A DNA stretch of 64,000 bases from an uncultured Schlesneria sp. (GTDB taxonomy: Bacteria > Planctomycetota > Planctomycetia > Planctomycetales > Planctomycetaceae): positions 1-64,000 of the forward strand of contig CAIOKO010000065.1 of assembly GCA_903858935.1 (NCBI GenBank). The letters are read 5' to 3'. Positions 1 to 64,000 of this stretch are shown in pieces. The position numbers and the translations under genes were made by a program. Below the pieces are notes generated by a model, which had not been told where the DNA came from, did no database searches, and saw only the letters and a list, made by a program, of their open reading frames with translations. Numbering within the stretch: the stretch's first letter is position 1; the number at the start of each line of letters is the position of its first letter.

Positions 1-648
1 TCGTTGTTCACTGTCCCACTGTCATATAGATGTTGCCTGCAACGATCGGAGAGCGAAATCAAATATTCATCTCCTCGACTTCGCGCTGCGGCAAAAATTG
101 CCGACCGGGCTGGCGAGGATGTGTTGGACGATGAGGGCTTGCCCCAATGGGACCAACAACTTCACGCTACACAAGTCAAACCGTTGAAGAATGCTCTCCT
201 TCCGGCTTGCCCGGATGGAAGCCACGACTCAGTAGCTCACCGGTAGGAACTGAACGGAGATGACCCCAATGCACCCTCACTCCTTAATAATCTGGCTTTA
301 AAACCAGAATGAAGCCTGCGTACCGTTTCAGTTTTTCTGTCGGAGCGTTCGGAAAGTACGATAGGATTCGAAGGCGAGTTCCCGCGGAATAGCTGCCGAG
401 TCATTGCTTCCATCGGGCAAGCCGGTGGTGAGCAGTCCAAGGCGCTGCGCTAGTTGTAGCTGGCCAGTTGTAATCCCGCCGGGGCAAGCCAAGCGGAAAT
501 CGGAAAGTCATACAGCCGTCATCATTGTGGTACATGCACCGATTGTCTTGATGCGGGACGATATCGACGTTGCACGGTGTTGGTTAATGCTCGCCCGTCC
601 ACCTTTATACAACCGATTGAATCGGATGACCGGTATGGGGGCTCTTAC
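1..648. other. non-coding or unrecognised left-edge region
   Basis: No convincing gene was found here. The short open frames overlap on opposite strands and none has a recognisable motif or a good ribosome binding site. The stretch carries an imperfect inverted repeat: the arm at 202-244 (CCGGCTTGCCCGGATGGAAG at its start) reappears in reverse complement at about 384-425. The arms are separated by roughly 140 bases. A small near-palindrome (TCTGG ... CCAGA) lies at about 288-310 between them. This could be a decayed mobile element or the end of a gene cut by the window edge. Confidence 0.4.
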
Positions 649-2388
649 TCACTTCATGTCCAGACCGCCGCCGAATGTGATTCGGAGGTGGTCTGATTCG
701 ATCCGACCTGCGATAAATAACGAATCGACCAACTGAAGATAATGTCTGGCGTGTTCAAAGCGTTGAGCAAGTCGCGACGCTTCGTTCGCTGAATTGGGAG
801 CGAAGATTTGAGCGATGTCAGGGCCGCTTTTTTCCAGCGTTTGCCTGATACACGCCATATCCAGCCAGATCAGTTGATTCGCGTCTGAAAAGAATCGGCC
901 TTTATGGTCTGTCAGTCGCGATGGATCGACGGGTTGGTCGAGTGACTGAAACGCTTGCTTCAACTGCTCTTTTGATCCGGCGATCATCAGGTTTGATCCT
1001 TTGATTCCGTATGCGATGGGGAACGGGGCGGTCGCCGATAACCAACGAAACTGCATCGCTTCGGTCTGTTCGCGTTGTACTGTGACGATCTGATTTCCTT
1101 CGACGCTATGGTACGCGGCCAAGAGACTTAATCCTGAATCCAGGCCGTGATCAAGGTCATTCAACATTTCTTGATCGCTAAGCGAACCGAGCGAGAATCC
1201 CAAGGCGCCGTCCAGTGCCACTTTGTTCGTCTGCTTATCGGTGCGGGTCGTGATAAAGCCGCCGAAGTCACGAGCCAGCGTCGGAAGGATCGTGTCGAGC
1301 AGGTCTTTTCCACCAAATTGACTTTGAACAATCCGCCGGATCTTCATCAGTTCGGCTTGATCCTTCGCGGGAATCTGATTGAACACGTGTCTTAGCACGG
1401 GGGCCAATTCGATTCGACCGCTGATTGCCAGCAGAGATTCTGCGGGAATGCGATGGACCCATGACGAACTTCCCGCCGCAGTCGCCACCAGCTTCTTCCA
1501 TTCTTCCGGAAGGGGACTGGTTTCCAGGTCAACGACGGCATCGCAGACGATTCCCTGATCAAGTCGCAAACAGGCCGAGACCGAGTTCACCCGTTTCCAG
1601 ACTTCGGCAATGTTGATGGGGTCATTCGGACTTTGAGAAGCCTCTTCCAGTCCTCGATCCCACGGTCTGGCATTAATATGCAAATACGCTGCAACATCAG
1701 TTTTCAATCGCCGCCGATTTTGAATGAACCGAGGTGACGCCGCCAGCGAATCGGTTGTCCTGGACTGAGATGTTTCTGAAGTGAGAGATACGAATCGATC
1801 GATCACGTCCTGGATCAAGAATTCGTTATCTGAAATAGCGAACCATCGATCGGTGATCGCAATAAACGCAATCTCCGTCGAAGGTGCCTGCTTTTTTCGC
1901 TGCAGGTAACCGTGACCATGGTGTAATTTCCTGGTCAAGACAGCACTGGGGTCAAGCTTGCTCCAGGTGGCCAAAGCGGTCTGGACGGCTGCTTCGTCAA
2001 TCGCTTCACCGATCAGGATGCCACGTGGATTACCTGTCTGCGGCACATAAACCGCAAGTACCAGGGACCGACCGAAGAGTGCTCGAAGCTGTGATGAAAG
2101 TTTTGTACCTGTCTGTCGGGCGACATGCTCTTCGACCGCCTGCCATTGATGAAAGCTGCCGCTTTCCAGCAATCGCTGAAATGGAGGGAATGTACGAAGG
2201 CGGTCCATATAAGGCCCGGCCTCGAACTGGGTCCAGGTTTCCTCCAGGCCGGTGACTTCAAGACATAACGCGACATCTGCAGTGACAAGATCGACAGCCG
2301 TGGGCACTTCCGCCCCAAACGAGTTTGTCATGCCGACAGACACAACAAGGAAAAGAGACAGCATCTGGGTCAGAAAACATTTGAACAT
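649..2388 (-). CDS. exported hypothetical protein, third gene of an ECF sigma operon
   Basis: A 579-residue protein with a clear signal peptide (hydrophobic residues about 9-20, ending near SFGA-E at 25), so it is probably exported. The body alternates short helices and strands, has no membrane segment after the signal and no catalytic motif that I recognise. The pattern resembles planctomycete DUF3352-like proteins, but this is an impression, not a match. It lies 79 bases downstream of the anti-sigma gene on the same strand, which suggests co-transcription with the ECF sigma factor and a role as target or sensor of that regulon (inference). The ATG at 2388 gives the complete signal peptide; a later ATG at residue 9 is a possible alternative. 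Confidence 0.75.
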   Translation of the reverse strand: MFKCFLTQMLSLFLVVSVGMTNSFGAEVPTAVDLVTADVALCLEVTGLEETWTQFEAGPYMDRLRTFPPFQRLLESGSFHQWQAVEEHVARQTGTKLSSQLRALFGRSLVLAVYVPQTGNPRGILIGEAIDEAAVQTALATWSKLDPSAVLTRKLHHGHGYLQRKKQAPSTEIAFIAITDRWFAISDNEFLIQDVIDRFVSLTSETSQSRTTDSLAASPRFIQNRRRLKTDVAAYLHINARPWDRGLEEASQSPNDPINIAEVWKRVNSVSACLRLDQGIVCDAVVDLETSPLPEEWKKLVATAAGSSSWVHRIPAESLLAISGRIELAPVLRHVFNQIPAKDQAELMKIRRIVQSQFGGKDLLDTILPTLARDFGGFITTRTDKQTNKVALDGALGFSLGSLSDQEMLNDLDHGLDSGLSLLAAYHSVEGNQIVTVQREQTEAMQFRWLSATAPFPIAYGIKGSNLMIAGSKEQLKQAFQSLDQPVDPSRLTDHKGRFFSDANQLIWLDMACIRQTLEKSGPDIAQIFAPNSANEASRLAQRFEHARHYLQLVDSLFIAGRIESDHLRITFGGGLDMK

Positions 2389-2467
2389 TGATCATCGCCT
2401 CACTCATGACTTGTCGGATCATTCAGCCGTTGACGCCGACTGACTCACCACGGTTTCTTAATGGAGA

Positions 2468-3280
2468 TTAACCCGCAGGAACTTCACTGGGGACGGCTTG
2501 CCAGAGGAACCCAAGAGCACTTTCCACCTGACTGCTGATTGGACGCCAGATGCGAACGACATCGCCGGATGTCGGGGTCAGTTCGACTTCGTCACGACTC
2601 GCCGGGAAAGGGACGGTGACGTGCTGCGGTAAGGCGTTCACCAGATCCCGTGCCACAGAAGTTGTTTCGCTCGCCATTTCACGATATTCGGAACGAATGT
2701 CGGACAAGACCGCCGTCAAGGTTTGAGAGACATCCAACGGGGTGGGGGGCGCTGTTGGGGTTGCTGATTTTTCAATATCAGAAGGAGGTGAAACGCGGAC
2801 GAGTTCGGCCGAATCGCGATTGGCCTGATTCGTCGCGAAGATCACGGCCAGCATCAGGCAGGCGGCAACAGCAACAACTGCCAGAAAGCCCGAGCGACGC
2901 TGGATATCGGGGCCTTTTGACTTTGTACGAAGTCCCCTTTGGGGCAAAAGCTGATGACCCGTGAGATTCGGTTTAGCAACACCATACGTGATGGCAGGCT
3001 CGAGTAATTCCGCAAGAACCAGATCGCACAGGTCCACAGGCGGAATAGTGGGATGCATCGCGTTTGCCAACGAAGACAACTGCTGATCGGTCAGATCCGC
3101 AACTGCCTGAATTCCGACGTCCGAGCGCCATTCGTCGATCGCAGTATCGAGCTGGCAACGGATTTCCCATTCGCTTCGACAACGGTCGCAGTCTAAAATG
3201 TGATTGACGGCGAGATGCTCAAGTGGCAATCGCGTTTCGATACTGAATTCCAGAGCCGATTCAAATTCGATGCAGTTCAT
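2468..3280 (-). CDS. zinc-type (ZAS) anti-sigma factor, membrane-anchored
   Basis: A 270-residue protein that probably binds and inhibits the sigma factor encoded immediately upstream. The N-terminal domain carries H27-x3-C31-x2-C34, the zinc-binding pattern of ZAS anti-sigma factors. A single hydrophobic segment at about residues 132-152 predicts a cytoplasmic N-terminus and an external C-terminus. The C-terminal part is Pro/Thr/Ser-rich and then unrecognised. The start codon overlaps the end of the sigma gene by 20 bases and is preceded by AGGA, a typical coupled arrangement. The family role is established; pairing with this particular sigma factor is inferred from the overlap. Confidence 0.85.
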   Translation of the reverse strand: MNCIEFESALEFSIETRLPLEHLAVNHILDCDRCRSEWEIRCQLDTAIDEWRSDVGIQAVADLTDQQLSSLANAMHPTIPPVDLCDLVLAELLEPAITYGVAKPNLTGHQLLPQRGLRTKSKGPDIQRRSGFLAVVAVAACLMLAVIFATNQANRDSAELVRVSPPSDIEKSATPTAPPTPLDVSQTLTAVLSDIRSEYREMASETTSVARDLVNALPQHVTVPFPASRDEVELTPTSGDVVRIWRPISSQVESALGFLWQAVPSEVPAG

Positions 3281-3818
3281 ATCCGTCCTTTGTCACAGCG
3301 CCGCGTTCGATGAGCAATTCCGCCAGTTCACGGCGAGCACGATGTAACCAGGTCTTGACCGTTCCTTCAGGGCATTTCATGATTTTTGCAACTTCTGTGA
3401 TGCTCAATTCCTGCTGATGAAACAGAATAAAACAAGTTCGATAGTCGTCACGAATTTTCCCTAAAGCCAGTTGAAGCTCTTCGGCAAGATCCAGCGTTCC
3501 CTGCCGACTGTCCGGAGCCGGCGTGTCAATCGTTGGGTCAAGACTTCGGGACTGATTGCTTCGTAGTGATTGATGCGTCCGACAACGATTCACGGCGATT
3601 GTCAGTACCCATGGGTGAAGCGGACGTTGTGAATCCCAGTTCCGCAAGTGCCGAACGGCACGAACAAGTGTCTGTTGTGCCACGTCCTCTGCATCTTCCC
3701 GATGTTTCAATTGCCGAAGACAAACCGAAAACACCAGACCCTGAAAACGCTCGACGAATTGCCGGATGGCCGATTGGTCACCGGACAAACAACGTTCGGC
3801 GAGCTCACGGTCGTCCAC
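3261..3818 (-). CDS. ECF-type RNA polymerase sigma factor (sigma-70 family)
   Basis: A 185-residue protein of the usual ECF length. Region 2 is visible at about residues 25-66 (ending in the DAEDVAQQTLVRAVRHLRNW stretch) and region 4 at about 145-172 (ITEVAKIMKCPEGTVKTWLH), the helix-turn-helix that reads the -35 element. It directs RNA polymerase to an alternative promoter set and is probably held inactive by the downstream membrane anti-sigma factor. GTG at 3818 is the best start, with AAAGG about nine bases upstream. Its own promoter should lie in the long spacer 3819-4568, as autoregulation is usual for this family. Confidence 0.93.
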   Translation of the reverse strand: MDDRELAERCLSGDQSAIRQFVERFQGLVFSVCLRQLKHREDAEDVAQQTLVRAVRHLRNWDSQRPLHPWVLTIAVNRCRTHQSLRSNQSRSLDPTIDTPAPDSRQGTLDLAEELQLALGKIRDDYRTCFILFHQQELSITEVAKIMKCPEGTVKTWLHRARRELAELLIERGAVTKDGYELHRI

Positions 3819-4032
3819 TACGTATTGCCTTTCTGAAATCGTTACCTGTGGGAAACACGAAAAGTTTCAAAAATCATGGGGTTTTGACAGAAGTCGACCG
3901 GTTTGACGAAGCGGCGAAATCCGCTGAATTCCGTGATCATAACGAGCAGGATCGCGAAAAACCCCGCGATGTTGGCTTTCACGCACGGTAATCCCGTTTT
4001 TCAAGGTAGCAAACGCTGGGTGCCACGATCAT

Positions 4033-4101
4033 GGAGTCTTCGCCTGGGTCGTGCGAAATGGAATACGCTGCGCTAGATCGCACGGCTTTGTCGAAGACTC
4101 C
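4033..4101. repeat. nested inverted repeat (cruciform-like), possible degenerate copy of the dispersed hairpin element
   Basis: GGAGTCTTCG at 4033-4042 is the exact reverse complement of CGAAGACTCC at 4092-4101. Inside it, CGTGCGA (4050-4056) pairs exactly with TCGCACG (4078-4084). The GAAGACTCC arm resembles the core of the dispersed element at 10917-10948, and GTGCCAC lies just upstream at about 4020-4026. It sits in the 750-base spacer between the divergent sigma-factor and desaturase genes. Confidence 0.6.
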
Positions 4102-4121
4102 AGCGAGGGCTTCGCCTCAGA

Positions 4122-4282
4122 CCAAAGTCGCCATCGTCGCTCCGCATGATGAGCATTGTTCGAGAACCTGCCAAATTCCAATCAGCATGTTTTCAAAACG
4201 AAATATCTGTCCCGATGTGTCGGCAACGTTTGAATCGTTTCCGACGCATGCTCATCACGCGGAGCGATGATGGCTACTTTGG
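4122..4282. repeat. 35-bp inverted repeat with 91-bp spacer
   Basis: The arm 4122-4156 (begins CCAAAGTCGCCATC) is the reverse complement of 4248-4282 (ends GATGGCTACTTTGG) with 3 mismatches in 35 positions. The 91 bases between the arms hold no gene. The arrangement resembles the ends of a small non-autonomous element or a long cruciform. No target-site duplication was confirmed. Confidence 0.7.
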
Positions 4283-4291
4283 AAAAAACCC

Positions 4292-4320
4292 TGAAACTTG
4301 ACTCAATGAGTCAAGTTTCA
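4292..4320. repeat. perfect 13-bp hairpin with 3-nt loop
   Basis: TGAAACTTGACTC (4292-4304) is exactly complementary to GAGTCAAGTTTCA (4308-4320), with loop AAT. No U-run follows, so it is not a standard intrinsic terminator. It could be an operator for a dimeric regulator or part of the surrounding palindromic element. Confidence 0.65.
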
Positions 4321-4380
4321 TACCTGAAGAAGTCCAAAACCGTGCCACCCCGGTTTGAGCCAATAATCCGCAATCAGCCG

Positions 4381-4412
4381 CGCAGGCACTTCGGCTGACC
4401 GAAGTGCCTGCG
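4381..4412. repeat. perfect 14-bp hairpin with 4-nt loop
   Basis: CGCAGGCACTTCGG (4381-4394) pairs exactly with CCGAAGTGCCTGCG (4399-4412) around the loop CTGA. It is GC-rich and very stable. It lies about 160 bases before the desaturase start and has no adjacent T-run. Confidence 0.65.
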
Positions 4413-4568
4413 AGCTTGCGGGGAGAGTCGCTTGTTGCTCATTGGATAGAATACTACGCTGCAAAGTTGGAGCGCGCGTGAATTGAATCCCCGTATCGGG
4501 TCATTTCACGGATATACTTGCCGTCGGTTGTGACTTGATCAATCGACCGTCTCGGAGGGAGAACGACG

Positions 4569-5531
4569 ATGACTTCCGAAGCTGAATCGAATCTTGAATC
4601 AGTCGATATGGGGACCTCGGGCCTGCCGGGACGTGTCCTCGAGATCGCCACGGTTCGGACTCTCAGTCAGCGATCTGACCTGCAGGGGTTTCTCAGATTT
4701 GGAACACACTTTGGCTTAATGGCGGTGACCGGGACGCTTGTCTGGCTCGCCATTCCGAATTGGTATCTGATGCTTCCTGCGATGATCGCCCTTGGATTTA
4801 CGATTGTCACCATGTTCGCGCCAATGCACGAATGTGTTCATCGGACCGCATTCGCGACACCCATTCTGAATGAAGTGTTCGGCTGGGTGGCCGGCCTGCT
4901 AAGCTTTTACAACTTTACTTACTACCGCTATTACCATACGTGGCACCACCGGTACACGCAGGATTTGAAACGCGACCCGGAACTGATGTCGCCCAAGCCA
5001 CGAAACCTGTTCGAATATCTGACCGAGATCAGTGCCATTCCGTTCTGGTTTTTGCGGCCATTCATGTTTACGCGGCTCGCGCTCGGAATGACAAGCCCGT
5101 ATCCGTTCGTTCCGGCAAACGCACGACAGAAGATTGCGATTTCCGCTGGAATGCAATTGGCCGTATATGCTGCCGGAATTGTTTCCATTGCTCTGGGTTA
5201 TCCCTATGCCCTGTATTTTTTCTTTTTACCAGCGATTCTCGCTCAACCGTTATTACGAGCAATCCTGATTGCGGAACATACGGGCTGCAGTAATGACGAG
5301 GACGGTTTGACGAATACGCGAACAACGCTGACCAGTCTCCCGATTCGGATACTGATGTGGAATATGCCCTATCACACCGAGCATCACTTGTACCCGTCAA
5401 TTCCGTTTTATCAGTTGCCAAAAGCTCACACCGAACTTCGAGAAAAGCTGGTACATCTCGCTCCCAGCTATGTCGCTGCGAACCGGACGATTATTCGGAC
5501 CCTTGGTACGCCGCCGCAGTCGGTGCGTTAG
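4569..5531 (+). CDS. membrane fatty acid desaturase family protein
   Basis: A 320-residue integral membrane di-iron enzyme, predicted to insert double bonds into (or hydroxylate) acyl chains at the membrane. The three histidine boxes are visible: HECVH at about residue 87, HTWHH at about 124 and HTEHH at about 268. Hydrophobic segments lie at about 48-85, 103-115 and 185-220. GGGAG lies upstream and ATG 4569 is a sound start. It begins a plus-strand run extending to 10825. The exact lipid or carotenoid substrate cannot be read from the sequence; related proteins include acyl-lipid desaturases and carotene hydroxylases. Confidence 0.9.
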   Translation: MTSEAESNLESVDMGTSGLPGRVLEIATVRTLSQRSDLQGFLRFGTHFGLMAVTGTLVWLAIPNWYLMLPAMIALGFTIVTMFAPMHECVHRTAFATPILNEVFGWVAGLLSFYNFTYYRYYHTWHHRYTQDLKRDPELMSPKPRNLFEYLTEISAIPFWFLRPFMFTRLALGMTSPYPFVPANARQKIAISAGMQLAVYAAGIVSIALGYPYALYFFFLPAILAQPLLRAILIAEHTGCSNDEDGLTNTRTTLTSLPIRILMWNMPYHTEHHLYPSIPFYQLPKAHTELREKLVHLAPSYVAANRTIIRTLGTPPQSVR

Positions 5532-5544
5532 GAGCTTCTGCCCC

Positions 5545-5622
5545 ATGAAGCTGATGAAATTTGGTGCGGCATCTCACGTCAAATTGCTTAAAAACAGAAA
5601 CGGAAAGGCTCGACTTGACTGA
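5545..5622 (+). CDS. possible 25-residue leader peptide upstream of the hydrolase
   Basis: AGGAG at 5530-5534 lies ten bases before ATG 5545. This opens a 25-codon frame (begins MKLMKFGAASH) that ends with TGA at 5620-5622, just inside the next gene if that starts at TTG 5615. The arrangement suggests translational coupling, but a chance frame is equally possible. The codons show no amino-acid run typical of attenuators. Confidence 0.25.
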   Translation: MKLMKFGAASHVKLLKNRNGKARLD

Positions 5623-6667
5623 CACGGCATCCGCTCAAGTCCCTTCCTCGGACTTTGACCAGTTTACGCTGAACGATTTTCGGCTGCAGTGCGGTTTGGT
5701 GTGGCCCAGGGCAAATCTGGCTTACAAGACCTATGGAAATCTGAATTCTGATCGTTCCAACGTCATACTGTATCCGACGTCCTACGGTGCCCAGCACATG
5801 GACATTGACTGGTTGATCGGTCCTGATCGGATTCTCGACCCGACACGCTATTTCATCGTCATCCCGAATATGTTCGGGAACGGGTTATCGACGTCCCCGT
5901 CGAACTGTGAAGGATTAGCCAGATTAGCCGGTAGCAATCCTTTTCCACACGTGACGCATGTGGATAACGTCAACGCTCAGCGTAAAATGCTACGTGACGT
6001 TTTTGGAATCGAGCAACTGGCTCTCGCTTATGGCTGGTCGATGGGTGCTCAACAGGCATTACACTGGGGCGCACTTTTTCCAGCATCGGTCAAGCGAATC
6101 GCTGCCATTTGCAGTTCGGCAAAGACATCGCCACACAATCGAGTATTTCTCGAAGGACTGAAGGCGACATTGACGACCGATGCCGCCTGGGAAGATGGCA
6201 GCTTTGTTCGACGTCCGGAACGAGCGCTCAAAGCGTTCGGCCGAGTCTACGCCGGCTGGGCACTTTCCCAGGCATTCTACCGTGAGCATATTTATTTGAG
6301 CATGGGATACACGTCGCTTGAGGATTTTCTGGTTCGTGATTGGGAAGCCAGTTTCCTTCGTCGGGACGCAGCCAACCTGTTGTCAATGCTCGAAACCTGG
6401 ATGTCATCAGACATCAGTAACAACGAAGTGTACCACGGAAATCTGGATGCAGCGTTGGGGGCCATCACGGCAAAAACGCTGATCATGCCCGGCCAGACGG
6501 ATTTATACTTTACCGCTGAAGATAGCCTGATCGAAGCAAGAAAGATTACCCATGCCCGTTATCTCCCGATCCCCTCGATCTGGGGGCACCGGGCCGGCAA
6601 CCCTGCCAAGAACCCAGCAGACCAGTTGTTTATCAAGTCGGCGATTGCCGATTTACTCAACGATTAA
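5615..6667 (+). CDS. alpha/beta hydrolase of the homoserine acetyltransferase (MetX)-like family
   Basis: A protein of about 350 residues with the nucleophile elbow GWSMG (near residue 141), an acid residue in PGQTDLYF and a His in IWGHRAGNP, consistent with a Ser-Asp-His triad. The overall layout, including NVNAQ..L before the elbow, matches the MetX-like branch that contains homoserine O-acyltransferases and many uncharacterised hydrolases. TTG 5615 is preferred because GGAAAGG lies six bases upstream; the frame is open back to TTG 5561. No methionine-pathway gene is nearby, so assignment to homoserine acetylation is not supported. It is followed 20 bases later by glnT. Confidence 0.82.
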   Translation: MTDTASAQVPSSDFDQFTLNDFRLQCGLVWPRANLAYKTYGNLNSDRSNVILYPTSYGAQHMDIDWLIGPDRILDPTRYFIVIPNMFGNGLSTSPSNCEGLARLAGSNPFPHVTHVDNVNAQRKMLRDVFGIEQLALAYGWSMGAQQALHWGALFPASVKRIAAICSSAKTSPHNRVFLEGLKATLTTDAAWEDGSFVRRPERALKAFGRVYAGWALSQAFYREHIYLSMGYTSLEDFLVRDWEASFLRRDAANLLSMLETWMSSDISNNEVYHGNLDAALGAITAKTLIMPGQTDLYFTAEDSLIEARKITHARYLPIPSIWGHRAGNPAKNPADQLFIKSAIADLLND

Positions 6668-6687
6668 CAGGTTGAAAGACCATAACG

Positions 6688-7986
6688 ATGGAATTGCAAA
6701 AGACCGCCGAAGAGTTGGGTATTCGCTACCTGCTCGTTTCTTATTCCGATCTGTTAGGGACATCTCGGTCGAAACTGATTCCGGCAGCCGCAATCGGTGA
6801 AGTTTGTGAAAAAGGTGCTCCTTTTGCCGGTTTTGCGACCTGGTTGGATCTGACGCCAGCTGACCCCGATGTCTTTGCTCTTCCCGACCCCAACAGTCTG
6901 ATCCAGCTCCCCTGGAAGCCCGAAGTTGGATGGGTTGCCGCTGATTTAATGATGAATGGTAAGCCATTGGCTCAGGGTCCGAGGAATGTTCTACGCACGT
7001 CGATCGCTCGTGCGGCATCGCGCGGCTACGAATTGCGAACCGGTGTTGAATGCGAATTCTTTTTGCTCACCCCCGATGGTCAGTCGATTGGCGATCCATT
7101 CGATGACCAGCGTAAGCCATGTTATGACCAGCAGGCGCTCGTTCGACGTTACGACCTGATCACCGAGATCTGTGATGCACTGAGCCAGCTCGGCTGGGAG
7201 CCATATCAGAACGATCACGAAGATGCCAACGGGCAATTCGAAATCAACTGGAAGTACAGCGAAGCATTAAAAACGGCAGATCGACAGACGTTTTTCAAAT
7301 TCCTGGTGAAATCAATGGCAGAACAGCATGGGCTGCGAGCCACGTTCATGCCGAAACCGTTTACGAAATTAACAGGCAACGGCTGCCATATTCATGTTTC
7401 GCTGTGGGACCCAAAACAAAACGTCAATCTGTTTCACGACCACACCGATGAACAGGGATTGTCAAAGTTAGGTTATGAGTTTCTCGGTGGCGTGCTCCAT
7501 TCCGCCGAAGCCTTGTCGGCGATCGTCACTCCAACCGTCAATTCCTATCGACGGCTTCACGCGCGAGGAACCAGTTCCGGGGCCACGTGGTCGCCAAACA
7601 CGATCAGTTACGCAGGTAACAACCGAACACACATGATTCGAATCCCCGACGGAGGGCGTTTCGAGCTGCGACTCGCCGACGGAGCGGCGAATCCCTATAT
7701 CACAGCGGCGGCATTACTCGAGGCGGGGCTCGACGGAATCAACAACCATCGCCATCCTGGTCCCCCTTCGACGACAAACGCTTACTATGCCAGTGTTCCT
7801 GAAGGGCTTCGTTCGCTGCCGGACAACATGCTGGACGCTCTTCGAGCATTCCAATCCGACACGATTCTGACAGCAGGTTTGGGTCGTGAATTCAAAGATT
7901 CCTATCTAAAACTGAAGCATGCGGAGTGGCGTGACTTTTCCAGTTACGTCACAAAATGGGAAACGGACACGACTCTCGACTGTTGA
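6688..7986 (+). CDS. glnT: type III (GlnT) glutamate-ammonia ligase family protein
   Basis: A 432-residue glutamine synthetase superfamily enzyme. The N-terminus (VSYSDLLGTSRSKLIPA), the GFATWLDLTPADPDVFALPD block and PYQNDHEDANGQFEINW closely follow the GlnT subfamily rather than classical GlnA. Active-site elements include VECEFFL, the NGCHIHVSLWD metal and glutamate site and the FELRLADGAANPY segment. Members make glutamine from glutamate and ammonia, or gamma-glutamylmethylamide from methylamine. No methylamine genes (mgd or mgs) are adjacent, so ammonia assimilation or an amine-scavenging role is left open. It is 20 bases downstream of the hydrolase and probably co-transcribed. Confidence 0.88.
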   Translation: MELQKTAEELGIRYLLVSYSDLLGTSRSKLIPAAAIGEVCEKGAPFAGFATWLDLTPADPDVFALPDPNSLIQLPWKPEVGWVAADLMMNGKPLAQGPRNVLRTSIARAASRGYELRTGVECEFFLLTPDGQSIGDPFDDQRKPCYDQQALVRRYDLITEICDALSQLGWEPYQNDHEDANGQFEINWKYSEALKTADRQTFFKFLVKSMAEQHGLRATFMPKPFTKLTGNGCHIHVSLWDPKQNVNLFHDHTDEQGLSKLGYEFLGGVLHSAEALSAIVTPTVNSYRRLHARGTSSGATWSPNTISYAGNNRTHMIRIPDGGRFELRLADGAANPYITAAALLEAGLDGINNHRHPGPPSTTNAYYASVPEGLRSLPDNMLDALRAFQSDTILTAGLGREFKDSYLKLKHAEWRDFSSYVTKWETDTTLDC

Positions 7987-8183
7987 TGAAGTCAACATTC
8001 CACGCGTCGAGTTCCGCGGAAACATACTGCTTTTTGCGGCAGCGGGGCTCTATTGAATCTCCAAGTGATGGGCTGAAATCTGAGTCGATCTGCTAGTAAA
8101 CGCTTTATCGCGACCACTCGACAATCGTTCGCCGATCGATTCTGATTACGCAGGTCATGATCTTGCAATCTGGAGTTGATCGA

Positions 8184-9302
8184 ATGTTTCGAAACGTGAT
8201 TTGTTTGTTTGCGATTTCAACCTGCGTCGGATTTCAACCGCTTTGGGCCGATGACATTGCCAAGCTCGTGCTGACAAGCCCACTGCCGAATCAGGTGATT
8301 CAACGCGAGGGTTTTGAGCCGGGACGTTCACATGAACACAACGTCACGGGACCCGAACTCGGTTATGCGGATATCGATGTTCGAGGTACGAGACCTGCCG
8401 CGATCAAAGGGGAATTTGAGTTTCGCGTCATCGCTCTTAAGGGAGCCTACGGACATGACACGGATTGGGCGGTACTCACCGTAGAAGAAGAGGATCAAAC
8501 ATTTCAGGGGCCTGCCGAGATGGTTGCCGGTGGTTGGTATCGCCTGGAAGTTCGCTGTGTCAGCGACGGGAAGACAGTTGCAACAGGGTCCGTTGAACCT
8601 GTTGGTGTTGGCGAAGTGTTTGTGGTTGCGGGCCAATCTTACGCAGGCGGTACAAATGACGAACTCTTAAAGGTAACCGACCCTCAGTCGCGTGTGACCG
8701 CTTATAACTGGCAGACAAAGACCTGGCAGATTGCGAATGATCCTCAACCGCATGTGGGCGATGGCGGAACAATCTGGCCGCCACTGGGTGATCTGCTCGT
8801 TCCGACTCTTCGAGTTCCCGTTGCGTTTGTGAATGTCTCGGTTGGTGGAACGTCAACACGCCAGTGGATGCCCGAAGGGGAATTACATAAGCGCCTCGTA
8901 ATGGCCGGAAATGCAGTCGGTGCGTTCCGAGCCGTCCTTTGGCAACAGGGTGAATCGGACGTCATCGAAAAAACAACGACGGAGACCTACATCAGAAATA
9001 TGATCAAAATACGGGAATCAGCGGCACGCGAATGGCGATTCGAGCCAACCTGGTTACTGGCAAAATCGACCCTGCATCCCACCGTCTACAACGACCCGCA
9101 TGGCGAAGAACGGATTCGAGCTGGTATTCATCAATTATGGAAACGCCCTCATTTCGCACCTGGTCCGGATACCGACTTGCTTGGGGGCGAGAATCGTGGC
9201 GACGCAAATTCCCGGCGTCATTTTTCAGGTCTCGGTCAGCGTCGAGCCGCTCTTCTGTGGTTCGTCTCGATCTGGAACCTGATCGAACCCCCGTCGCGTT
9301 AA
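8184..9302 (+). CDS. secreted SGNH-type esterase, sialate O-acetylesterase-like
   Basis: A protein of about 372 residues that starts with a signal peptide (MFRNVICLFAISTCVGFQPLWA). It carries GQSYAGG (block I nucleophile region), GGTSTRQW and WQQGESD, and ends with HFSGLGQRRAALLW, which supplies the catalytic His. These features define the SGNH / sialate O-acetylesterase-like family acting on acetylated sugars outside the cytoplasm. ATG 8184 is chosen because GGAG lies eight bases upstream; an earlier in-frame start at 8157 would precede the signal peptide with unneeded residues. It is separated by 32 bases from the MlrC gene. Confidence 0.82.
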   Translation: MFRNVICLFAISTCVGFQPLWADDIAKLVLTSPLPNQVIQREGFEPGRSHEHNVTGPELGYADIDVRGTRPAAIKGEFEFRVIALKGAYGHDTDWAVLTVEEEDQTFQGPAEMVAGGWYRLEVRCVSDGKTVATGSVEPVGVGEVFVVAGQSYAGGTNDELLKVTDPQSRVTAYNWQTKTWQIANDPQPHVGDGGTIWPPLGDLLVPTLRVPVAFVNVSVGGTSTRQWMPEGELHKRLVMAGNAVGAFRAVLWQQGESDVIEKTTTETYIRNMIKIRESAAREWRFEPTWLLAKSTLHPTVYNDPHGEERIRAGIHQLWKRPHFAPGPDTDLLGGENRGDANSRRHFSGLGQRRAALLWFVSIWNLIEPPSR

Positions 9303-9334
9303 TTGAATTTTGTCCCCCTGCGCGTTGAGTCAAC

Positions 9335-10825
9335 ATGCGAATCGCCACCGGTGGAATCTCTCATGAAACAAGCTCGTTTTCGAGAGTACCAACAACGATA
9401 GCCGACTTCGAATCTGGGTTCGGTCTTTATCGAGGCTCAGAACTGATTGAACGATTTACCAATTCGAACATCTGCACGGGTGGATTCATCGATGGTGCGA
9501 AGGCGTACGGCTTTGAGCTTTTACCGCTGCTCTGGGGGTTCGCCTATCCCAGTGGTTTGATCGTGAAAGAGGATTACGAAACCCTCAAGCAGGAATTTAT
9601 TAATCGACTGAGGAAGGTGGAATTAGACGGCGGCCCCGTGGATGGAGTTCTGCTTGACCTTCATGGCGCGATGGTCATTGAAGGGATCGATGATGGCGAC
9701 GGTGATTTCATTGAGTCAATCCGAAACGTCGTCGGGCCAGATATCCCGATCATCGTGACGTTTGACCTTCACGCTAACCACACCCAGCGACGCGTCGATG
9801 CGGCAACCGCTATCGTTGGTTTTGACACGTTTCCTCACGTCGATATGAATGAACGTGGTCGCGAGGCGGCTGACTTGATCGTGCGGACGATTCGAGGCGA
9901 AATCCGACCGGTCATGTGGCTGCATCAATTGCCGTTATTCTGGAACACTCCGACTCAAGTCACGACGATCGCTCCGATGAACGAAGTGATGCAACGCGTC
10001 CATGAACTTGAGGCTCGACCTGGGATCTTGTCCGTCACTCTGGCGACCGGGTTTCCATGGTCTGATGTCCCCGATGTCGGAGCCAGTGTCACTGTCGTCG
10101 CAGACGGAAACGAAAGTCTCGCCAGGTCGACCGCAGAGGAATTGTCTTCATGGATCTGGGAAAATCGTGAACGCTGGTATTGTCCGCCGCTCGCTGTTCG
10201 CGACGCCATTCACCAGGGTGAGGCGATTGGACGTTATCCGATTGTCCTTGCCGATCATGCAGACAACACGGGCGGAGGTTCGCCGGGGGATTCGACGGAG
10301 ATCTTACGAACGTTTATTGAACTGGGACTTGGCGATTCCCTGATTCTTTACATCGTCGATCCCGAAGTCGCCCAGCAGGCTCATGCGGCAGGGGTTGGTC
10401 AATTCATCAATGTGACCGTTGGTGGAAAGTCTGATCCCATTCAAGGTCCTCCCGTCATGATGAATGCAGAAGTCATGGCAATCTCGAACGGCGATTTCAC
10501 ATATGACGGCCCCATGTATGCCGGACTGACCGGCAACATGGGTTGTTCAGCCTGGCTTAAACAGAACGGCGTATCCGTCGTCGTTGTGACCGCTCATGAA
10601 CAGCCGTTGGGACCTGCGTTTGCCAGGTCCCTTGGAATCGACTGTCCGTCAATGAAGTATATTGCCGTAAAGTCCGCCGCTCACTTTCGGGCGAGCTTCG
10701 AACGATTTGCGGGATCGATTTTCAATGTCGATGCCGAGGCGATCCACACTCACGATTTTAAGAAGCTTCCGTATCAGAAACGGACTCGTGCCGTTTTCCC
10801 AATCGAATTTCCTCCGAGATCGTAG
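9335..10825 (+). CDS. M81 family metallopeptidase (MlrC-like)
   Basis: A 496-residue protein that aligns by eye with the MlrC family along its whole length. The N-terminus (GGISHETSSFS), LDLHGAMV, VTFDLHANHT and GFDTFPHVDMNERG carry the predicted metal-binding His and Asp residues. ADHADNTGGGSPGDSTE is the family signature at the start of the C-terminal domain. MlrC cleaves linear microcystin-derived peptides in Sphingomonas, but most homologues lie in genomes without microcystin degradation and their substrates are unknown. The gene follows the esterase closely and ends a plus-strand run. Confidence 0.88.
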   Translation: MRIATGGISHETSSFSRVPTTIADFESGFGLYRGSELIERFTNSNICTGGFIDGAKAYGFELLPLLWGFAYPSGLIVKEDYETLKQEFINRLRKVELDGGPVDGVLLDLHGAMVIEGIDDGDGDFIESIRNVVGPDIPIIVTFDLHANHTQRRVDAATAIVGFDTFPHVDMNERGREAADLIVRTIRGEIRPVMWLHQLPLFWNTPTQVTTIAPMNEVMQRVHELEARPGILSVTLATGFPWSDVPDVGASVTVVADGNESLARSTAEELSSWIWENRERWYCPPLAVRDAIHQGEAIGRYPIVLADHADNTGGGSPGDSTEILRTFIELGLGDSLILYIVDPEVAQQAHAAGVGQFINVTVGGKSDPIQGPPVMMNAEVMAISNGDFTYDGPMYAGLTGNMGCSAWLKQNGVSVVVVTAHEQPLGPAFARSLGIDCPSMKYIAVKSAAHFRASFERFAGSIFNVDAEAIHTHDFKKLPYQKRTRAVFPIEFPPRS

Positions 10826-10829
10826 TGCC

Positions 10830-10974
10830 TTGTCAAAACTAAAAGGTTCGGGTGCCACTGGATGACCGTCTTCGGTCACCCAGTGCTCTTCGGCTGCCTC
10901 GAAAAAAGGGAAAAGACTGCGTCTCCGAAGACTCCGATGCAGTGGCACACGACCCGAACTTTAAGTCTTGACAA
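10830..10974. repeat. dispersed hairpin element copy 1, between convergent genes
   Basis: This is an almost continuous set of nested arms. TTGTCAA (10830-10836) pairs with 10968-10974. GTTCGGGT (10846-10853) pairs with 10952-10959. GTGCCACTG (10852-10860) pairs with CAGTGGCAC (10940-10948). Inside, CACTGGATGACCG pairs with CGGTCACCCAGTG with one mismatch and loop TCTT. The 32-base core CTGCGTCTCC...TGGCAC at 10917-10948 recurs at 33262-33293 and 41641-41672. It lies between the ends of two convergent genes, so it may also act as a bidirectional terminator. Confidence 0.7.
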
Positions 10975-11013
10975 CGCCGTAGGACAACAGCGCCAGCTCA
11001 AGGTGGGCGTTTG

Positions 11014-11871
11014 TCAAAGTACCTTCACGGCCTTGCCGAGTCGTCCCACAAAGTCGACGAAAATCAAATCTTTTTCCGAGATGGATCTGATCGTGAAAGG
11101 CAAGTTGTGATTGATGCGGTCAGGGTGAACCGAGGCGGTACAAAGGAAGTTGACGGTCCCGTTTTTGACAGACCAATTGCCACTCGAAACCGGCGTCTGG
11201 ACGAACATTTTCTTGAATAAGCGCATTTCTTGCACTTCACGAATCGACGACCAGGTACTGTCACCATTCACTGTAATAATCAATGCTCCGGCGTCGTCTT
11301 TAAATCGCCAGGTGCCAGGCATCATCTTGGCAAGTTCAGCATCGGTCAGGATTTTGGCTGCGACAGAAGCGGGTGCAGGACTGGTTGCGGCAGCCGTCGG
11401 TTTTTCGGTAGCGGCATGATCGGGCTTTCGTTGCAGCACCATCAGCATGCGCTTCGATCCTTCCTTTGCCGAGAATTCCGTCGGTCGTGGGCCGTCTTCG
11501 GGATCAGACAAGCAGACAACCAGTCGTCCCTCATCAAATCGAAAAATTCCCACGGCCTCTTTTTTCTCACGCGTTACCATGTCAAAGCCTTTGGGATACT
11601 GCGTCGCATCAATGGCAAAAACCTTGGCGTGCTTTTTTCCATCTTGAGGTGAGACATACATGAGCGCGTTGTCGGCGATCTCGATATGCCCGCCAGAAGG
11701 AAGCCATTCGCGGATCGCGTCGTGAGGGATGACGTGACCGTTTTCAACGAGTTCTTTAACTTCCCAGCGGCCCTGAAACGGCTGCAGTTCCGGGTCCTTG
11801 TCTGCGGCATAAAGAAAAAGCGTTCCGAAGGCCAGCAGGCAAGGGAGGGCGAGCTTCAATCCACGTTTCAT
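11014..11871 (-). CDS. exported TIGR03067-like protein
   Basis: A protein of about 285 residues with a signal peptide (MKRGLKLALPCLLAFGTLFLYA). The segment starting PFQGRWEVKELVENG resembles the TIGR03067 domain common in planctomycetes. A Pro/Ala/Thr-rich linker at about residues 150-170 is followed by a second half with a similar opening (MMPGTWRFKDDAGALIITV), so the protein appears to hold two related beta-rich domains. No catalytic residues were recognised. ATG 11871 is chosen over the longer frame to 11910 because GGAG lies about eight bases upstream and the signal peptide then begins correctly. It follows a DUF1501 gene on the same strand. Confidence 0.78.
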   Translation of the reverse strand: MKRGLKLALPCLLAFGTLFLYAADKDPELQPFQGRWEVKELVENGHVIPHDAIREWLPSGGHIEIADNALMYVSPQDGKKHAKVFAIDATQYPKGFDMVTREKKEAVGIFRFDEGRLVVCLSDPEDGPRPTEFSAKEGSKRMLMVLQRKPDHAATEKPTAAATSPAPASVAAKILTDAELAKMMPGTWRFKDDAGALIITVNGDSTWSSIREVQEMRLFKKMFVQTPVSSGNWSVKNGTVNFLCTASVHPDRINHNLPFTIRSISEKDLIFVDFVGRLGKAVKVL

Positions 11872-11961
11872 ATCATTGACTCCGTTCGATAACTGGGGGA
11901 TCCGACCCAAACGTGACTTCGCAACATCCAGATCGCGAAGCCGATTTTCGCTGGAAGGATA

Positions 11962-13395
11962 CTATGCCAGCAGGCCGCGGACAATCTCGCCATGAACGTC
12001 AGTGAGACGAAAGTCTCGTCCCGCGTATTGATATGTCAGTTTCAGATGATCCAGACCCAGCAGATGCAGCATCGTCGCGTGCAGGTCGTGAAGGTGGACT
12101 TTGTCGTCGATCGCATAATATCCATAGTCGTCGGTCGCACCATAACGAATGCCGGCCTTCACGCCACCTCCCGCCAGCCACATCGTGTAGCCCTGTGGGT
12201 TATGATCACGTCCATCGTCTCCCTGAGCAACGGGAGTTCGACCGAATTCTCCACCCCACAAAATCAATGTGTCATCCAGCAAACCTCGCGACTTGAGATC
12301 CGTCAAAAGGGCCGCAATCGGTTGGTCGACCTCCATCGCGTTCTTCGCATGATCGGCCTTCAAGTTTCCGTGCTGGTCCCATTTGTAACTGTGGGTGCAT
12401 TGAACAAAACGGACTCCCTGTTCAATGAATCGACGCGCCATCAGGCACTGGCGTCCAAAGTTCTTTGTGGCAGGCTGATCCAGACCATACAACTTCTGAG
12501 TCGCTTCGGTCTCGTCACTGATCTCCTGCAGTTGTGGTGCTGCTGATTGCATCCGAAAGGCGAGTTCAAACGATTCGATCCGGCTTTCAAGAACGTTGTC
12601 AGGGCCGGTGGTGGCAAGCTGCTCGGCATTCACTTCACGAAGCAGATCAAGTTCCATCCGTTGCATATGCCTCGGCAGCTTCTCGGCATTTTCAATGAAT
12701 GGAATCTTCGCCTGATCAGAAGGGATGCTGGCATTCCCCAGCGGAGTCCCTGCATAGATCGCGGGGAGAAACGCTGAACTGAAAGCGTTCACTCCACCAT
12801 GAGTCAGCGTCGGGCACATGGTGATGAAACCGGGCAAATCCTGATTTTCGGTTCCCAACCCGTAAGTGATCCACGAACCCATACTTGGCCGCACGAACGT
12901 ATCGCTTCCCGTATGCAGTTCCAGTAGTGCCCCGCCATGACGTGAGTTCGATCCATGCATGCCGTTAATGATGCACAAGTCATCAACCCGTTGAGCGACA
13001 TGAGGAAAGATCTCGCTGACCCAGGCCCCGCTTTCACCATATTGCTGAAATTGAAAAGGCGACTTCAACAGGTTTCCCGTCGGTGCCGAAAAGACACGCG
13101 GTTTGGCAAACGGCAACGGCTTTCCATGATCACGCTTGAGCAGCGGCTTGTAGTCAAATGTATCGACTTGTGACGGTCCGCCATGCATAAATAAAAAGAT
13201 CACACGCTTGGCTTTTGGCTCGAATAAAGCAGGCTTCGGTGCCAGCGGATTGGCACTCGTTCTTCGCGCGTCACCTCTTGCAACTTCAGCCGCCAATCCT
13301 GCCAGGGCCAGGCTTCCAAATCCTGCAGCACTCTGCTTCAACAGATCGCGACGATTGAAGACCGGTGTCCATGAATGGCATGAGTGTTGAGTCAT
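11962..13395 (-). CDS. DUF1501 protein (alkaline phosphatase/sulfatase-like fold), Tat-exported
   Basis: A 477-residue protein whose N-terminus carries a Tat-like signal (FNRRDLLKQSAAGFGSLALA). Family landmarks are FLFMHGGPSQVDTFDYKP at about residue 68, the GSNSRHGGA segment and WGGEFGRTP near 380, which ends in metal-ligand-type residues of the phosphatase/sulfatase superfamily. No biochemical role is established for DUF1501. The gene lies 11 bases after the PSCyt1/DUF1553 gene and the pair recurs at 23.7-28.7 kb, which implies that the two proteins act together outside the cytoplasm, perhaps on polysaccharide or sulfated material (inference). Confidence 0.9.
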   Translation of the reverse strand: MTQHSCHSWTPVFNRRDLLKQSAAGFGSLALAGLAAEVARGDARRTSANPLAPKPALFEPKAKRVIFLFMHGGPSQVDTFDYKPLLKRDHGKPLPFAKPRVFSAPTGNLLKSPFQFQQYGESGAWVSEIFPHVAQRVDDLCIINGMHGSNSRHGGALLELHTGSDTFVRPSMGSWITYGLGTENQDLPGFITMCPTLTHGGVNAFSSAFLPAIYAGTPLGNASIPSDQAKIPFIENAEKLPRHMQRMELDLLREVNAEQLATTGPDNVLESRIESFELAFRMQSAAPQLQEISDETEATQKLYGLDQPATKNFGRQCLMARRFIEQGVRFVQCTHSYKWDQHGNLKADHAKNAMEVDQPIAALLTDLKSRGLLDDTLILWGGEFGRTPVAQGDDGRDHNPQGYTMWLAGGGVKAGIRYGATDDYGYYAIDDKVHLHDLHATMLHLLGLDHLKLTYQYAGRDFRLTDVHGEIVRGLLA

Positions 13396-13406
13396 CGAAT
13401 TACGGT

Positions 13407-16400
13407 TTACTCCACGTACAAGAATTCATTCGCCGATAAGACGACACGACAGAGGCTGGTCCACGCCCGTAATTCACTATCGGAGGTCGAGTGACCTGGC
13501 TGATTCATTAAGGCAATCATTCGGTCCAAATATCCAATCGCTCGACTCACTTCCGCTTCAGACGGTTCGCGGCCATAGGCCATTTGATAAATCGCGCGGA
13601 TTCGAGCCGATGCATCCAGGTTTTGTCGCGACAGCAATTGCCCCGCAAGTGATCGAACCTGATCCAGGACAAATCCGCTGTTCATCATAAACAGTGCTTG
13701 AGGAGCCACCGTCGTCTGATCTCGCTGTCCGGCCAGCGTGCTTGGGTCTGCGAAATCAAAAGCGGTGAAGACCTCGTAAATTGCTGAGCGAACGACGGGT
13801 AGATAGATCGAGCGTCGATTGCTGTTGTAAACGGCCGGATTGACATTTGCGGTGCTTGTGACGTAACTGCGATTGGCCGTCGGCAACAATGAGCCTGCAG
13901 GAGTTTCGTCGAGTTGACCACTCAATTGCAGTAAGGAATCGCGCAAGACTTCGACATCCATTCGCTGGCGATGAAATCGCCAAAGCAATCGGTTTTCTGG
14001 ATCGGCAAGTGCAGCGATCGAATTAAACTCGGTATTCTGGCGGTACGTTGTTGAACCAAGTAGCAACCGATGCAACGATTTGAGACTCCACGCACGTGGG
14101 CTTTTTGAAGAGGTTTCTGAACGAGCAGAAAATTCACTCGCCAGCCAATCCAATAACTGCGGGTGTGAGGGGCGCTCTCCCAATCGACCAAAATTATCAG
14201 GCGACCGAACCAGACCCTGGCCGAAATGCCATTGCCAGATCCGGTTCGCCATGACTCGTGATGTCAAAGGATGCTCGGGGCGAGTCAGCCATTGCGCCAG
14301 TTGTAGTCGGCCGCTTCCCGCTGCTGGCTCAAACGACATCGGGATATTCGGCTGAGTATCGGTCGCTCGTTGACTCTCGGCTTGCGTTAAGATTCGTGGC
14401 AACTTGCGAGGCACTTCCCGACCAAGTGTTAGGTGACTCCCTCGCAGATGGATTTTCAAGTTCTCAGGTTTTGAATCTGACACCGCCATCGTCTCGGGAA
14501 ATTTTGGTATCAGGGCTTCACGACGAGCCAATTCTTCACGGTCTGTTTTCAATTGTGTTATGACATCGGTGGAAAACGACGCTTCAATGTCAGCAGGAAT
14601 TGCAAATGGTCCTTTTGGATCAGACAACAAAACCCGAGCCGATTCCAGCACCGGGTCGGGAAGCGATTTAGCCTTCTGAGCTTCATCGGCCGCTTTCAAT
14701 TGGGTCGATGCGGTCAGCGCCGCAGAACATAATTGGTCATAACGTTTCGCGAGGTCTTTAAGTGACGTTGGTTGCTGATCCCCCAGCAGTTGGGCAACTC
14801 CATTGTCTGGCACAGCAGGATCAATCGTCAGCGACTTGTTTTTGACATACTGATGCCATGCGGTCAGAATTGATTTCGGGTCCGAATTCGAAGCTTCAAG
14901 TACCTTCTTCCATTGCTTCGTCAGCGACGGAAGTAGTTGATATGCGTTGGCGGGATTGAGATCTTGAACGCGCTGGTTTGGTTCAACTGCGACCTCTTCA
15001 TTTCCCTCAATCGGCGTCAGCAGCAACTTGTCGATATGCGGGAAAAACTGCGGTTGCTCAAGTCGGATCAGATTTCGGCCTGCTTTGATTGAAACAAAGC
15101 CTTCCACAAACCAAGTCTGAGTCTCTGGCGTCCACGATCCTGTGACTTTTTCCGCCGCATCCGATTTGTAAAGAACCCCGTTAACAAAGACTTTCACAGG
15201 CCGTGATGCGGCAGCGGCATAACGTAATTCGAACTGGAAACGGCCAGCCTGTTCAACGTCAAAATCGTATTCGGTAAAGTTCGGTGCTTCCCCGCGATTG
15301 ACCAGCACACCAATCCCGATACCGTACGTCTCACGATCTTTGAGCACATTTCCACGCGAATAATCTTCCGCTTCGATCAGGATCGCGCGGGGAATCTTCT
15401 GCAGATCAGGCATGTTTCCGCGCGGCTTGGCCCCGCGAAGTTGCTCCGCCAATTGATACTCGCGGGTTGCGGCCAGCAAGTAATCTCCCGCATGCTGGCG
15501 AGCTTCCGTCAGAATCGTTTCGCTCGTGTCGGCTCTGAGTTTTTCAATCGCCTGTTTTTTTGCCGTCGCCTGTTGTTGCAGTTCATCGCGATGACGCAGT
15601 TGCTCAGGCGAGGCCAGCGGTCGTTCATGCCAGCGAGCAACGACCGTGAAATTGTCCATCGTCTGAGTGCTTTTGAAAATCCCAGCCAGCCCGTAATAGT
15701 CTTCGGTGGAAAGTGGGTCAAACTTATGGTCATGACAACGGGCACACCCCATCGTCAGGCCCATCACGGCGCGAGAAATCGTATCGACCTGTTCATCAAT
15801 AATGTCCATCTGCATTTTGACCGGGTCATCTTCGGCAAGCATCTTCGCCCCCAGGCACAAAAAGCCCGTGGCGATCAGGCCGTCAAATGACTCTGCGTCG
15901 GTTGCCGGCTCGGGCAAATGATTCGCGTCTGCAGGGAGCAGTAAATCACCCGCAATCTGTTCGAGCAGAAACCGGTCGTAGGGCTTGTCCTCACGCATCG
16001 ATTTCACAACGTAATCTCGATAGCGAAACGCATTGCCATAGGCCAGGTTTTCATCGAGTCCGTTCGAGTCTGCATATCGAGCGACATCCAGCCAGTGACG
16101 GGCCCAACGCTCTCCGTACCGAGGCGACGCGAGCAGCCGATCGACCAGTCGCTCCAGGGCATCAGCGGCTGAGTCGGTGACAAACTCAGTAACCTCCTCC
16201 GGGGTTGGCGGCAGGCCGGTCAGATCAAGCGTCACGCGACGGATCAATGCACGTCGGTCGACTTCATGCGAGATCATCAGCCCGTTCGCTTCAAGTTCCG
16301 CGAGAATAAAGCGATCGATCGGAGAACGAATCAATACCTCATTCTTCACGGGTGGCGGGCTTTCTTGCCTGACTGGCTGGAACGCCCAGAACGCCTTTTG

Positions 16401-16829
16401 ATCGTCACTGAAATCTGTCGTCGCTGTGTTCGCCATGACTGGGGTGGGGCCTGTGGGCTTTGAGTTCGGCCATGGCAAGCCTCGACGCACCCAATCCGTC
16501 AATATCGCAATCTCCGCATCAGGGAGTTTTGACTTAGGCGGCATCTGCACGGTATTTCGATAGCTGATGACATCCACAAGCAGCGACTCATCCGGTTTCC
16601 CGATAATCGCCGCAGGACCACTTTCACCGCCTGTGAGCAACGCTTCACGAGAATCCAGCCGCAGCCCCGCTTTTGGTTTCTCGGCTCCATGACATTCCAG
16701 GCATTTAGAAATCAGCAGCGGACGAACTTTGGCTTCAAAGAACGCATCGTCCGCAGCCTGATCGCCAAACGAAGTATTCGCCAGCGCCAAGGTGCCAATT
16801 ACAAGCAGTCCGAAAAACCTTAACCCCAT
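13407..16829 (-). CDS. planctomycete cytochrome c / DUF1549 / DUF1553 protein with internal CBM-like domain
   Basis: About 1,140 residues with a signal peptide (MGLRFFGLLVIGTLALANTSFG). PSCyt1 follows, with haem motif CLECH at about 43-47 and the distal-Met segment QMPPKSKL. DUF1549 contains LDLTGLPPTPEEV and a second haem-like motif CARCHDHKFDP. A beta-rich insert that begins near ILIEAEDYSRG looks like a CBM6/CBM35-type sugar-binding domain. The C-terminal DUF1553 contains NRIWQWHFGQGLV. The architecture suggests an exported redox protein attached to carbohydrate, but no activity is established. ATG 16829 is preferred to the longer frame from 16895 because the signal peptide begins there. 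It is operonic with the DUF1501 gene. Confidence 0.9.
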   Translation of the reverse strand: MGLRFFGLLVIGTLALANTSFGDQAADDAFFEAKVRPLLISKCLECHGAEKPKAGLRLDSREALLTGGESGPAAIIGKPDESLLVDVISYRNTVQMPPKSKLPDAEIAILTDWVRRGLPWPNSKPTGPTPVMANTATTDFSDDQKAFWAFQPVRQESPPPVKNEVLIRSPIDRFILAELEANGLMISHEVDRRALIRRVTLDLTGLPPTPEEVTEFVTDSAADALERLVDRLLASPRYGERWARHWLDVARYADSNGLDENLAYGNAFRYRDYVVKSMREDKPYDRFLLEQIAGDLLLPADANHLPEPATDAESFDGLIATGFLCLGAKMLAEDDPVKMQMDIIDEQVDTISRAVMGLTMGCARCHDHKFDPLSTEDYYGLAGIFKSTQTMDNFTVVARWHERPLASPEQLRHRDELQQQATAKKQAIEKLRADTSETILTEARQHAGDYLLAATREYQLAEQLRGAKPRGNMPDLQKIPRAILIEAEDYSRGNVLKDRETYGIGIGVLVNRGEAPNFTEYDFDVEQAGRFQFELRYAAAASRPVKVFVNGVLYKSDAAEKVTGSWTPETQTWFVEGFVSIKAGRNLIRLEQPQFFPHIDKLLLTPIEGNEEVAVEPNQRVQDLNPANAYQLLPSLTKQWKKVLEASNSDPKSILTAWHQYVKNKSLTIDPAVPDNGVAQLLGDQQPTSLKDLAKRYDQLCSAALTASTQLKAADEAQKAKSLPDPVLESARVLLSDPKGPFAIPADIEASFSTDVITQLKTDREELARREALIPKFPETMAVSDSKPENLKIHLRGSHLTLGREVPRKLPRILTQAESQRATDTQPNIPMSFEPAAGSGRLQLAQWLTRPEHPLTSRVMANRIWQWHFGQGLVRSPDNFGRLGERPSHPQLLDWLASEFSARSETSSKSPRAWSLKSLHRLLLGSTTYRQNTEFNSIAALADPENRLLWRFHRQRMDVEVLRDSLLQLSGQLDETPAGSLLPTANRSYVTSTANVNPAVYNSNRRSIYLPVVRSAIYEVFTAFDFADPSTLAGQRDQTTVAPQALFMMNSGFVLDQVRSLAGQLLSRQNLDASARIRAIYQMAYGREPSEAEVSRAIGYLDRMIALMNQPGHSTSDSELRAWTSLCRVVLSANEFLYVE

Positions 16830-16910
16830 ACCATTTCCACTGGAAATCCAGACACATCGAAATCCGTTTAATTGTAAGCATCGGAAGGGGGGCACCGGAA
16901 GTTCGATCTC

Positions 16911-16954
16911 GCAAAAGGGGACTGGCTCCGTCTTCGGTGCCTGTCCCCTTTTGC
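16911..16954. repeat. 20-bp imperfect hairpin of the GGTGCCTGTCCCC type
   Basis: GCAAAAGGGGACTGGCTCCG (16911-16930) pairs with CGGTGCCTGTCCCCTTTTGC (16935-16954) with two mismatches and loop TCTT. A partial direct copy of the right arm (CCGGTGCCTGTCCCCTTTTT) follows at about 16967-16986, and a related shorter hairpin lies at 23598-23623. It lies between the minus-strand cytochrome gene and the kinase gene. Confidence 0.7.
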
Positions 16955-17127
16955 GTCTTCGCGTCCCCGGTGCCTGTCCCCTTTTTCGAGTTCGGTGCCA
17001 GCCCCGTCAGCATTTCGGTCGAACGAGAGAAACGGCGCACATCCCCAGCCACCTAGACCTTGAATCGCTCTGCATTAAAGCCTTTGAAGGAAGCAATGGG
17101 ACAGCCCCGCATGGTCAAGATCCGGCG

Positions 17128-19818
17128 TCACGTCGTGACGGAAGCCGAAGCGTTTTGATCAAGTAGCTCGCGAATTTTTGCGATCAGAAGCTCGAAATGT
17201 AAAGGCTTCTGGAAAAGGATTTCCTCGCTTCGGGCAATACCGTATCTCAGAAGCTCATCTTCGTTGTAACCACTCATGAAGATGACAGGGACGTTCGGGT
17301 AGAGTTGCCGAAATGTGACGACTAATTCCGGTCCCGACATTTCGGGCATCACGACGTCTGTCAGCAATAAATTGATAGATTTCGAATGCTCTTCTGCGAG
17401 TAGCAGTGCTTCCGATGCTTTTGACGCATCCAAAACACGATACCCTTTTTTCTCGAGATTGATTCGCACAATTTTGCGAACGTTGGTCTCGTCTTCGACC
17501 AGCAATACGGTTTCATTTCCACGAACATTCCGATCACGGTCAACTGTCCCGGAACTTTGTTCCGGCTGTCGTGCGAAGGGGAGCAAAATCTTAAAGGTTG
17601 TGCCGACATCCTGCTGACTCTCGACCGAGATTGCACCGCCGAATTGATTCACGATGCCGTGGACCATGGAGAGTCCGAGTCCCGTGCCGCGTCCCAGTTC
17701 TTTTGTCGTAAAGAATGGTTCAAAAATCTTCTGCTTTGTCGCTTCGTTCATTCCGCAACCGTTATCGGAAATGGCGAGTTGTGCATAATCACCCGGTTTT
17801 AAACTCGGAAACTGAAGTAGTAACTCTCTTGTGACGGATACCCTTTGCGATTCGATGCGGATTTCCCCCTGAGATTTAATGGAGTCCCTCGCATTCAGGA
17901 CGAGATTGATAATGATCTGTTGAATCTGAACTTTCGCTCCCTGGATTTCCGGTAAGCCAGGTTCACAAGAGAACTCAAGCGAAATATCAGCTTGAATCAA
18001 TCGACGGATCAGCTTGACGGTCTCTTCAATCGTCTGATTGAGGTCGACATTCGACATCGACACAACGGCATTCCGGCTGAATGCCAGCAATTGTCGCGTC
18101 AAATCAGACGCCCCCTTACCCGCTTCGACAATAGCGGTCAGGTATTCTTTCAATGGCGAATCGGCTGGCAATTCCGAAAGCGTGATGCCTCCGTATCCAT
18201 TAATGACGGTCAGAAAATTATTAAAGTCGTGGACCACCCCACCCGCCAATCTTCCCAACGCCTCAATTTTTTGTGATTGCAACAGTTGAGATTCCAGTCT
18301 TTTTAGTTCCGTAATGTCGTTTCCATAGGCGATCACATTGGTAATTTGACCTGCGGAATTTCGTAGCGGGCTGAAGATTGCATCGATGCTGCGGATGCCA
18401 ATTTCGGGGAAAATGGTCATGCATTCAAAACGGGACGATTGTCCGGTGGCGGCGGCGTTGATCGCCTGGAGGACAGACTTCAGCGACGATTCATGGATCC
18501 AGCCGACGTCACAAAACTTTTTTCCGATGATCTGTTCCCGTGATAATTTCATCAATTTCATGGGAGTTTCGTTGAGCTCCTGAATCACGCCATCGACCGT
18601 AAGAACCCCGACAAATCCGAGCAGACTGTCCATGACCTGTCGCAAAAAAACTCGCTCATGCCGCAGCGCCAGTTCGGCTTGCTTTCGTTCCGTCACATCG
18701 CGCGCAAATGCGTAGCCACCGCCATCGAGTTTTCGGGGGACTGTATGCCATGACAACCATCGGTAAGAGCCATCTTTGCAGCGGAATCGGTTTTCAATTC
18801 CGATTATCTTTTCCACTTGCAAAAACTGCTGGTTTGCGGCAATCGTGGCCTCGACATCTTCCGGGTGCACAAAATCAAGCCAGGGGCGGGATGTTAATTC
18901 CTCGGATGACCATCCCAGGCAATTCGTGAAGGCCGGATTCACTTTTGAAAAGTATCCATTATCCCCTCCCATGCAGATCAGTTCGACACTGTTTTCCCAT
19001 ATTTGTGTCAGTTGATCATCGAATCGAAGTTCGTCAGTAATATCCTGACACCGTCCCGCCACCCCCGAGACATTCCCTTGTTCATCAAGAAAAGGCTTTT
19101 TCAAGATTTCGAAATGTCGGATCTCGTTATCAAGCGTGGCTGTCGTCGTCATGATTTCAGGCGACTGAGTTTTCATCACACGTTCGTCGAACTCGCGAAG
19201 TTTCTCGGTGTCGTTCGTCGAAAAAAAAGCGTGATTATCTTTTCCGTAAATGTCAGCGGGGTTCTTGTGAACTATTCGTGCGGCTGCGCTATTAATGCAG
19301 ACATATCTTCCCAGGCGATCCTTTACAAAAAGGGCGTCATTCACAACTTCGGTCATCGCTTGCAAGCAACGGTTTTTTTGTTGCAATTCGGCAACAGCCT
19401 GCATGTGGTGCGTGACTTCGACGGAGAAACCCGTCAGTTTGTGCGGATTCCCATCAATACGCCGTTCCAATCGCCCCCATTCCTCGAGCCACACGATCGA
19501 GTGATCCGGACGAATCACACGGAAAAGATTGCGGTAATGCGACCCGTTCGCCAGAACGGTCTGAATCGCCGAATCAAATGCCTCGAGGTCATCAGGGTAG
19601 ACGGCGTTTCGCAACTGACTTAACGATCGTGGCAATTCACGACTGGCAGGGAGGGCCGGCTCGCTGGAATAATCTCGCACAAACGTGTCTGATTCGATGT
19701 CCCATTCAAACGTAGTCGCGACCGCAGAGTGAAATGACTCTTGAAGCCGTACATCTCGTTGCTGATCGGGGTTGGAAAAAGCAGTTTGTCCGGATTTTTC
19801 ATCCTGGGTTTCCAGCAT
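17128..19818 (-). CDS. hybrid sensor histidine kinase with four PAS-like domains and a C-terminal receiver
   Basis: About 896 residues and soluble, with no membrane segment. Four PAS-like modules occupy roughly the first 520 residues; the boundaries are marked by phrases such as [10 protein letters not shown] and [11 protein letters not shown]. The dimerisation helix contains [13 protein letters not shown] with the phosphoacceptor His near 529. The ATPase domain shows NLVLNARDS (N box), ISDNGCGM and [10 protein letters not shown]. The receiver ([10 protein letters not shown], acceptor Asp near 821 in [13 protein letters not shown]) has no output domain after it. ATG 19818 is chosen; the frame is open to TTG 19920. 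It is transcribed divergently from a kinase of the same architecture. Confidence 0.88.
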
Positions 19819-20508
19819 TTGATACTCGTAAATAACTCGATGTTCGTAACCACCCGATGACAAACACTCCGTGCATCGGGCGATTTGCAAAAAATCCGAA
19901 ACAAACGACTGCGTCAACAAAACACGGTGAACTGATTGAGCGAAATTTCACGCGGTGGCGGGAGGCGATATTTTTACTTGCCCGCATGAAAAACGTGGTT
20001 TACTCAAAAAGCACAGCTTCGAAGCAGGATCTTGCGGGGAGAATGAAAGTTTTATCGACAACAAGTCGCATACCCTCGGTGAATTCAGCGAATTCTTCTC
20101 GAATCGCATAAAATGCAGTTCGTGTGCCAGAAATCAATAGTCGATTTGTGTATCAACGGTTTTTTAGGAAATGCGCAATAAATAGCAAGTCAAGCGCAAA
20201 TTGCCCGTCAAAGTGAGGGTCTTTAGTTCAACTTCCAGAAAATTCAGATACTATCTTTGTAGAGTTTAATGAAGTGTTTTCAGGAAGCTTTTGTTAATTT
20301 TTGTTTAAACGATTTTGAAACAAATATTGGTCTCGAACGCTCGTTTCATCACACCGATCTATTGTTCGTTTTCTAATTGCCTGCTGAATCATGAGCAACA
20401 TGGCGCACGCTTCTTTTACGCTCATAAAACATTACGGATCACGTCCCCATCAAGAACGCCCAGGCTTCAGTCCATTTAACTCTCCTGTTACCGAATCATC
20501 GATCGAAA
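19819..20508. promoter_or_regulatory. divergent intergenic region between two hybrid kinases
   Basis: About 690 bases without a supportable gene, visibly more A/T-rich than the flanking genes, especially 20150-20350. It must contain the promoters for both divergent kinase genes. No -35/-10 pair stood out strongly enough to name. Short open frames here have no ribosome binding site or motif. Confidence 0.4.
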
Positions 20509-20889
20509 ATGGATACTACTGAAAGAGTCATGCGTGATTTGAGGAGTGCAGCGGATCTGCGAATCAAAGACATTCCAGCGAACGACAAGCCCCTCTGCGA
20601 AACCGAACTGCGGCAAATGCAACCGAATCAGACCCGACACAATTTGCCGTTGAGCGATCTTGCGTTGAAGAAAAGCTCGCAAGGCGTGTTGATCTTAGAT
20701 GCCGATCAGAGAATTCAATCGGTCAACGCAGGATTTGAGGTGATTACAGGCCGGTCTCAAGCAGAAATGCTGGGGAAACCCTGGGAATCATTCCCGGGGG
20801 GGAATTACCGAATCACAGTTTGTTGCGATCAATCGATATCTCGCAGACGTGCGAAATTCGGAACAACAGACCTCAGATCTGCTGCTTGA
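20509..20889 (+). pseudogene. N-terminal fragment of hybrid histidine kinase, out of frame with the rest
   Basis: The first 98 or so codons encode the start of a PAS domain (LKKSSQGVLILDADQRIQSV ... GRSQAEMLGKPWESFPGG). After the run of seven G at 20796-20802 the frame goes wrong and ends at 20889. If the run had six G, the reading continues GG-ITESQFVAINRYLADVRNSE directly into the next frame, which completes the PAS domain. The lesion is therefore one extra G, a sequencing error, or a slippage site. Together the two parts would make a kinase of about 809 residues. Confidence 0.8.
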
Positions 20890-22939
20890 GCTTCAAGGTC
20901 TGCGGAAAGACGGATCGGATTACTGGACTGATCTTTCAATTTCACCCATCCGTGATGCGAAAGGGGAATTGACGCAACTGATCGTCGTCATGCGTGATAT
21001 TACCGCTCTCAAGCAGAGCGATGAACTACATGCGCGACGGGACCAGCAATTGACGTTCGCGATGAAGGCGTCGAACATGGGGTTGTTTGACTGGGACATT
21101 CCGTCAAACACAACCAGGTTCTCACGGGAATGGAAAAGTCAGCTTGGTTACGCCGAAGATGAGATCGAGGATCGGCACGAAGAATGGGAATCTCGACTTC
21201 ATCCCGAAGACCGGCCGGTTGCCATTGAGCGTCTTGAAAAATATCTGGCGGGTAAGATTGCCATTTACGATGCGGTGTTCAGGATGCGTCACAAGAATGG
21301 TTCTTGGAGGTGGGTGAACGCTCGGGGTGAGGTCCTTCGCGACAAGCATGGCAATCAGATAAGAATGATTGGTTGTCACCTCGATATTACTGAGCAGAAG
21401 CAGGCTGCGGAATCGCTCGAGCTGATGAAATTCTGCGTCGATCACACCGCTGAGAATGTGGTTTGGATCAGTCGTCATGGCCGAATCCTTTATGCCAATC
21501 ACGCGTGTTGCTTGAGGTATGGCTACTCGGCAGACGAGTTCCTCAACATGTCGATCTGGGACTTGGACGTGGTTCCGGATTACCAGCCAGATCTCTGGGA
21601 AAAGCACTTTGATGACCTCAAGCAACGCGGGAACATCGTTCTTGAAACTTCGCACCGTGCGAAAGATGGCCGCGTCTTTCTCATGGACGTGAGCGCCAAC
21701 TACGTAAAAGTCGGTGATCGCGAATTGAATTTTGCGTTCGCCCGCGACATCAGCGAACGCAAACGAGCAGAGGAGGAACGTCGCAGGCTACAAGAACAGT
21801 TGGTACACGCCCAGAAACTGGAAGACCTGGGAGTGATGGCCAGCGGAATTGCTCACGACTTTAACAACTTATTAACCGCGATGCTGGGAAATGCCAGCCT
21901 GGCACGAATGGAATTACCTCAAGAATCACCGCTCGAATCGTATCTTGAAGAGATCGAGAGCGCAGCGAGAAGTGCCGCTAAATTGACGAATCAGATGCTC
22001 GCCTATTCGGGAAAGGGGCAATTTGCAATTCAGCCGCTCCGGCTCGACGCACTGGTCGAAGAGTCGATTTCGCTTTGTAAGACCGTTGTTGAAAAGAACG
22101 TGGAGATTGTTTTAGACCTTGAATCGGCGCCGTTCGAGGGTGACGCAGACCAGACTCGGCAAATGATGGTGAACCTGATTGCTAACGCTTCCGATGCTTT
22201 CCAGGGAGAGCCAGGAAAGATTTACATAAGAACCGGAATTCGAAATGTGGATGCGGCAAAACTTCATTCGATGTACGCCCCCAATAAGATTTCCGCAGGG
22301 GGCTATGCGTTTTTTGAAGTGAAGGACCATGGGTGCGGAATCGATAAGGAAACACTTCAGAAGATTTTTGACCCTTTCTTTTCGACGAAAATGATGGGCC
22401 GTGGCTTGGGGCTGGCGGCCGTTCTTGGCATTGTTCGAAGCCATCGGGGGACGATCCATGTTATCAGCGAACCAGGACAGGGAACGACCGTTGAAGTGTT
22501 GCTGCCAGCCATTGAAGCGACCGTTCCCCAAACCCGTGATGAAACAGGAGAGCCTGTCTTGAACGATAAAAAGACCATCCTGATTGTCGATGACGAGGAC
22601 TTCGTGCGCAATTTTCTTGCCCGATGCATGGAGGCTGCCGGATTCAAGGTGCTCACTGCGTCGGACGGCTACGAAGCAATCGAGGTCTATCGTCAACAGG
22701 CAGCGGAAATCTCAGTTGTTCTTCTTGATTTGACGATGCCTCGGATGAGTGGAATGGAAGTTTTAAAAGAATTACGGAGCCTGTCAGTCGATCTGCCAAT
22801 CCTGATGATCAGCGGCTATTCCGAGCAAGATATTTCGAAGCAGATGTCGAAATCTGGCTCGTGTGCGTTCATCCAGAAACCTTTTTCGCCAGATGAATTG
22901 ATTGCCGCCATCAGCACGCTGCATTCCTCAAAGTGTTGA
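20849..22939 (+). CDS. hybrid sensor histidine kinase (PAS, HisKA, HATPase, receiver), 5' part in another frame
   Basis: The 696-residue frame starts inside the first PAS domain, whose N-terminal half lies in the frame 20509-20889. Two further PAS modules (PAS/PAC signatures at RMRHKNGSWRWVNARGEV and near ANYVKVGDRELNFAF) lead to GIAHDFNNLLTAMLG with the phosphoacceptor His near residue 334. HATPase motifs NLIANASDA, VKDHGCGID and GLGLAAVLGI follow, then a receiver with acceptor Asp near 627 (VVLLDLTMPRMSG). No membrane segment or output domain is present. The GTG/ATG-type start in this frame is probably not used natively. The nearest candidate response regulator, 3' on the opposite strand, is decayed. 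Confidence 0.85.
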   Translation: MRNSEQQTSDLLLELQGLRKDGSDYWTDLSISPIRDAKGELTQLIVVMRDITALKQSDELHARRDQQLTFAMKASNMGLFDWDIPSNTTRFSREWKSQLGYAEDEIEDRHEEWESRLHPEDRPVAIERLEKYLAGKIAIYDAVFRMRHKNGSWRWVNARGEVLRDKHGNQIRMIGCHLDITEQKQAAESLELMKFCVDHTAENVVWISRHGRILYANHACCLRYGYSADEFLNMSIWDLDVVPDYQPDLWEKHFDDLKQRGNIVLETSHRAKDGRVFLMDVSANYVKVGDRELNFAFARDISERKRAEEERRRLQEQLVHAQKLEDLGVMASGIAHDFNNLLTAMLGNASLARMELPQESPLESYLEEIESAARSAAKLTNQMLAYSGKGQFAIQPLRLDALVEESISLCKTVVEKNVEIVLDLESAPFEGDADQTRQMMVNLIANASDAFQGEPGKIYIRTGIRNVDAAKLHSMYAPNKISAGGYAFFEVKDHGCGIDKETLQKIFDPFFSTKMMGRGLGLAAVLGIVRSHRGTIHVISEPGQGTTVEVLLPAIEATVPQTRDETGEPVLNDKKTILIVDDEDFVRNFLARCMEAAGFKVLTASDGYEAIEVYRQQAAEISVVLLDLTMPRMSGMEVLKELRSLSVDLPILMISGYSEQDISKQMSKSGSCAFIQKPFSPDELIAAISTLHSSKC

Positions 22940-23230
22940 GGAGGATCGCCAAGTGACCCGGGAACTGCTCTCAATTTCGTCGATCTTGATTCCGGATTCG
23001 ACGATCGTTTTCGCGAGTTCGACATTCGTTTCAACTTGAATTCTTCGACAATGCTTTTCCGCTGAATGTCAATTGTTCGGATGGAGAAACTGTACTTCCC
23101 CGCCATCATCGTGATCGGTGTTGAGAACAGCAATTCGCGAAGTACATCGACCTCTTCCGGTATCAGTTTACTCTGTGCCGTCTGGACTTCCCGTTTGAGG
23201 CGTCGCTTTTTCGTGAGCGAAGATTATCCA
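22928..23230 (-). pseudogene. remnant of a LuxR/FixJ-type response regulator (HTH end)
   Basis: Read on the minus strand from about 23230, one frame gives KKRRLKREVQTAQSKL, then IPEEVDVLRELLF, then AGKYSFSIRTIDIQRKSIVE, which is a degraded LuxR-family helix-turn-helix (compare AGK...SIRTVEVHRA in intact members). The frame must shift near 23020 to continue as TNVELAKTIVESGIKIDEIE, ending at TGA 22928-22930. An in-frame stop lies just upstream at about 23232, and no receiver domain was found. At least one frameshift and loss of the N-terminal half make this a pseudogene. It overlaps the last 12 bases of the kinase gene and may once have been its partner (inference). Confidence 0.6.
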
Positions 23231-23273
23231 TTCTTATCCCGAAGAGCGTTTCGCTCATCATTATCCAAGTGAC

Positions 23274-23340
23274 GTGCCGTATGCGGTAATTCTGCAAGTA
23301 CGGATCTGTGCGGAGGGCGGCCCGTAATGGCTACCGCGAT
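23274..23340 (+). other. group II intron 3'-end remnant (domain V/VI-like)
   Basis: GTGCCGTATGCGG-TAAT-TCTGCAAGTACGGATC at 23274-23307 has the shape and much of the sequence of group II intron domain V. GCGG (23317-23320) pairs with CCGC (23334-23337) to form a domain VI-like stem with an unpaired A in CTA at 23331-23333. The catalytic AGC triad position reads TGC, so this copy is probably inactive. No intact reverse transcriptase lies upstream in the window. Confidence 0.5.
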
Positions 23341-23366
23341 TCCCCCAAGTTTAAACTTGGAATCGC
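23336..23366. repeat. hairpin with perfect 14-bp palindromic top
   Basis: GCGATTC (23336-23342) pairs with GAATCGC (23360-23366). Between them CAAGTTTAAACTTG (23346-23359) is a perfect palindrome, with three unpaired C on the left side. It abuts the intron-like 3' end and may be exon sequence or an unrelated operator or terminator. Confidence 0.5.
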
Positions 23367-23597
23367 CAGAAAACGGGTTATCATCATCATCCGTTGATGG
23401 GTTTGCCAAATTGATTGGATTGTTCAACGCATCACAATGTCTGCCGGTCGTTGCCTGCCGGTCATTGTGATGATGCGTCGTACTCCCTCAATACCTCATT
23501 CCGCCGATGACTGATCCGCCCAAGCGAATTGCCCTGCCCGAAAGAACCGCCACAGAAGAACTGACCTGGATAACCGCTACAGTCCGCTACGCCCAAT

Positions 23598-23623
23598 AAA
23601 AGGGGTCCGCCTCAGTCCCTTTT
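23598..23623. repeat. short AAAAGGG/CCCTTTT hairpin, relative of 16911-16954
   Basis: AAAAGGG (23598-23604) pairs with CCCTTTT (23617-23623). The loop region GTCCGCCTCAGT resembles the inner part of the hairpin at 16911-16954. It lies about 55 bases before the cytochrome/DUF1553 gene. Both copies lie upstream of a PSCyt1/DUF1553 gene start, although the first is also between that gene and the kinase. Confidence 0.45.
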
Positions 23624-23677
23624 TGAAGCTCGAACCTTCCTTGTTCGCACCCTCCTCCTCGATCTCGAGAATACCTC

Positions 23678-26600
23678 ATGATGTCGCGGTTTTTTGGCTT
23701 TCCCCTGCCTGTGATGATGTTCTCGTTCGCTGTCGTATTTCCATTATCAATAGAATCCTTAGCGGCGGAGCCAGATGCTGCCGGGATCGAGTTTTTTGAA
23801 GCCAAAATCCGTCCGGTGCTCGTTGAGCACTGTCAGGAGTGCCACAGTTCGACTTCGAAATCGCTCAAAGGGGGCTTGCAACTCGACCATCGCGAAGGTT
23901 TGCTGCACGGTGGCGATTCCGGTCCGACAATCCTTCAGGACAAGCCTGAGAACAGCCTGCTGCTGAAAGCACTAAAGTACGATGGCCTCGAGATGCCTCC
24001 CAAAGGGAAGCTGGCCGCCAGTGTCGTCGCTGACTTCGAGCAATGGATCAAGTTGGGTGCGCCCGACCCTCGAGAACGTCCCACAAGTACGACCTCGACC
24101 CGTTTCGATTTTGCCGAAGCGAGCAAGTTGTGGTCATTCCAAACTCCCCGGCGAACCCCGGTTCCTGACGTGCAGCAGGCCGAATGGCCCAGACGCGATC
24201 TGGACCGATTCGTCCTCGCCAGGCTGGAACAGTCTGGAATCAAGCCCAGCGCGATGGCCCAGCGACGCACGTTGATTCGGCGGGCTTACTTCGATGTGAT
24301 CGGTCTTCCCCCCTCGCCGGAAGAAGTCGCCGCGTTTCTTAATGATACTTCGCCAAATGCCTATGACGTCGTCGTGGATCGATTGCTCGAGTCGCCGCAT
24401 TACGGCGAGCGTTGGGGACGGCATTGGCTGGATATCGCCCGCTACGGCGAAGACCAGGCACACACTTTTAAAGCTCGCAATTATCCGCAGGGATACCGCT
24501 ATCGTGACTGGGTCGTCAACGCGCTGAATCGCGATCTCCCCTACGATCAATTTATCTCGGAACAGATTGCCGGTGATCTGCTGGGAAGCCCCGGCGATCC
24601 AGGTCGCCTGGCGGCACTGGGACTGTTTGCTCTGGGTCCCGTCTATTACCAGGACAATGGCGAACAGGCCAAGGCCCTGGCCGATGAGTGGGACGATCGT
24701 ATCGACACACTGACCCGAGGTGTGTTGGGCCTGACGGTTTCTTGTGCGCGCTGCCACGACCACAAATTTGATCCCATTACCACGGCGGATTACTACGCTC
24801 TGGCAGGCATCTTCGCCAGCAGCGATTATCAGGAACGGCCGATCGTCGCGAAGGAAGTGATCGATCAAAAGAGCGCGGCGGAATCGACTATGAAGGGACA
24901 GCAACTTCTCGTCGACCGGTTTCTGGATGAAGAGGCGCGCAAGTTACGCGTCACCCTGGTCGCGGATATTCCCCAATACATGACGACGGCGTGGAAGGCC
25001 ATCAACCTGCAGCGGGGCAAACCCAAAGACAAAAAACTGCTCGCACGAGTGGCCAAGGACGAAAAAGTCAGCGAATTGCTTCTGAAGCGTTGGGTTGACT
25101 ATTTGACCGCTGCAGCCCAGATCCAGAAAACTCGTCCCTATCTCTCTGCGTGGTACGAATGGTTTGCTAAACAAGATTCCAAACAAGATCTGTCGGGCGA
25201 TGCCGCCGCATTGGCCAGCGTGCAACAGTTAGCTGTCGATTTCCAGTCACTGGTTCAATCGAAATCACCGCTCCGCGATCAACTCTTCGCCGAGTTTGGT
25301 GAGAACTTCGCATTTGTGAGCGAATCCGATCGAGCCGTTGTCGCTCCCGGTGTCATCCCTTTGGGCAATCTCTTCGATGATCCCAAGGGGGGAACTTCGC
25401 TGTCGTCGGCACTTTCTACAGATTCGTTTCTCGCCGCAGCCAACGACAAGTGCCTGGGAGTCGATCGCGTGGTGCAGGGATGGGGCAAGCAAACGCAGAT
25501 TGCAGCGGGTCTCGATTTTGACTTCAGCCAGCTCGGAAGCGACAAACGCTCGCACGGAGGAGTGATCAACGACGGTTGGGACGCAACCGGAGGGATTCGC
25601 ACAGTCGGTCAGCCGTTCGCCTCGAACGCCCCTCGCACAGAGCAGGGGATTGGAATGCACGCCAATGCCCTGATTACGTTTGACCTCGACGAACTGCGAA
25701 GGTCAGGGCTGATGCCCACCGATCAAGGATTCGTCTTTCGAACCGATCGGGCGGGACTGAACGACGACTCATTTGGGAACGGCGGCTCGTCGGTCCATAT
25801 GGCGGTGATTGTCTCCCGGTCGCATCGTCAGACAGACATCTACGACGGGATCATTGCGGGATACGTGAATGGGAATCTCGTCAAGACCGCAGAGAACGAT
25901 CGTGTCTATTATTTTTCGGGTGATGTTCCAGCTCCACTCAAAGCGGATGGGAACTTTGTCAAATTTGACGTTCCCATTCCCGCTGATGCCAAGTACCTGA
26001 CGCTGGTCAGCACCGGGGCCGCAGCGGGACCTGGCGAGAATACGATCAGCAGCGACCATGCTGTTTTTTCCGGGGCGCGCCTGGAAATGGACCCACTTCC
26101 AATCCAGACGGAAATCGCTTCGAAGCCGACAACGGAATCCCTTCGAACCGAAGTCGAGTTGCAGCAGGCCCGTCTGGACGCACGATTGTTGTCCGAGCTG
26201 TTTTACGATCAGGGGCTGCTGGCCTTACCGGGAAGTGATGCCGACGGTCGCCTGCCGGAACCGTCGATGCAGCGACTGGCAGAATTACGGGTTGAATTGG
26301 AACGTGTGAAAAAGGAATTCGACGCAGTTCATGTCTTGATGGCGCATTCGTTAATGGAGGGGCCGGGCCGAGATCTGGCGATTTACCTGCAAGGCAATCC
26401 GACGAAACTGGGTGACGTCGCACCTCGATCGATGCCCGTCGTTTTTACGGGCGGAGAAAGAAAGCCCCTGCCAACGAAGGGAAGCGGCCGGGCGGAACTG
26501 GCCGCGGCGATCGCATCGCGAGACAATCCACTCACCGCGCGCGTGATCGTCAATCGAGTCTGGCGAAGTCACTTCGGTTTCGGTTTAGTACGAACCCCCA

Positions 26601-27298
26601 GCAATTTTGGCCAGCTGGGTGACCGTCCGACTCATCCAGAACTGCTCGATGATCTGGCGGTCCGTTTCATGGATTCCGGCTGGTCCCTGAAAACTCTGCA
26701 TCGGGAAATCCTCTTATCGGCCACGTACCAGCAAAGTAGTGATTTTCGCCATGATGCCGCCGAAATCGATCCCGAAAATCGATTGCTTTGGCGAATGAAT
26801 CGGCGGCGACTGGAAGTGGAACCGTGGCGGGATGCCATGCTGGCGGTCACTGGTGAACTGGACAGGACCATCGGCGGACCGCCGCTCGATCTGGCCTCCG
26901 GCGGCAACCATCGTCGTACCTTGTATGCCTTTATCAGCCGACATCAATTGAATGATCTGCTGCGGCTGTTTGATTTCCCCGATCCAAACATCACCAGCGA
27001 CCGCCGTAGTGTGACCACGGTACCTCTGCAGCAATTGTTCGTCCTGAACAGTGATTTCATGACACAGCGAGCGAAGGCCCTGGCCGCACGATTGAACGGC
27101 AGCCGCGATACAGACGTGCCGGGCAAGATTGTGCTGCTGTTCGGTTGGCTGTACGGTCGACAACCCACTAGCGACGAATTGAGTCTGGGACAGGCCTTCT
27201 TAGATTCTGCCGCAACCTCATCCGGAAATGGATTATCCGCCTGGGAGCAATACACGCTGGCACTCTTGGGTACGAACGAATTTTCATTCATTGACTGA
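23678..27298 (+). CDS. planctomycete cytochrome c / DUF1549 / DUF1553 protein with NPCBM-like insert
   Basis: A 1,206-residue exported protein (signal about 1-29). PSCyt1 has CQECH near residue 52 and the Met segment EMPPKGKL. DUF1549 begins near RRDLDRFVLARLEQ and contains VIGLPPSPEEV and CARCHDHKFDP. A beta-rich region at about 610-810 (GWDATGGIRTVGQP, GIGMHANALITFDLDEL) resembles the NPCBM carbohydrate-binding family. DUF1553 closes the protein, with NRVWRSHFGFGLVRTP. It is the paralogue of the 13.4-16.8 kb gene but carries a different insert, so the two probably recognise different carbohydrates (inference). A DUF1501 gene follows after 14 bases. Confidence 0.9.
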   Translation: MMSRFFGFPLPVMMFSFAVVFPLSIESLAAEPDAAGIEFFEAKIRPVLVEHCQECHSSTSKSLKGGLQLDHREGLLHGGDSGPTILQDKPENSLLLKALKYDGLEMPPKGKLAASVVADFEQWIKLGAPDPRERPTSTTSTRFDFAEASKLWSFQTPRRTPVPDVQQAEWPRRDLDRFVLARLEQSGIKPSAMAQRRTLIRRAYFDVIGLPPSPEEVAAFLNDTSPNAYDVVVDRLLESPHYGERWGRHWLDIARYGEDQAHTFKARNYPQGYRYRDWVVNALNRDLPYDQFISEQIAGDLLGSPGDPGRLAALGLFALGPVYYQDNGEQAKALADEWDDRIDTLTRGVLGLTVSCARCHDHKFDPITTADYYALAGIFASSDYQERPIVAKEVIDQKSAAESTMKGQQLLVDRFLDEEARKLRVTLVADIPQYMTTAWKAINLQRGKPKDKKLLARVAKDEKVSELLLKRWVDYLTAAAQIQKTRPYLSAWYEWFAKQDSKQDLSGDAAALASVQQLAVDFQSLVQSKSPLRDQLFAEFGENFAFVSESDRAVVAPGVIPLGNLFDDPKGGTSLSSALSTDSFLAAANDKCLGVDRVVQGWGKQTQIAAGLDFDFSQLGSDKRSHGGVINDGWDATGGIRTVGQPFASNAPRTEQGIGMHANALITFDLDELRRSGLMPTDQGFVFRTDRAGLNDDSFGNGGSSVHMAVIVSRSHRQTDIYDGIIAGYVNGNLVKTAENDRVYYFSGDVPAPLKADGNFVKFDVPIPADAKYLTLVSTGAAAGPGENTISSDHAVFSGARLEMDPLPIQTEIASKPTTESLRTEVELQQARLDARLLSELFYDQGLLALPGSDADGRLPEPSMQRLAELRVELERVKKEFDAVHVLMAHSLMEGPGRDLAIYLQGNPTKLGDVAPRSMPVVFTGGERKPLPTKGSGRAELAAAIASRDNPLTARVIVNRVWRSHFGFGLVRTPSNFGQLGDRPTHPELLDDLAVRFMDSGWSLKTLHREILLSATYQQSSDFRHDAAEIDPENRLLWRMNRRRLEVEPWRDAMLAVTGELDRTIGGPPLDLASGGNHRRTLYAFISRHQLNDLLRLFDFPDPNITSDRRSVTTVPLQQLFVLNSDFMTQRAKALAARLNGSRDTDVPGKIVLLFGWLYGRQPTSDELSLGQAFLDSAATSSGNGLSAWEQYTLALLGTNEFSFID

Positions 27299-27312
27299 CC
27301 TGGCGGATTCCC

Positions 27313-28731
27313 ATGAACAATCATATTTCCCTGGCATCCCATCTGTCTCAGCTTGGCCTGGGGGCCGTCTCGCGGCGGCAAGTCTTAATGCGAGCGGGCG
27401 CGGGATTCGGAATGCTCGGTTTGGGCAGCCTGCTGGCGGCGGAGCAGCAGGCTGCATCGACAGGGAAAAGCCTGGCCGACGCGAACAATCCATTGGCTCC
27501 GAGAGCACCGCACTTTGAACCAAAAGCCAAGCGAGTGATTTTCCTGTTCATGAACGGGGGACCGTCGCACGTCGACACGTTCGACTATAAGCCCGCTCTG
27601 AAAGAGCAAGAGGGAAAATCGGGTCCCGGCGGCAATTTCATGCCGTCACCATTCAAGTTCGCTAAACACGGCGAATGCGGTATGGAAATCAGCGAACTCT
27701 ATCCGCACCTGTCTCGCCATGCGGATGACCTGTGCGTCATCCGTTCCATGCATACGACGACACCAAACCATGAACCCGGTCTGTTCATGATGAACAGCGG
27801 AGCCCAACAACCCATCCGACCAAGTCTTGGCTCGTGGTTGACGTATGGGCTGGGGAGCGAGAATCAAAACCTTCCCGGCTTTGTCGTGCTGTGCCCTGGC
27901 AAGCCTGTTGTCGGACCGGCCTTATGGGGAAACAGTTTCCTTCCCGGAATCTACCAGGGAACGCACATTAATAATTCGAAGATTGATCCCCGGCAGGTGA
28001 TCGGTCACTTGAATAACAAGCATCTGAACTCCACCGACCAGCGCAAAGTGCTTGATCTGTTGCAGGCCATGAATGAGCGTCATCTGGACGTTCGCGGTCA
28101 GGACGTTGAACTGGAAGCTCGTATCGCTTCGCTGGAAATGGCGTATCGCATGCAATTCGAAGCGCAGGAGGCGTTCGACATCGGCCGGGAAGAGACGTCG
28201 ACACGGACACTGTACGGCGAAGGGGAATTCGCGAACGGTTGCCTGATTGCTCGACGCCTTGTCGAACGAGGGGTGCGGATGGTGCAACTGTATTACGGAG
28301 CGGGCCAACCCTGGGATGCCCACGGGGACATCATGGACCATAAGCGTGACGCCCTCAAAAGCGATCAGGCGATCGCAGCACTACTGCATGATCTGAAGTC
28401 CCGAGGGATGCTCGACGAAACTTTGATTCTCTGGGGGGGCGAGTTTGGTCGGACACCGACGGCCCAGGGGGCCAAAGGCCGAAACCATCACCATACCGGA
28501 TTCACCGTCTGGATGGCGGGAGGCGGCATCAAAGGAGGGATGACTTACGGTGCCACGGACGAAGTCGGAGTCCACGCCGTAGAAAACCGCATGGATGTCC
28601 ACGACTTGCACGCCACAATTCTGCATTTAATGGGCCTGGACCACACGAAGCTCACCTTCCGCTACAGCGGACGTGATTTCCGTCTGACCGACGTACACGG
28701 ATCAGTGACGACGGGTATTTTGACGTCATGA
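27313..28731 (+). CDS. DUF1501 protein, partner of the preceding DUF1553 protein
   Basis: A 472-residue protein with an N-terminal export signal whose arginine pair (SRRQVLMRAGAGFGMLGLG) fits the Tat pathway. Landmarks are FLFMNGGPSHVDTFDYKP, a His-containing TPNHEPGLFMMNSG region and WGGEFGRTPTAQG. It is clearly homologous to the gene at 11962-13395, in the same order relative to its DUF1553 partner. The product should fold outside the cytoplasmic membrane after Tat export. The activity of the family is not established. No terminator-like hairpin was seen in the 116 bases after it. Confidence 0.9.
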   Translation: MNNHISLASHLSQLGLGAVSRRQVLMRAGAGFGMLGLGSLLAAEQQAASTGKSLADANNPLAPRAPHFEPKAKRVIFLFMNGGPSHVDTFDYKPALKEQEGKSGPGGNFMPSPFKFAKHGECGMEISELYPHLSRHADDLCVIRSMHTTTPNHEPGLFMMNSGAQQPIRPSLGSWLTYGLGSENQNLPGFVVLCPGKPVVGPALWGNSFLPGIYQGTHINNSKIDPRQVIGHLNNKHLNSTDQRKVLDLLQAMNERHLDVRGQDVELEARIASLEMAYRMQFEAQEAFDIGREETSTRTLYGEGEFANGCLIARRLVERGVRMVQLYYGAGQPWDAHGDIMDHKRDALKSDQAIAALLHDLKSRGMLDETLILWGGEFGRTPTAQGAKGRNHHHTGFTVWMAGGGIKGGMTYGATDEVGVHAVENRMDVHDLHATILHLMGLDHTKLTFRYSGRDFRLTDVHGSVTTGILTS

Positions 28732-28847
28732 ACGCGACACGGAGGACGTCGTATCGCCGAAAACCCGCCGCCCGAATCCATTGCCCGTTCTTGTAGATCC
28801 GCGTAATGGATCGTTTGACCCTGTGTGCAGTGATACCGCGATCCGTA

Positions 28848-29302
28848 TCAGTTCAACTTTCCAGTTAAGATCTCCTGCGGAGAATAAACGCTGATTTCAG
28901 GAAAACGATCGAAGTCTTTAACGTTGAAAGTCAAAAGCTTCGTTACCTGATGTTGCTGCATTGCGGCAACAAGTCGTGCGTCGTGTGCAGGCTTTCCTTT
29001 GACTTGATGTGTCATGACGAGCGATTCCCATAATTGGTAGATGCCCGGCTCATCGAGCAATATTCGGTACGCGGTCATCCATTTTTCAATCGCAAGTTTT
29101 GCATCATCGACGCTCAACTCTAAGCCATTCACGTCGATCGGGCGAGTCGCCACAACCCAGAACTCGTATAGCACTTGAGGCACCAGGATGCAGTCCTGAT
29201 CATCGTCATTTAACCGCATCAGAGTCTCGGTCGCGACGGCATACAAGCTGTGGCCGCGATCGCGGCTCGCAGCAAGATATTCGTATCCAGCAATATGCTC
29301 AT
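28848..29302 (-). pseudogene. PIN-domain (VapC-like) toxin, frameshifted near its start
   Basis: The ATG at 29302 overlaps the antitoxin stop (ATGA). It encodes MSILLDTNILLRAA, the first catalytic Asp segment of a PIN ribonuclease. The rest of the domain (SLYAVATETLMRL ... PQVLYEFWVVATRP ... HDARLVAAM ... LLTFNVKDFDRF) is open only in a different frame, which needs one extra base. The shift falls in or beside GCCGCGATCGCGGC, a perfect 14-base palindrome at about 29254-29269. Reading from the other frame's ATG at 29318 gives a protein without the DTN motif. The toxin is therefore probably inactive unless this is a sequencing error. Confidence 0.75.
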
Positions 29303-29550
29303 TCGCCGCATCCGGCATAGATGGATTCGCGGTTATCGTTCATTTTCCCCTCGGAGCCGGGTGACAGCTCAACGATCTCTTTCAATATATTTCGAAATTC
29401 TTCGCGACTGATTCGCCGTGGCGTCGGCGCGACTTGGTCGAGTGAATCGTCTTTCGCGATCTCTTGAAGAAACGTGATCAAATCTTTCCCCGCCAATGCA
29501 GCCTTTCGACTGAGTGCAGCGGCGACGTGATCTGGTACAGCGATATTCAT
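29299..29550 (-). CDS. antitoxin-like partner of the PIN toxin
   Basis: An 83-residue protein beginning MNIAVPDHVAAALSRKAAL, a ribbon-helix-helix or helical N-terminus like those of VapB-class antitoxins, with an acidic C-terminal half. Its stop overlaps the toxin start by four bases, the usual order for such operons. Members bind the toxin and repress the shared promoter. The frame is intact, so the antitoxin has outlived its toxin. I cannot assign a named antitoxin family. Confidence 0.65.
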   Translation of the reverse strand: MNIAVPDHVAAALSRKAALAGKDLITFLQEIAKDDSLDQVAPTPRRISREEFRNILKEIVELSPGSEGKMNDNRESIYAGCGE

Positions 29551-29948
29551 GGGTCGGAACTCCTTGCTTGACGTATTCTATCATGGACAAAAGACTGAGT
29601 CATCCATTTTTTCTGAGTGAGGTCAAAACTCCGTTTCCCTCCCGCTGACGAAACACTGACTTAGCCGGGGGACCAAGTGAGCATGTGAAAGCCGCAGCGC
29701 GGCGACCGAGATTGTACGTTCATGTTAATCGCTGTCATTGAACTGGTTTGATTCCCGGGAGGGATGACTTTGCCGATCACCGAAGAGGATCCTAATCCTA
29801 ATTGCCAATGCCAGTTTGGACGATCGAAGGGACCTCGACGCGCGACATATGGCCAATAACCATCCCGACCGATACGCCAAAGATTAATCTCCTTTTCGCC
29901 TGATAAACCATGGGGACACAGTGCGCCAGCGCAAGCCGGAGGATTGTA

Positions 29949-30165
29949 GCGAATGCACGTTTCGTACAAGGTAAGATTTAGCCAATCGCCTTGACCCCGA
30001 GTCATGCGTTGTGTGGGGCAACCCACTCATCGAAGCGTTGACAGGGGAATGACCAGGTTGTGTTTTGATCTCCGAAATCAGTTCTTTGCGAGGCTGACCT
30101 TGTTCTGTCAAGGTGAAGGCAACAGTGATGTCGAACGTAAAAGGCGAGTCGGACGTCACCTCCAC
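29949..30165. repeat. dispersed repeat, long copy A
   Basis: This stretch matches 31138-31355 along its full 217 or so bases with many scattered substitutions and small gaps. The best-conserved core is GCGAATGCACGTTTCGTACA at 29949-29968, continuing AGGTAAGA to 29976. Later shared blocks include GACCAGGTTGTGT, CTCCGAAATCAG and GGCGAGT. A short upstream part (CCATGGGGACAC near 29908) is shared with copy B instead. Confidence 0.75.
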
Positions 30166-30377
30166 GGAGTCCGGGACCACAGGCATGGTTGGAAACAATC
30201 CTCGCGGAAGCTGGGCGATCCCAGAAACATTCGACTCGTTGGAGGTTGAACGCCTAACCCGGATGGATCATTGCGGACCCCACGAAGCTCGTTCGAACGG
30301 ACACCTCGGCTGGAGTTGGGGGTAGGCGAATTTCGGCGTGGGCGAAACCATGCTGTACCCGGATTCATTTTTTGTTT

Positions 30378-30520
30378 CTCACGGAAACACTGAGTCACGG
30401 AGAAGCGGCTAAGGCCAACCTACAGACCGTGTGAATAATACACTTTTCGTCATCACCGAGCCGAAACTCCACAAGCATCGATTGCTTTCTCCTCACTCCG
30501 TGCCTCTGCGGCTCTGTGAG
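30378..30520. repeat. 25-bp imperfect inverted repeat of CACGGAG type
   Basis: CTCACGGAAACACTGAGTCA continuing CGGAG (30378-30402) is an imperfect reverse complement of 30496-30520, which begins CTCCGTGCCTCTGCGGCTCT. Short CACGGA-like units are repeated inside each arm. The 93 bases between hold no gene. Confidence 0.5.
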
Positions 30521-30548
30521 TAACCACTTCTTTTGGAGGACATGACAT

Positions 30549-30617
30549 CCATGGGGACACTGTGAGCCATCACAAGCCGGAGGACCGAAGCGAATGCAAG
30601 TTTCGTACAAGGTAAGA
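30549..30617. repeat. dispersed repeat, short copy B
   Basis: CCATGGGGACAC followed by AAGCCGGAGGA and the core GCGAATGCAAGTTTCGTACA (30590-30609), ending AGGTAAGA at 30617. The core matches copies A and C nearly base for base; similarity stops soon after. It lies upstream of the second antitoxin gene. Confidence 0.7.
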
Positions 30618-30761
30618 AACGTGAAGATGATGAAACGAATTCCATAAGCGTCGATCCAAGAAGATCCCTCTCTGCTTATGCATTTCGACAACGCCTCACT
30701 GATGCTGGGCGAATTGCCGAGGTAGAATTTGTGCGACATGGAAAACCAGAGGAGAACGACG

Positions 30762-31001
30762 ATGTCGGCCACGATCACGATTGAAGAAGCCCAGGTGTCC
30801 CTGAAACAACTCGTCCACGGTTTAGCCCCCGGCGAGGAGGTCATCATCACAGAGAATCAGTTGCCGGTCGCCCGTTTGGTGTGCGAGCCAGCGAACACCA
30901 AACGGCCCCGCCCCGCACCCGGATTGGGGAAGGGAAGCATCATTTACATGGCTCCCGACTTTGACGCTCCGCTCGACGATTTCAAGGAGTACATAGAATG
31001 A
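30762..31001 (+). CDS. Phd/YefM-type antitoxin
   Basis: A 79-residue protein with the typical N-terminus (ITIEEAQVSLKQLVHGL) and the segment GEEVIITENQLPVARLV found in Phd/YefM antitoxins paired with PIN toxins. AGGAG lies shortly before ATG 30762, so the frame's earlier start at 30729 is not needed. The C-terminal tail (APDFDAPLDDFKEYIE) is acidic and would normally occupy the toxin. The stop overlaps the ATG of a toxin gene that has been almost entirely deleted. Confidence 0.85.
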   Translation: MSATITIEEAQVSLKQLVHGLAPGEEVIITENQLPVARLVCEPANTKRPRPAPGLGKGSIIYMAPDFDAPLDDFKEYIE

Positions 31002-31091
31002 GGCTCCATCGCTCAGGCGATGACCGAAGGACTGACGTTGGTGAGCGGCGATGCTCATGTGTCCCGATACTCAGTACCGCTGATCTGGTAG
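30998..31091 (+). pseudogene. internally deleted PIN toxin remnant
   Basis: ATG 30998 overlaps the antitoxin stop in the ATGA form and reads MRL, as expected for a VapC start. From 31008, in a different frame, IAQAMTEGLTLVSGDAHVSR then YSVPLIW and TAG (31089-31091) match the C-terminal end of PIN toxins. The middle of the toxin, including the acidic catalytic residues, is missing. The lesion looks like a single internal deletion that left both ends. Confidence 0.75.
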
Positions 31092-31137
31092 GCGACAAAG
31101 GCCAACGGGGGCGGAGTGGGCCAGCAAGAGGATTTTA

Positions 31138-31355
31138 GCGAATGCAAGTTTCGTACAAGGTAAGATTGAGCCAATCGCCTTGGCTCCGAGTGATGCGTCT
31201 CGATGGGCAATTATCAGGGCGAAACGTTCACAGGGCAAAGACCAGGTTGTGTATAGAGCTCCGAAATCAGCTCTTTGCGAGACCGACCTTGTTGTGTCAA
31301 AGGGAAGACAATAGTGACGTTGAACGATAAAGGCGAGTTCGGCGTCGCCTACGGA
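31138..31355. repeat. dispersed repeat, long copy C
   Basis: The partner of copy A in the same orientation, beginning with GCGAATGCAAGTTTCGTACA at 31138-31157. The two long copies flank the second toxin-antitoxin locus and copy B. It ends about ten bases before the stop of the WD40 gene. It occupies most of the 31092-31362 gap, where no gene was found. Confidence 0.75.
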
Positions 31356-31362
31356 CGATTCC

Positions 31363-32385
31363 CTATTTGTTGACTGCTGGTGCCGTTTTTTTCTCTGTCG
31401 TCGCAGCATTCTTTTCGGTTTGCGCGGTCTTCGGTTTTGGTTTCGGGACGTTCCAGATCTTGACCAATTTATCCTCACCAGCTGTGGCGAGCGTCGAGTC
31501 GTCTGGTGCGAATGTGACATCGTTCAACCAATCGGAATGACCGTCGAGCGTCGCCACTTCGGCGTCCGTCGACAGGTCCCAGATTTTTACGGAACCATCG
31601 TCGCTGACCGTCGCCAATAGAGTTCCGTCGTTGGAAAAGGCGAGACCGCGAACCGGGCCGCCGTGGCCGCTGAGTGTCGCATCGTTTTCGCCGCTGGTGG
31701 TCTCCCAGATCTTGACCGTATCGTCATGACTGGCTGTGGCAATCAATGAGCTGTCGGGCGAAAACGCCAAGGCGTTCACGGTGTCGGTGTGACCTTTGAG
31801 TGTTCGAACAAGATGGTGCGTCGTTACGTTCCAGATTCGGACTAGATTATCTGAACTTCCTGACGCAAGTAATTTTCCGTCAGACGAGAAGGCCACTCCG
31901 TTCACCGAGTCGGTGTGTCCCTTGAGGGTCGTCACATTCTTACCGGTCTCGACATTCCACAGCTTCACCGTATCGTCATCACTGCCGGTTGCCAGCCACT
32001 TTCCATCGAAGCTGAATGCCACGCTGTTAACGGAATCAGTGTGACCCGTCAGTGTCAGCAGCAACTTTCCCCCTCCTGGTTCCCAGATTTTCGCCGAATG
32101 GTCGGCGCTCGCCGTCGCCATCCGGGTCCCGTCGAGCGAGTAGGTGACATCGAGTACCGAATCGGTGTGCCCTTTCAACGTCAATAAAAGTTCACCATTG
32201 GCCGGATCGACGATTTGCACGGTGTCATCGTCGCTGGCCGAAGCGAGGCCACTTCCGTCGGGTGCGAATTTCACCGCGTTGACGACATTTGTATGTCCGT
32301 GAATTGCCAGCTTTGCAATTTCAGCTTTCGGTTCAGTTCCGAAGATCGCCACGGACAATCCCATCAAACTGACCAGAGTGATCAT
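31363..32385 (-). CDS. exported WD40 repeat protein
   Basis: A 340-residue protein built of seven WD40 units of about 42 residues from residue 28 onwards. Each has the GH...V..V.FSPDG..LAS.S.D.TVKIW pattern, enough to close a seven-bladed propeller. The N-terminus (MITLVSLMGLSVAIFGTEP) looks like a short signal peptide or anchor. The last 30 residues are Lys/Thr/Ala-rich and probably disordered. Such propellers are protein-interaction scaffolds and no enzyme activity is expected. The repeats are highly similar to one another (for example GHTDSVNSVAFS and GHTDSVNGVAFS), which suggests recent internal duplication. Confidence 0.9.
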   Translation of the reverse strand: MITLVSLMGLSVAIFGTEPKAEIAKLAIHGHTNVVNAVKFAPDGSGLASASDDDTVQIVDPANGELLLTLKGHTDSVLDVTYSLDGTRMATASADHSAKIWEPGGGKLLLTLTGHTDSVNSVAFSFDGKWLATGSDDDTVKLWNVETGKNVTTLKGHTDSVNGVAFSSDGKLLASGSSDNLVRIWNVTTHHLVRTLKGHTDTVNALAFSPDSSLIATASHDDTVKIWETTSGENDATLSGHGGPVRGLAFSNDGTLLATVSDDGSVKIWDLSTDAEVATLDGHSDWLNDVTFAPDDSTLATAGEDKLVKIWNVPKPKPKTAQTEKNAATTEKKTAPAVNK

Positions 32386-32441
32386 GCGGACTTCCCTTTA
32401 TCAGCGGCTGCAAATTTGAGGAGGTAGACAGGCATCGAAAA

Positions 32442-33026
32442 TTACTTACGCCGGGCATGAACGGGATGATGATGAACTGGATGAGACGCAGAAACATGGA
32501 CCGGATGGTAGGCGGGAGCATGAACCGCGCGATAAACCGGATGGTGATACAGATGCGGCCGATAATTGTTCGCTCGATATCGAATCATCCGTCCGGCGTA
32601 GCGATGGTTCGTCAGGATCTGCACAGTCTGTGCCTGGGCACCCGTCGCACGAACTCGAACTCGCTCCCCCTTCTTCAGCGCGGCGGGGGTGACGATGCTG
32701 ACGGAATTTCCATTGTGATGCTCGAATCGTGTCGCCGAAGTAACGTTCAGCTCATGCGTGACAGGCTTGTTCTGCTGATTGACTTTGGCGTTGGCCGGAG
32801 CGTTCGCGAAGGGAATCATTTTTTTATGATGAGTACCCGTTTTCAATTTGAAAACACCGTAACCTGTTTTATCGGGACTGACGCTGACGACGGTCCCGAC
32901 CAGGGTCCGCTGACCATTTCCACTAGCCGCCTTTTTCACTCCCTTAGCCGCTTCGGCCGTCGAGGCCCCGATGGAAAGAATCAAGCCTATTCCAATAAAC
33001 GCAGACCAGAACCGAGTGATTGACAT
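32442..33026 (-). CDS. exported His-rich protein
   Basis: About 194 residues with a signal peptide (MSITRFWSAFIGIGLILSIGASTAEA). A beta-rich middle follows (GTVVSVSPDKTGYGVFKLKT ... FEHHNGNSVSIV ... KKGERVRVRATG), which reads like an OB-type or DUF5666-like fold. The final 45 residues are His-rich with repeated HPV/HHP units (YHHPVYRAVHAPAYHPVHVS...), suggesting metal binding. ATG 33026 is chosen because GGGGAA lies about six bases upstream. Family assignment is uncertain. Confidence 0.75.
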   Translation of the reverse strand: MSITRFWSAFIGIGLILSIGASTAEAAKGVKKAASGNGQRTLVGTVVSVSPDKTGYGVFKLKTGTHHKKMIPFANAPANAKVNQQNKPVTHELNVTSATRFEHHNGNSVSIVTPAALKKGERVRVRATGAQAQTVQILTNHRYAGRMIRYRANNYRPHLYHHPVYRAVHAPAYHPVHVSASHPVHHHPVHARRK

Positions 33027-33376
33027 GTCTGTTTCCCCGTAACCCCGGATCAATAGCAGGTTATCTCATTGAGAACCCCTCTGGACCCCACCCAGGTTCA
33101 AATCGCGGTCCCCACTTGATTATAAACCCGGTCCACAAGCGAAGTGTTCGGAGAATTTCGAACCTGCCGAAGAAGTAATGATTCGACGTCTTCTGATCAT
33201 TGGCCATCTGTACGATTCGTCAAGCAGTGCCGAGCGATACAAAGACGGCGATTTCAAGCCACTGCTTCTCCGAGGACTCCGAAGCAATGGCACATCGAGA
33301 TGGAAGCGAAATAAAGATCCTTCAACGCGTTGTGGCCTGTGGCGTCAGAAATTGAAAGATCGGTCGTATGAACGTG
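33027..33376. other. intergenic region with copy 2 of the dispersed hairpin element
   Basis: No gene was recognised. The conserved core CTGCTTCTCCGAGGACTCCG (33262-33281) through GCAC at 33293 is a near match to 10917-10948 and 41641-41672. Upstream, AAGCAGTGCC at about 33222-33231 may be part of the left hairpin, which is less well preserved than in the other copies. Confidence 0.6.
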
Positions 33377-34573
33377 TTATACGTCTTGATCGACGTCGCT
33401 TTCATTACCCGGCATTTCTGGTCGATCGGACGCTTTTTCCCAGGGTGGGATTGGGCCGAGGTATTGGAAATACTGGCATTCGATCCTGCCGTTGTAGAGT
33501 TTTCTTCGGCGGTCGGCTCGACATCTGAAAAGCCGCTCAAACCCGGGGTGAGATGTCAGAACATAGATTGACCAGGTAGTAAGTGGGCCGAACGCGTCGG
33601 CCATATCGTCGTAGATTTCGGCTGCTGATTCGCTGTCGCCCAGACGTTCACCGTACGGAGGGTTCGTAATGATCACTCCATATTCGAGTGATGTTTTCAG
33701 TTCGAGGACATCCATTGTCTTAAATTCGATGTCGCCACCCATCCCTGCCTCGATGGCGTTCGACTGGGCCAGCCTGAGGACTCTGTCGTCGATATCGCTG
33801 GCCATCAAGGGGAACTTGGGTTTGCCGAGCACCAGATCGCGTGCCTCTTCACGCGCCTGTTTCCAGTTTTCGCGTGTCAGCTGGTGCCAGTTTTCGCAAA
33901 CGAAATGGCGATTGATCCCCGGAGCACGGTTGCGGCCAATCATTGCCGCTTCGATGGCAATCGTTCCGGAACCACAAAACGGATCGATAAACTGCCGGTC
34001 ACGATTCCAGCAACTGATCAAAACCAGTGCGGCCGCCGTCGTTTCACGTAACGGCGCGGCGCCGGAGGTCGCTCGGTAGCCACGCTTGTGCAGGCCTGGT
34101 CCCGACGTATCGATCAACAGCAGGACCTGGTCTTTTAAAATCGACACTTCGATCTGATATTCAGCGCCGGTTTCCTCAAACCAGTGACGTTGATAGCTCT
34201 TCTTCAGGCTTTCGGCGATCGCCTTCTTGGTCACGGCCTGAATTGTTGGCTCGTGGTGTAGTTGAGACCGGACGGATTTACCCGAGACGGGAAACTTGGC
34301 ATCGATGGGAAGCCATTCGTTCCATGGCAGTGCCTCGACCTGGTCAAAGTATTCGCCGAAATCGTAAGCAGGAAACCCGCCAACCTTCACGAGCAGACGG
34401 TCAGCCGATCGCAGCCAGAGATTGCAACGACAAATTGCCAATTCGTTGCCAATGAATGTGACTCGACCATCTTCAGAGTATTGCTCGTGATATCCGAGGT
34501 CGTGGAGTTCACGTGAGACGACTGCTTCGAGGCCAAATGCCGAGGTCGCAATTAATTCTATCCGTCGAGCCAT
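33377..34573 (-). CDS. THUMP-domain class I RNA methyltransferase (RlmL/YpsC-like)
   Basis: A protein of about 398 residues. The N-terminal ferredoxin-like and THUMP part (IATSAFGLEAVVSRELHDLG at the start) leads to a Rossmann methyltransferase domain with FIDPFCGSGTIAIEAA (AdoMet binding) and ITNPPYGERLG (the NPPY catalytic loop). This matches the RlmL/YpsC group, which makes N2-methylguanosine in 23S rRNA. E. coli RlmL has an extra C-terminal RlmK domain that is absent here. ATG 34573 is preferred because the fold begins immediately after it; the frame is open to 34663. A short low-complexity tail follows the catalytic domain. Confidence 0.88.
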   Translation of the reverse strand: MARRIELIATSAFGLEAVVSRELHDLGYHEQYSEDGRVTFIGNELAICRCNLWLRSADRLLVKVGGFPAYDFGEYFDQVEALPWNEWLPIDAKFPVSGKSVRSQLHHEPTIQAVTKKAIAESLKKSYQRHWFEETGAEYQIEVSILKDQVLLLIDTSGPGLHKRGYRATSGAAPLRETTAAALVLISCWNRDRQFIDPFCGSGTIAIEAAMIGRNRAPGINRHFVCENWHQLTRENWKQAREEARDLVLGKPKFPLMASDIDDRVLRLAQSNAIEAGMGGDIEFKTMDVLELKTSLEYGVIITNPPYGERLGDSESAAEIYDDMADAFGPLTTWSIYVLTSHPGFERLFRCRADRRRKLYNGRIECQYFQYLGPIPPWEKASDRPEMPGNESDVDQDV

Positions 34574-34929
34574 AACCGTGATTCGTAAAAAGATCTCAGG
34601 ATAGCGAGTTTGAGGGGGAACGGGAACCTTTAAAAATTGGTGTTGTTTATGGGAACTGGACAACCCTTCGCATGGCTTACGCCGGTGCGAGGTACATAAT
34701 TCGTTTCAGTGCCGTTGGCAAAGGCCCTTTAACCACCCCAGTGTTAGGAGGGTGGGGTTTCGTTTAGGTTGTGCGTATAATGCTCGGTTGGCGTGATTTT
34801 GCCCAAACCGTTTTGAACCGGACTGGCATAATCTGCGTTACCACTTTGAACGAAGTTTTTCTCGGTAAATCGGAACGCCCACCTAATGATGTTGGGCAGA
34901 CTGAAGAATAAAACAAAAGGAATCTACGA
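34574..34929. promoter_or_regulatory. divergent spacer with a TATAAT box
   Basis: A gap of about 356 bases between divergent genes. A perfect TATAAT lies at 34776-34781 on the plus strand, but no good -35 sits 17 bases upstream. A CCACCC...GGGTGG stem lies at about 34734-34756. AAAGGAA is placed eight bases before ATG 34930. The box could serve the Bax-inhibitor gene. Confidence 0.35.
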
Positions 34930-35685
34930 ATGAGAAGTCATAATCCCATGCTGAGCGCTGCCAACATGGATTCGTTTCGGGGCGAATTTTTCCCCGCCAG
35001 CCAAAGCATGACAATTCAAGGAGCGGCAACGAAGACTCTGATCCTGCTGGGACTATGTTTCGGCACCGCTTCAATGACGTTTGCGATGACTCGTACTGGC
35101 AGTCAGCCAGCGGCATTTCCGTGGATCATTGCAGGAGTGATCGGAAGCCTTGTTTTCTGTCTGGCCACGACCTTTAAGCCGAATTGGGCACCTTTTACGG
35201 CGCCGCTTTATGCACTGACCGAGGGACTGTTTCTCGGCGCGATTTCTGGTTCATACGAACGAGCTTATTCTGGCATCGTCCCGCAAGCCGCCTTGGCGAC
35301 GCTGGGGACAATGGGTGCGATGCTGTTTGCCTACAAAAGTGGATTGATTCGGCCGACGAATCGTTTCTATATGGGGCTTTCGGCTGCAACGGGTGGAATC
35401 GCATTGGTTTACATGATTGCGTTTATCTGCTCATTTTTCGGCGTGCGATTACCATTTCTGTTTCAACCGACTCTGTTCGGAATCGGGTTCACTTTGGTGG
35501 TCACGGTGGTAGCGGCTCTGAACCTGATCCTCGACTTCGCGTCGATCGAAAGGGCGGCATCGAACGGAGCACCAAAGTATTTTGAATGGTACTCCGCCTT
35601 CAGCCTGATGGTGACACTCGTCTGGTTGTACGTGGAAATCCTTCGCCTGCTGTCGCTGTTCGCCGGTTATACGCGAAACGACTGA
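34930..35685 (+). CDS. Bax inhibitor-1 / YccA family membrane protein
   Basis: A 251-residue integral membrane protein with seven likely transmembrane segments (about 37-56, 62-83, 91-112, 120-140, 151-175, 183-206 and 218-243). The N-terminal motif NPMLSAANMDSF followed by MTIQGAATKTLIL is typical of the bacterial YccA/YbhL-like branch of Bax inhibitor-1 proteins. Relatives form pH-dependent calcium leak channels or interact with membrane proteases; the role here is not known. The stop codon directly abuts the stop of the convergent permease gene, with no base between them, so the two transcripts should overlap. Confidence 0.88.
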   Translation: MRSHNPMLSAANMDSFRGEFFPASQSMTIQGAATKTLILLGLCFGTASMTFAMTRTGSQPAAFPWIIAGVIGSLVFCLATTFKPNWAPFTAPLYALTEGLFLGAISGSYERAYSGIVPQAALATLGTMGAMLFAYKSGLIRPTNRFYMGLSAATGGIALVYMIAFICSFFGVRLPFLFQPTLFGIGFTLVVTVVAALNLILDFASIERAASNGAPKYFEWYSAFSLMVTLVWLYVEILRLLSLFAGYTRND

Positions 35686-37020
35686 TTATTCGTCGCCGGT
35701 TGCATGTTCCAGTTTTCCCTTGGGGGGATGGAAGAAGAGCAGCAGCAGGACTGCTGCGAGAAGGCCGGCACCTGCGGGGTACAGTAACAAAGTCCGATAA
35801 TCGACAACTTTGTCTGTCGTATAGACCTTTTCGATGGCGGGCCAGAGGTAACGGGCGGCGATCGGACCCAGCCCCAGGATCAGGAAGTTAAACAACCCCT
35901 GGGCACTGGTTCGCGCGTCTTTGGGGAAGACTTCGTCGACGAGGATGTAGAGCGTGGCGAAGAAGAATGCGTAACAGATCCCGTGCAGGATATTGACCGC
36001 CACGGCACAGTAAGGGTTCGGGACGAATGCCCAGACGCCGAAGCGAACAGTGTGGCCAAGGATCCCCAGAATCATGGTCCAGCGCCAGCCGAGGTTCTTC
36101 AGCACCAGTCCGAGGAAGGCCATGGTGCCGATTTCGGCGAGTTGACCGACACTCATTGCCGGTTGAATCCAGTTGGAAGGGACACCGACCTTTTCGAGGT
36201 AGGTAAATGCGAAGTAGAAAAAGCCGTCGTGGACGGTGGCATCGATGAATGTGACGAAAAACAGCACCAGCAGAAACGGGTGTTTTAATAACCGCATCGC
36301 TTCCAGCCAGGCCAGAGAATGCTTTTCGCTTGTCGCTGGCTTCGGTGGAGTGTGTGGCAATGTCAGGCTGAAGGCGGCCAGCAGGATCGATGCAATCCCG
36401 GCGGTGATGAATGCCCAGCTTTTTCCTTGATTCAATGCCGTTCCAGAAAGCGACGTACCTAACGCCGCGCCCAACCACTTCACGAAATCAACGCTTCCAA
36501 ATGCCGGGATCTTGGCCCAGTCAGCCAGGATAAAAATGAACGGCCAGCTCGCAGCGATCCAACCAATCGTTCCCCACAAGCGAACGGGACCGAAGTCTTT
36601 TTGTGGGTCTTTAATATTTGCGAATGCGATGGCATTCGTCACGGAAATCGTCGGAACGAAGAAAAAGCAATGGACGGCCATGCAGGCGAAGTAGATCCAG
36701 TAATTTCCTGAGGCGTCACCGTTACCTTGAAAGGTCTTCCATGCGAGAGCTCCGAAACCGAGCATTGCCAGTCCGCCGATGAAATGGCTGAGAGCGAGGA
36801 ATTTCTCGGCCGAGAAATTTCGATCCACAAACTGGTTTCCGAAAAACATGGCAATGATCGCCGAAACGGGGAAGGCAATATTCAGTCCGAACCGTTGCCA
36901 TTCGTTAAATCCCAGTGCTCCTTCGCCAAAGAAACCAAAACTCGATGGCAGCCATGCTCCCCAGATGAAAAATTCGAGAAACATCATGACACAGAGTTTT
37001 ATGAACACGGACCGCTGCAT
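35686..37020 (-). CDS. nucleoside:H+ symporter family (NupG/XapB-like) MFS permease
   Basis: About 444 residues with twelve predicted transmembrane segments. The first begins SVFIKLCVMMFLEFFIWGAW, the characteristic opening of the nucleoside:proton symporter family in the major facilitator superfamily. It should import nucleosides across the cytoplasmic membrane, with specificity not determined. ATG 37020 is chosen because AAGGAAG lies five bases upstream; upstream in-frame codons add a polar stretch that would precede the first helix. It is convergent with the Bax-inhibitor gene with no gap. Confidence 0.85.
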   Translation of the reverse strand: MQRSVFIKLCVMMFLEFFIWGAWLPSSFGFFGEGALGFNEWQRFGLNIAFPVSAIIAMFFGNQFVDRNFSAEKFLALSHFIGGLAMLGFGALAWKTFQGNGDASGNYWIYFACMAVHCFFFVPTISVTNAIAFANIKDPQKDFGPVRLWGTIGWIAASWPFIFILADWAKIPAFGSVDFVKWLGAALGTSLSGTALNQGKSWAFITAGIASILLAAFSLTLPHTPPKPATSEKHSLAWLEAMRLLKHPFLLVLFFVTFIDATVHDGFFYFAFTYLEKVGVPSNWIQPAMSVGQLAEIGTMAFLGLVLKNLGWRWTMILGILGHTVRFGVWAFVPNPYCAVAVNILHGICYAFFFATLYILVDEVFPKDARTSAQGLFNFLILGLGPIAARYLWPAIEKVYTTDKVVDYRTLLLYPAGAGLLAAVLLLLFFHPPKGKLEHATGDE

Positions 37021-37295
37021 CGGGACTTCCTTCATGGGATTGTGAATCTGGCGTCGTTGAGCTTGGAAGATGATGCCGTGGACAGCGAGGAAGGGCAAGT
37101 AATCCGCCGAATTCGGTGGTTTTGTTGGTTGGAAGCGCGTGATTTGTTTCGTGCCGATTGGACGCGCACGTAAGATTTCGACGGCTGGAAGCCGACGTTA
37201 CGAAGGCATCAGGCTCGCGGGATTGGCCAACGATCACTTGCATTGGTACGCTGGCGGAATTGAATCTTACTTATCGGGTATTGGGAAACGCATTC

Positions 37296-38450
37296 ATGTC
37301 GGAAAACCAGTTCAATCAACTTCAGGACAAGCATCGAGCGGGAGGTGCTTCCGCCGTATTCGAGCAGCTGGCCGCTTCGCTTCGAGAACAGCGTGAATAC
37401 CACAAGTTGTTCGACGCCTTGTGTTTAAAGAAGAAGCACGAACTTGGTGCCCCTTTGAACCGACCGACATCATTCGACGATGTTCCAGCAGCGAAGCGCG
37501 ACGAGTTTGAAGCGGCCTATGTGTCTGCAGCCCGCGACGTCGGACAACTTTTGCTGGCTGATAAGAAATTGAGCCAATCATTTGTCTATTTTCACGCTCT
37601 TCGAGAAACTCAGCCGCTTCGCGACGCGATCGAAGCAGTCCCTTTGCCGCGCGAGTCGAACGAAGAGTCTGAAGAATTGATCGATCTTGCGTTTTACAAG
37701 CTGATCCATCCCGTCAAAGGGATGCAGATCATGCTTAAGACGCACGGCACCTGCAGTACGATCACCGCTCTTGATCAGGGGTTCATGAACCTCAGTCCCG
37801 AACAACGTTCCGCCTGTGCCGCCCTCCTGGTCAGAACTCTGCACGGCGATTTGTTGCAGTCTGTTCAACGTGAAGTGAAGCAGCGAATGCCGTTTGCCGA
37901 TCCGGCCAAGACCCTTCGTGAACTGACAGCAGGTCGAGACTGGTTATTCGCCGAAAATAATTACCACATCGACGTATCGCATCTGCACTCGACGGTTCGT
38001 TTTGCACGTTCGTTGACCCCCGGTCAGCCGGAATTGGCTCTGGCCCGCGATCTAGCTGAATACGGGACACAGCTTTCGGTTCAATTCCAATATCCGGGCG
38101 AGCCACCGTTTACGGAGTTTTATCCGGCTCATATTCAGTTCTATCGGTACCTTTCCGACGATAATCGAGCAGAAGCAATCGGGTATTTCCAGCATTTGCT
38201 CGACAATGAACCGGATGCGCAAAGCCAGGCAATGATCGCTTATGTCATGGTGGATTTGCTTGCCCGAACCAATCAACTCGATGCCGCGTTACCGATTGCC
38301 GAGAAGTACCTTGTGAACGCGGATCAGGACTTCGCCGCGGCTTTTGCGGAACTTTGCCAGAAGGCGGGGCGGTTTGACGTGCTGATGCGGAGTGCCGAAG
38401 AGCGAAGCGATCTGGTGACGTATGCCGCGGCTCTCGTGCAGAAATCGTAG
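37296..38450 (+). CDS. hypothetical protein, possibly TPR/alpha-solenoid-like
   Basis: A 384-residue, predominantly helical protein with no signal peptide or membrane segment. The C-terminal third (AIGYFQHLLDNEPDAQSQAM ... AALPIAEKYLVNADQDFAAA) has the spacing of tetratricopeptide-like helices. The N-terminal part contains VFEQLAASLREQREYHKLFD. No catalytic motif was seen. ATG 37296 is the likely start, since upstream codons do not fit the rest and GGGAA lies shortly before. It is followed by a stable hairpin. Confidence 0.7.
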   Translation: MSENQFNQLQDKHRAGGASAVFEQLAASLREQREYHKLFDALCLKKKHELGAPLNRPTSFDDVPAAKRDEFEAAYVSAARDVGQLLLADKKLSQSFVYFHALRETQPLRDAIEAVPLPRESNEESEELIDLAFYKLIHPVKGMQIMLKTHGTCSTITALDQGFMNLSPEQRSACAALLVRTLHGDLLQSVQREVKQRMPFADPAKTLRELTAGRDWLFAENNYHIDVSHLHSTVRFARSLTPGQPELALARDLAEYGTQLSVQFQYPGEPPFTEFYPAHIQFYRYLSDDNRAEAIGYFQHLLDNEPDAQSQAMIAYVMVDLLARTNQLDAALPIAEKYLVNADQDFAAAFAELCQKAGRFDVLMRSAEERSDLVTYAAALVQKS

Positions 38451-38928
38451 CTGGAGCGTCGGCTTGCAGCCGACGAGAACAGATGCCTGGTGCGGTTTGA
38501 GATTTGCCTGCAACAGGTGAGGGTTGGACGAGTGTGTAAAACTCTGCCGTCGGCTGGAAGAAAGCGCTACGGAAACGGAACACCTCCTGTTGACACTTGG
38601 TATTTTCGTTGATTTCGTCCTAATCGGTATAACCGTACCTTACACGGCATCGTTTATGCTAGTTGTTCCGGGAGACTCGTTCGTTTTGCAGACTGAGGCA
38701 CGGACTGCCGAACAAGTGAAAGATAATCTAGTGTCAGCATGTTTTGGATCTGCGTTCCACACGTGACCGAAGTCGTTCCGTCTTGTTGATCTGTTGAGTT
38801 TCTAGTTGACTTTGATTTTTCTGGACCCGTAAGATTCTGTATTCGTTAAAGTCGCGATGATTTCAGAGATCCTTCTCTGGGCCTGTTTTATTCCGCGTTG
38901 AAGTCTCGGTTTTGGCAGAAAGCCCTGC
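38451..38928. promoter_or_regulatory. spacer with hairpin and promoter-like pair before the coiled-coil cluster
   Basis: CGTCGGCT (38457-38464) pairs with AGCCGACG (38468-38475), a hairpin seven bases after the preceding stop that may end transcription although no T-run follows. Further on, TTGACT (38806-38811) and TAAGAT (38830-38835), 18 bases apart, make a plausible promoter for the gene starting at 38929. No gene was recognised between them. Confidence 0.4.
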
Positions 38929-39603
38929 ATGAATAGTATTGGCAAAATTCTGGTGGTTTTCGTCACCGCGAGCAGCATGGGCTTTCTCGCGTTCATTGTG
39001 GCGTTGCGCAGCGGGGGTCCGGACTGGCAGGGCGAGATGCGGTCGCCGGAACTTCAGAAAGAATTTGTTTTTACGACCGATCCGGGTGAAAAAGTGATGT
39101 ACTCGGCGAAGCATCGGCGAACGGAGACCGAGGTTTCCCCGAAAACGCCGATCCTGGCGGAAGTCATTTTGAAATCGCGAAAACGCCTCGAAGACGACGC
39201 GAACAAGAAGATGCAAGAGCTGAATCCACAGGTCCAGCCGCTCACGGACAGATTGGCTCTAATTAAAAAACTGATCCCCGAAGACGACGCGGGAGTGCAA
39301 TTCAGAATTAAAAAATATGAAGAACAAATCGAGAAGCTGGTCGCACAATTGAAGCAAGTGGGCGACGAGTTTTCGGCAAAAACGCTGGAAACACAAGACG
39401 TAATGCGACTGGCCCAGGATCGACGCGAAGAGGGCTATCGGTTATCGAACCAGCTTGAACTGCTGAGGAACGACAAATTTGCTGCCCTCCAGCAGCAGAA
39501 AGTTCTGGAGTTCGAGTTGATCCGATTGGAAGAAAACCGTCAACGTCTTCAGCGTCGACAAAAGCAACTGAAACAACAACTTGGCGATGGCTATTTAGAT
39601 TAG
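38929..39603 (+). CDS. membrane-anchored coiled-coil protein, cluster gene 1
   Basis: A 224-residue protein. One N-terminal membrane segment (about 5-26, in MNSIGKILVVFVTASSMGFL) is followed by a mostly charged region with long heptad-like helices from about 80 to 220 (VILKSRKRLEDDANKKMQEL, then RLALIKKLI, and later LEENRQRLQRRQKQLKQQL). The first 11 residues resemble those of the next protein (MTTVGKILVVL), so the two are related or share an anchor module. The function is unknown. It is the first of four closely spaced genes with membrane anchors. Confidence 0.78.
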   Translation: MNSIGKILVVFVTASSMGFLAFIVALRSGGPDWQGEMRSPELQKEFVFTTDPGEKVMYSAKHRRTETEVSPKTPILAEVILKSRKRLEDDANKKMQELNPQVQPLTDRLALIKKLIPEDDAGVQFRIKKYEEQIEKLVAQLKQVGDEFSAKTLETQDVMRLAQDRREEGYRLSNQLELLRNDKFAALQQQKVLEFELIRLEENRQRLQRRQKQLKQQLGDGYLD

Positions 39604-39663
39604 TTGATCATCAACAGATTAAAAATCGGCATTTCGGTTATCTAATACGGATGGGGCGGAACA

Positions 39664-40512
39664 ATGACCACAGTCGGTAAGATTCTTGTCGTACTACACC
39701 TGGTTCTGAGCATTATGTTTATGGCGTTTGCCGGCGCTGTATTCACGGCTCAAAACAATTGGCGCGCTGCCGAGAAAAAGGCAGCAACTGCCCTCGCGGC
39801 ATCCGGTACCAAAATTCGAGACATGCAGGCTGAGTTCGATAAAGAACGAGCCGATGCCGCTGATAAAATCAACAAATTGAATGACAATGTGACGAAGCTG
39901 ACAGGCGAGAAGACCGCCCTGACAACGCAGGTCGCAAATCTTGATCTCGATAACAAGCAATTGCGAAAAGACGTCGATCAGCAGCGGGATTTGGCGGATT
40001 TGAAAAGCACGGAAGCAACTGAACGCAAAAAAGAAGCCGATCTGCAACGGGGCAAAAATGGCGAATTGTTCCTCTCCCGGGAAGAACTCGTCAAGAACCT
40101 GAATGATACGGAAGATAAACGGTTTGCGCTCGACATACAGCTTGCACAAGTTTCCGAAAAGTACGACCAGCTATTGAATGACTTTAAGACAATGAAGTCG
40201 TTTCTGGCGTCAAAAAATCTGACGACCGATCCAAAGCAGATGATCGTTCAGACGGCACCTCCTCCACCGGTTGAGGGAATTGTCACAGAAGTCCGTAAGG
40301 CGGAAAAAAGTTCACGCGAGCTGATTGAGATTTCAATCGGGTCAGATGACGGGCTTGTCGTCGGCCACAAGCTGACGCTGTTCCGAGGCGACAAATACGT
40401 CGCTGAAATTCGTCTGACGCTCGTGCAAGCCGATAAGTCTGTTGGTTACATCTACACGAAAGCCAAGAACGCAGTCGTCAACGTGGGCGATACGGCTTCG
40501 ACAAAACTGTGA
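39664..40512 (+). CDS. membrane-anchored coiled-coil protein with C-terminal beta domain, cluster gene 2
   Basis: A 282-residue protein. A membrane helix at about 5-28 shares its opening with the preceding protein. A long coiled coil runs from about 35 to 195 (NKLNDNVTKLTGEKTALTTQ and similar). A linker with PPPPVEGIV leads to a compact beta-rich domain (residues about 205-282: EISIGSDDGLVVGHKLTLFR, then AEIRLTLVQADKSVGYI). That pattern recurs in FlgT C-terminal-like small beta barrels. A GGGGCGGA box precedes ATG 39664. Its topology suggests a scaffold spanning between membrane and another surface (inference). Confidence 0.8.
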   Translation: MTTVGKILVVLHLVLSIMFMAFAGAVFTAQNNWRAAEKKAATALAASGTKIRDMQAEFDKERADAADKINKLNDNVTKLTGEKTALTTQVANLDLDNKQLRKDVDQQRDLADLKSTEATERKKEADLQRGKNGELFLSREELVKNLNDTEDKRFALDIQLAQVSEKYDQLLNDFKTMKSFLASKNLTTDPKQMIVQTAPPPPVEGIVTEVRKAEKSSRELIEISIGSDDGLVVGHKLTLFRGDKYVAEIRLTLVQADKSVGYIYTKAKNAVVNVGDTASTKL

Positions 40513-40563
40513 TGACGATGAAACAGCAAGTTTAGAATTCACTCCGATCCGCAAAGGTCGATT

Positions 40564-40704
40564 ATGGCTCCTCGTAACACTGATAATACTCCAGCACCCG
40601 ACGTCTATGTTGCGTTGCTGTCTGTCTCGCTCGCCGCACTGATCATGGGCGTTGTGATGCTCGTGCTGGAACTCAACAAATACGGTTGGAAAATGGCTCC
40701 TTGA
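40564..40704 (+). CDS. 46-residue membrane protein, cluster gene 3
   Basis: ATG 40564 opens a 46-codon frame (begins MAPRNTDNTPAPDVYVALLS) with one hydrophobic helix, about residues 13-35 (VYVALLSVSLAALIMGVVML), flanked by a polar N-terminus and a charged end (ELNKYGWKMAP). The frame fills the gap between the two larger genes and its stop overlaps the longest frame of the next gene. Size, single helix and position suggest a small subunit of a membrane assembly made by this cluster. Confidence 0.6.
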   Translation: MAPRNTDNTPAPDVYVALLSVSLAALIMGVVMLVLELNKYGWKMAP

Positions 40705-40730
40705 GGCAGCGCCTCGAAGGAAAAGTCGGT

Positions 40731-41546
40731 ATGTGGATGCTGGCGCAGGTTTCCGAGACTCCCATTCATCAAAATGATCCGACCGGTTCGGGGATTTTCT
40801 GGATCTTTGAAATCATCCTGTCGCTGTTATCTGCTCCCTATTTCCTCTTTTGGATCTGGATGCTGTTTCACTGTTATCGGACGGAACCCGATCGTCAGTT
40901 CTGGATCTGGATCCTGATCATCGCTCAGCCGATTGGTGCGTTCGCCTATTTTGTATTGCGATACTTGCCAACGAAGGAATTTCCCACTCCTCCATTTCTT
41001 CGAAAGTGGACTCGCCGACGGGAATTGACGCGGCTTGAAACTGCGGCCCAACAGATTGGCAATCCCCATCAATTTATTCAGTGGGGGAACGCATTACGCG
41101 AAGTCGGCCTGCTTGAGCAAGCCGACCAGGCTTACGTTCAGGCACTAAAAAAGGACTCGCAGAATATCCAGGCGCTTTGGGGGGCTGCTCAAGTGGCGGC
41201 CAGTCAGAAGCGTTATTCCGAGCTTTGCACTTTGACGCGTCAGGTTCTTGACGAAGATCCGCAGTACAAATTTGGAGACGTTTCACTGCTTCATGGTCGT
41301 GCGTTGAAGGAGATTGGAGAGGTCGATGCCGCTCGAAACCATCTTGAGCAGCACGTGAAGCGATGGCGGCACCCTGAAGCGTTGTTCCTGCTGGCTGAAA
41401 TGTACGCAGTTCAAGGCAAAAGGAAGGAGGCCCGCGACAATCTTCTCGCCCTGATCCAGGATATCAACGGTAGCCCGATCGGGATCGCTCGCAGGCACGG
41501 TCGATGGAAAAGCCGTGCGAAACAGCTTTTGCGGAAAATCGGTTGA
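40731..41546 (+). CDS. membrane protein with C-terminal TPR repeats, cluster gene 4
   Basis: About 271 residues. Two hydrophobic segments (about 24-46 and 57-77, with FWIWMLFHCYRTEPDRQFWIW between them) resemble a PLDc_N-type membrane hairpin. A Lys/Arg-rich cytoplasmic stretch follows, then about four TPR-like helix pairs (FIQWGNALREVGLLEQADQA, YVQALKKDSQNIQALWGAAQ and onwards). ATG 40731 is preferred because AAGGAAAAG lies just upstream; a TTG at 40686 in the same frame overlaps the small gene. It probably completes a four-gene transcription unit. Confidence 0.75.
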   Translation: MWMLAQVSETPIHQNDPTGSGIFWIFEIILSLLSAPYFLFWIWMLFHCYRTEPDRQFWIWILIIAQPIGAFAYFVLRYLPTKEFPTPPFLRKWTRRRELTRLETAAQQIGNPHQFIQWGNALREVGLLEQADQAYVQALKKDSQNIQALWGAAQVAASQKRYSELCTLTRQVLDEDPQYKFGDVSLLHGRALKEIGEVDAARNHLEQHVKRWRHPEALFLLAEMYAVQGKRKEARDNLLALIQDINGSPIGIARRHGRWKSRAKQLLRKIG

Positions 41547-41584
41547 GTGCCGGGTGTGACGTCAGTTTTCTGGGTTCATGTGCT

Positions 41585-41672
41585 ACAGCTTGACCGCCTT
41601 CAGTCAAGCTGTGTTTTTGGGCCGTCAGATGTCGAAGGCACTGCTTCTCGAAGGACTCCAAAGCAGCGGCAC
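41585..41672. repeat. dispersed hairpin element copy 3
   Basis: ACAGCTTGAC (41585-41594) is the exact reverse complement of GTCAAGCTGT (41603-41612), forming the left hairpin. The right core at 41641-41672 (CTGCTTCTCGAAGGACTCCA ... GCGGCAC) matches 10917-10948 and 33262-33293. Within it CTGCTT pairs with AAGCAG. It lies between convergent gene ends (41546 and 41742), like copy 1. Confidence 0.7.
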
Positions 41673-41741
41673 AAAAGCCAAAAGTTGGTGCCTGGCAGAG
41701 GTATCCCCGTGTTGTGAGGTTTCATCCAAGCCGCACGTTAA

Positions 41742-42860
41742 TCATTTGATCCGATGCTTTTCGATCACATCACGATCAACTTCAATTCCGAGTCCTGGTC
41801 CAGAATTACTGGTCGTTAACGGACCATCGATCAAAAGTGGATTTTTCGCGATCGACACCTCATGGTAGTCGGGGCCCAGCAAATCGCCTGGATAACGTTC
41901 GACCTGCATGTTCGGCGTCGCGATGATGAAGTGAGCCATTGCCGCCGTGCCAATGTCCCATTCCAGATTCGAGCCGATGGAACACGCGATTCCATGTTGC
42001 TCTGCTAACATCGCGATCTCGGTGGCTTTGCGAATGCCACCATTTTTGCCGGGATAAAGACTGATCGCATCACAACATTCGTGGCGGATCAGCTCTTGAG
42101 CATGCACCAGGTCGAAGCAGCTTTCATCGGCGAGAATCTTCGCGTTTGTTTCTTTTCGCACTCGTGCAAGTCCGGTGTAATCGCCGGGAGGAATGGGCTG
42201 CTCGACAATGTCCAGGTGGCATTCTTCCAATTCTAGTATCGATCGAATTGCGGTATCAACATCCCAACCTCCATTGGCATCGATTGTCAGGGCGATCTCA
42301 GGACCGATCACATCGCGAACGATGCGCACCCGCTCGATATCGCGAACGGGATCGATACCGACTTTCACTTTGATGGTTGTGAACCCTGCGGCGACCAGTT
42401 CAGTTGCCCGACGTCGAGCCCGTTCGGGTTCATACGCTCCCAATGAAAAGCGACTGCGGATCGTCAGGGGCCGACATGCGCCTCCCAAAAGTTCGAAGAC
42501 CGGCTTTCCGCTGGATTTACCTTGAATATCCCAGCATGCCATTTCGATCGCCGATTTGGCGAACCAGTTACCCACAGCGACGGCGTCCATGCGGCGATCG
42601 AGTTCCGCTAGATCGTCTGCGGCACATCCCATCACGGCGGGACCAAGCACGCCGTTGACCATCGCTTCTGCTCCGCGACAGGTTTCGCCGCTCCAGCGGG
42701 GGGTCACCGTGGCCTCGCCCCAGCCTTCGTATCCATCGTCGGTTTCGAGGTGAACCAGCAGAAAGTCGGAGACATCATGACTTCCGAGTGCCGAAATCAT
42801 GCGTCGCTCGGGTTTGAGGGAAATCCTTACGGGAATGCTTTCGACGCGGATGATTTTCAT
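41742..42860 (-). CDS. enolase-superfamily enzyme (mandelate racemase/muconate lactonising group)
   Basis: A 372-residue protein with the N-terminal capping domain (residues about 1-120; HDVSDFLLVHLETDDGYEGWGEA) and a barrel domain. The KxK pair lies in TTIKVKVGID, the first metal ligand Asp in TIDANGGWD, the second in DIVEQPI and the third in ILADESCFD. SIGSNLEWDIGTAAMAH near the end supplies the C-terminal part. This is the muconate cycloisomerase/dipeptide-epimerase subgroup, which includes acid-sugar dehydratases and N-succinylamino-acid racemases. The substrate is not determined. Confidence 0.87.
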   Translation of the reverse strand: MKIIRVESIPVRISLKPERRMISALGSHDVSDFLLVHLETDDGYEGWGEATVTPRWSGETCRGAEAMVNGVLGPAVMGCAADDLAELDRRMDAVAVGNWFAKSAIEMACWDIQGKSSGKPVFELLGGACRPLTIRSRFSLGAYEPERARRRATELVAAGFTTIKVKVGIDPVRDIERVRIVRDVIGPEIALTIDANGGWDVDTAIRSILELEECHLDIVEQPIPPGDYTGLARVRKETNAKILADESCFDLVHAQELIRHECCDAISLYPGKNGGIRKATEIAMLAEQHGIACSIGSNLEWDIGTAAMAHFIIATPNMQVERYPGDLLGPDYHEVSIAKNPLLIDGPLTTSNSGPGLGIEVDRDVIEKHRIK

Positions 42861-43021
42861 AATGGTTCACCAAATTTCAGAGGAAAGTCTCAATAAGTTT
42901 CTTGGGCGGAGTGAGAGTTTGACACAGACGTGCTACAGTCATCTCGCTCCAGGGGTGACGCTCGTCCGGCAATGTGTGCCGTATGGTATTCATCCAAAAC
43001 GTCAATCCGGGAAACGCAGAC

Positions 43022-43219
43022 ATGGCTGAAGGTAGTATCAAGAAGTTAATGGAAAAAGGATTTGGGTTCATCAACACAGGGGGTGGTAAGGATCTTTTCT
43101 TCCATTCCTCGGCTGTTCAGGGTGTCAGTTTCAACGACCTCCGCGAAGGCCAAAAGGTGACGTACACGGAAGGAATGGGCAAGCAAGGCCCGTGTGCTGA
43201 AAATGTCAAACCGGTCTAG
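43022..43219 (+). CDS. cold-shock domain protein
   Basis: A 65-residue single-domain OB-fold nucleic-acid-binding protein. The RNP1-like motif KGFGFI and RNP2-like DLFFHSS are intact, the two surfaces that stack on single-stranded RNA or DNA. ATG 43022 begins MAEGSIKKLMEKGFGF as expected; the longer frame adds residues with no counterpart in the family. It acts as an RNA chaperone or transcription antiterminator. An atypical feature is a Gly-Gly-Gly loop (NTGGGKD) where many have DDGG. Confidence 0.9.
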   Translation: MAEGSIKKLMEKGFGFINTGGGKDLFFHSSAVQGVSFNDLREGQKVTYTEGMGKQGPCAENVKPV

Positions 43220-43673
43220 TTTCGACATGGGTATCGAATCGCCGATGAGGTTTGCCTTTGGATTGGATCGACGTCTGATGGAAATGACGGTCCGTTTAAG
43301 CCAGGGTGCCTCGTCGGGGATCGTCCCGCTTTCTTAAGTCTCTCTTCTCTGAGACAGCCAGAACAATCGAAGTATCGAGAATCACGTTTTTTAACAGTGA
43401 CTCGATCCGATTTCGTAAGACTTACATTGCCATTTCGTTTTTATTGGCATGGGTTACACGAAACGTCCGGCGGAAGATGCCGAGGCAGGCCCTCCACGAG
43501 GATTCAAAGGCATATCTTGCCGAAGCAAGGGGCATAACGGCTTCGCTTGACATTCATTTCGTGATTGGCACGAGCGCTGCTTTGGATGGTGAATTATCAA
43601 AACGAGGGGATCGCTGATGCAAGGCACCCTCAACAAATTGTTCGCCTGAAACCCAAGCCGCGGAGATGAAGCC
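43220..43673. other. unrecognised spacer before csrA
   Basis: About 450 bases without a supportable gene. A 103-codon frame at 43306-43617 lacks a motif and a proper ribosome binding site. It may contain the csrA promoter or a small RNA, but no GGA-rich CsrA-binding array, which would mark a CsrB-like RNA, was seen. Confidence 0.3.
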
Positions 43674-43913
43674 ATGTTAGTACTGACCCGTAAAACAGAC
43701 GAAGTGATCAACATCGGAAACGACATTGTCATCCGAGTGATGAAGCTCAAAAAGGGAAGCGTTCGGATCGGGATTGAAGCCCCCGCTTCGGTTCGTGTGC
43801 TTCGCGGCGAGACCGTTAACCGATTGGTCGCCGAGGCTGTCGTCTCTCTGGAGACATTCGACGACGAGTGCTTTGAAGAATGCACGCTCGATTCGCTGCT
43901 GGTTCAGAACTGA
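43674..43913 (+). CDS. csrA: carbon storage regulator CsrA
   Basis: A 79-residue RNA-binding translational regulator. MLVLTRKTDEVINIGNDIVI and KGSVRIGIEAPASVRVLRGE carry the two RNA-contacting strands, with Leu4 and Arg6 at the start and the Arg in VLRGE equivalent to Arg44. CsrA dimers bind GGA-containing leader sequences to block or stabilise mRNA. After residue 50 there is an acidic C-terminal extension (LETFDDECFEECTLDSLLVQ) with two Cys, longer than the usual 60-70 residue form. No fliW gene is present nearby. Confidence 0.93.
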   Translation: MLVLTRKTDEVINIGNDIVIRVMKLKKGSVRIGIEAPASVRVLRGETVNRLVAEAVVSLETFDDECFEECTLDSLLVQN

Positions 43914-44021
43914 GACCCTTTGCGGAACTCGCCTGAAAGATCGGGCAAAAAGGTGCTGAAGCGAATTCTGGCACTTTGGCCCATGTCTTCGTCATGAAAA
44001 ATCAATCAAGGAAGGGATCTC

Positions 44022-45818
44022 ATGCGTTTGCGAATATCACCTCCGGTTGCTGCAATTTTATCACTCTGCGTCGTGATTTCGTGGTCAAGTGGCTTACAGG
44101 CTCAAAATGGCTGTGCCCTTACTGCGCTCCCTGCAATACAGACACTACCTAACCGAATTCCGGTTCCAACGAGCACGATGGCCCGGCGATTTCGATCCGA
44201 TCGCGTCGGGGTACCGGCAACGCTTCCAGTCCTGTCACCGTACTATGCGAATGAGCCGGAAGCCACGGGATCAAACGAAATCGGACTGTTTGTCCCGATG
44301 CGAAATGTGAATCGGGCAAACAAACCTGCTGAAAGGATTCGACCGACGGCAAAAGAGGTGACACAACCAGAGACACCACAAAAACCTTCGAAGCCGATCA
44401 GGCCAACAGTCGCCGAGCGAATCCGCCTGCGATATGCCGACCCTCGCGTCGTCCGGATGCTCAGACAATTGACGCCTCAGGGGGTGGAATCGTTTTACCT
44501 CGAAGTTTCAGAATTAATTGATGAACGGCACCTGACCCCCGCAACCTATGCGCAACGGGTGGATGGAGCGCTCGATCATCTCACTCAGGCTCTCGAAGTT
44601 CCATCATTCGTGGAAACAGCCGGAGTTCGTGGAACTGATGCGAAAATCTCGGCCTTTCGGGAAGACCTTCAGAGGTTGCGAAGTCAGATTCGAGTTCGAA
44701 ATACAAACGATGCCATCGCCGTGCTGAGAGACGTTCAAAACCGAGCCTCACGTTCGATTGTCATCAATCCGTCAGCGATCGGATTGGAATTCCTGTACGG
44801 TGCGACCGACAGCCTTGACCAGTTTTCGATGCTGTTACCGCCAGAAAAGAATGGAGGACCAAGCGTTGGCCTCAGTGACAACCTTGTCGGCATCGGTGTC
44901 GAAATCGAATCGCATCCATTGGGTCTGCGGATCTTAAAACTGCTCCCCGGCGGGCCAGCCGCCCAAGCAGACTTTCGAAGCGGCGACATCATCACTCACA
45001 TCAATGACAAGGAAATCAAACAATTGGAGATGAACCGGGCTGTCGATCTGATCGTTGGTCCTGTCGGCACACCGGTTCGGATTCAAGCGACACGAGGGAA
45101 TCGATCGGGAAACGTGACTCTCATGCGTCAACAGATCGCACTTCACAGTGTCGTCGATGTTCGGATGGAAGATCGTCAGCACGGGGTCGGGTATCTCAAG
45201 TTAGAGCAATTCGCCGACTCCACGATGAACGAAATCGACGATGCTCTATTGTCGCTGCATCACCAGGGGATGAAATCACTGATTGTCGATTTGCGAGGTA
45301 ATCCTGGGGGACTGCTCACCACCGCGATTGCGCTTTCCGATCGATTTTTATCTTCGGGAACGATTGTCTTAACAAAAGGTCGGACCCAGGCTGACAATTC
45401 GAAGGAAACGGCACAATACTCAAATACCTGGAAGATTCCGCTCATCGTGTTGATCGATCACAACAGTGCGAGTGCCAGCGAAATCTTCGCAGCCGCCATA
45501 CAAGAGAATCATCGAGGTCTGATTGTTGGCGAAAAGTCTTATGGCAAAGGGACGGTTCAGACATTGTTCCCGCTTCAGACATTTCCCGCCGCGTTGAGAT
45601 TAACGACCGCCAAGTTCTATAGTCCTGAAGGGCGAGAGATGGCTGGCGTCGGTGTCACGCCCGATATCAAAGTTTCCGCTGAACCCACTGAAATCCGTCA
45701 AACTGACGAGGTTTTGAACGAAGCGTTACGTCGAATGGAAGAACAGCGAACGAAAACCCTTACCGAAGGATATCGACGTTCGACGGATGCGACGACCGAG
45801 CCCAATGTCGCCGCATGA
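44022..45818 (+). CDS. S41 family C-terminal processing protease with PDZ domain
   Basis: A 598-residue exported protease with a signal peptide (residues 1-27). A helical region of about 120-280 is followed by a PDZ domain near 285-375 (LPGGPAAQADFRSGDIITHI) and the S41 catalytic domain. The domain holds VDLRGNPGGLL and the catalytic Ser in NSASASEIFAAA with the Lys in GEKSYGKGTVQT. This is the CtpA-type serine-lysine dyad. It should cleave C-termini of envelope proteins. A hairpin about 65 bases downstream probably terminates transcription. Confidence 0.9.
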   Translation: MRLRISPPVAAILSLCVVISWSSGLQAQNGCALTALPAIQTLPNRIPVPTSTMARRFRSDRVGVPATLPVLSPYYANEPEATGSNEIGLFVPMRNVNRANKPAERIRPTAKEVTQPETPQKPSKPIRPTVAERIRLRYADPRVVRMLRQLTPQGVESFYLEVSELIDERHLTPATYAQRVDGALDHLTQALEVPSFVETAGVRGTDAKISAFREDLQRLRSQIRVRNTNDAIAVLRDVQNRASRSIVINPSAIGLEFLYGATDSLDQFSMLLPPEKNGGPSVGLSDNLVGIGVEIESHPLGLRILKLLPGGPAAQADFRSGDIITHINDKEIKQLEMNRAVDLIVGPVGTPVRIQATRGNRSGNVTLMRQQIALHSVVDVRMEDRQHGVGYLKLEQFADSTMNEIDDALLSLHHQGMKSLIVDLRGNPGGLLTTAIALSDRFLSSGTIVLTKGRTQADNSKETAQYSNTWKIPLIVLIDHNSASASEIFAAAIQENHRGLIVGEKSYGKGTVQTLFPLQTFPAALRLTTAKFYSPEGREMAGVGVTPDIKVSAEPTEIRQTDEVLNEALRRMEEQRTKTLTEGYRRSTDATTEPNVAA

Positions 45819-45882
45819 CGCGGTTGTTGATCGAAGACGATTCAAATCGGGAAAGGAATTGCCGATGACCGATGATATTTTT

Positions 45883-45908
45883 GAGGACGGACCGCCGGGT
45901 CCGTCCTC
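45883..45908. terminator. strong hairpin after the S41 protease gene
   Basis: GAGGACGGACC (45883-45893) pairs perfectly with GGTCCGTCCTC (45898-45908), loop GCCG. It is preceded by ATATTTTT and followed by AGTTCATTCTTT, so the T-run is weak on the plus side. It fits a terminator for the protease gene and may act in both directions. Confidence 0.55.
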
Positions 45909-46137
45909 AGTTCATTCTTTGGCCTCTTTTTGAATATTGGGTTACGGTATGGAATGTGATTTATTGAATGTTCGTTGAAGCTTCGTCCACGCGATCTCAG
46001 CTTGAATTAAGGTTTACCGACAAGTGTGGTAGCACTTGCAGTTCATGCTCACGGTTGGTCTATTGGTCAAAGAAGATCGTGCAGGCCGCACTTTGTATTC
46101 ATCATTGTCGAAGTCTCTTATTCACAGGAGTCGCACC

Positions 46138-47436
46138 GTGAAACATGTTCTGAGTCGACGTGATTTTCTTGAAGCTGCTGTCGCGGCTGGAACAGCGGCT
46201 GCGGGTATCGGTGCGGTCTCTGGTCAACGAATCGCGTCCGCGAGTGAGCCACGAAGTGCGAACGAGAAGCTGAATCTGGCGGTGATTGGCGTCGCCGCTC
46301 GAGGAGAGGCCAACTTGAATGGTGTTGCTTCCGAAAACATCGTCGTCCTTTGCGATATTGACGACCGCAGACTGGATGCCGCTGGAAGCAAGTTTCCCGA
46401 TGCTAAGCGAGTTTTTGATTTTCGCGAAGCACTCGAAGTTCCGCATCTCGATGGGCTCGTCTGCAGCACACCCGATCACATGCATGCGATTATTGTCGCT
46501 GCAGCACTGAGGAAAGGGCTTCCCGTCTATTGCGAAAAGCCACTGACCCATTCTGTCTGGGAGGCTCGCCAACTGCGGAAGCTGAATGCCGCGGCACGGG
46601 TGCCGACGCAGATGGGTAATCAAATTCATGCCGGAGCGAACTATCGGCGGGTCGTCGAAATTATCCGGGCCGGGGCAATCGGGCCTGTGAATCGAGTCCA
46701 TGTCTGGCTTGGCAGTGGTGTTCAGTCTTTCCCGGCTGTGAAAACATCTGAACCACCAGCGTACGTTCATTACGACAGATGGCTCGGCCCGGCCCCCTAT
46801 CGTCCGTTCAGCGAAGCTCATTTTCACTTTAACTGGCGATACTGGTGGGATTTTGGCGGAGGGCAACTTGGTGATTTTGGCTGCCATTTCATGGATCTTC
46901 CGTTCTGGGCACTGGAATTAGGGGCACCAACGTCGGTGGCGGCGACCGGCGAGAAAGGACACGATGGGGATAATGAATGCCCCATGCGAATGCGTGTGGA
47001 GTACAAGTTTCCTGCTCGCGGCGACATGCCTCCCGTGCATTTGACCTGGTCTCACGGTGGATGGATGCCCGATGGGGCTGATGCGTATAAGATGGCGTCG
47101 GCGGTCTTGTTTGAAGGGGCGGATGGACGTTTGATTGCCGATTACGGAACGAACAAAATTTTCATGCAAGAGGGAAAGACTGCGGCACCGGTAAAACCCT
47201 GGATTGAGAATTCGGTAGCCGGGCATCACGCTGAATGGCTGACCGCCATTCGGACGAACGGCAGTACTTCGTCGCATTTTGAATATGGCGGAAACCTGAC
47301 GGAAGCGGTTCTGCTGGGGAATGTCAGTTACCGGGCAGGGACACCGATTTCGTGGGATACCAAAGCGTTTAAGACCGACTCGGCGACAGCAGATTCCTAC
47401 CTCAAACGAGAATACCGTCCAGGATGGTCGATGTAG
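46138..47436 (+). CDS. Gfo/Idh/MocA family oxidoreductase, Tat-exported
   Basis: About 432 residues. The export signal begins MKHVLSRRDFLEAAVAAGTA, with a twin-arginine pair. The Rossmann half follows (LNLAVIGVAARG; VLCDIDDRRLD; VYCEKPLTHS with the catalytic-region Lys), then the C-terminal sugar-binding half (HFHFNWRYWWDFGGGQLGDF). Related planctomycete proteins are widespread secreted NAD(P)-dependent sugar oxidoreductases or glycosidases of the GH109 type. GTG 46138 is chosen because AGGAG lies about eight bases upstream; the longer frame from 46036 precedes the signal peptide. Confidence 0.88.
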   Translation: MKHVLSRRDFLEAAVAAGTAAAGIGAVSGQRIASASEPRSANEKLNLAVIGVAARGEANLNGVASENIVVLCDIDDRRLDAAGSKFPDAKRVFDFREALEVPHLDGLVCSTPDHMHAIIVAAALRKGLPVYCEKPLTHSVWEARQLRKLNAAARVPTQMGNQIHAGANYRRVVEIIRAGAIGPVNRVHVWLGSGVQSFPAVKTSEPPAYVHYDRWLGPAPYRPFSEAHFHFNWRYWWDFGGGQLGDFGCHFMDLPFWALELGAPTSVAATGEKGHDGDNECPMRMRVEYKFPARGDMPPVHLTWSHGGWMPDGADAYKMASAVLFEGADGRLIADYGTNKIFMQEGKTAAPVKPWIENSVAGHHAEWLTAIRTNGSTSSHFEYGGNLTEAVLLGNVSYRAGTPISWDTKAFKTDSATADSYLKREYRPGWSM

Positions 47437-47535
47437 AAAGAGTGGTCCCAATTGATTCGCTCACGTCCGGACGTTCGCAACCGGCGATCAGAAATGTTTT
47501 ACAGAGGGCCGTTCCATTTTTCAAATTGCCATCGA

Positions 47536-47566
47536 CGCCAAAGCATCGATGAATGATGCTTTGGCG
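47536..47566. terminator. perfect 12-bp hairpin before gspF-like gene
   Basis: CGCCAAAGCATC (47536-47547) pairs exactly with GATGCTTTGGCG (47555-47566), loop GATGAAT. It lies about 100 bases after the oxidoreductase stop and 50 before the next start. No T-run follows, so termination is probable but not certain. Confidence 0.45.
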
Positions 47567-47618
47567 AGCTGCTTTGCACTGGAACTGCCCCAAAAAATTT
47601 ATCAGCAACGAGTAATCC

Positions 47619-48860
47619 ATGGCCGAATTTCGGTACGTCGCACGTGAGCTTTCCGGCCTACAGGTCGAGGGAACTGTTTCGGCGGCATCAGAGCGCGAGG
47701 CATTGGGGTCGCTTGCAGCGAAGAATCTGTTTCCTGTTTCGATTAATATGGCGGATTCCGCCAAGGCACATCATGCTAATAAGCGGCGTCGCGTTCCCGC
47801 CCGGATTCTCACCGTCTTCTACACTCAATTGGCCGACCTTTTACGGGCCGGAGTACCGCTTCTCAGGTCACTTGATCTTCTCGTCAAACAAACGCGACAA
47901 ATGACCCTGAAACTTGTCGTCCAGGAAGTTCGTGACCAGGTTGCTGACGGAACACGGCTGGCTGAAGCATTGCGACAACATCCAACGGTGTTCAACGAGT
48001 TAACGATCAGCATGGTACGAGCGGGTGAGGAAGGGAGTTTTCTTGAGGAATCTTTACAACGGGTTGCCGATTTTACGGAGCACCAGGAAGAGCTGAAAGG
48101 GCGGGTTGTTGGAGCAATGGCTTACCCGGCATTTCTCGTTGTCGTTGGCGGGTTGATTCTTATCGGGATGCTCATCTTTTTCGTTCCGAAATTTGAGCCA
48201 TTGTTCGAAACGATGCGAACCGAGGGAACTCTTCCCTGGGCCACAATTGCCTTGCTGTCTGCCAGCAGTTTTATGAAAAAATACAGTTGGGTTGCGATGG
48301 GTCTGATTGGGCTGGCAATCTATTTCGGACAGCGATATTTCGCGAACGATATCGGAAAGCTGAGATTGGATGAACTTCGCCTGAAGATTTTTGGAATCGG
48401 TCGAGTCATTCGAAGCCTGGCCGTAGCGCGGTTTTGTCGAGTTCTTGGAACGCTTCTGAAAAACGGCGTGCCGATTTTGACAGCACTCAATATTGCGAAG
48501 GACGCGACTGGCAATCGAGTTATCAGCGCGGCAATCGCTCAGGCTGCGGACCACGTTTCGTCCGGTCGTACGCTGGCTCAACCGCTGGCCGAATGCGGCC
48601 AGTTTCCTGTCGATGTCCTGGAAATGATTGCCGTAGGAGAGGAAGCAAACAACCTGGAACAGGTACTGGTGGGAATTGCCGACAAAATGGAACGACAAAC
48701 GAACCGACAACTGGACATGGTTGTTCGCCTTTTGGAACCACTGATGCTGGTCGTCATGGCGGGCGTAATTCTATTCGTGCTGATCGCCCTGATGTTGCCA
48801 ATCTTCAACAGTTCGTCGATGACCGCTGTTGAAACATTCTTCCGTCAAACTGTCGTTTGA
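47619..48860 (+). CDS. type II secretion / type IV pilus inner-membrane protein (GspF/PilC family)
   Basis: A 413-residue protein with the expected duplicated T2SSF domains. The first is at about 70-195, including PARILTVFYTQLADLLRAGV and VGAMAYPAFLVVVGG. The second is at about 275-398, including VARFCRVLGTLLKNGVPILT. Three hydrophobic helices lie at about 170-192, 220-240 and 375-400. It forms the inner-membrane platform that couples the ATPase to pseudopilin assembly. No other secretion genes (gspE, gspD, pseudopilins) are visible nearby, so the gene appears to be an orphan here. Confidence 0.9.
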   Translation: MAEFRYVARELSGLQVEGTVSAASEREALGSLAAKNLFPVSINMADSAKAHHANKRRRVPARILTVFYTQLADLLRAGVPLLRSLDLLVKQTRQMTLKLVVQEVRDQVADGTRLAEALRQHPTVFNELTISMVRAGEEGSFLEESLQRVADFTEHQEELKGRVVGAMAYPAFLVVVGGLILIGMLIFFVPKFEPLFETMRTEGTLPWATIALLSASSFMKKYSWVAMGLIGLAIYFGQRYFANDIGKLRLDELRLKIFGIGRVIRSLAVARFCRVLGTLLKNGVPILTALNIAKDATGNRVISAAIAQAADHVSSGRTLAQPLAECGQFPVDVLEMIAVGEEANNLEQVLVGIADKMERQTNRQLDMVVRLLEPLMLVVMAGVILFVLIALMLPIFNSSSMTAVETFFRQTVV

Positions 48861-48893
48861 GACCACGAATTTCCGCTGAAACAGAGTGGACGT

Positions 48894-49547
48894 CTATCGC
48901 AGCGAAACCTCCGAAAACAGCTCGAGCATCGCTTCAAGCGGCAACCCGACCACGTTGCTGAGACTTCCCTCGACTCGCTCGATGAAGACGCTTGCAGCCC
49001 CTTGAAGGGCATAGCCGCCTGCTTTGCCTCGCGGTTCACCAGTGAGCAGGTACCAGTTCAGCCAGGTCTCAAGATTTCGCTTGAACGTAACTTGCGTCTC
49101 AACAACCCTTTCGGCAGTTCGGCCATCAGGCGTGATGACATGTAAGGCGGTTGCCGCACAATGAGTTTTTCCAGCGTAGTATTCTAGAAACCAGGACCGA
49201 ACTACTTCACGCCATTCCTCTGTTTCTGGAGGCTGCCCTAAAACGACTGGCCGACCGACGGAATCTTTCACGATCACCGTCGTATCTGCTGCAATGATTA
49301 ATGTCCGTGGTCGCTCGTAGAGCTGTGATTCTTCGTCATTCAGTTGTCGCCTGACTTGTTCGGCTTTGTGCCGAGCAATCTCCAGCATTCGACACTTGAT
49401 GGCGTCTATGTCCTGGCAATCATTGAAACCGGCTTCCTCTGCCGATTCTGGCGGACGGACAGCAATTAATTCTGGATGAATCACCAGTTGCAGAAGTTCA
49501 CGTCGACGCGGAGACCGGGAAGCGAGGATATACCGACGAAACGACAT
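48894..49547 (-). CDS. maf: Maf family nucleotide pyrophosphatase
   Basis: About 217 residues. The N-terminal signature ILASRSPRRRELL is the phosphate-binding motif. Further motifs are IIAADTTVIV with the metal-coordinating Asp and GKAGGYALQGAASVFIERVE near the C-terminus. Members hydrolyse dTTP, UTP or modified nucleotides to keep them out of nucleic acid and cell-wall synthesis. ATG 49547 matches the family start; the longer frame to 49697 is not supported. A central insert near residues 75-120 makes it slightly longer than E. coli Maf. Confidence 0.88.
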   Translation of the reverse strand: MSFRRYILASRSPRRRELLQLVIHPELIAVRPPESAEEAGFNDCQDIDAIKCRMLEIARHKAEQVRRQLNDEESQLYERPRTLIIAADTTVIVKDSVGRPVVLGQPPETEEWREVVRSWFLEYYAGKTHCAATALHVITPDGRTAERVVETQVTFKRNLETWLNWYLLTGEPRGKAGGYALQGAASVFIERVEGSLSNVVGLPLEAMLELFSEVSLR

Positions 49548-49706
49548 AGTTATTTCAACGTGGTTGAGTTTGAGCGAAAACATAAGGGGATAATCGTATT
49601 CTCGAACTAGAATACACGGATCATTACTGGATTGCGCGTCAGGCAAGCCGTGCTGGCTAAACGTCATTGTCGTTAAAAATGTTTTTCGTGACTGCAAAGA
49701 AAATCG

Positions 49707-49735
49707 TTGACAATTGCCCCCGTGGACTCAACAAT
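49707..49735 (+). promoter_or_regulatory. promoter-like element for the acidic small protein
   Basis: TTGACA at 49707-49712 and AACAAT at 49730-49735 are separated by 17 bases, an almost ideal sigma-70 layout. The pair lies about 100 bases before the ATG at 49834 and within the start-proximal region of the divergent maf gene. Confidence 0.45.
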
Positions 49736-49833
49736 GCCCAGCTGAGAACGCAGTTGCTTGAGGGCAGCTCGTGGTTATCGCTTGTTGTGGACGAAACAAC
49801 CTGTTCATGTGTATCGGATTGTGGAGCTAACTA

Positions 49834-50112
49834 ATGTCGTTTGACTTTGACGTTGACGAAATGGACCCTGAACTGGAATTGGCCGGTGAGGACTTCGAAG
49901 GTTCTGACTTGGGTGAAGAGGCGATTTTTGAAGAAATCGACTTTGATTCACTTGGCATTGATCCGGGAGGCCCAACCGTCGCAAAGCCTGGGTCTGAAGA
50001 AAAAGTGTTGATGTTAGCAGCACGATACGCTGCCGGGGTTCCACTCTGGCACGAAAATGACTGCTACGATCACAGTCCCGGCGCGGTTCCTCGCCTGATC
50101 CAAAAGGGCTGA
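49834..50112 (+). CDS. small acidic protein of unknown function
   Basis: A 92-residue protein. The first half is strongly acidic (FDVDEMDPELELAGEDFEGS, then LGEEAIFEEIDFD) and likely disordered. The second half contains VLMLAARYAAGVPLWHENDC and ends in a short basic tail. It is not hydrophobic enough for a membrane protein. The gene has its own promoter-like element and is directly followed by a strong terminator, so it appears to be expressed alone. No family is recognised. Confidence 0.72.
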   Translation: MSFDFDVDEMDPELELAGEDFEGSDLGEEAIFEEIDFDSLGIDPGGPTVAKPGSEEKVLMLAARYAAGVPLWHENDCYDHSPGAVPRLIQKG

Positions 50113-50133
50113 TTTCGCCCAGTTTGACTTAGT

Positions 50134-50170
50134 GCCCCGGCAAGCAAGATTCGTTTGCCGGGGCTTTTTT
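50134..50170 (+). terminator. intrinsic terminator
   Basis: GCCCCGGCAA (50134-50143) pairs exactly with TTGCCGGGGC (50155-50164) around an 11-base loop, immediately followed by TTTTTT (50165-50170). It is the clearest rho-independent terminator in the window and ends the 49834 gene before pheA. Confidence 0.9.
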
Positions 50171-50290
50171 CTTACTTATGTCGATTCCTTGCAATTATCG
50201 GGGTTCAGCTGTAAAAGATTTGTTGAATTTTAGTATCAGCAATTATCAAGTTTTAATGAAGAACCTCGAACCTACCTCGGAGTCGCTTGG

Positions 50291-51445
50291 ATGGCCAGTA
50301 AACCGGTGCCAAAAAAGGTCGTAAAGAACAGTGTCGCACCGGCTTCCGCCAAAACCTCGACGAATTCTGCGCCACGTGCCGCAGCAACTTCTCCGACGGA
50401 AATGGCGAAGTTGGATTCCGAGATCCTCAAGTTGATCAATCGTCGCGCTGCCGCAACTGCGAAATTGATTGAGTCAGACCCAAACTGGTGGTCAGCTACT
50501 TATGACCCTCGATCTGACGACGATCTGTTAAAACGGATCGAAGGCGAGAACCAGGGCCCACTGCCGGCAGACGCAGTACGAGGGGTTTTCCGGCAGGTTT
50601 TGAGTGCCGTCAGAAACCGTGTTCGTCCACGCCGTGTGACATACCTTGGCCCAGCCTTCAGCTTTACGCATATGGCTGCTGTGGAGCGGTTTGGGGAATC
50701 GTCCGATTTGATTCCCGTGAACACAATTGCCGCAGTTTTTGAAGAAGTAAACCGCGGGCACGCCGACTTTGGCGTTGTGCCAATTGAAAACAGCACTGAC
50801 GGCCGAATCATCGATACACTGGATATGTTCACACGACTTCCGCTGAGGATCTGTGGCGAGATTCAACTGTGTATTCACCACAATCTTCTAGGCAAGGTGT
50901 CACGTGGTGAAATCAATGAAGTCTATAGCAAGCCGCAAGCGCTCTCCCAATGCCGAGATTGGTTAAGCCGGAATATGCCTCAGGCAAGGCTGATTGAAGT
51001 CACTAGCACTTCAACGGCAGCACAGTTGGCCCGGGATAAACCAGGAGCAGGTGCAATTGCAAGCCGTCAAGCCGCCGTCGAATATGGACTGCAGATCCTT
51101 GCAGACTCTGTTGAAGACAATAAGAACAACGTCACTCGGTTTGCGATGATTGGGGACAAACCCGTCGGGCCAACCGGTCGAGATCGAACGTCGTTGTTGC
51201 TTCAAATTGGTGACAAGCCAGGTGCCTTGGCCGATGCACTTGGGTCATTCAAGCAAAATAAGATTAATTTGACTTGGATTGAATCCTTCCCACTGCGCGG
51301 TGCAGAAAGCGGTTACATTTTCTTTATCGATTGCGAAGGCCACGCGAAAGACGCCAAGGTCAAACGAACGTTGGACGAACTGGAACGTCTTGCGGTTCGT
51401 ATGGAAGTACTGGGTTCGTATCCTCGCAGCGAAATGATTGGATAA
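50291..51445 (+). CDS. pheA: prephenate dehydratase with degenerate chorismate mutase-like N-terminus
   Basis: A 384-residue enzyme of phenylalanine synthesis. An N-terminal Ala/Ser/Lys-rich leader is followed by an AroQ-like helical region (residues about 38-112; [20 protein letters not shown]). It lacks the Lys and the R-E pair used by active mutases. The dehydratase domain (about 115-295; [34 protein letters not shown], and [11 protein letters not shown] with the essential Thr-Arg-Phe) is intact. The C-terminal ACT domain has ESFP in place of the usual ESRP Phe-binding motif. The stop is close to or overlaps the start of tpiA. Confidence 0.9.
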
Positions 51446-51449
51446 TCAG

Positions 51450-52229
51450 TTGACTCGGACTCTTTTTATCGTCGGTAATTGGAAGATGAATACGACTTTG
51501 CAGTCAGGGCAGTCGCTCGCTGCAGAGATCGTGCACGGACTTGCAGGTGGGGTATCGGGCGTCGATGTCGGTGTTTGCCCGCCGTCTCTATACCTGATTC
51601 CGATTGCTGAAAAGCTTCGTGGGTCCAAGGTTGTGCTCGGCGCTCAGAATTCATCTCCAGAGAAACCTGGTGCTTTCACCGGCGAAGTGGCCATTGAGAT
51701 GCTGCTCGATGTCGGTTGCCAATGGGTAATACTTGGTCATAGTGAGCGAAGGCAGTTTTTCGGCGACACTGACGAAGTCGTCAACAAAAAATTAATTGCC
51801 GCTTTGGAGCGAGGCCTCAGGGTCATTTTCTGCATCGGTGAAATGCTGGAAGATCGAAAGACTGGTCGCACCGAGACGGTACTTGAAACACAACTCTCCA
51901 AAGGGCTGTTAAACCTCACACCAGAGCAGATGGCAAAGGTTGTGATCGCTTACGAACCTGTCTGGGCAATCGGAACTGGAGTCACAGCTTCTCCCGAACA
52001 GGCCGAAGAAACCCATGCATATATTCGCAAATGGCTTTCCAGCCGGTTTGGTCAGGCTGTCGCGGACGCCACCCGAATACAATATGGCGGAAGCGTCAAG
52101 GGAGACAATGCCAGGGAACTGCTTGCCAAGCCTAATATCGACGGTGCGCTAGTCGGCGGAGCCAGCTTGAAGTCGGACCAGTTCCTCGCGATTATTCGCG
52201 CTGCTGACGAAATAGCAAAAACACACTAA
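51450..52229 (+). CDS. tpiA: triosephosphate isomerase
   Basis: About 259 residues. The N-terminus TRTLFIVGNWKMNTT carries Asn and Lys of the active site. GHSERR holds the electrophile His, AYEPVWAIGTG the catalytic base Glu, and YGGSVKGDN with GGASL the phosphate-binding loops. It interconverts glyceraldehyde-3-phosphate and dihydroxyacetone phosphate. TTG 51450 fits the normal family length; the frame is open to TTG 51438, which would overlap pheA by eight bases. Neither candidate has a strong ribosome binding site, so translation may be coupled to pheA. Confidence 0.95.
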   Translation: MTRTLFIVGNWKMNTTLQSGQSLAAEIVHGLAGGVSGVDVGVCPPSLYLIPIAEKLRGSKVVLGAQNSSPEKPGAFTGEVAIEMLLDVGCQWVILGHSERRQFFGDTDEVVNKKLIAALERGLRVIFCIGEMLEDRKTGRTETVLETQLSKGLLNLTPEQMAKVVIAYEPVWAIGTGVTASPEQAEETHAYIRKWLSSRFGQAVADATRIQYGGSVKGDNARELLAKPNIDGALVGGASLKSDQFLAIIRAADEIAKTH

Positions 52230-52334
52230 AATCCTTTTTTTACATCTCCACCGGCAGCAAACTGATGGAAGAGTGGCGTCAATCGCGATAGAGATTCAGC
52301 GATTTTAATTTGACGATGGAAAGATGACGGTTTC

Positions 52335-52877
52335 ATGATCACGTTCTCGTATTTCTTAATGACGCTTCTAATGTTTGCCGGCTTGTTTCTTATTGGCCTT
52401 ATTTTGTTACAACGAGGACGAGGGGGCGGCCTCGCCGGTGCGTTTGGCGGAATGGGCGGTCAAAGTGCGTTTGGAACAAAAGCAGGCGATGTCTTTACTC
52501 GAATTACCATCGGCGTGGCAGCTGCGTGGATACTCCTTTGTGCTGGAAGCGTTGTGGCTTTACATAACTCGACGGGGCAACTCATTACTGGTTTGCCAGA
52601 CAAACCAAAAGTGAATGCAGACGTGGATGCCAAATCAAAACAGAGTTCAGACAGTAAAGAAGGTGGTGCTCAAGACGGCAGTGATATGGGCCAGGATAGT
52701 GACCTGAAGCTGAATTTTGATTCTGAAACTAAGGCTGTAGCACCTGAAAACAAGTCATCGGCAATTGAAGAAAAAATCAAGGCGCCAGCGGTCGACAAGA
52801 GCGAGCCTGAACCAGCTTCACCATCCGGCGCAGCGAAGAAGACAGACAATTCAACTCCTGAAGGTGAGAAGAACTGA
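52335..52877 (+). CDS. secG: protein-export membrane protein SecG with long charged tail
   Basis: A 180-residue protein. Residues 1-80 are a normal SecG: two membrane helices (about 4-25 and 54-75) separated by the cytoplasmic loop QRGRGGGLAGAFGGMGGQSA. It is the non-essential subunit of the SecYEG channel. The remaining 100 residues are Ser/Lys/Glu/Asp-rich and likely disordered (KQSSDSKEGGAQDGSDMGQD and similar), much longer than in typical SecG of 70-110 residues. secG downstream of tpiA is a widely conserved order. Confidence 0.9.
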   Translation: MITFSYFLMTLLMFAGLFLIGLILLQRGRGGGLAGAFGGMGGQSAFGTKAGDVFTRITIGVAAAWILLCAGSVVALHNSTGQLITGLPDKPKVNADVDAKSKQSSDSKEGGAQDGSDMGQDSDLKLNFDSETKAVAPENKSSAIEEKIKAPAVDKSEPEPASPSGAAKKTDNSTPEGEKN

Positions 52878-52963
52878 GAGATTTCGAAGTCGGAAGGCTC
52901 GTCCAACGATAGTTCGGAAGTTTTATCATTGATCGGCGAGTACCTCTTTTCAGGTGCAAGTTC

Positions 52964-53845
52964 GTGCTGCTGAGTATGACGGGTTATGGCGAGTCAATTG
53001 TTCAAAACGAACAAGGGTTTTGTCGTGTCGAAATTCGGACTGTGAACAATCGACACTTTAAGTTGTCCTTGCGTTGTCCCGATGGATTTCTTCAGCAGGA
53101 AGCGGAATTCGAGCGATTACTACGCGAAACAATCTCGCGGGGTTCCGTTTACCTTTCAGTCAAATTTGATCAATCCGGGGACTCGGCTGGACCTCGATTG
53201 AATACGGAAGTTTTGAAATCCTATTGGAGGCAACTTAACGAAGTCTGCCGGGATTTGTCTGTTCAACCACCCGATCCGACGCGTTTATTGGATTTGCCCG
53301 GCGTATTACGCGAGGACTCATTTGACAGTGACGTTGTCGAACGCCTTTGGCCATTGGTCGAACAGGCAGTCAAAGGGGCAGCGAAGCACTTGCAGGATTT
53401 TCGCAGTAAAGAGGGGGCTTCGACCGCTTTTGAACTACGCCAGCTCTGTAAGTCGATTGAAACGGCGTTAGAGCAAATTGTGGTAATGGCACCTCAAGTT
53501 TCCCGTGATTACCACGAAAAGCTGGTTCAAAGAACACGAGATTTGCTTTCGGGAACCGACGTAAAAATTGAGCCAGCTGACGTGATCAGAGAAGTTGCAG
53601 TCTATGCAGATCGTTGCGATATTCATGAAGAAATCACGCGACTTCGAAGCCACATCAATCAATTTTTTACGCTGATTGAAGGAGAGAAATCTCCGGGTCG
53701 GAAGCTGGATTTTCTCTGTCAGGAAATGTTTCGCGAAGTGAATACAATCGGTTCCAAGGCAAACCACGTCGGTCTGTCACATTCGGCCGTGGATTTAAAG
53801 TCGAGCGTCGAGCGAATTCGTGAGATTGTGCAGAACGTTGAGTAA
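52964..53845 (+). CDS. yicC: YicC family endoribonuclease
   Basis: A 293-residue protein. The N-terminus [20 protein letters not shown] is the family hallmark and GTG 52964 places it correctly. The mid region ([20 protein letters not shown]) and the C-terminal DUF1732 part ([20 protein letters not shown], then TIGSKANHV) are both complete. The family includes E. coli YicC, reported as an endoribonuclease acting on small RNA. The order yicC-gmk-rpoZ-coaC/coaB is a common bacterial arrangement and is present here. Confidence 0.92.
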
Positions 53846-53937
53846 TCGCATCTTGGGTGAGCAGACCTCCTTTGGGTCGCAAGTCCGCTCGGGATAGATT
53901 GGATTTGCTGGCAAACAAGCATAATGGCCGATCAACT

Positions 53938-54528
53938 ATGCCTGATTCATCGATGTACGAGGGTAAATTTCAAATACTTGTGTTGTCGGGACCAAGTGGT
54001 AGCGGCAAGACTACGATCGTGGAACGTTTGGTCGCACAGTCTCCTGTTCCGCTGATTAAAGTGATTTCAGCAACAACGCGGCCACAGCGGAAAGGTGAAG
54101 TTGACGGAATCGCCTATTACTTTTTGACATCCGAAGAATTCGTGACGCGTCGCAATCGGGGTGATTTTTTGGAGACGGCAGAGGTTTTTGGTGCCGGGTA
54201 TTGGTATGGAACCCTGAAATCTGAGATCCAAAGGGCGAAAGAAGCAAACGGCTGGGCATTTCTCGAAGTGGATGTCCAGGGAGCATTTAAAGTTGTCGAG
54301 CATTATCCCGATGCGCTGACGATTTTCTTAAAGCCGCCCTCGATCGAGATTTGTGAACAGCGGTTGCGCTCACGAGGGACCGATTCTGAAGAAACGATTC
54401 AGCGAAGATTGCAGAAGGTACATCAAGAGCTAGCGTTGGCAAGCCGTTATTGTTATCAAGTAGTGAATGATGAGCTCGACCGAGCCGTGGACGAGATAAT
54501 CTCGATCATTAAAAAGCATGCGAATTAG
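53938..54528 (+). CDS. gmk: guanylate kinase
   Basis: A protein of about 196 residues. The P-loop [16 protein letters not shown], the GMP-binding stretch [28 protein letters not shown] and [16 protein letters not shown] match the family. It phosphorylates GMP to GDP with ATP. ATG 53938 (or 53953) is preferred to the frame's earlier start because the family begins just before the P-loop. It lies between yicC and rpoZ, as in many bacteria. Confidence 0.95.
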
Positions 54529-54545
54529 ACGAACTGGAAAATGTG

Positions 54546-54812
54546 ATGCTGGACGAATTGAAAGAAGAAGAGATTGTAAAGAAGGTCGGCGGCCGGTTTA
54601 AGCTTTCTTCGCTGATCCAAAAGCGCATGGTTGTTTTGAATCGCGGAACGCGTCCATTGGTTGAAATTCAAAGCAAGAACGCGATGGAAATCGTCGTACA
54701 GGAAATCATTCAAGACAAGATTTACCTGGACGCAAGTGGTGCGGTAATGACTCGCAACGACGAAAATCGCGAGCGGCATTTTTCCAGTGGTCCTTCGCTC
54801 GACGACATGTAA
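54546..54812 (+). CDS. rpoZ: RNA polymerase omega subunit
   Basis: A protein of about 88 residues. The central helix segment [20 protein letters not shown] carries the conserved core of omega (family form R..l...a..R..ql), which clamps the C-terminus of beta-prime. The C-terminal third is an acidic/basic tail. An alternative GTG lies three bases upstream. Position directly after gmk supports the assignment even though the sequence is divergent. Confidence 0.82.
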
Positions 54813-54901
54813 TCTCTGTTGAAACCATTCCGAGCGTCGGGATCAATCCGGCATACCGAAAGGGCGCCGTCAACTGATTCATAATCGAGGCCGCGCAGGG
54901 T

Positions 54902-55447
54902 ATGACGGGTCGCGAGATTCTATTGGGTGTTACAGGGGGAGTTGCTGCATACAAGGCCGCCGATCTATGCAGCAAGATTGTCCAACAGGGTGATTTTGTT
55001 TCCGTCGTAATGACAGAATCAGCCGGGCAATTTATCGGAGCGACGACGTTTGAAGCCTTGACGGGGCGACCAGTCTACTCTGACTCCTTCCGACCGATTG
55101 AGCACTTTCAAGGTGAGCATATCGGTCTTGCCAGACGTGCTAAATTGTTTGTGGTCGCCCCGGCGACTGCAAATTTCCTGGCACAGGCAGCGGGTGGATT
55201 CGCTGGAGATTTGCTTTCTACACTTGTTCTCACAGCAACGTGCCCGCTTCTGCTGGCACCCGCAATGAACTGCGACATGTGGGACAAGAAATCCGTGCAG
55301 CGGAACGTGGCCCAATTACGTTCAGACGGCGCCCACTTTGTCGACCCTGGTTCTGGTTGGCTTAGCTGCGGCCAGATCGGCAGCGGTCGCATGGCGGAGC
55401 CGGTCGAAATCCTCGCGACGATCAACAAAATGCTTGACCAACTTTGA
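54902..55447 (+). CDS. coaC: phosphopantothenoylcysteine decarboxylase (stand-alone)
   Basis: A 181-residue flavoprotein of coenzyme A synthesis. [20 protein letters not shown] starts the FMN-binding fold, APAMNCDMW is the PAMN motif, and [17 protein letters not shown] contains the catalytic Cys of the substrate-recognition flap. It decarboxylates phosphopantothenoylcysteine. In most bacteria this is the N-terminal domain of a fused CoaBC; here the frame stops 33 bases before the ligase gene, so the two are separate proteins. Confidence 0.92.
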
Positions 55448-55480
55448 TGGTCGAAAATCCAGGTTCATGAAGTCGATTGT

Positions 55481-56107
55481 ATGCGAATTTTGATCACGGC
55501 CGGCCCGACGCGAGAGTATTTAGACGACGTACGCTATTTGTCAAATGCGAGCAGCGGTCGGATGGGATTTGCCATCGCTGAAGCCATTACAGCGGCAGGG
55601 CATCAAGCCGTTCTCGTCAGCGGCCCCGTGATGTTGACACCGCCAGCGGGTTGCGAAATACATCAGGTCGAAACGACGCAAGATTTGCTTGATACATGCA
55701 ATCGTCTGTTTATTGATTGCCAGGGGGTGATTGCAACGGCTGCGGTTTGTGACTACCGACCTCGCGAACGATTTCCGGGAAAGCTAGCAAAAACCGGAGT
55801 CTCGCTTGAGCTCGAGTTGGTGGAAACAGCAGACGTTCTCGCTGAACTTGGTGTTCAGAAAGGAAACCGTTGGATTGTCGGGTTCGCCCTCGAATCAGAC
55901 GAGTTCGCGCACATTAATGCCTTGCGAAAGTTGAAACAAAAAAACTGCGATGCAATTGTTCTGAATCGACCCACGGCAATTGGATCGACCACAAATCAAA
56001 TTGAAATCATCGATCGAGCAGGAAGCAGTGTCGCTGCCTTTTCCGGCGAGAAACTCGATGTCGCACGGCATCTCTGGCAGTGGATTGCGGACAATTTGTT
56101 GACTTGA
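55481..56107 (+). CDS. coaB: phosphopantothenate-cysteine ligase (stand-alone)
   Basis: A 208-residue enzyme. MRILITAGPTREYLDDVRYL and SNASSGRMGFAIAEA open the nucleotide-binding fold. AAVCDYRPRER and the Lys-containing PGKLAKTG belong to the phosphopantothenate site, and NRPTAIGSTTNQIEII is near the C-terminus. It joins cysteine to phosphopantothenate using a nucleotide triphosphate. It starts 33 bases after coaC in a different reading frame, so it is a true split rather than a single frame with an internal stop. Confidence 0.92.
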   Translation: MRILITAGPTREYLDDVRYLSNASSGRMGFAIAEAITAAGHQAVLVSGPVMLTPPAGCEIHQVETTQDLLDTCNRLFIDCQGVIATAAVCDYRPRERFPGKLAKTGVSLELELVETADVLAELGVQKGNRWIVGFALESDEFAHINALRKLKQKNCDAIVLNRPTAIGSTTNQIEIIDRAGSSVAAFSGEKLDVARHLWQWIADNLLT

Positions 56108-56302
56108 TCCCGGAATTCCCGGCATGATCGATACGATCGGATCACGTTTACGAAAAACAGCGCGTGTTGTGATGCGTTTTCTCAACCAAGTCTCAATATC
56201 GGTGATAGGTTTCCTTGACGCGTGACTCTCATGTGAGTGTCTCGACAAACTTGGCCGTCGGATTTCTCATTTGTTCTCACAAATGGGCTGGCGGGGGGAA
56301 CG

Positions 56303-58930
56303 ATGTTAGATTACGGGCGGTTGAGGACTGATCTGCTGGCACTCGCTGTCCTGGCGATGGCAGTCTTCCTCGGACTGAGCCTCGTCAGTTATGACCCTGC
56401 TGATGCTCCCGCTCAAATCGTTTATCCAAATCATGTTCATCCATCAAACCTTTGCGGAATTGCGGGGGCAGTGCTCGCACATCACCTGATCGTCGCGTTT
56501 GGTGCCGGGTCATACTTTCTTCTGCTGTCATTGATTGTATTTGACATTCGTCTGTTTGCCCGCGATGTCTATCACGATCCAATCACTCGCTTGTCCGGCA
56601 TGGTGCTGATTTTGATTGCAGCCTGCGTCGGCGCACAATGGTTTCTTCCGATTCCACTCGCTGGAACATTGGTTGGGAATGGCGGATACGTCGGAGCCTG
56701 GGCTGGAATCCTGCTCGATCAACATTTTTCTCGCGTCGGTAGCTTGGTGTTGCTCGTCACCGCGACAATTGCCGGTGTGTTGCTTACGGGCGAACAGCAT
56801 CTGGTGAGAACCTCAATTGGTTTCTTATTGTTGCCAATCACCATGTGGAGCAAGCTTGCTTTTGGAAAGCGACCGGCAGTCAGTCTCCCGATCAGTGAAT
56901 CTGATGCCGCTGATAAGCCTGACCGGTTGCCCGATGTCCCAAGTGAAAATAGCGAAATTGAAGACCATGCAGACGATCCGGCGCCATCGCCGGATTCTCC
57001 CATTTCCAAAATTCGAATTAATGCGCCGCCAGACTTATCTGCTGCATCCAATACCCAAGTCGTTGTGAGCGACGGCAGTCTGTCCCCGGAAACGCTTGCA
57101 GCCATTGCAAGTATGATTTCACCATCAGCAGATGAACCGGAACTACTTCCCTCGAAAGCGGAACTGGATTCAGCACACGACGATGTAGAAACGGAATCCA
57201 TAACCTTCCAACCTCGTAAGCGAGTAACTCGTTCCACGGCTGCGTCGCCTGAAGCAATTTTGCCTGAAGGTTCGAGCGATGAGCAATTGGACGCCGCACC
57301 GAAGTCCTTTTTATTGTCACCTGGACGTTCGCCCATTCGTGTCAATCGTCCTGTTGGGATGGATAACGTCCCGCATAACAGGGCAGAGTCCGCGCTGTCA
57401 CCGGAATTTCGTGAGCCGCATCGTCTACCGGACACGTCGATTCTCGACGATGCTGAAGATTTTCCGTACGAGACTCTAGCCGCTCGAGCACAGATTGCGG
57501 CAGCGACACTGGAAAAGACATTTCAAGAGTTCGGCCTGAACGTGAAAGTTGTCGAGATTGATACCGGACCTGTGATCACTCAATTCGAATTGGAACTGGA
57601 AAAGGGTCTTCGTCTCTCAAAAATCACTTCGCTGGCAGACGACCTCGCAATTGGACTGCGTGTCTCCTCCGTTCGCGTCATCGCGCCTATTCCAGGCAAG
57701 AATACCGTTGGGGTCGAAGTCCCCAACGATGTTCGCGTGATGGTCCGGCTGAAGGAACTGATTGATTCATGCCGCGCGGACATCGATAAAAAGGCAATCC
57801 CGATGTTTCTCGGAAAGGATGCAAGCGGCAAGCCACTTGTCGTTGACATGTGCAAGATGCCCCATCTTTTGATCGCGGGCCGAACGGGGACCGGGAAAAG
57901 CGTTTGCCTGAATACATTGATTGTTTCGATGCTGATGACCCGCAGCCCGGAACAGGTCAAGATGCTGATGATCGACCCCAAGATGGTTGAACTGAGCCCC
58001 TACAGTCGCATTCCCCACCTGATGCATCCGGTGATCACCGACATGAAGAAAGCCGAAGCGGTCCTCGGTTGGGCCGTGGAAAAGATGGAAGAGCGATACC
58101 AGCTGCTTTCTGCGGTAGGAGTCCGTCATATCGACAGCTTCAACAAACTTGGGCGCGAAAAAGTCCTGGAGAAACTGGGGTTGGAAGCGGGGACGGAAGA
58201 AGCAACCACGATCCCCGAGACGATGCCGTACATCGTGATCATTGCCGACGAAATGGCCGACATGATGATGACATCGGGCAAAGACGTCGAAGGACATATC
58301 ATCCGTTTGGCACAGAAATCCCGAGCTGTTGGAATTCATCTGGTCCTTGCCACTCAAAAACCGACCGTCGACGTCATTACAGGGTTAATTAAATCGAACT
58401 TGCCAGCGAGAATTTCATTTCAGGTCGCCAGTCGCATGGACAGTCGTGTTGTCCTGGATGAGATGGGAGCAGATAAGTTGCTGGGAAAAGGAGACATGTT
58501 GTACATGGCTCCCGAAACGAGCGCCCTGCGACGTGCACAAGGAACTTACGTGAGCGACGAAGAAGTGAACAAAGTCATTGAATTCTTCGCTGATCAGGAG
58601 CCACAGTACGACCAGGAACTTGTTCAGTTGAAGGCTGCCCCAGCCCAAGGTAAGGGGGGGAAAAGCAGCGGTACCTCTGAGCCTCGCGACCGGGACGATC
58701 TTTATGATCAGGCCGTTGAAGTCGTCATTCGCGAAGGCCGCGGTAGCGTTTCGTTATTGCAGCGGGCTTTAGGGGTTGGATACGGACGTGGCGCTCGAAT
58801 GATCGACTGGATGGCCGAAGATGGGATTGTCGGCGGCTATAATGGGAGTCAGGCGAGAGAAGTTGTGATGTCGCTCGATGAATGGGATGATGTCAAAGAA
58901 TCGCGAGAACTGTCTGTCGGTCGAAAATAG
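56303..58930 (+). CDS. ftsK: DNA translocase FtsK
   Basis: About 875 residues. The N-terminal part has four or five membrane helices (within about 10-185). A Pro/Ser/Glu-rich linker runs to roughly 400, then the beta subdomain. The RecA-like motor has Walker A GRTGTGKS near 528 and a Walker B-like IVIIADEMAD. The C-terminal winged-helix gamma domain (LYDQAVEVVIREGRGSVSLL through GYGRGARMIDWM) reads KOPS. It pumps chromosome DNA at division. ATG 56303 is preferred because GGGGGAACG lies just upstream. Confidence 0.92.
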   Translation: MLDYGRLRTDLLALAVLAMAVFLGLSLVSYDPADAPAQIVYPNHVHPSNLCGIAGAVLAHHLIVAFGAGSYFLLLSLIVFDIRLFARDVYHDPITRLSGMVLILIAACVGAQWFLPIPLAGTLVGNGGYVGAWAGILLDQHFSRVGSLVLLVTATIAGVLLTGEQHLVRTSIGFLLLPITMWSKLAFGKRPAVSLPISESDAADKPDRLPDVPSENSEIEDHADDPAPSPDSPISKIRINAPPDLSAASNTQVVVSDGSLSPETLAAIASMISPSADEPELLPSKAELDSAHDDVETESITFQPRKRVTRSTAASPEAILPEGSSDEQLDAAPKSFLLSPGRSPIRVNRPVGMDNVPHNRAESALSPEFREPHRLPDTSILDDAEDFPYETLAARAQIAAATLEKTFQEFGLNVKVVEIDTGPVITQFELELEKGLRLSKITSLADDLAIGLRVSSVRVIAPIPGKNTVGVEVPNDVRVMVRLKELIDSCRADIDKKAIPMFLGKDASGKPLVVDMCKMPHLLIAGRTGTGKSVCLNTLIVSMLMTRSPEQVKMLMIDPKMVELSPYSRIPHLMHPVITDMKKAEAVLGWAVEKMEERYQLLSAVGVRHIDSFNKLGREKVLEKLGLEAGTEEATTIPETMPYIVIIADEMADMMMTSGKDVEGHIIRLAQKSRAVGIHLVLATQKPTVDVITGLIKSNLPARISFQVASRMDSRVVLDEMGADKLLGKGDMLYMAPETSALRRAQGTYVSDEEVNKVIEFFADQEPQYDQELVQLKAAPAQGKGGKSSGTSEPRDRDDLYDQAVEVVIREGRGSVSLLQRALGVGYGRGARMIDWMAEDGIVGGYNGSQAREVVMSLDEWDDVKESRELSVGRK

Positions 58931-59117
58931 TCGCGAGATACCGCAGAATAGGAAATGCATTGTTCCGCCAAGTTGCGTGCAGATGAAGCACGGAATGGCG
59001 AATGCTGCATGTTCCTGATGTGACTTATGTGTCCTGTCAGTCCAAATGGTCTCATAAGTCCCACTCGTCTGACGCGCTGACAACGCCAGGCGAGCCGCCT
59101 CCACCGAAAGACTTTGA

Positions 59118-59777
59118 ATGCGAATTATTGCTGGACAGTTTCGTCGAAGAACTTTATTAACCAATCCCGGCTTGACCACGCGCCCGATCATCGATCGAGC
59201 GAAGGTGATGCTGTTCGACCACATTCGGCATCGGCTTCCCGGCAGTAAAGTGCTCGACATCTATTCGGGGACAGGGACGCTTGGATTCGAATCGTTAAGT
59301 CGCGGAGCCGCCAGTGTCGTCTTCTGCGAGCAGGATCACCGAGCTCACGAGCTGCTGGTTAAAAACGTCGAAATGCTGAAAGTCGAAGACCGGACTTTGT
59401 GCTGGCGAGTCGACTGTCTGCGATGTTCGTTCAAAGCTCAAGGGGGCAACTGGTATCCCTACGACGTTATTTTTTTTGATCCCCCCTATGTCATGATCGA
59501 GAAGGATCTGCACCCGGGAAAGCTGTTATATCGATCACTCGATCGCCTGACTCGCCCTGAACTGACCAGCGATAATGCACTGCTTGTCGTCCGAACTCCA
59601 ACGGATGCAAAGTTCATCATGCCGCTTGCCTGGGAGACCTCACAAGTCATCACCATCGCGAGTATGGATATTCACTTGATGCGAAAAAGGCTCGATCTGA
59701 TCACGCCATCGGAAGCCGACGCCGCGGATCTAGAGAAAACTGATGACAGCGATCAGACACCGAAGAAATCAACCTGA
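59118..59777 (+). CDS. rsmD: 16S rRNA (guanine966-N2)-methyltransferase RsmD
   Basis: A 219-residue protein. MRIIAGQFRRRTLLTNPGLT, followed by TRPIIDRAKVMLFD, is the usual N-terminus. LDIYSGTGTLGFESLSRGA is AdoMet motif I and FFDPPYVM the catalytic DPPY motif. It methylates 16S rRNA guanine 966 during 30S assembly. The C-terminal 25 residues are an acidic extension. It lies between ftsK and a release-factor-like gene on the same strand, though about 190 bases after ftsK. Confidence 0.9.
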   Translation: MRIIAGQFRRRTLLTNPGLTTRPIIDRAKVMLFDHIRHRLPGSKVLDIYSGTGTLGFESLSRGAASVVFCEQDHRAHELLVKNVEMLKVEDRTLCWRVDCLRCSFKAQGGNWYPYDVIFFDPPYVMIEKDLHPGKLLYRSLDRLTRPELTSDNALLVVRTPTDAKFIMPLAWETSQVITIASMDIHLMRKRLDLITPSEADAADLEKTDDSDQTPKKST

Positions 59778-59807
59778 AGTCAGTCAGAGACATTAAAGAC
59801 CGGGAAC

Positions 59808-60335
59808 ATGACTGAATTCCTGCCGGAAAACCAAGAACATCCCGCGACGATTCCGGCAGAATTGTTGTTACGCGACTGCGAGATCCGCCACGAACGACGA
59901 AGAGGGCCGGGGGGTCAGCATCGCAACAAGACCGAATCGGCTGTGGTCATTCGTCATATCCCGACCGGGATCGAAGGTCAGGCGGCAGAACGACGCAGCC
60001 AGTTCGATAACCATCGCAACGCAGTGAAACGATTGCGCATGAATCTGGCGCTCGGTGTTCGATCGACTCATCTGGCAGAAGCCGCTCCAACACCACTATG
60101 GCAGTCGAGGTGTCATGGGAGTCGTATCGGCATTAATCCCGACCACGACGATTTCCCGGTGTTACTTGCAGAGGCACTTGATGTCCTATCTTCCCGACAC
60201 GCTCATCTGCCGGGGACTGCCGAACAACTCGGATGTACAACCTCGCAAATCGTGAAGTTTTTGAAAAAGGAACCGCGAGCCTTTTTATGGCTGAATGACG
60301 AACGCCGTAAGCATGGTCTCGCGCCGCTCGACTGA
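59808..60335 (+). CDS. peptide chain release factor-like GGQ protein
   Basis: A 175-residue protein with the RF domain-3 signature RRGPGGQHRNKTESAVVIRH, whose GGQ enters the ribosomal peptidyl-transferase centre to hydrolyse peptidyl-tRNA. There are no codon-recognition domains. This suggests a rescue factor of the ArfB/PrfH type rather than a normal release factor. After the GGQ domain a helical C-terminus (TAEQLGCTTSQIVKFLKKEP, then RAFLWLNDERR) resembles a helix-turn-helix and not the basic tail of ArfB. It is 30 bases after rsmD. Confidence 0.85.
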   Translation: MTEFLPENQEHPATIPAELLLRDCEIRHERRRGPGGQHRNKTESAVVIRHIPTGIEGQAAERRSQFDNHRNAVKRLRMNLALGVRSTHLAEAAPTPLWQSRCHGSRIGINPDHDDFPVLLAEALDVLSSRHAHLPGTAEQLGCTTSQIVKFLKKEPRAFLWLNDERRKHGLAPLD

Positions 60336-60355
60336 AACCTCTTTGCGAAACATAG

Positions 60356-62635
60356 TCATTCGATGAACAGAAACGCGTTGGTATTCAGCATCGCGTGACA
60401 GAGATCTGCAAAAGCTTCGTCTTCAAGATTCGATGACGTTGTCGTCGTTTCAGAATTTACTGCCGGTGAACCGGCAAGGATTTCCCGCTGTTCGGAAATA
60501 AACTTCAGTGCCGTTTGGATTTCGCGATCATTCGCGGAATGCCCAAAAATAATTTGCCATGCTCTTTGAATTTTGACGGCAGGGTCAGCCGAAGTGGCCT
60601 CATCCTGTGCTCGAATCGCCAAATTAGCCGCCGCCTTCAAGATGATGCGATCGTTGAGCAGCATCAATGCCTGAGGTGCAATTGTCGTCTTCGTCCGGCA
60701 ACCACATGACTCGTGCATATCGGGAAAATCAAATGCGGCCATCATCGGATACGGTAGATTTCGTTTCGCAAACAGGTAAACCGAACGCCGGATCTGTTGA
60801 GCTGGCTCGCTGACTTTCCATTCGTAACTACTGAAATTGGGTGGCAATTCAGGCCTTGTTCCAGGTCCGTACATCGTATCGTTGAACTTTCCTGAAGCCA
60901 TCAGCCATGCGTCGCGAATCCGTTCCGATGACAGCCTTTGCCGCATGAAGTGCGAATAGTCAGTCGTATTTGACTGCGATTCACTCATAGCGACTCCTTC
61001 AACGTGATCTTCATCCGAACGCTGTCGGTACGTGGCAGACGAGACAACTTGCCGATGCAGACGTTTTGAATGGAATCCTTCTCGAATAAATTCCGAGGTC
61101 AACCAATCGAGCAGTTCCGGTTGCGTTGGTGCTTGAGTCTGGGTGCCAAAGTCGTTCGCATTCGAAACCAAACCTTGGCCGAAGTGCCCCTGCCAGATTC
61201 GATTCACCCAGACTCGATGTGTCAGCGTATGATCGGCCGATGCCAGCCATCGCGCCAGTTCGGTACGACGTCCAGACGTCCGATTGCTGGGGGGCGTAAA
61301 GGATGGAGGATTTTGGGCCGGAGTGCTCCGCAATACGAATGGAAAGTGAGGTTCAAGTACCTCGCGTGGTTTATCGTAGCTACCTGATTCCATCCGGTGA
61401 GTCAGCGGCGGAGTGCATGTCAACTCAACGACCGCCATGACACTGGCATCTTGTTTTGGCCGAGGTTGTCGTTTCCGAGCCTCTTCCATCAGTTTAATGA
61501 CTTCTTCTCGCCGGATTTTCGCTGCGTCGTCGAGATGCTTTGGAATGTCGTCTTCCTTCACCCCCATCTGTCGCGCGCTCCAGAAGGCGAGTTGCCGCTG
61601 CATGGTCGTGCGGTCTTCGGCGCACGTGTCGAGTGCTTCCAGGACTTCGGGAGGGAACTTCATGCGACGCTCTCCCTGCATTTTGACCCGGGCAGGTCGT
61701 TCCAGCAAATTCAATTCGCGGCGCAACTCCGCTGTTTCGTCGAGCCAAACCCGTTCGTCGCGGCGATACTCGACCAAATCCTCATGCGTTCCTACGGGGA
61801 CTTTGTCTTCGAGAACAATTCCCGAAAAGAACGCTTGCAACTGGTAAAAGTCAGTTTGCAACAATGGATCAAATTTGTGATCGTGACATTGGGCACATCC
61901 GATCGACAATCCCAGAAATGCGGCACCAACGTTGCCCGTCAGATCATCAAGCGACATCTGCCGTGCCAGGAGAATATTCGAAGCATTGCTTTCATCAGGC
62001 CACATCCGACAGTAGCCCGTTGCAGCCAGCGATTCTGCATCATCAGGAAAAAGTTCATCCCCGGCAAATTGATCAAGCACGAATCGATCAAACGGAAGGT
62101 CCCGGTTGTAAGCCCGAATCACGTAGTCGCGATACGTGTAAGCCGTCGGGCGAATCGGGTCCTCTTTAAATCCGGCCGTTTCTGCAAAACGGACAACATC
62201 GAGCCAGTTTCGACCCCAGGCTTCGCCATAATGCGGGTTACTCAGCAGCCGATCGACAACCCGATCGAAGGAGTCGGGACTCGTGTCTGCGAGAAATTCA
62301 GCAACCTCTTCAGGAGTCGGAGGTAATCCAATCAAATCGAATGTGATTCGTCGTAACAGCGTGGTTCTATCGGCAGGCTTTGAAAGTCCCTTACCGTGCT
62401 TTTGAAGTTGATTGACGATGAAGGCGTCAACTGGATTCTGGAAAGCTTCAGCAGCATTCGATTCCATATTCGGGACAGAATGTCGAATCACAGGCTGAAA
62501 TGCCCAATGTTCCGACTTTTGATTCGGCACTTGTTCAGACGCGCAAGCCGCTGAAGCTGCCATGAAACACATCGCCAACGCACAGCGGAAAGAAATGCCG
62601 ACCTTCCGGGAAGGATTAGGAAACATTGAGAACAA
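60356..62635 (-). CDS. exported DUF1549/DUF1553 protein without cytochrome domain
   Basis: A 759-residue protein with an N-terminal signal peptide (residues about 1-32, with SFRCALAMCFMAASAACA). DUF1549 begins VDAFIVNQLQKHG and contains FDLIGLPPTPEEV and the haem-like CAQCHDHKFDP. DUF1553 has NRIWQGHFGQGLVSN. The N-terminal PSCyt1 domain and the carbohydrate-binding insert of the other two homologues are missing. No DUF1501 gene is adjacent. It converges on the release-factor-like gene with a 20-base gap. Confidence 0.88.
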   Translation of the reverse strand: MFSMFPNPSRKVGISFRCALAMCFMAASAACASEQVPNQKSEHWAFQPVIRHSVPNMESNAAEAFQNPVDAFIVNQLQKHGKGLSKPADRTTLLRRITFDLIGLPPTPEEVAEFLADTSPDSFDRVVDRLLSNPHYGEAWGRNWLDVVRFAETAGFKEDPIRPTAYTYRDYVIRAYNRDLPFDRFVLDQFAGDELFPDDAESLAATGYCRMWPDESNASNILLARQMSLDDLTGNVGAAFLGLSIGCAQCHDHKFDPLLQTDFYQLQAFFSGIVLEDKVPVGTHEDLVEYRRDERVWLDETAELRRELNLLERPARVKMQGERRMKFPPEVLEALDTCAEDRTTMQRQLAFWSARQMGVKEDDIPKHLDDAAKIRREEVIKLMEEARKRQPRPKQDASVMAVVELTCTPPLTHRMESGSYDKPREVLEPHFPFVLRSTPAQNPPSFTPPSNRTSGRRTELARWLASADHTLTHRVWVNRIWQGHFGQGLVSNANDFGTQTQAPTQPELLDWLTSEFIREGFHSKRLHRQVVSSATYRQRSDEDHVEGVAMSESQSNTTDYSHFMRQRLSSERIRDAWLMASGKFNDTMYGPGTRPELPPNFSSYEWKVSEPAQQIRRSVYLFAKRNLPYPMMAAFDFPDMHESCGCRTKTTIAPQALMLLNDRIILKAAANLAIRAQDEATSADPAVKIQRAWQIIFGHSANDREIQTALKFISEQREILAGSPAVNSETTTTSSNLEDEAFADLCHAMLNTNAFLFIE

Positions 62636-63233
62636 TTCTCCCGACTGAAACGCGTGACGATCTCACAAGAATCCATTCAGCACAGTACCTGTACAATACT
62701 TGAATATATCGGCTTATTCGCATATCGAAAACTGGTTTGTCACGAATTCCCAAAAAATCAGGCGAACCTTCGGGAACGCGAGTTCCCCTGTGCGAGGGAA
62801 ATCGGACGATTTATGGGGATTTTGCCGATAACGCAGCCACAAAAACCACGATTGAATCGGAAATGATCCGTATCGTCAGCTCAGGCCACTCGAAAAGTAT
62901 GGTCTCACGACCTGGTTTCGACTGAAACCAACCACACGATTCGAGAACAAGGAATCTGGCCTGTCTCTCAAGGGCAATGAGCCAGTCTCGCAACGCGAAA
63001 ACCGCAAGTCCGGATCAAAACGCGAGAATATCGGGTGAAAGTCGAAACTTTGTAACAAATGAATCAAAGTCACAACGCAAGAACAATGAGTCGAATTCAC
63101 AACGCGAAAGCGACTCCCCTATTCTCAACCCATGCTACGACGCGCACAAAGAATACTTGCGGTGGGGGGGTGGTTCTGCGATCTTTTGGTTGGTGGTATT
63201 TGTGTTGGGTCGATTAATGTTGGGGGAATTGTA
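62636..63233. other. spacer with iteron-like CAACGCGAAA units and a doubtful small frame
   Basis: CAACGCGAAA or a close variant occurs at 62991, 63018, 63073 and 63100, spaced 27, 55 and 27 bases. An 85-codon frame at 62977-63234 covers them and ends with a hydrophobic stretch ([17 protein letters not shown]). Its stop overlaps the next gene's start. The N-terminal part is Ser/Asn/Lys-rich and low in complexity, so coding is uncertain. The rest of the spacer shows nothing recognisable. Confidence 0.35.
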
Positions 63234-64000
63234 ATGCGTCTTGCCAAGCTGCGTTTGGCCGATGGTTCGAATCGAGTTGCCGTGGTGGAAGACGACGGAC
63301 AATTCCGATTGCTGGATCTGACACAGGTTGACCATGCCCGTAGGTTAATGGACGTGTTGAACTCTCCTGATCCGATTGGACTGGCTCGGTTCCTGACTGA
63401 TTCCAAAGCTCCGTTGCTCGATCCGAGACTCGTAACGGTGGTTGCACCAATCGACCGACAGGAAGTCTGGGCGGCAGGAGTGACTTACAAGCGAAGCCAG
63501 GTTGCCCGGATGCAGGAATCTGAGACGGGGGCCTCGCACTATGATCGAGTTTATACGGCCCCTCGCCCAGAAATCTTCTTTAAGGCGACGGCAAATCGAG
63601 TCTCCGGTCCAGGCGAACCACTGCGAGTTCGCGCCGACAGCAATTGGAGCGTTCCTGAACCTGAACTTGCGCTGGTGATTTCTCCGGCCAGGAAACTTGT
63701 TGGATTTACCGTCGGAAACGACATGTCCGCACGTGACATCGAGGGAGAAAACCCGCTCTACCTTCCACAAGCGAAAGTATACAATGGTTGCTGCGGACTG
63801 GGACCATTCGTTTTGATCCCCGAAAAGCCAATCGATCGACCTGCGACGAAAATTCGCCTGTCAATCGAACGTCAGGGCACGGTTGTCTTCACCGGTGAAA
63901 CCGACCTCAGCCAGATGAAACGTGAATTTGACGAGCTGGTCGATTGGCTGACGCGGGAAAATGATCTTGTGACCGGTGCGTTTTTGTTGACGGGTACCGG
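63234..64000 (+). CDS. fumarylacetoacetate hydrolase-fold enzyme, cut by the window edge
   Basis: At least 255 residues, incomplete at the C-terminus. After an N-terminal domain of about 75 residues, [50 protein letters not shown] and [20 protein letters not shown] define the FAH fold, with acidic metal ligands in PEPELAL. This pattern is closest to 2-keto-3-deoxy-D-arabinonate dehydratase-like enzymes of sugar-acid breakdown rather than fumarylacetoacetase. GGGGGAA lies just upstream of ATG 63234. The substrate is an inference. Confidence 0.85.

Follow-up and report, generated by a model that had tools for sequence, protein, structure and literature searches.

Between the convergent open reading frames (ORFs) at 9335-10825 (plus strand) and 11014-11910 (minus strand) of the window, the 64,000-nt stretch of Schlesneria DNA analysed here, lies a short element containing two hairpins (copy 1), and a related pair (copy 3) likewise lies between convergent ORF ends, at 40686-41546 (plus strand) and 41742-42860 (minus strand), as the sequence-only reading had described. 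That reading had also recognised a 32-base core recurring at 10917-10948, 33262-33293 and 41641-41672, with a second hairpin in front of it in copies 1 and 3, and these sequences are indeed present there. A covariance model (R1) built from 70 distinct genomic units, the left unit of copy 1 among them, gave five convincing units in the window, at 10852-10885, 10915-10948, 33260-33293, 41580-41613 and 41639-41672. Both parts of the layout proposed earlier exist, but they belong to one inverted pair, in which the core forms the right unit and the second hairpin the left, each with an outer GTGC. The features are as follows.

4105-4332 (approximate), plus strand: segment similar to the inside of an element type of greater length (~400 bp); the orthologous site of the relative G001 lacks it
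10823-10824, no strand: TA at the left edge of copy 1, candidate target-site duplication; copies share ...C/TA/GTGC
10825-10851, plus strand: left terminal inverted repeat (TIR) of the putative 155-bp composite (GTGCCTTGTCAAAACTAAAAGGTTCGG); the consensus TIR agrees with IS630-family ends at 21-25 of 31 nt
10852-10885, plus strand: left REP unit of copy 1 (L type), with GTGC foot, 13-bp stem and TCTT loop; model E 2.6e-17, covariation
10886-10914, no strand: spacer between the copy 1 units
10915-10948, minus strand: right REP unit of copy 1 (R type), inverted; model E 1.3e-11
10949-10979, plus strand: right TIR of the putative 155-bp composite; shared similarity edges
10980-10981, no strand: TA at the right edge of copy 1; copies share GCAC/TA/G
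33210-33233, plus strand: remnant of the copy 2 left unit, 14 nt deleted; alignment to the orthologous sites of G001 and G004
33260-33293, minus strand: right REP unit of copy 2; model E 1.1e-11
41580-41613, plus strand: left REP unit of copy 3; model E 3.1e-7
41639-41672, minus strand: right REP unit of copy 3; model E 5.2e-9

The earlier reading described a second hairpin for copies 1 and 3; copy 2 had a left hairpin too, which the G001 and G004 orthologues keep and from which the window's copy has lost 14 nt. Copy 3 (41580-41672) is a pair without further layers: its similarity edges are at about 41579-41674, and no TIR was seen beyond the pair. The weaker relative suspected at 4033-4101 gave no match to the unit covariance model; the segment at 4105-4332 begins a few bases downstream of it. 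At the left edge of copy 1, the TA is part of the TAG stop codon of the ORF at 9335-10825; the first G of the element completes this stop, and insertion of the IS630 type at CTAG may favour stop codons.

Each unit consists of 34 nt, with an unpaired 5' GTGC foot of 4 nt, a 13-bp stem and a 4-nt loop. Two unlike units, L and R, face each other inverted over about 95 bp with the GTGC feet outermost; copy 1 reads GTGCCACTGGATGACCG-TCTT-CGGTCACCCAGTG, then the spacer, then the reverse complement of GTGCCACTGCATCGGAG-TCTT-CGGAGACGCAGTC. Among the loci fetched from the genus, 147 of the 209 distinct units have an inverted partner, ending mostly 50-65 nt downstream, and L/R heterodimers make up 85 of the 97 pairs in which both units could be typed. 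The GTGC foot occurs in most copies, and in the 70-unit alignment it was fixed by the search pattern; in G002 and G006, the foot varies (ATGC, GTGG). The inner arm of the R unit comes in two forms, paired (CGGAG-TCTT-CTCCG) and unpaired (CGGAG-TCTT-CGGAG), the arm being CTCCG in one and its reverse complement CGGAG in the other, for example in window 10915-10948 versus 10386-10419 of locus L307; it looks as if the arm had been flipped or had recombined with the L unit.

The hairpins are kept by compensatory changes. In the 70 distinct units, we counted 53 double-sided stem changes versus 15.9 in shuffles, a count of sequences rather than events, and 88% of cells were paired versus 24-49% when the partner was slid. 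Since the outermost nine and five bases were preset by the search pattern, the evidence for covariation comes from the inner eight pairs. Two subfamilies alone could produce false covariation, and the count was therefore repeated on the 52 L-type units, which gave 26 double-sided changes versus 6.8, with 91% of cells paired and none of 500 shuffles as high. Base-pair covariation in the stem thus exceeds chance. Rfam held no gathering-level match to the element, the best at copy 1 having an E-value of 0.77, which is far below gathering.

The element is by no means confined to the three copies noticed first. The pattern GTGCCACTG-N14-30-CAGTG has 100 exact sites in the window's genome (G000; 7.93 Mb in 280 contigs) versus one for the reversed pattern, which excludes chance. 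With copy 1 as query, blastn returned at least 47 matches in this genome, and the covariance model found at least 150 units, nearly all with E < 1e-4. Across 15 genomes of the genus Schlesneria, the number of exact units ranged from 0 to 564 (564 in G005, 308 in G001, 195 in G004, and 100 in G000), and genomes outside the genus were at background, save for a few units in G015. When 36 elements were placed relative to genes by a rough ORF-based method, 28 were intergenic, 5 lay inside ORFs, and 3 lay at locus edges; the intergenic ones stood between tandem genes in 15 cases, convergent genes in 10, and divergent genes in 3, as counted by the same rough method, mostly downstream of genes. The genome-wide search yielded many dispersed, mostly intergenic copies, and, with the covariation of the stems, neither of the two outcomes that the earlier reading had named as refuting it came about.

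Copies differ between species. Pairs form tandem arrays with a period of about 120-132 bp in G001 and G005. At the site of copy 3, G001 has three copies in tandem, whereas G000 and G005 have a single one; G004 lacks the element together with the surrounding intergenic DNA. A site at about 67.9 kb on the window's contig has an element in G004 and G001 and none in G000. Among the sites compared, none was a clean empty site from which a target duplication could be read, and the neighbouring intergenic DNA has diverged. The dispersed intergenic copies, their sharp edges, the presence and absence between species and the covariation support the earlier suggestion of a mobile or selected structured element.

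Copy 1 extends further than was first marked. When window positions 10000-11800 were compared with the genus by blastn, dozens of copies shared sharp edges at about 10823 and 10977, which gives a 155-bp element (10825-10979) with TIRs. The aligned edges of the copies read C/TA/GTGCGTTGTCAA...TTGACAACGCAC/TA/G, and in many copies the TA lies within CTAG at both edges. A multicopy insertion sequence (IS) of G000, broken at contig ends, has the ends CTAGTGCTTTGTCACA, and the N- and C-termini of its ORF resemble the IS630-type transposase of locus L208, an IS with the same kind of ends and with ORFs that carry HTH and DDE_3 domains. The ends of the 155-bp element agree with those of the G000 and L208 IS at 21-25 of 31 positions, a partial similarity and not an identity, and at locus L179 of G002 both hairpins lie inside ends that match the G000 IS at 25-26 of 31. 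The Pfam family DDE_3 gave no match in G000, which is most likely explained by the breaks at contig ends that interrupt the IS copies of this genome. From these similarities, copy 1 appears to be a 155-bp IS630-type MITE that encloses a REPIN and shares its TIRs with an IS of the IS630 family. Scored with gaps, an IS630-like TIR was detectable at about 40% of the G000 units versus 5% of control flanks; this is the figure quoted throughout, an ungapped score having given about 11%, and all these TIR and association statistics are simple scores on a set that is partly biased, as some loci were picked by similarity to copy 1. The combination of TIR and hairpin is also present in G002, G006, and perhaps G027, and when the collection was scanned for the TIR-plus-unit pattern, the five matching places all belonged to one uncultured Schlesneria MAG. 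Elements of a longer type (~400 bp) were seen at five further loci (L172, L173, L175, L176, and L178); their ends are like those of IS630, they contain one or two of the hairpins, and they have a common interior (CAGACCAAAGTAGCCATCATCGCTCCGCGTGATGAGCATTG and its inverse).

In contig 2 of G001, five near-identical pairs flank a gene for a protein of 212 amino acids (L307:10684-11319), with two REPINs upstream and three downstream. The protein matches the NCBIfam equivalog for REP-associated tyrosine transposase (RAYT; NF047646) at 85.9 bits, the cut-off being 80, among solved structures TnpArep 4er8 matches it best, and it has the HuH motif PEHVH and the Y motif YIHQNP. It was not among the listed matches to Pfam Y1_Tnp (PF01797), because that model scores it at 18.8 bits, below the cut-off. 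This locus has the layout of a REPtron. It is a single case, met after the genes beside about 15 arrays had been inspected, for which we put the chance probability at about 2% as an order-of-magnitude estimate. None of the five pairs has a TIR, and the REPIN thus exists without the IS630 layer. No second RAYT was found beside the arrays fetched from G000, G001, G004, and G005, and the RAYT-like genes of G000 (L037-L039) are not flanked by the units with the GTGC foot. Among the listed matches to PF01797, a model whose cut-off even the G001 protein does not reach, G000 gave no matching RAYT. The RAYT gene lies between REPIN arrays, in a part of the G001 contig (L307 3649-13889) that gave no alignment to the window's contig and that also encodes a 916-aa protein with a DNA methylase domain and a 715-aa protein with a UvrD-helicase domain. 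Units were also found directly upstream of two IS200-like tnpA genes of G000 (L034 and L035) and of their orthologues in G004 and G001. The TnpA proteins of L034 and L035 have a Y---Q--HH motif like that of subclass 1.2 in PMC6006769, which is reported there mostly from Cyanobacteria and Bacteroidetes.

Taken together, the element is probably a REP/REPIN (BIME-like) family that is, or formerly was, moved by a RAYT, with copy 1 also lying inside ends of the IS630 type. Such an outcome supports the earlier wording of a mobile or selected element and at the same time completes it, since the unit is a REP, the pair is a REPIN or BIME, a RAYT in G001 is flanked by the pairs, and copy 1 is also a putative IS630-type MITE. 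One may ask whether all copies could instead be a single IS630-type MITE with two interior hairpins, of which the copies without TIR are decayed and in which no tyrosine transposase takes part. The TIRs at about 40% of the G000 units versus the 5% background, the weak matching bases that units scored as TIR-less keep at -10, -4, and -1, and the occurrence of TIR plus hairpin in G002, G006, and perhaps G027 would all fit. However, the five near-identical pairs around the RAYT gene have no TIR, copies of the copy 3 type have common edges of their own (GTGC...GCAC), the repeating part of the tandem arrays is the hairpin pair, and neutral decay would not erase the TIRs yet leave compensatory changes in the hairpins, and we therefore consider this explanation unlikely.

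Movement of the pairs by the IS200-like TnpA (Y---Q--HH, like subclass 1.2) rather than by a RAYT is suggested by the units directly upstream of L034, L035, and their G004 and G001 orthologues, but these amount to two independent cases among 52 Y1 loci, where about one would be expected by chance at such a copy density (an order-of-magnitude estimate), and other members of the same tnpA families have no elements. The association is too weak, and we rejected this transposase as the mobiliser; that it moved the pairs is quite improbable. Also very improbable, in our view, is selection of the hairpins chiefly for a role as gene-end RNA signals, as terminators or mRNA stabilisers, with their dispersal being incidental. 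The placement (15 tandem, 10 convergent, and 3 divergent by the rough ORF method) and the stems kept by compensation would agree with such a role, but intrinsic terminator prediction found none at copy 1, genomes of this single genus carry anything between no copies and hundreds, and REPs elsewhere have the same location bias relative to genes (PMC3733652). A role as RNA signal is, moreover, compatible with the REP/REPIN explanation, and the two do not exclude each other.

Under the REP/REPIN explanation, each REP would be a 34-nt single-strand hairpin with its unpaired 5' GTGC foot, and an inverted L and R together would form the REPIN, a BIME-like dimer. The RAYT (HuH/Y1) would recognise foot and hairpin in single-stranded DNA, cut and rejoin it, most likely at replication. 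Recognition of REPs in single-stranded DNA is established for TnpA-REP (PMC6006769 and references there), and we suggest recognition of the REPIN by a HuH transposase since the anatomy fits. In some lineages of the genus, the REPIN may then have come between the ends of an IS630-family transposon, whose transposase could, in trans, move the 155-bp composite with the REPIN inside at TA/CTAG sites; for copy 1, the similarity of the ends and the TA edges point to this route. We thus infer that a RAYT moves, or has moved, the REPs and that an IS630 transposase moves composites, and the order of events proposed here has the same standing. A more far-reaching and distinctly tentative idea, which we think may well be wrong, is that the composite is a true two-system element, in which the REPIN spreads via HuH on single strands inside IS630 ends that spread via DDE on double strands, each spreading the substrate of the other. 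If true, the repeated combinations in several species would reflect a recurring partnership and not an accident.

The family resembles the REP/REPIN (BIME)-RAYT systems (REPtrons) of E. coli and Pseudomonas in its short hairpins with a probable unpaired 5' tetranucleotide foot, its inverted dimers with the feet outside, its hundreds of mostly intergenic copies, tandem arrays, and species-specific abundance, and in a RAYT gene with the same REPs on both sides, here in G001. Unlike canonical REPs, which have a GT[AG]G foot, it has the foot GTGC, a 13-bp stem, and a near-obligate L/R heterodimer, and in the one sequence read, the residues after the WQ motif of the G001 RAYT differ from the guide-reading set of E. 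coli in PMC6006769. By motifs alone, this RAYT can be likened to TnpA-Y1 subclass 2.6 of the same study, with its Y motif YIH[QN]NP and 'atypical' flanking structures, although its HuH motif is EHVH and not NH[LIV]H. TnpA-Y1 class 3, which occurs mainly in Planctomycetes, Acidobacteria, and Proteobacteria, differs from the G001 RAYT and its REPs in having another Y motif and a CnGA foot (PMC6006769). REP dimers inside longer palindromes have been described as GTAG-15 in A. variabilis and CGTC-1 in H. neapolitanus, which carry no transposon assignment in the portion of PMC3733652 drawn on here, whereas the outer palindrome of our element is assignable to the ends of an IS630-family transposon, with edges at TA/CTAG. 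Correia elements and RUP have been named as IS630-derived MITEs (PMC2817692). Like these, copy 1 is short and non-autonomous, has TIRs shared with an IS630-family IS, and has TA at both edges, but its interior is a REPIN, with a transposase type of its own in the relative G001. With its identified IS630 ends, GTGC foot, and near-obligate heterodimer, the family is a variant of REP/REPIN and not a new kind of element.

With these findings, the range of REP/REPIN-RAYT systems would come to include a genus of planctomycetes, in which the GTGC foot is unusual and the heterodimer form nearly strict. Its species, whose exact copies number from 0 to 564, form a natural series for asking what drives the gain and loss of REPINs. 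The REPIN within IS630-type ends would illustrate concretely that two unrelated transposition systems can combine, and it offers a possible origin for the palindromes around REP dimers that were reported earlier with no assigned source.

The window contains other repeats. Two matches to group II intron D1-D4-6 (Rfam RF02005), at 29956-30179 and 31145-31364 with 134.6 and 106.7 bits, lie 1.2 kb apart, and a further partial copy of their flanking sequence is present at 30549-30617. Another small repeat family occupies 16891-16994, with tandem 33-nt repeats containing GGTGCCTGTCCCCTTTT and an inverted copy adjoining them.
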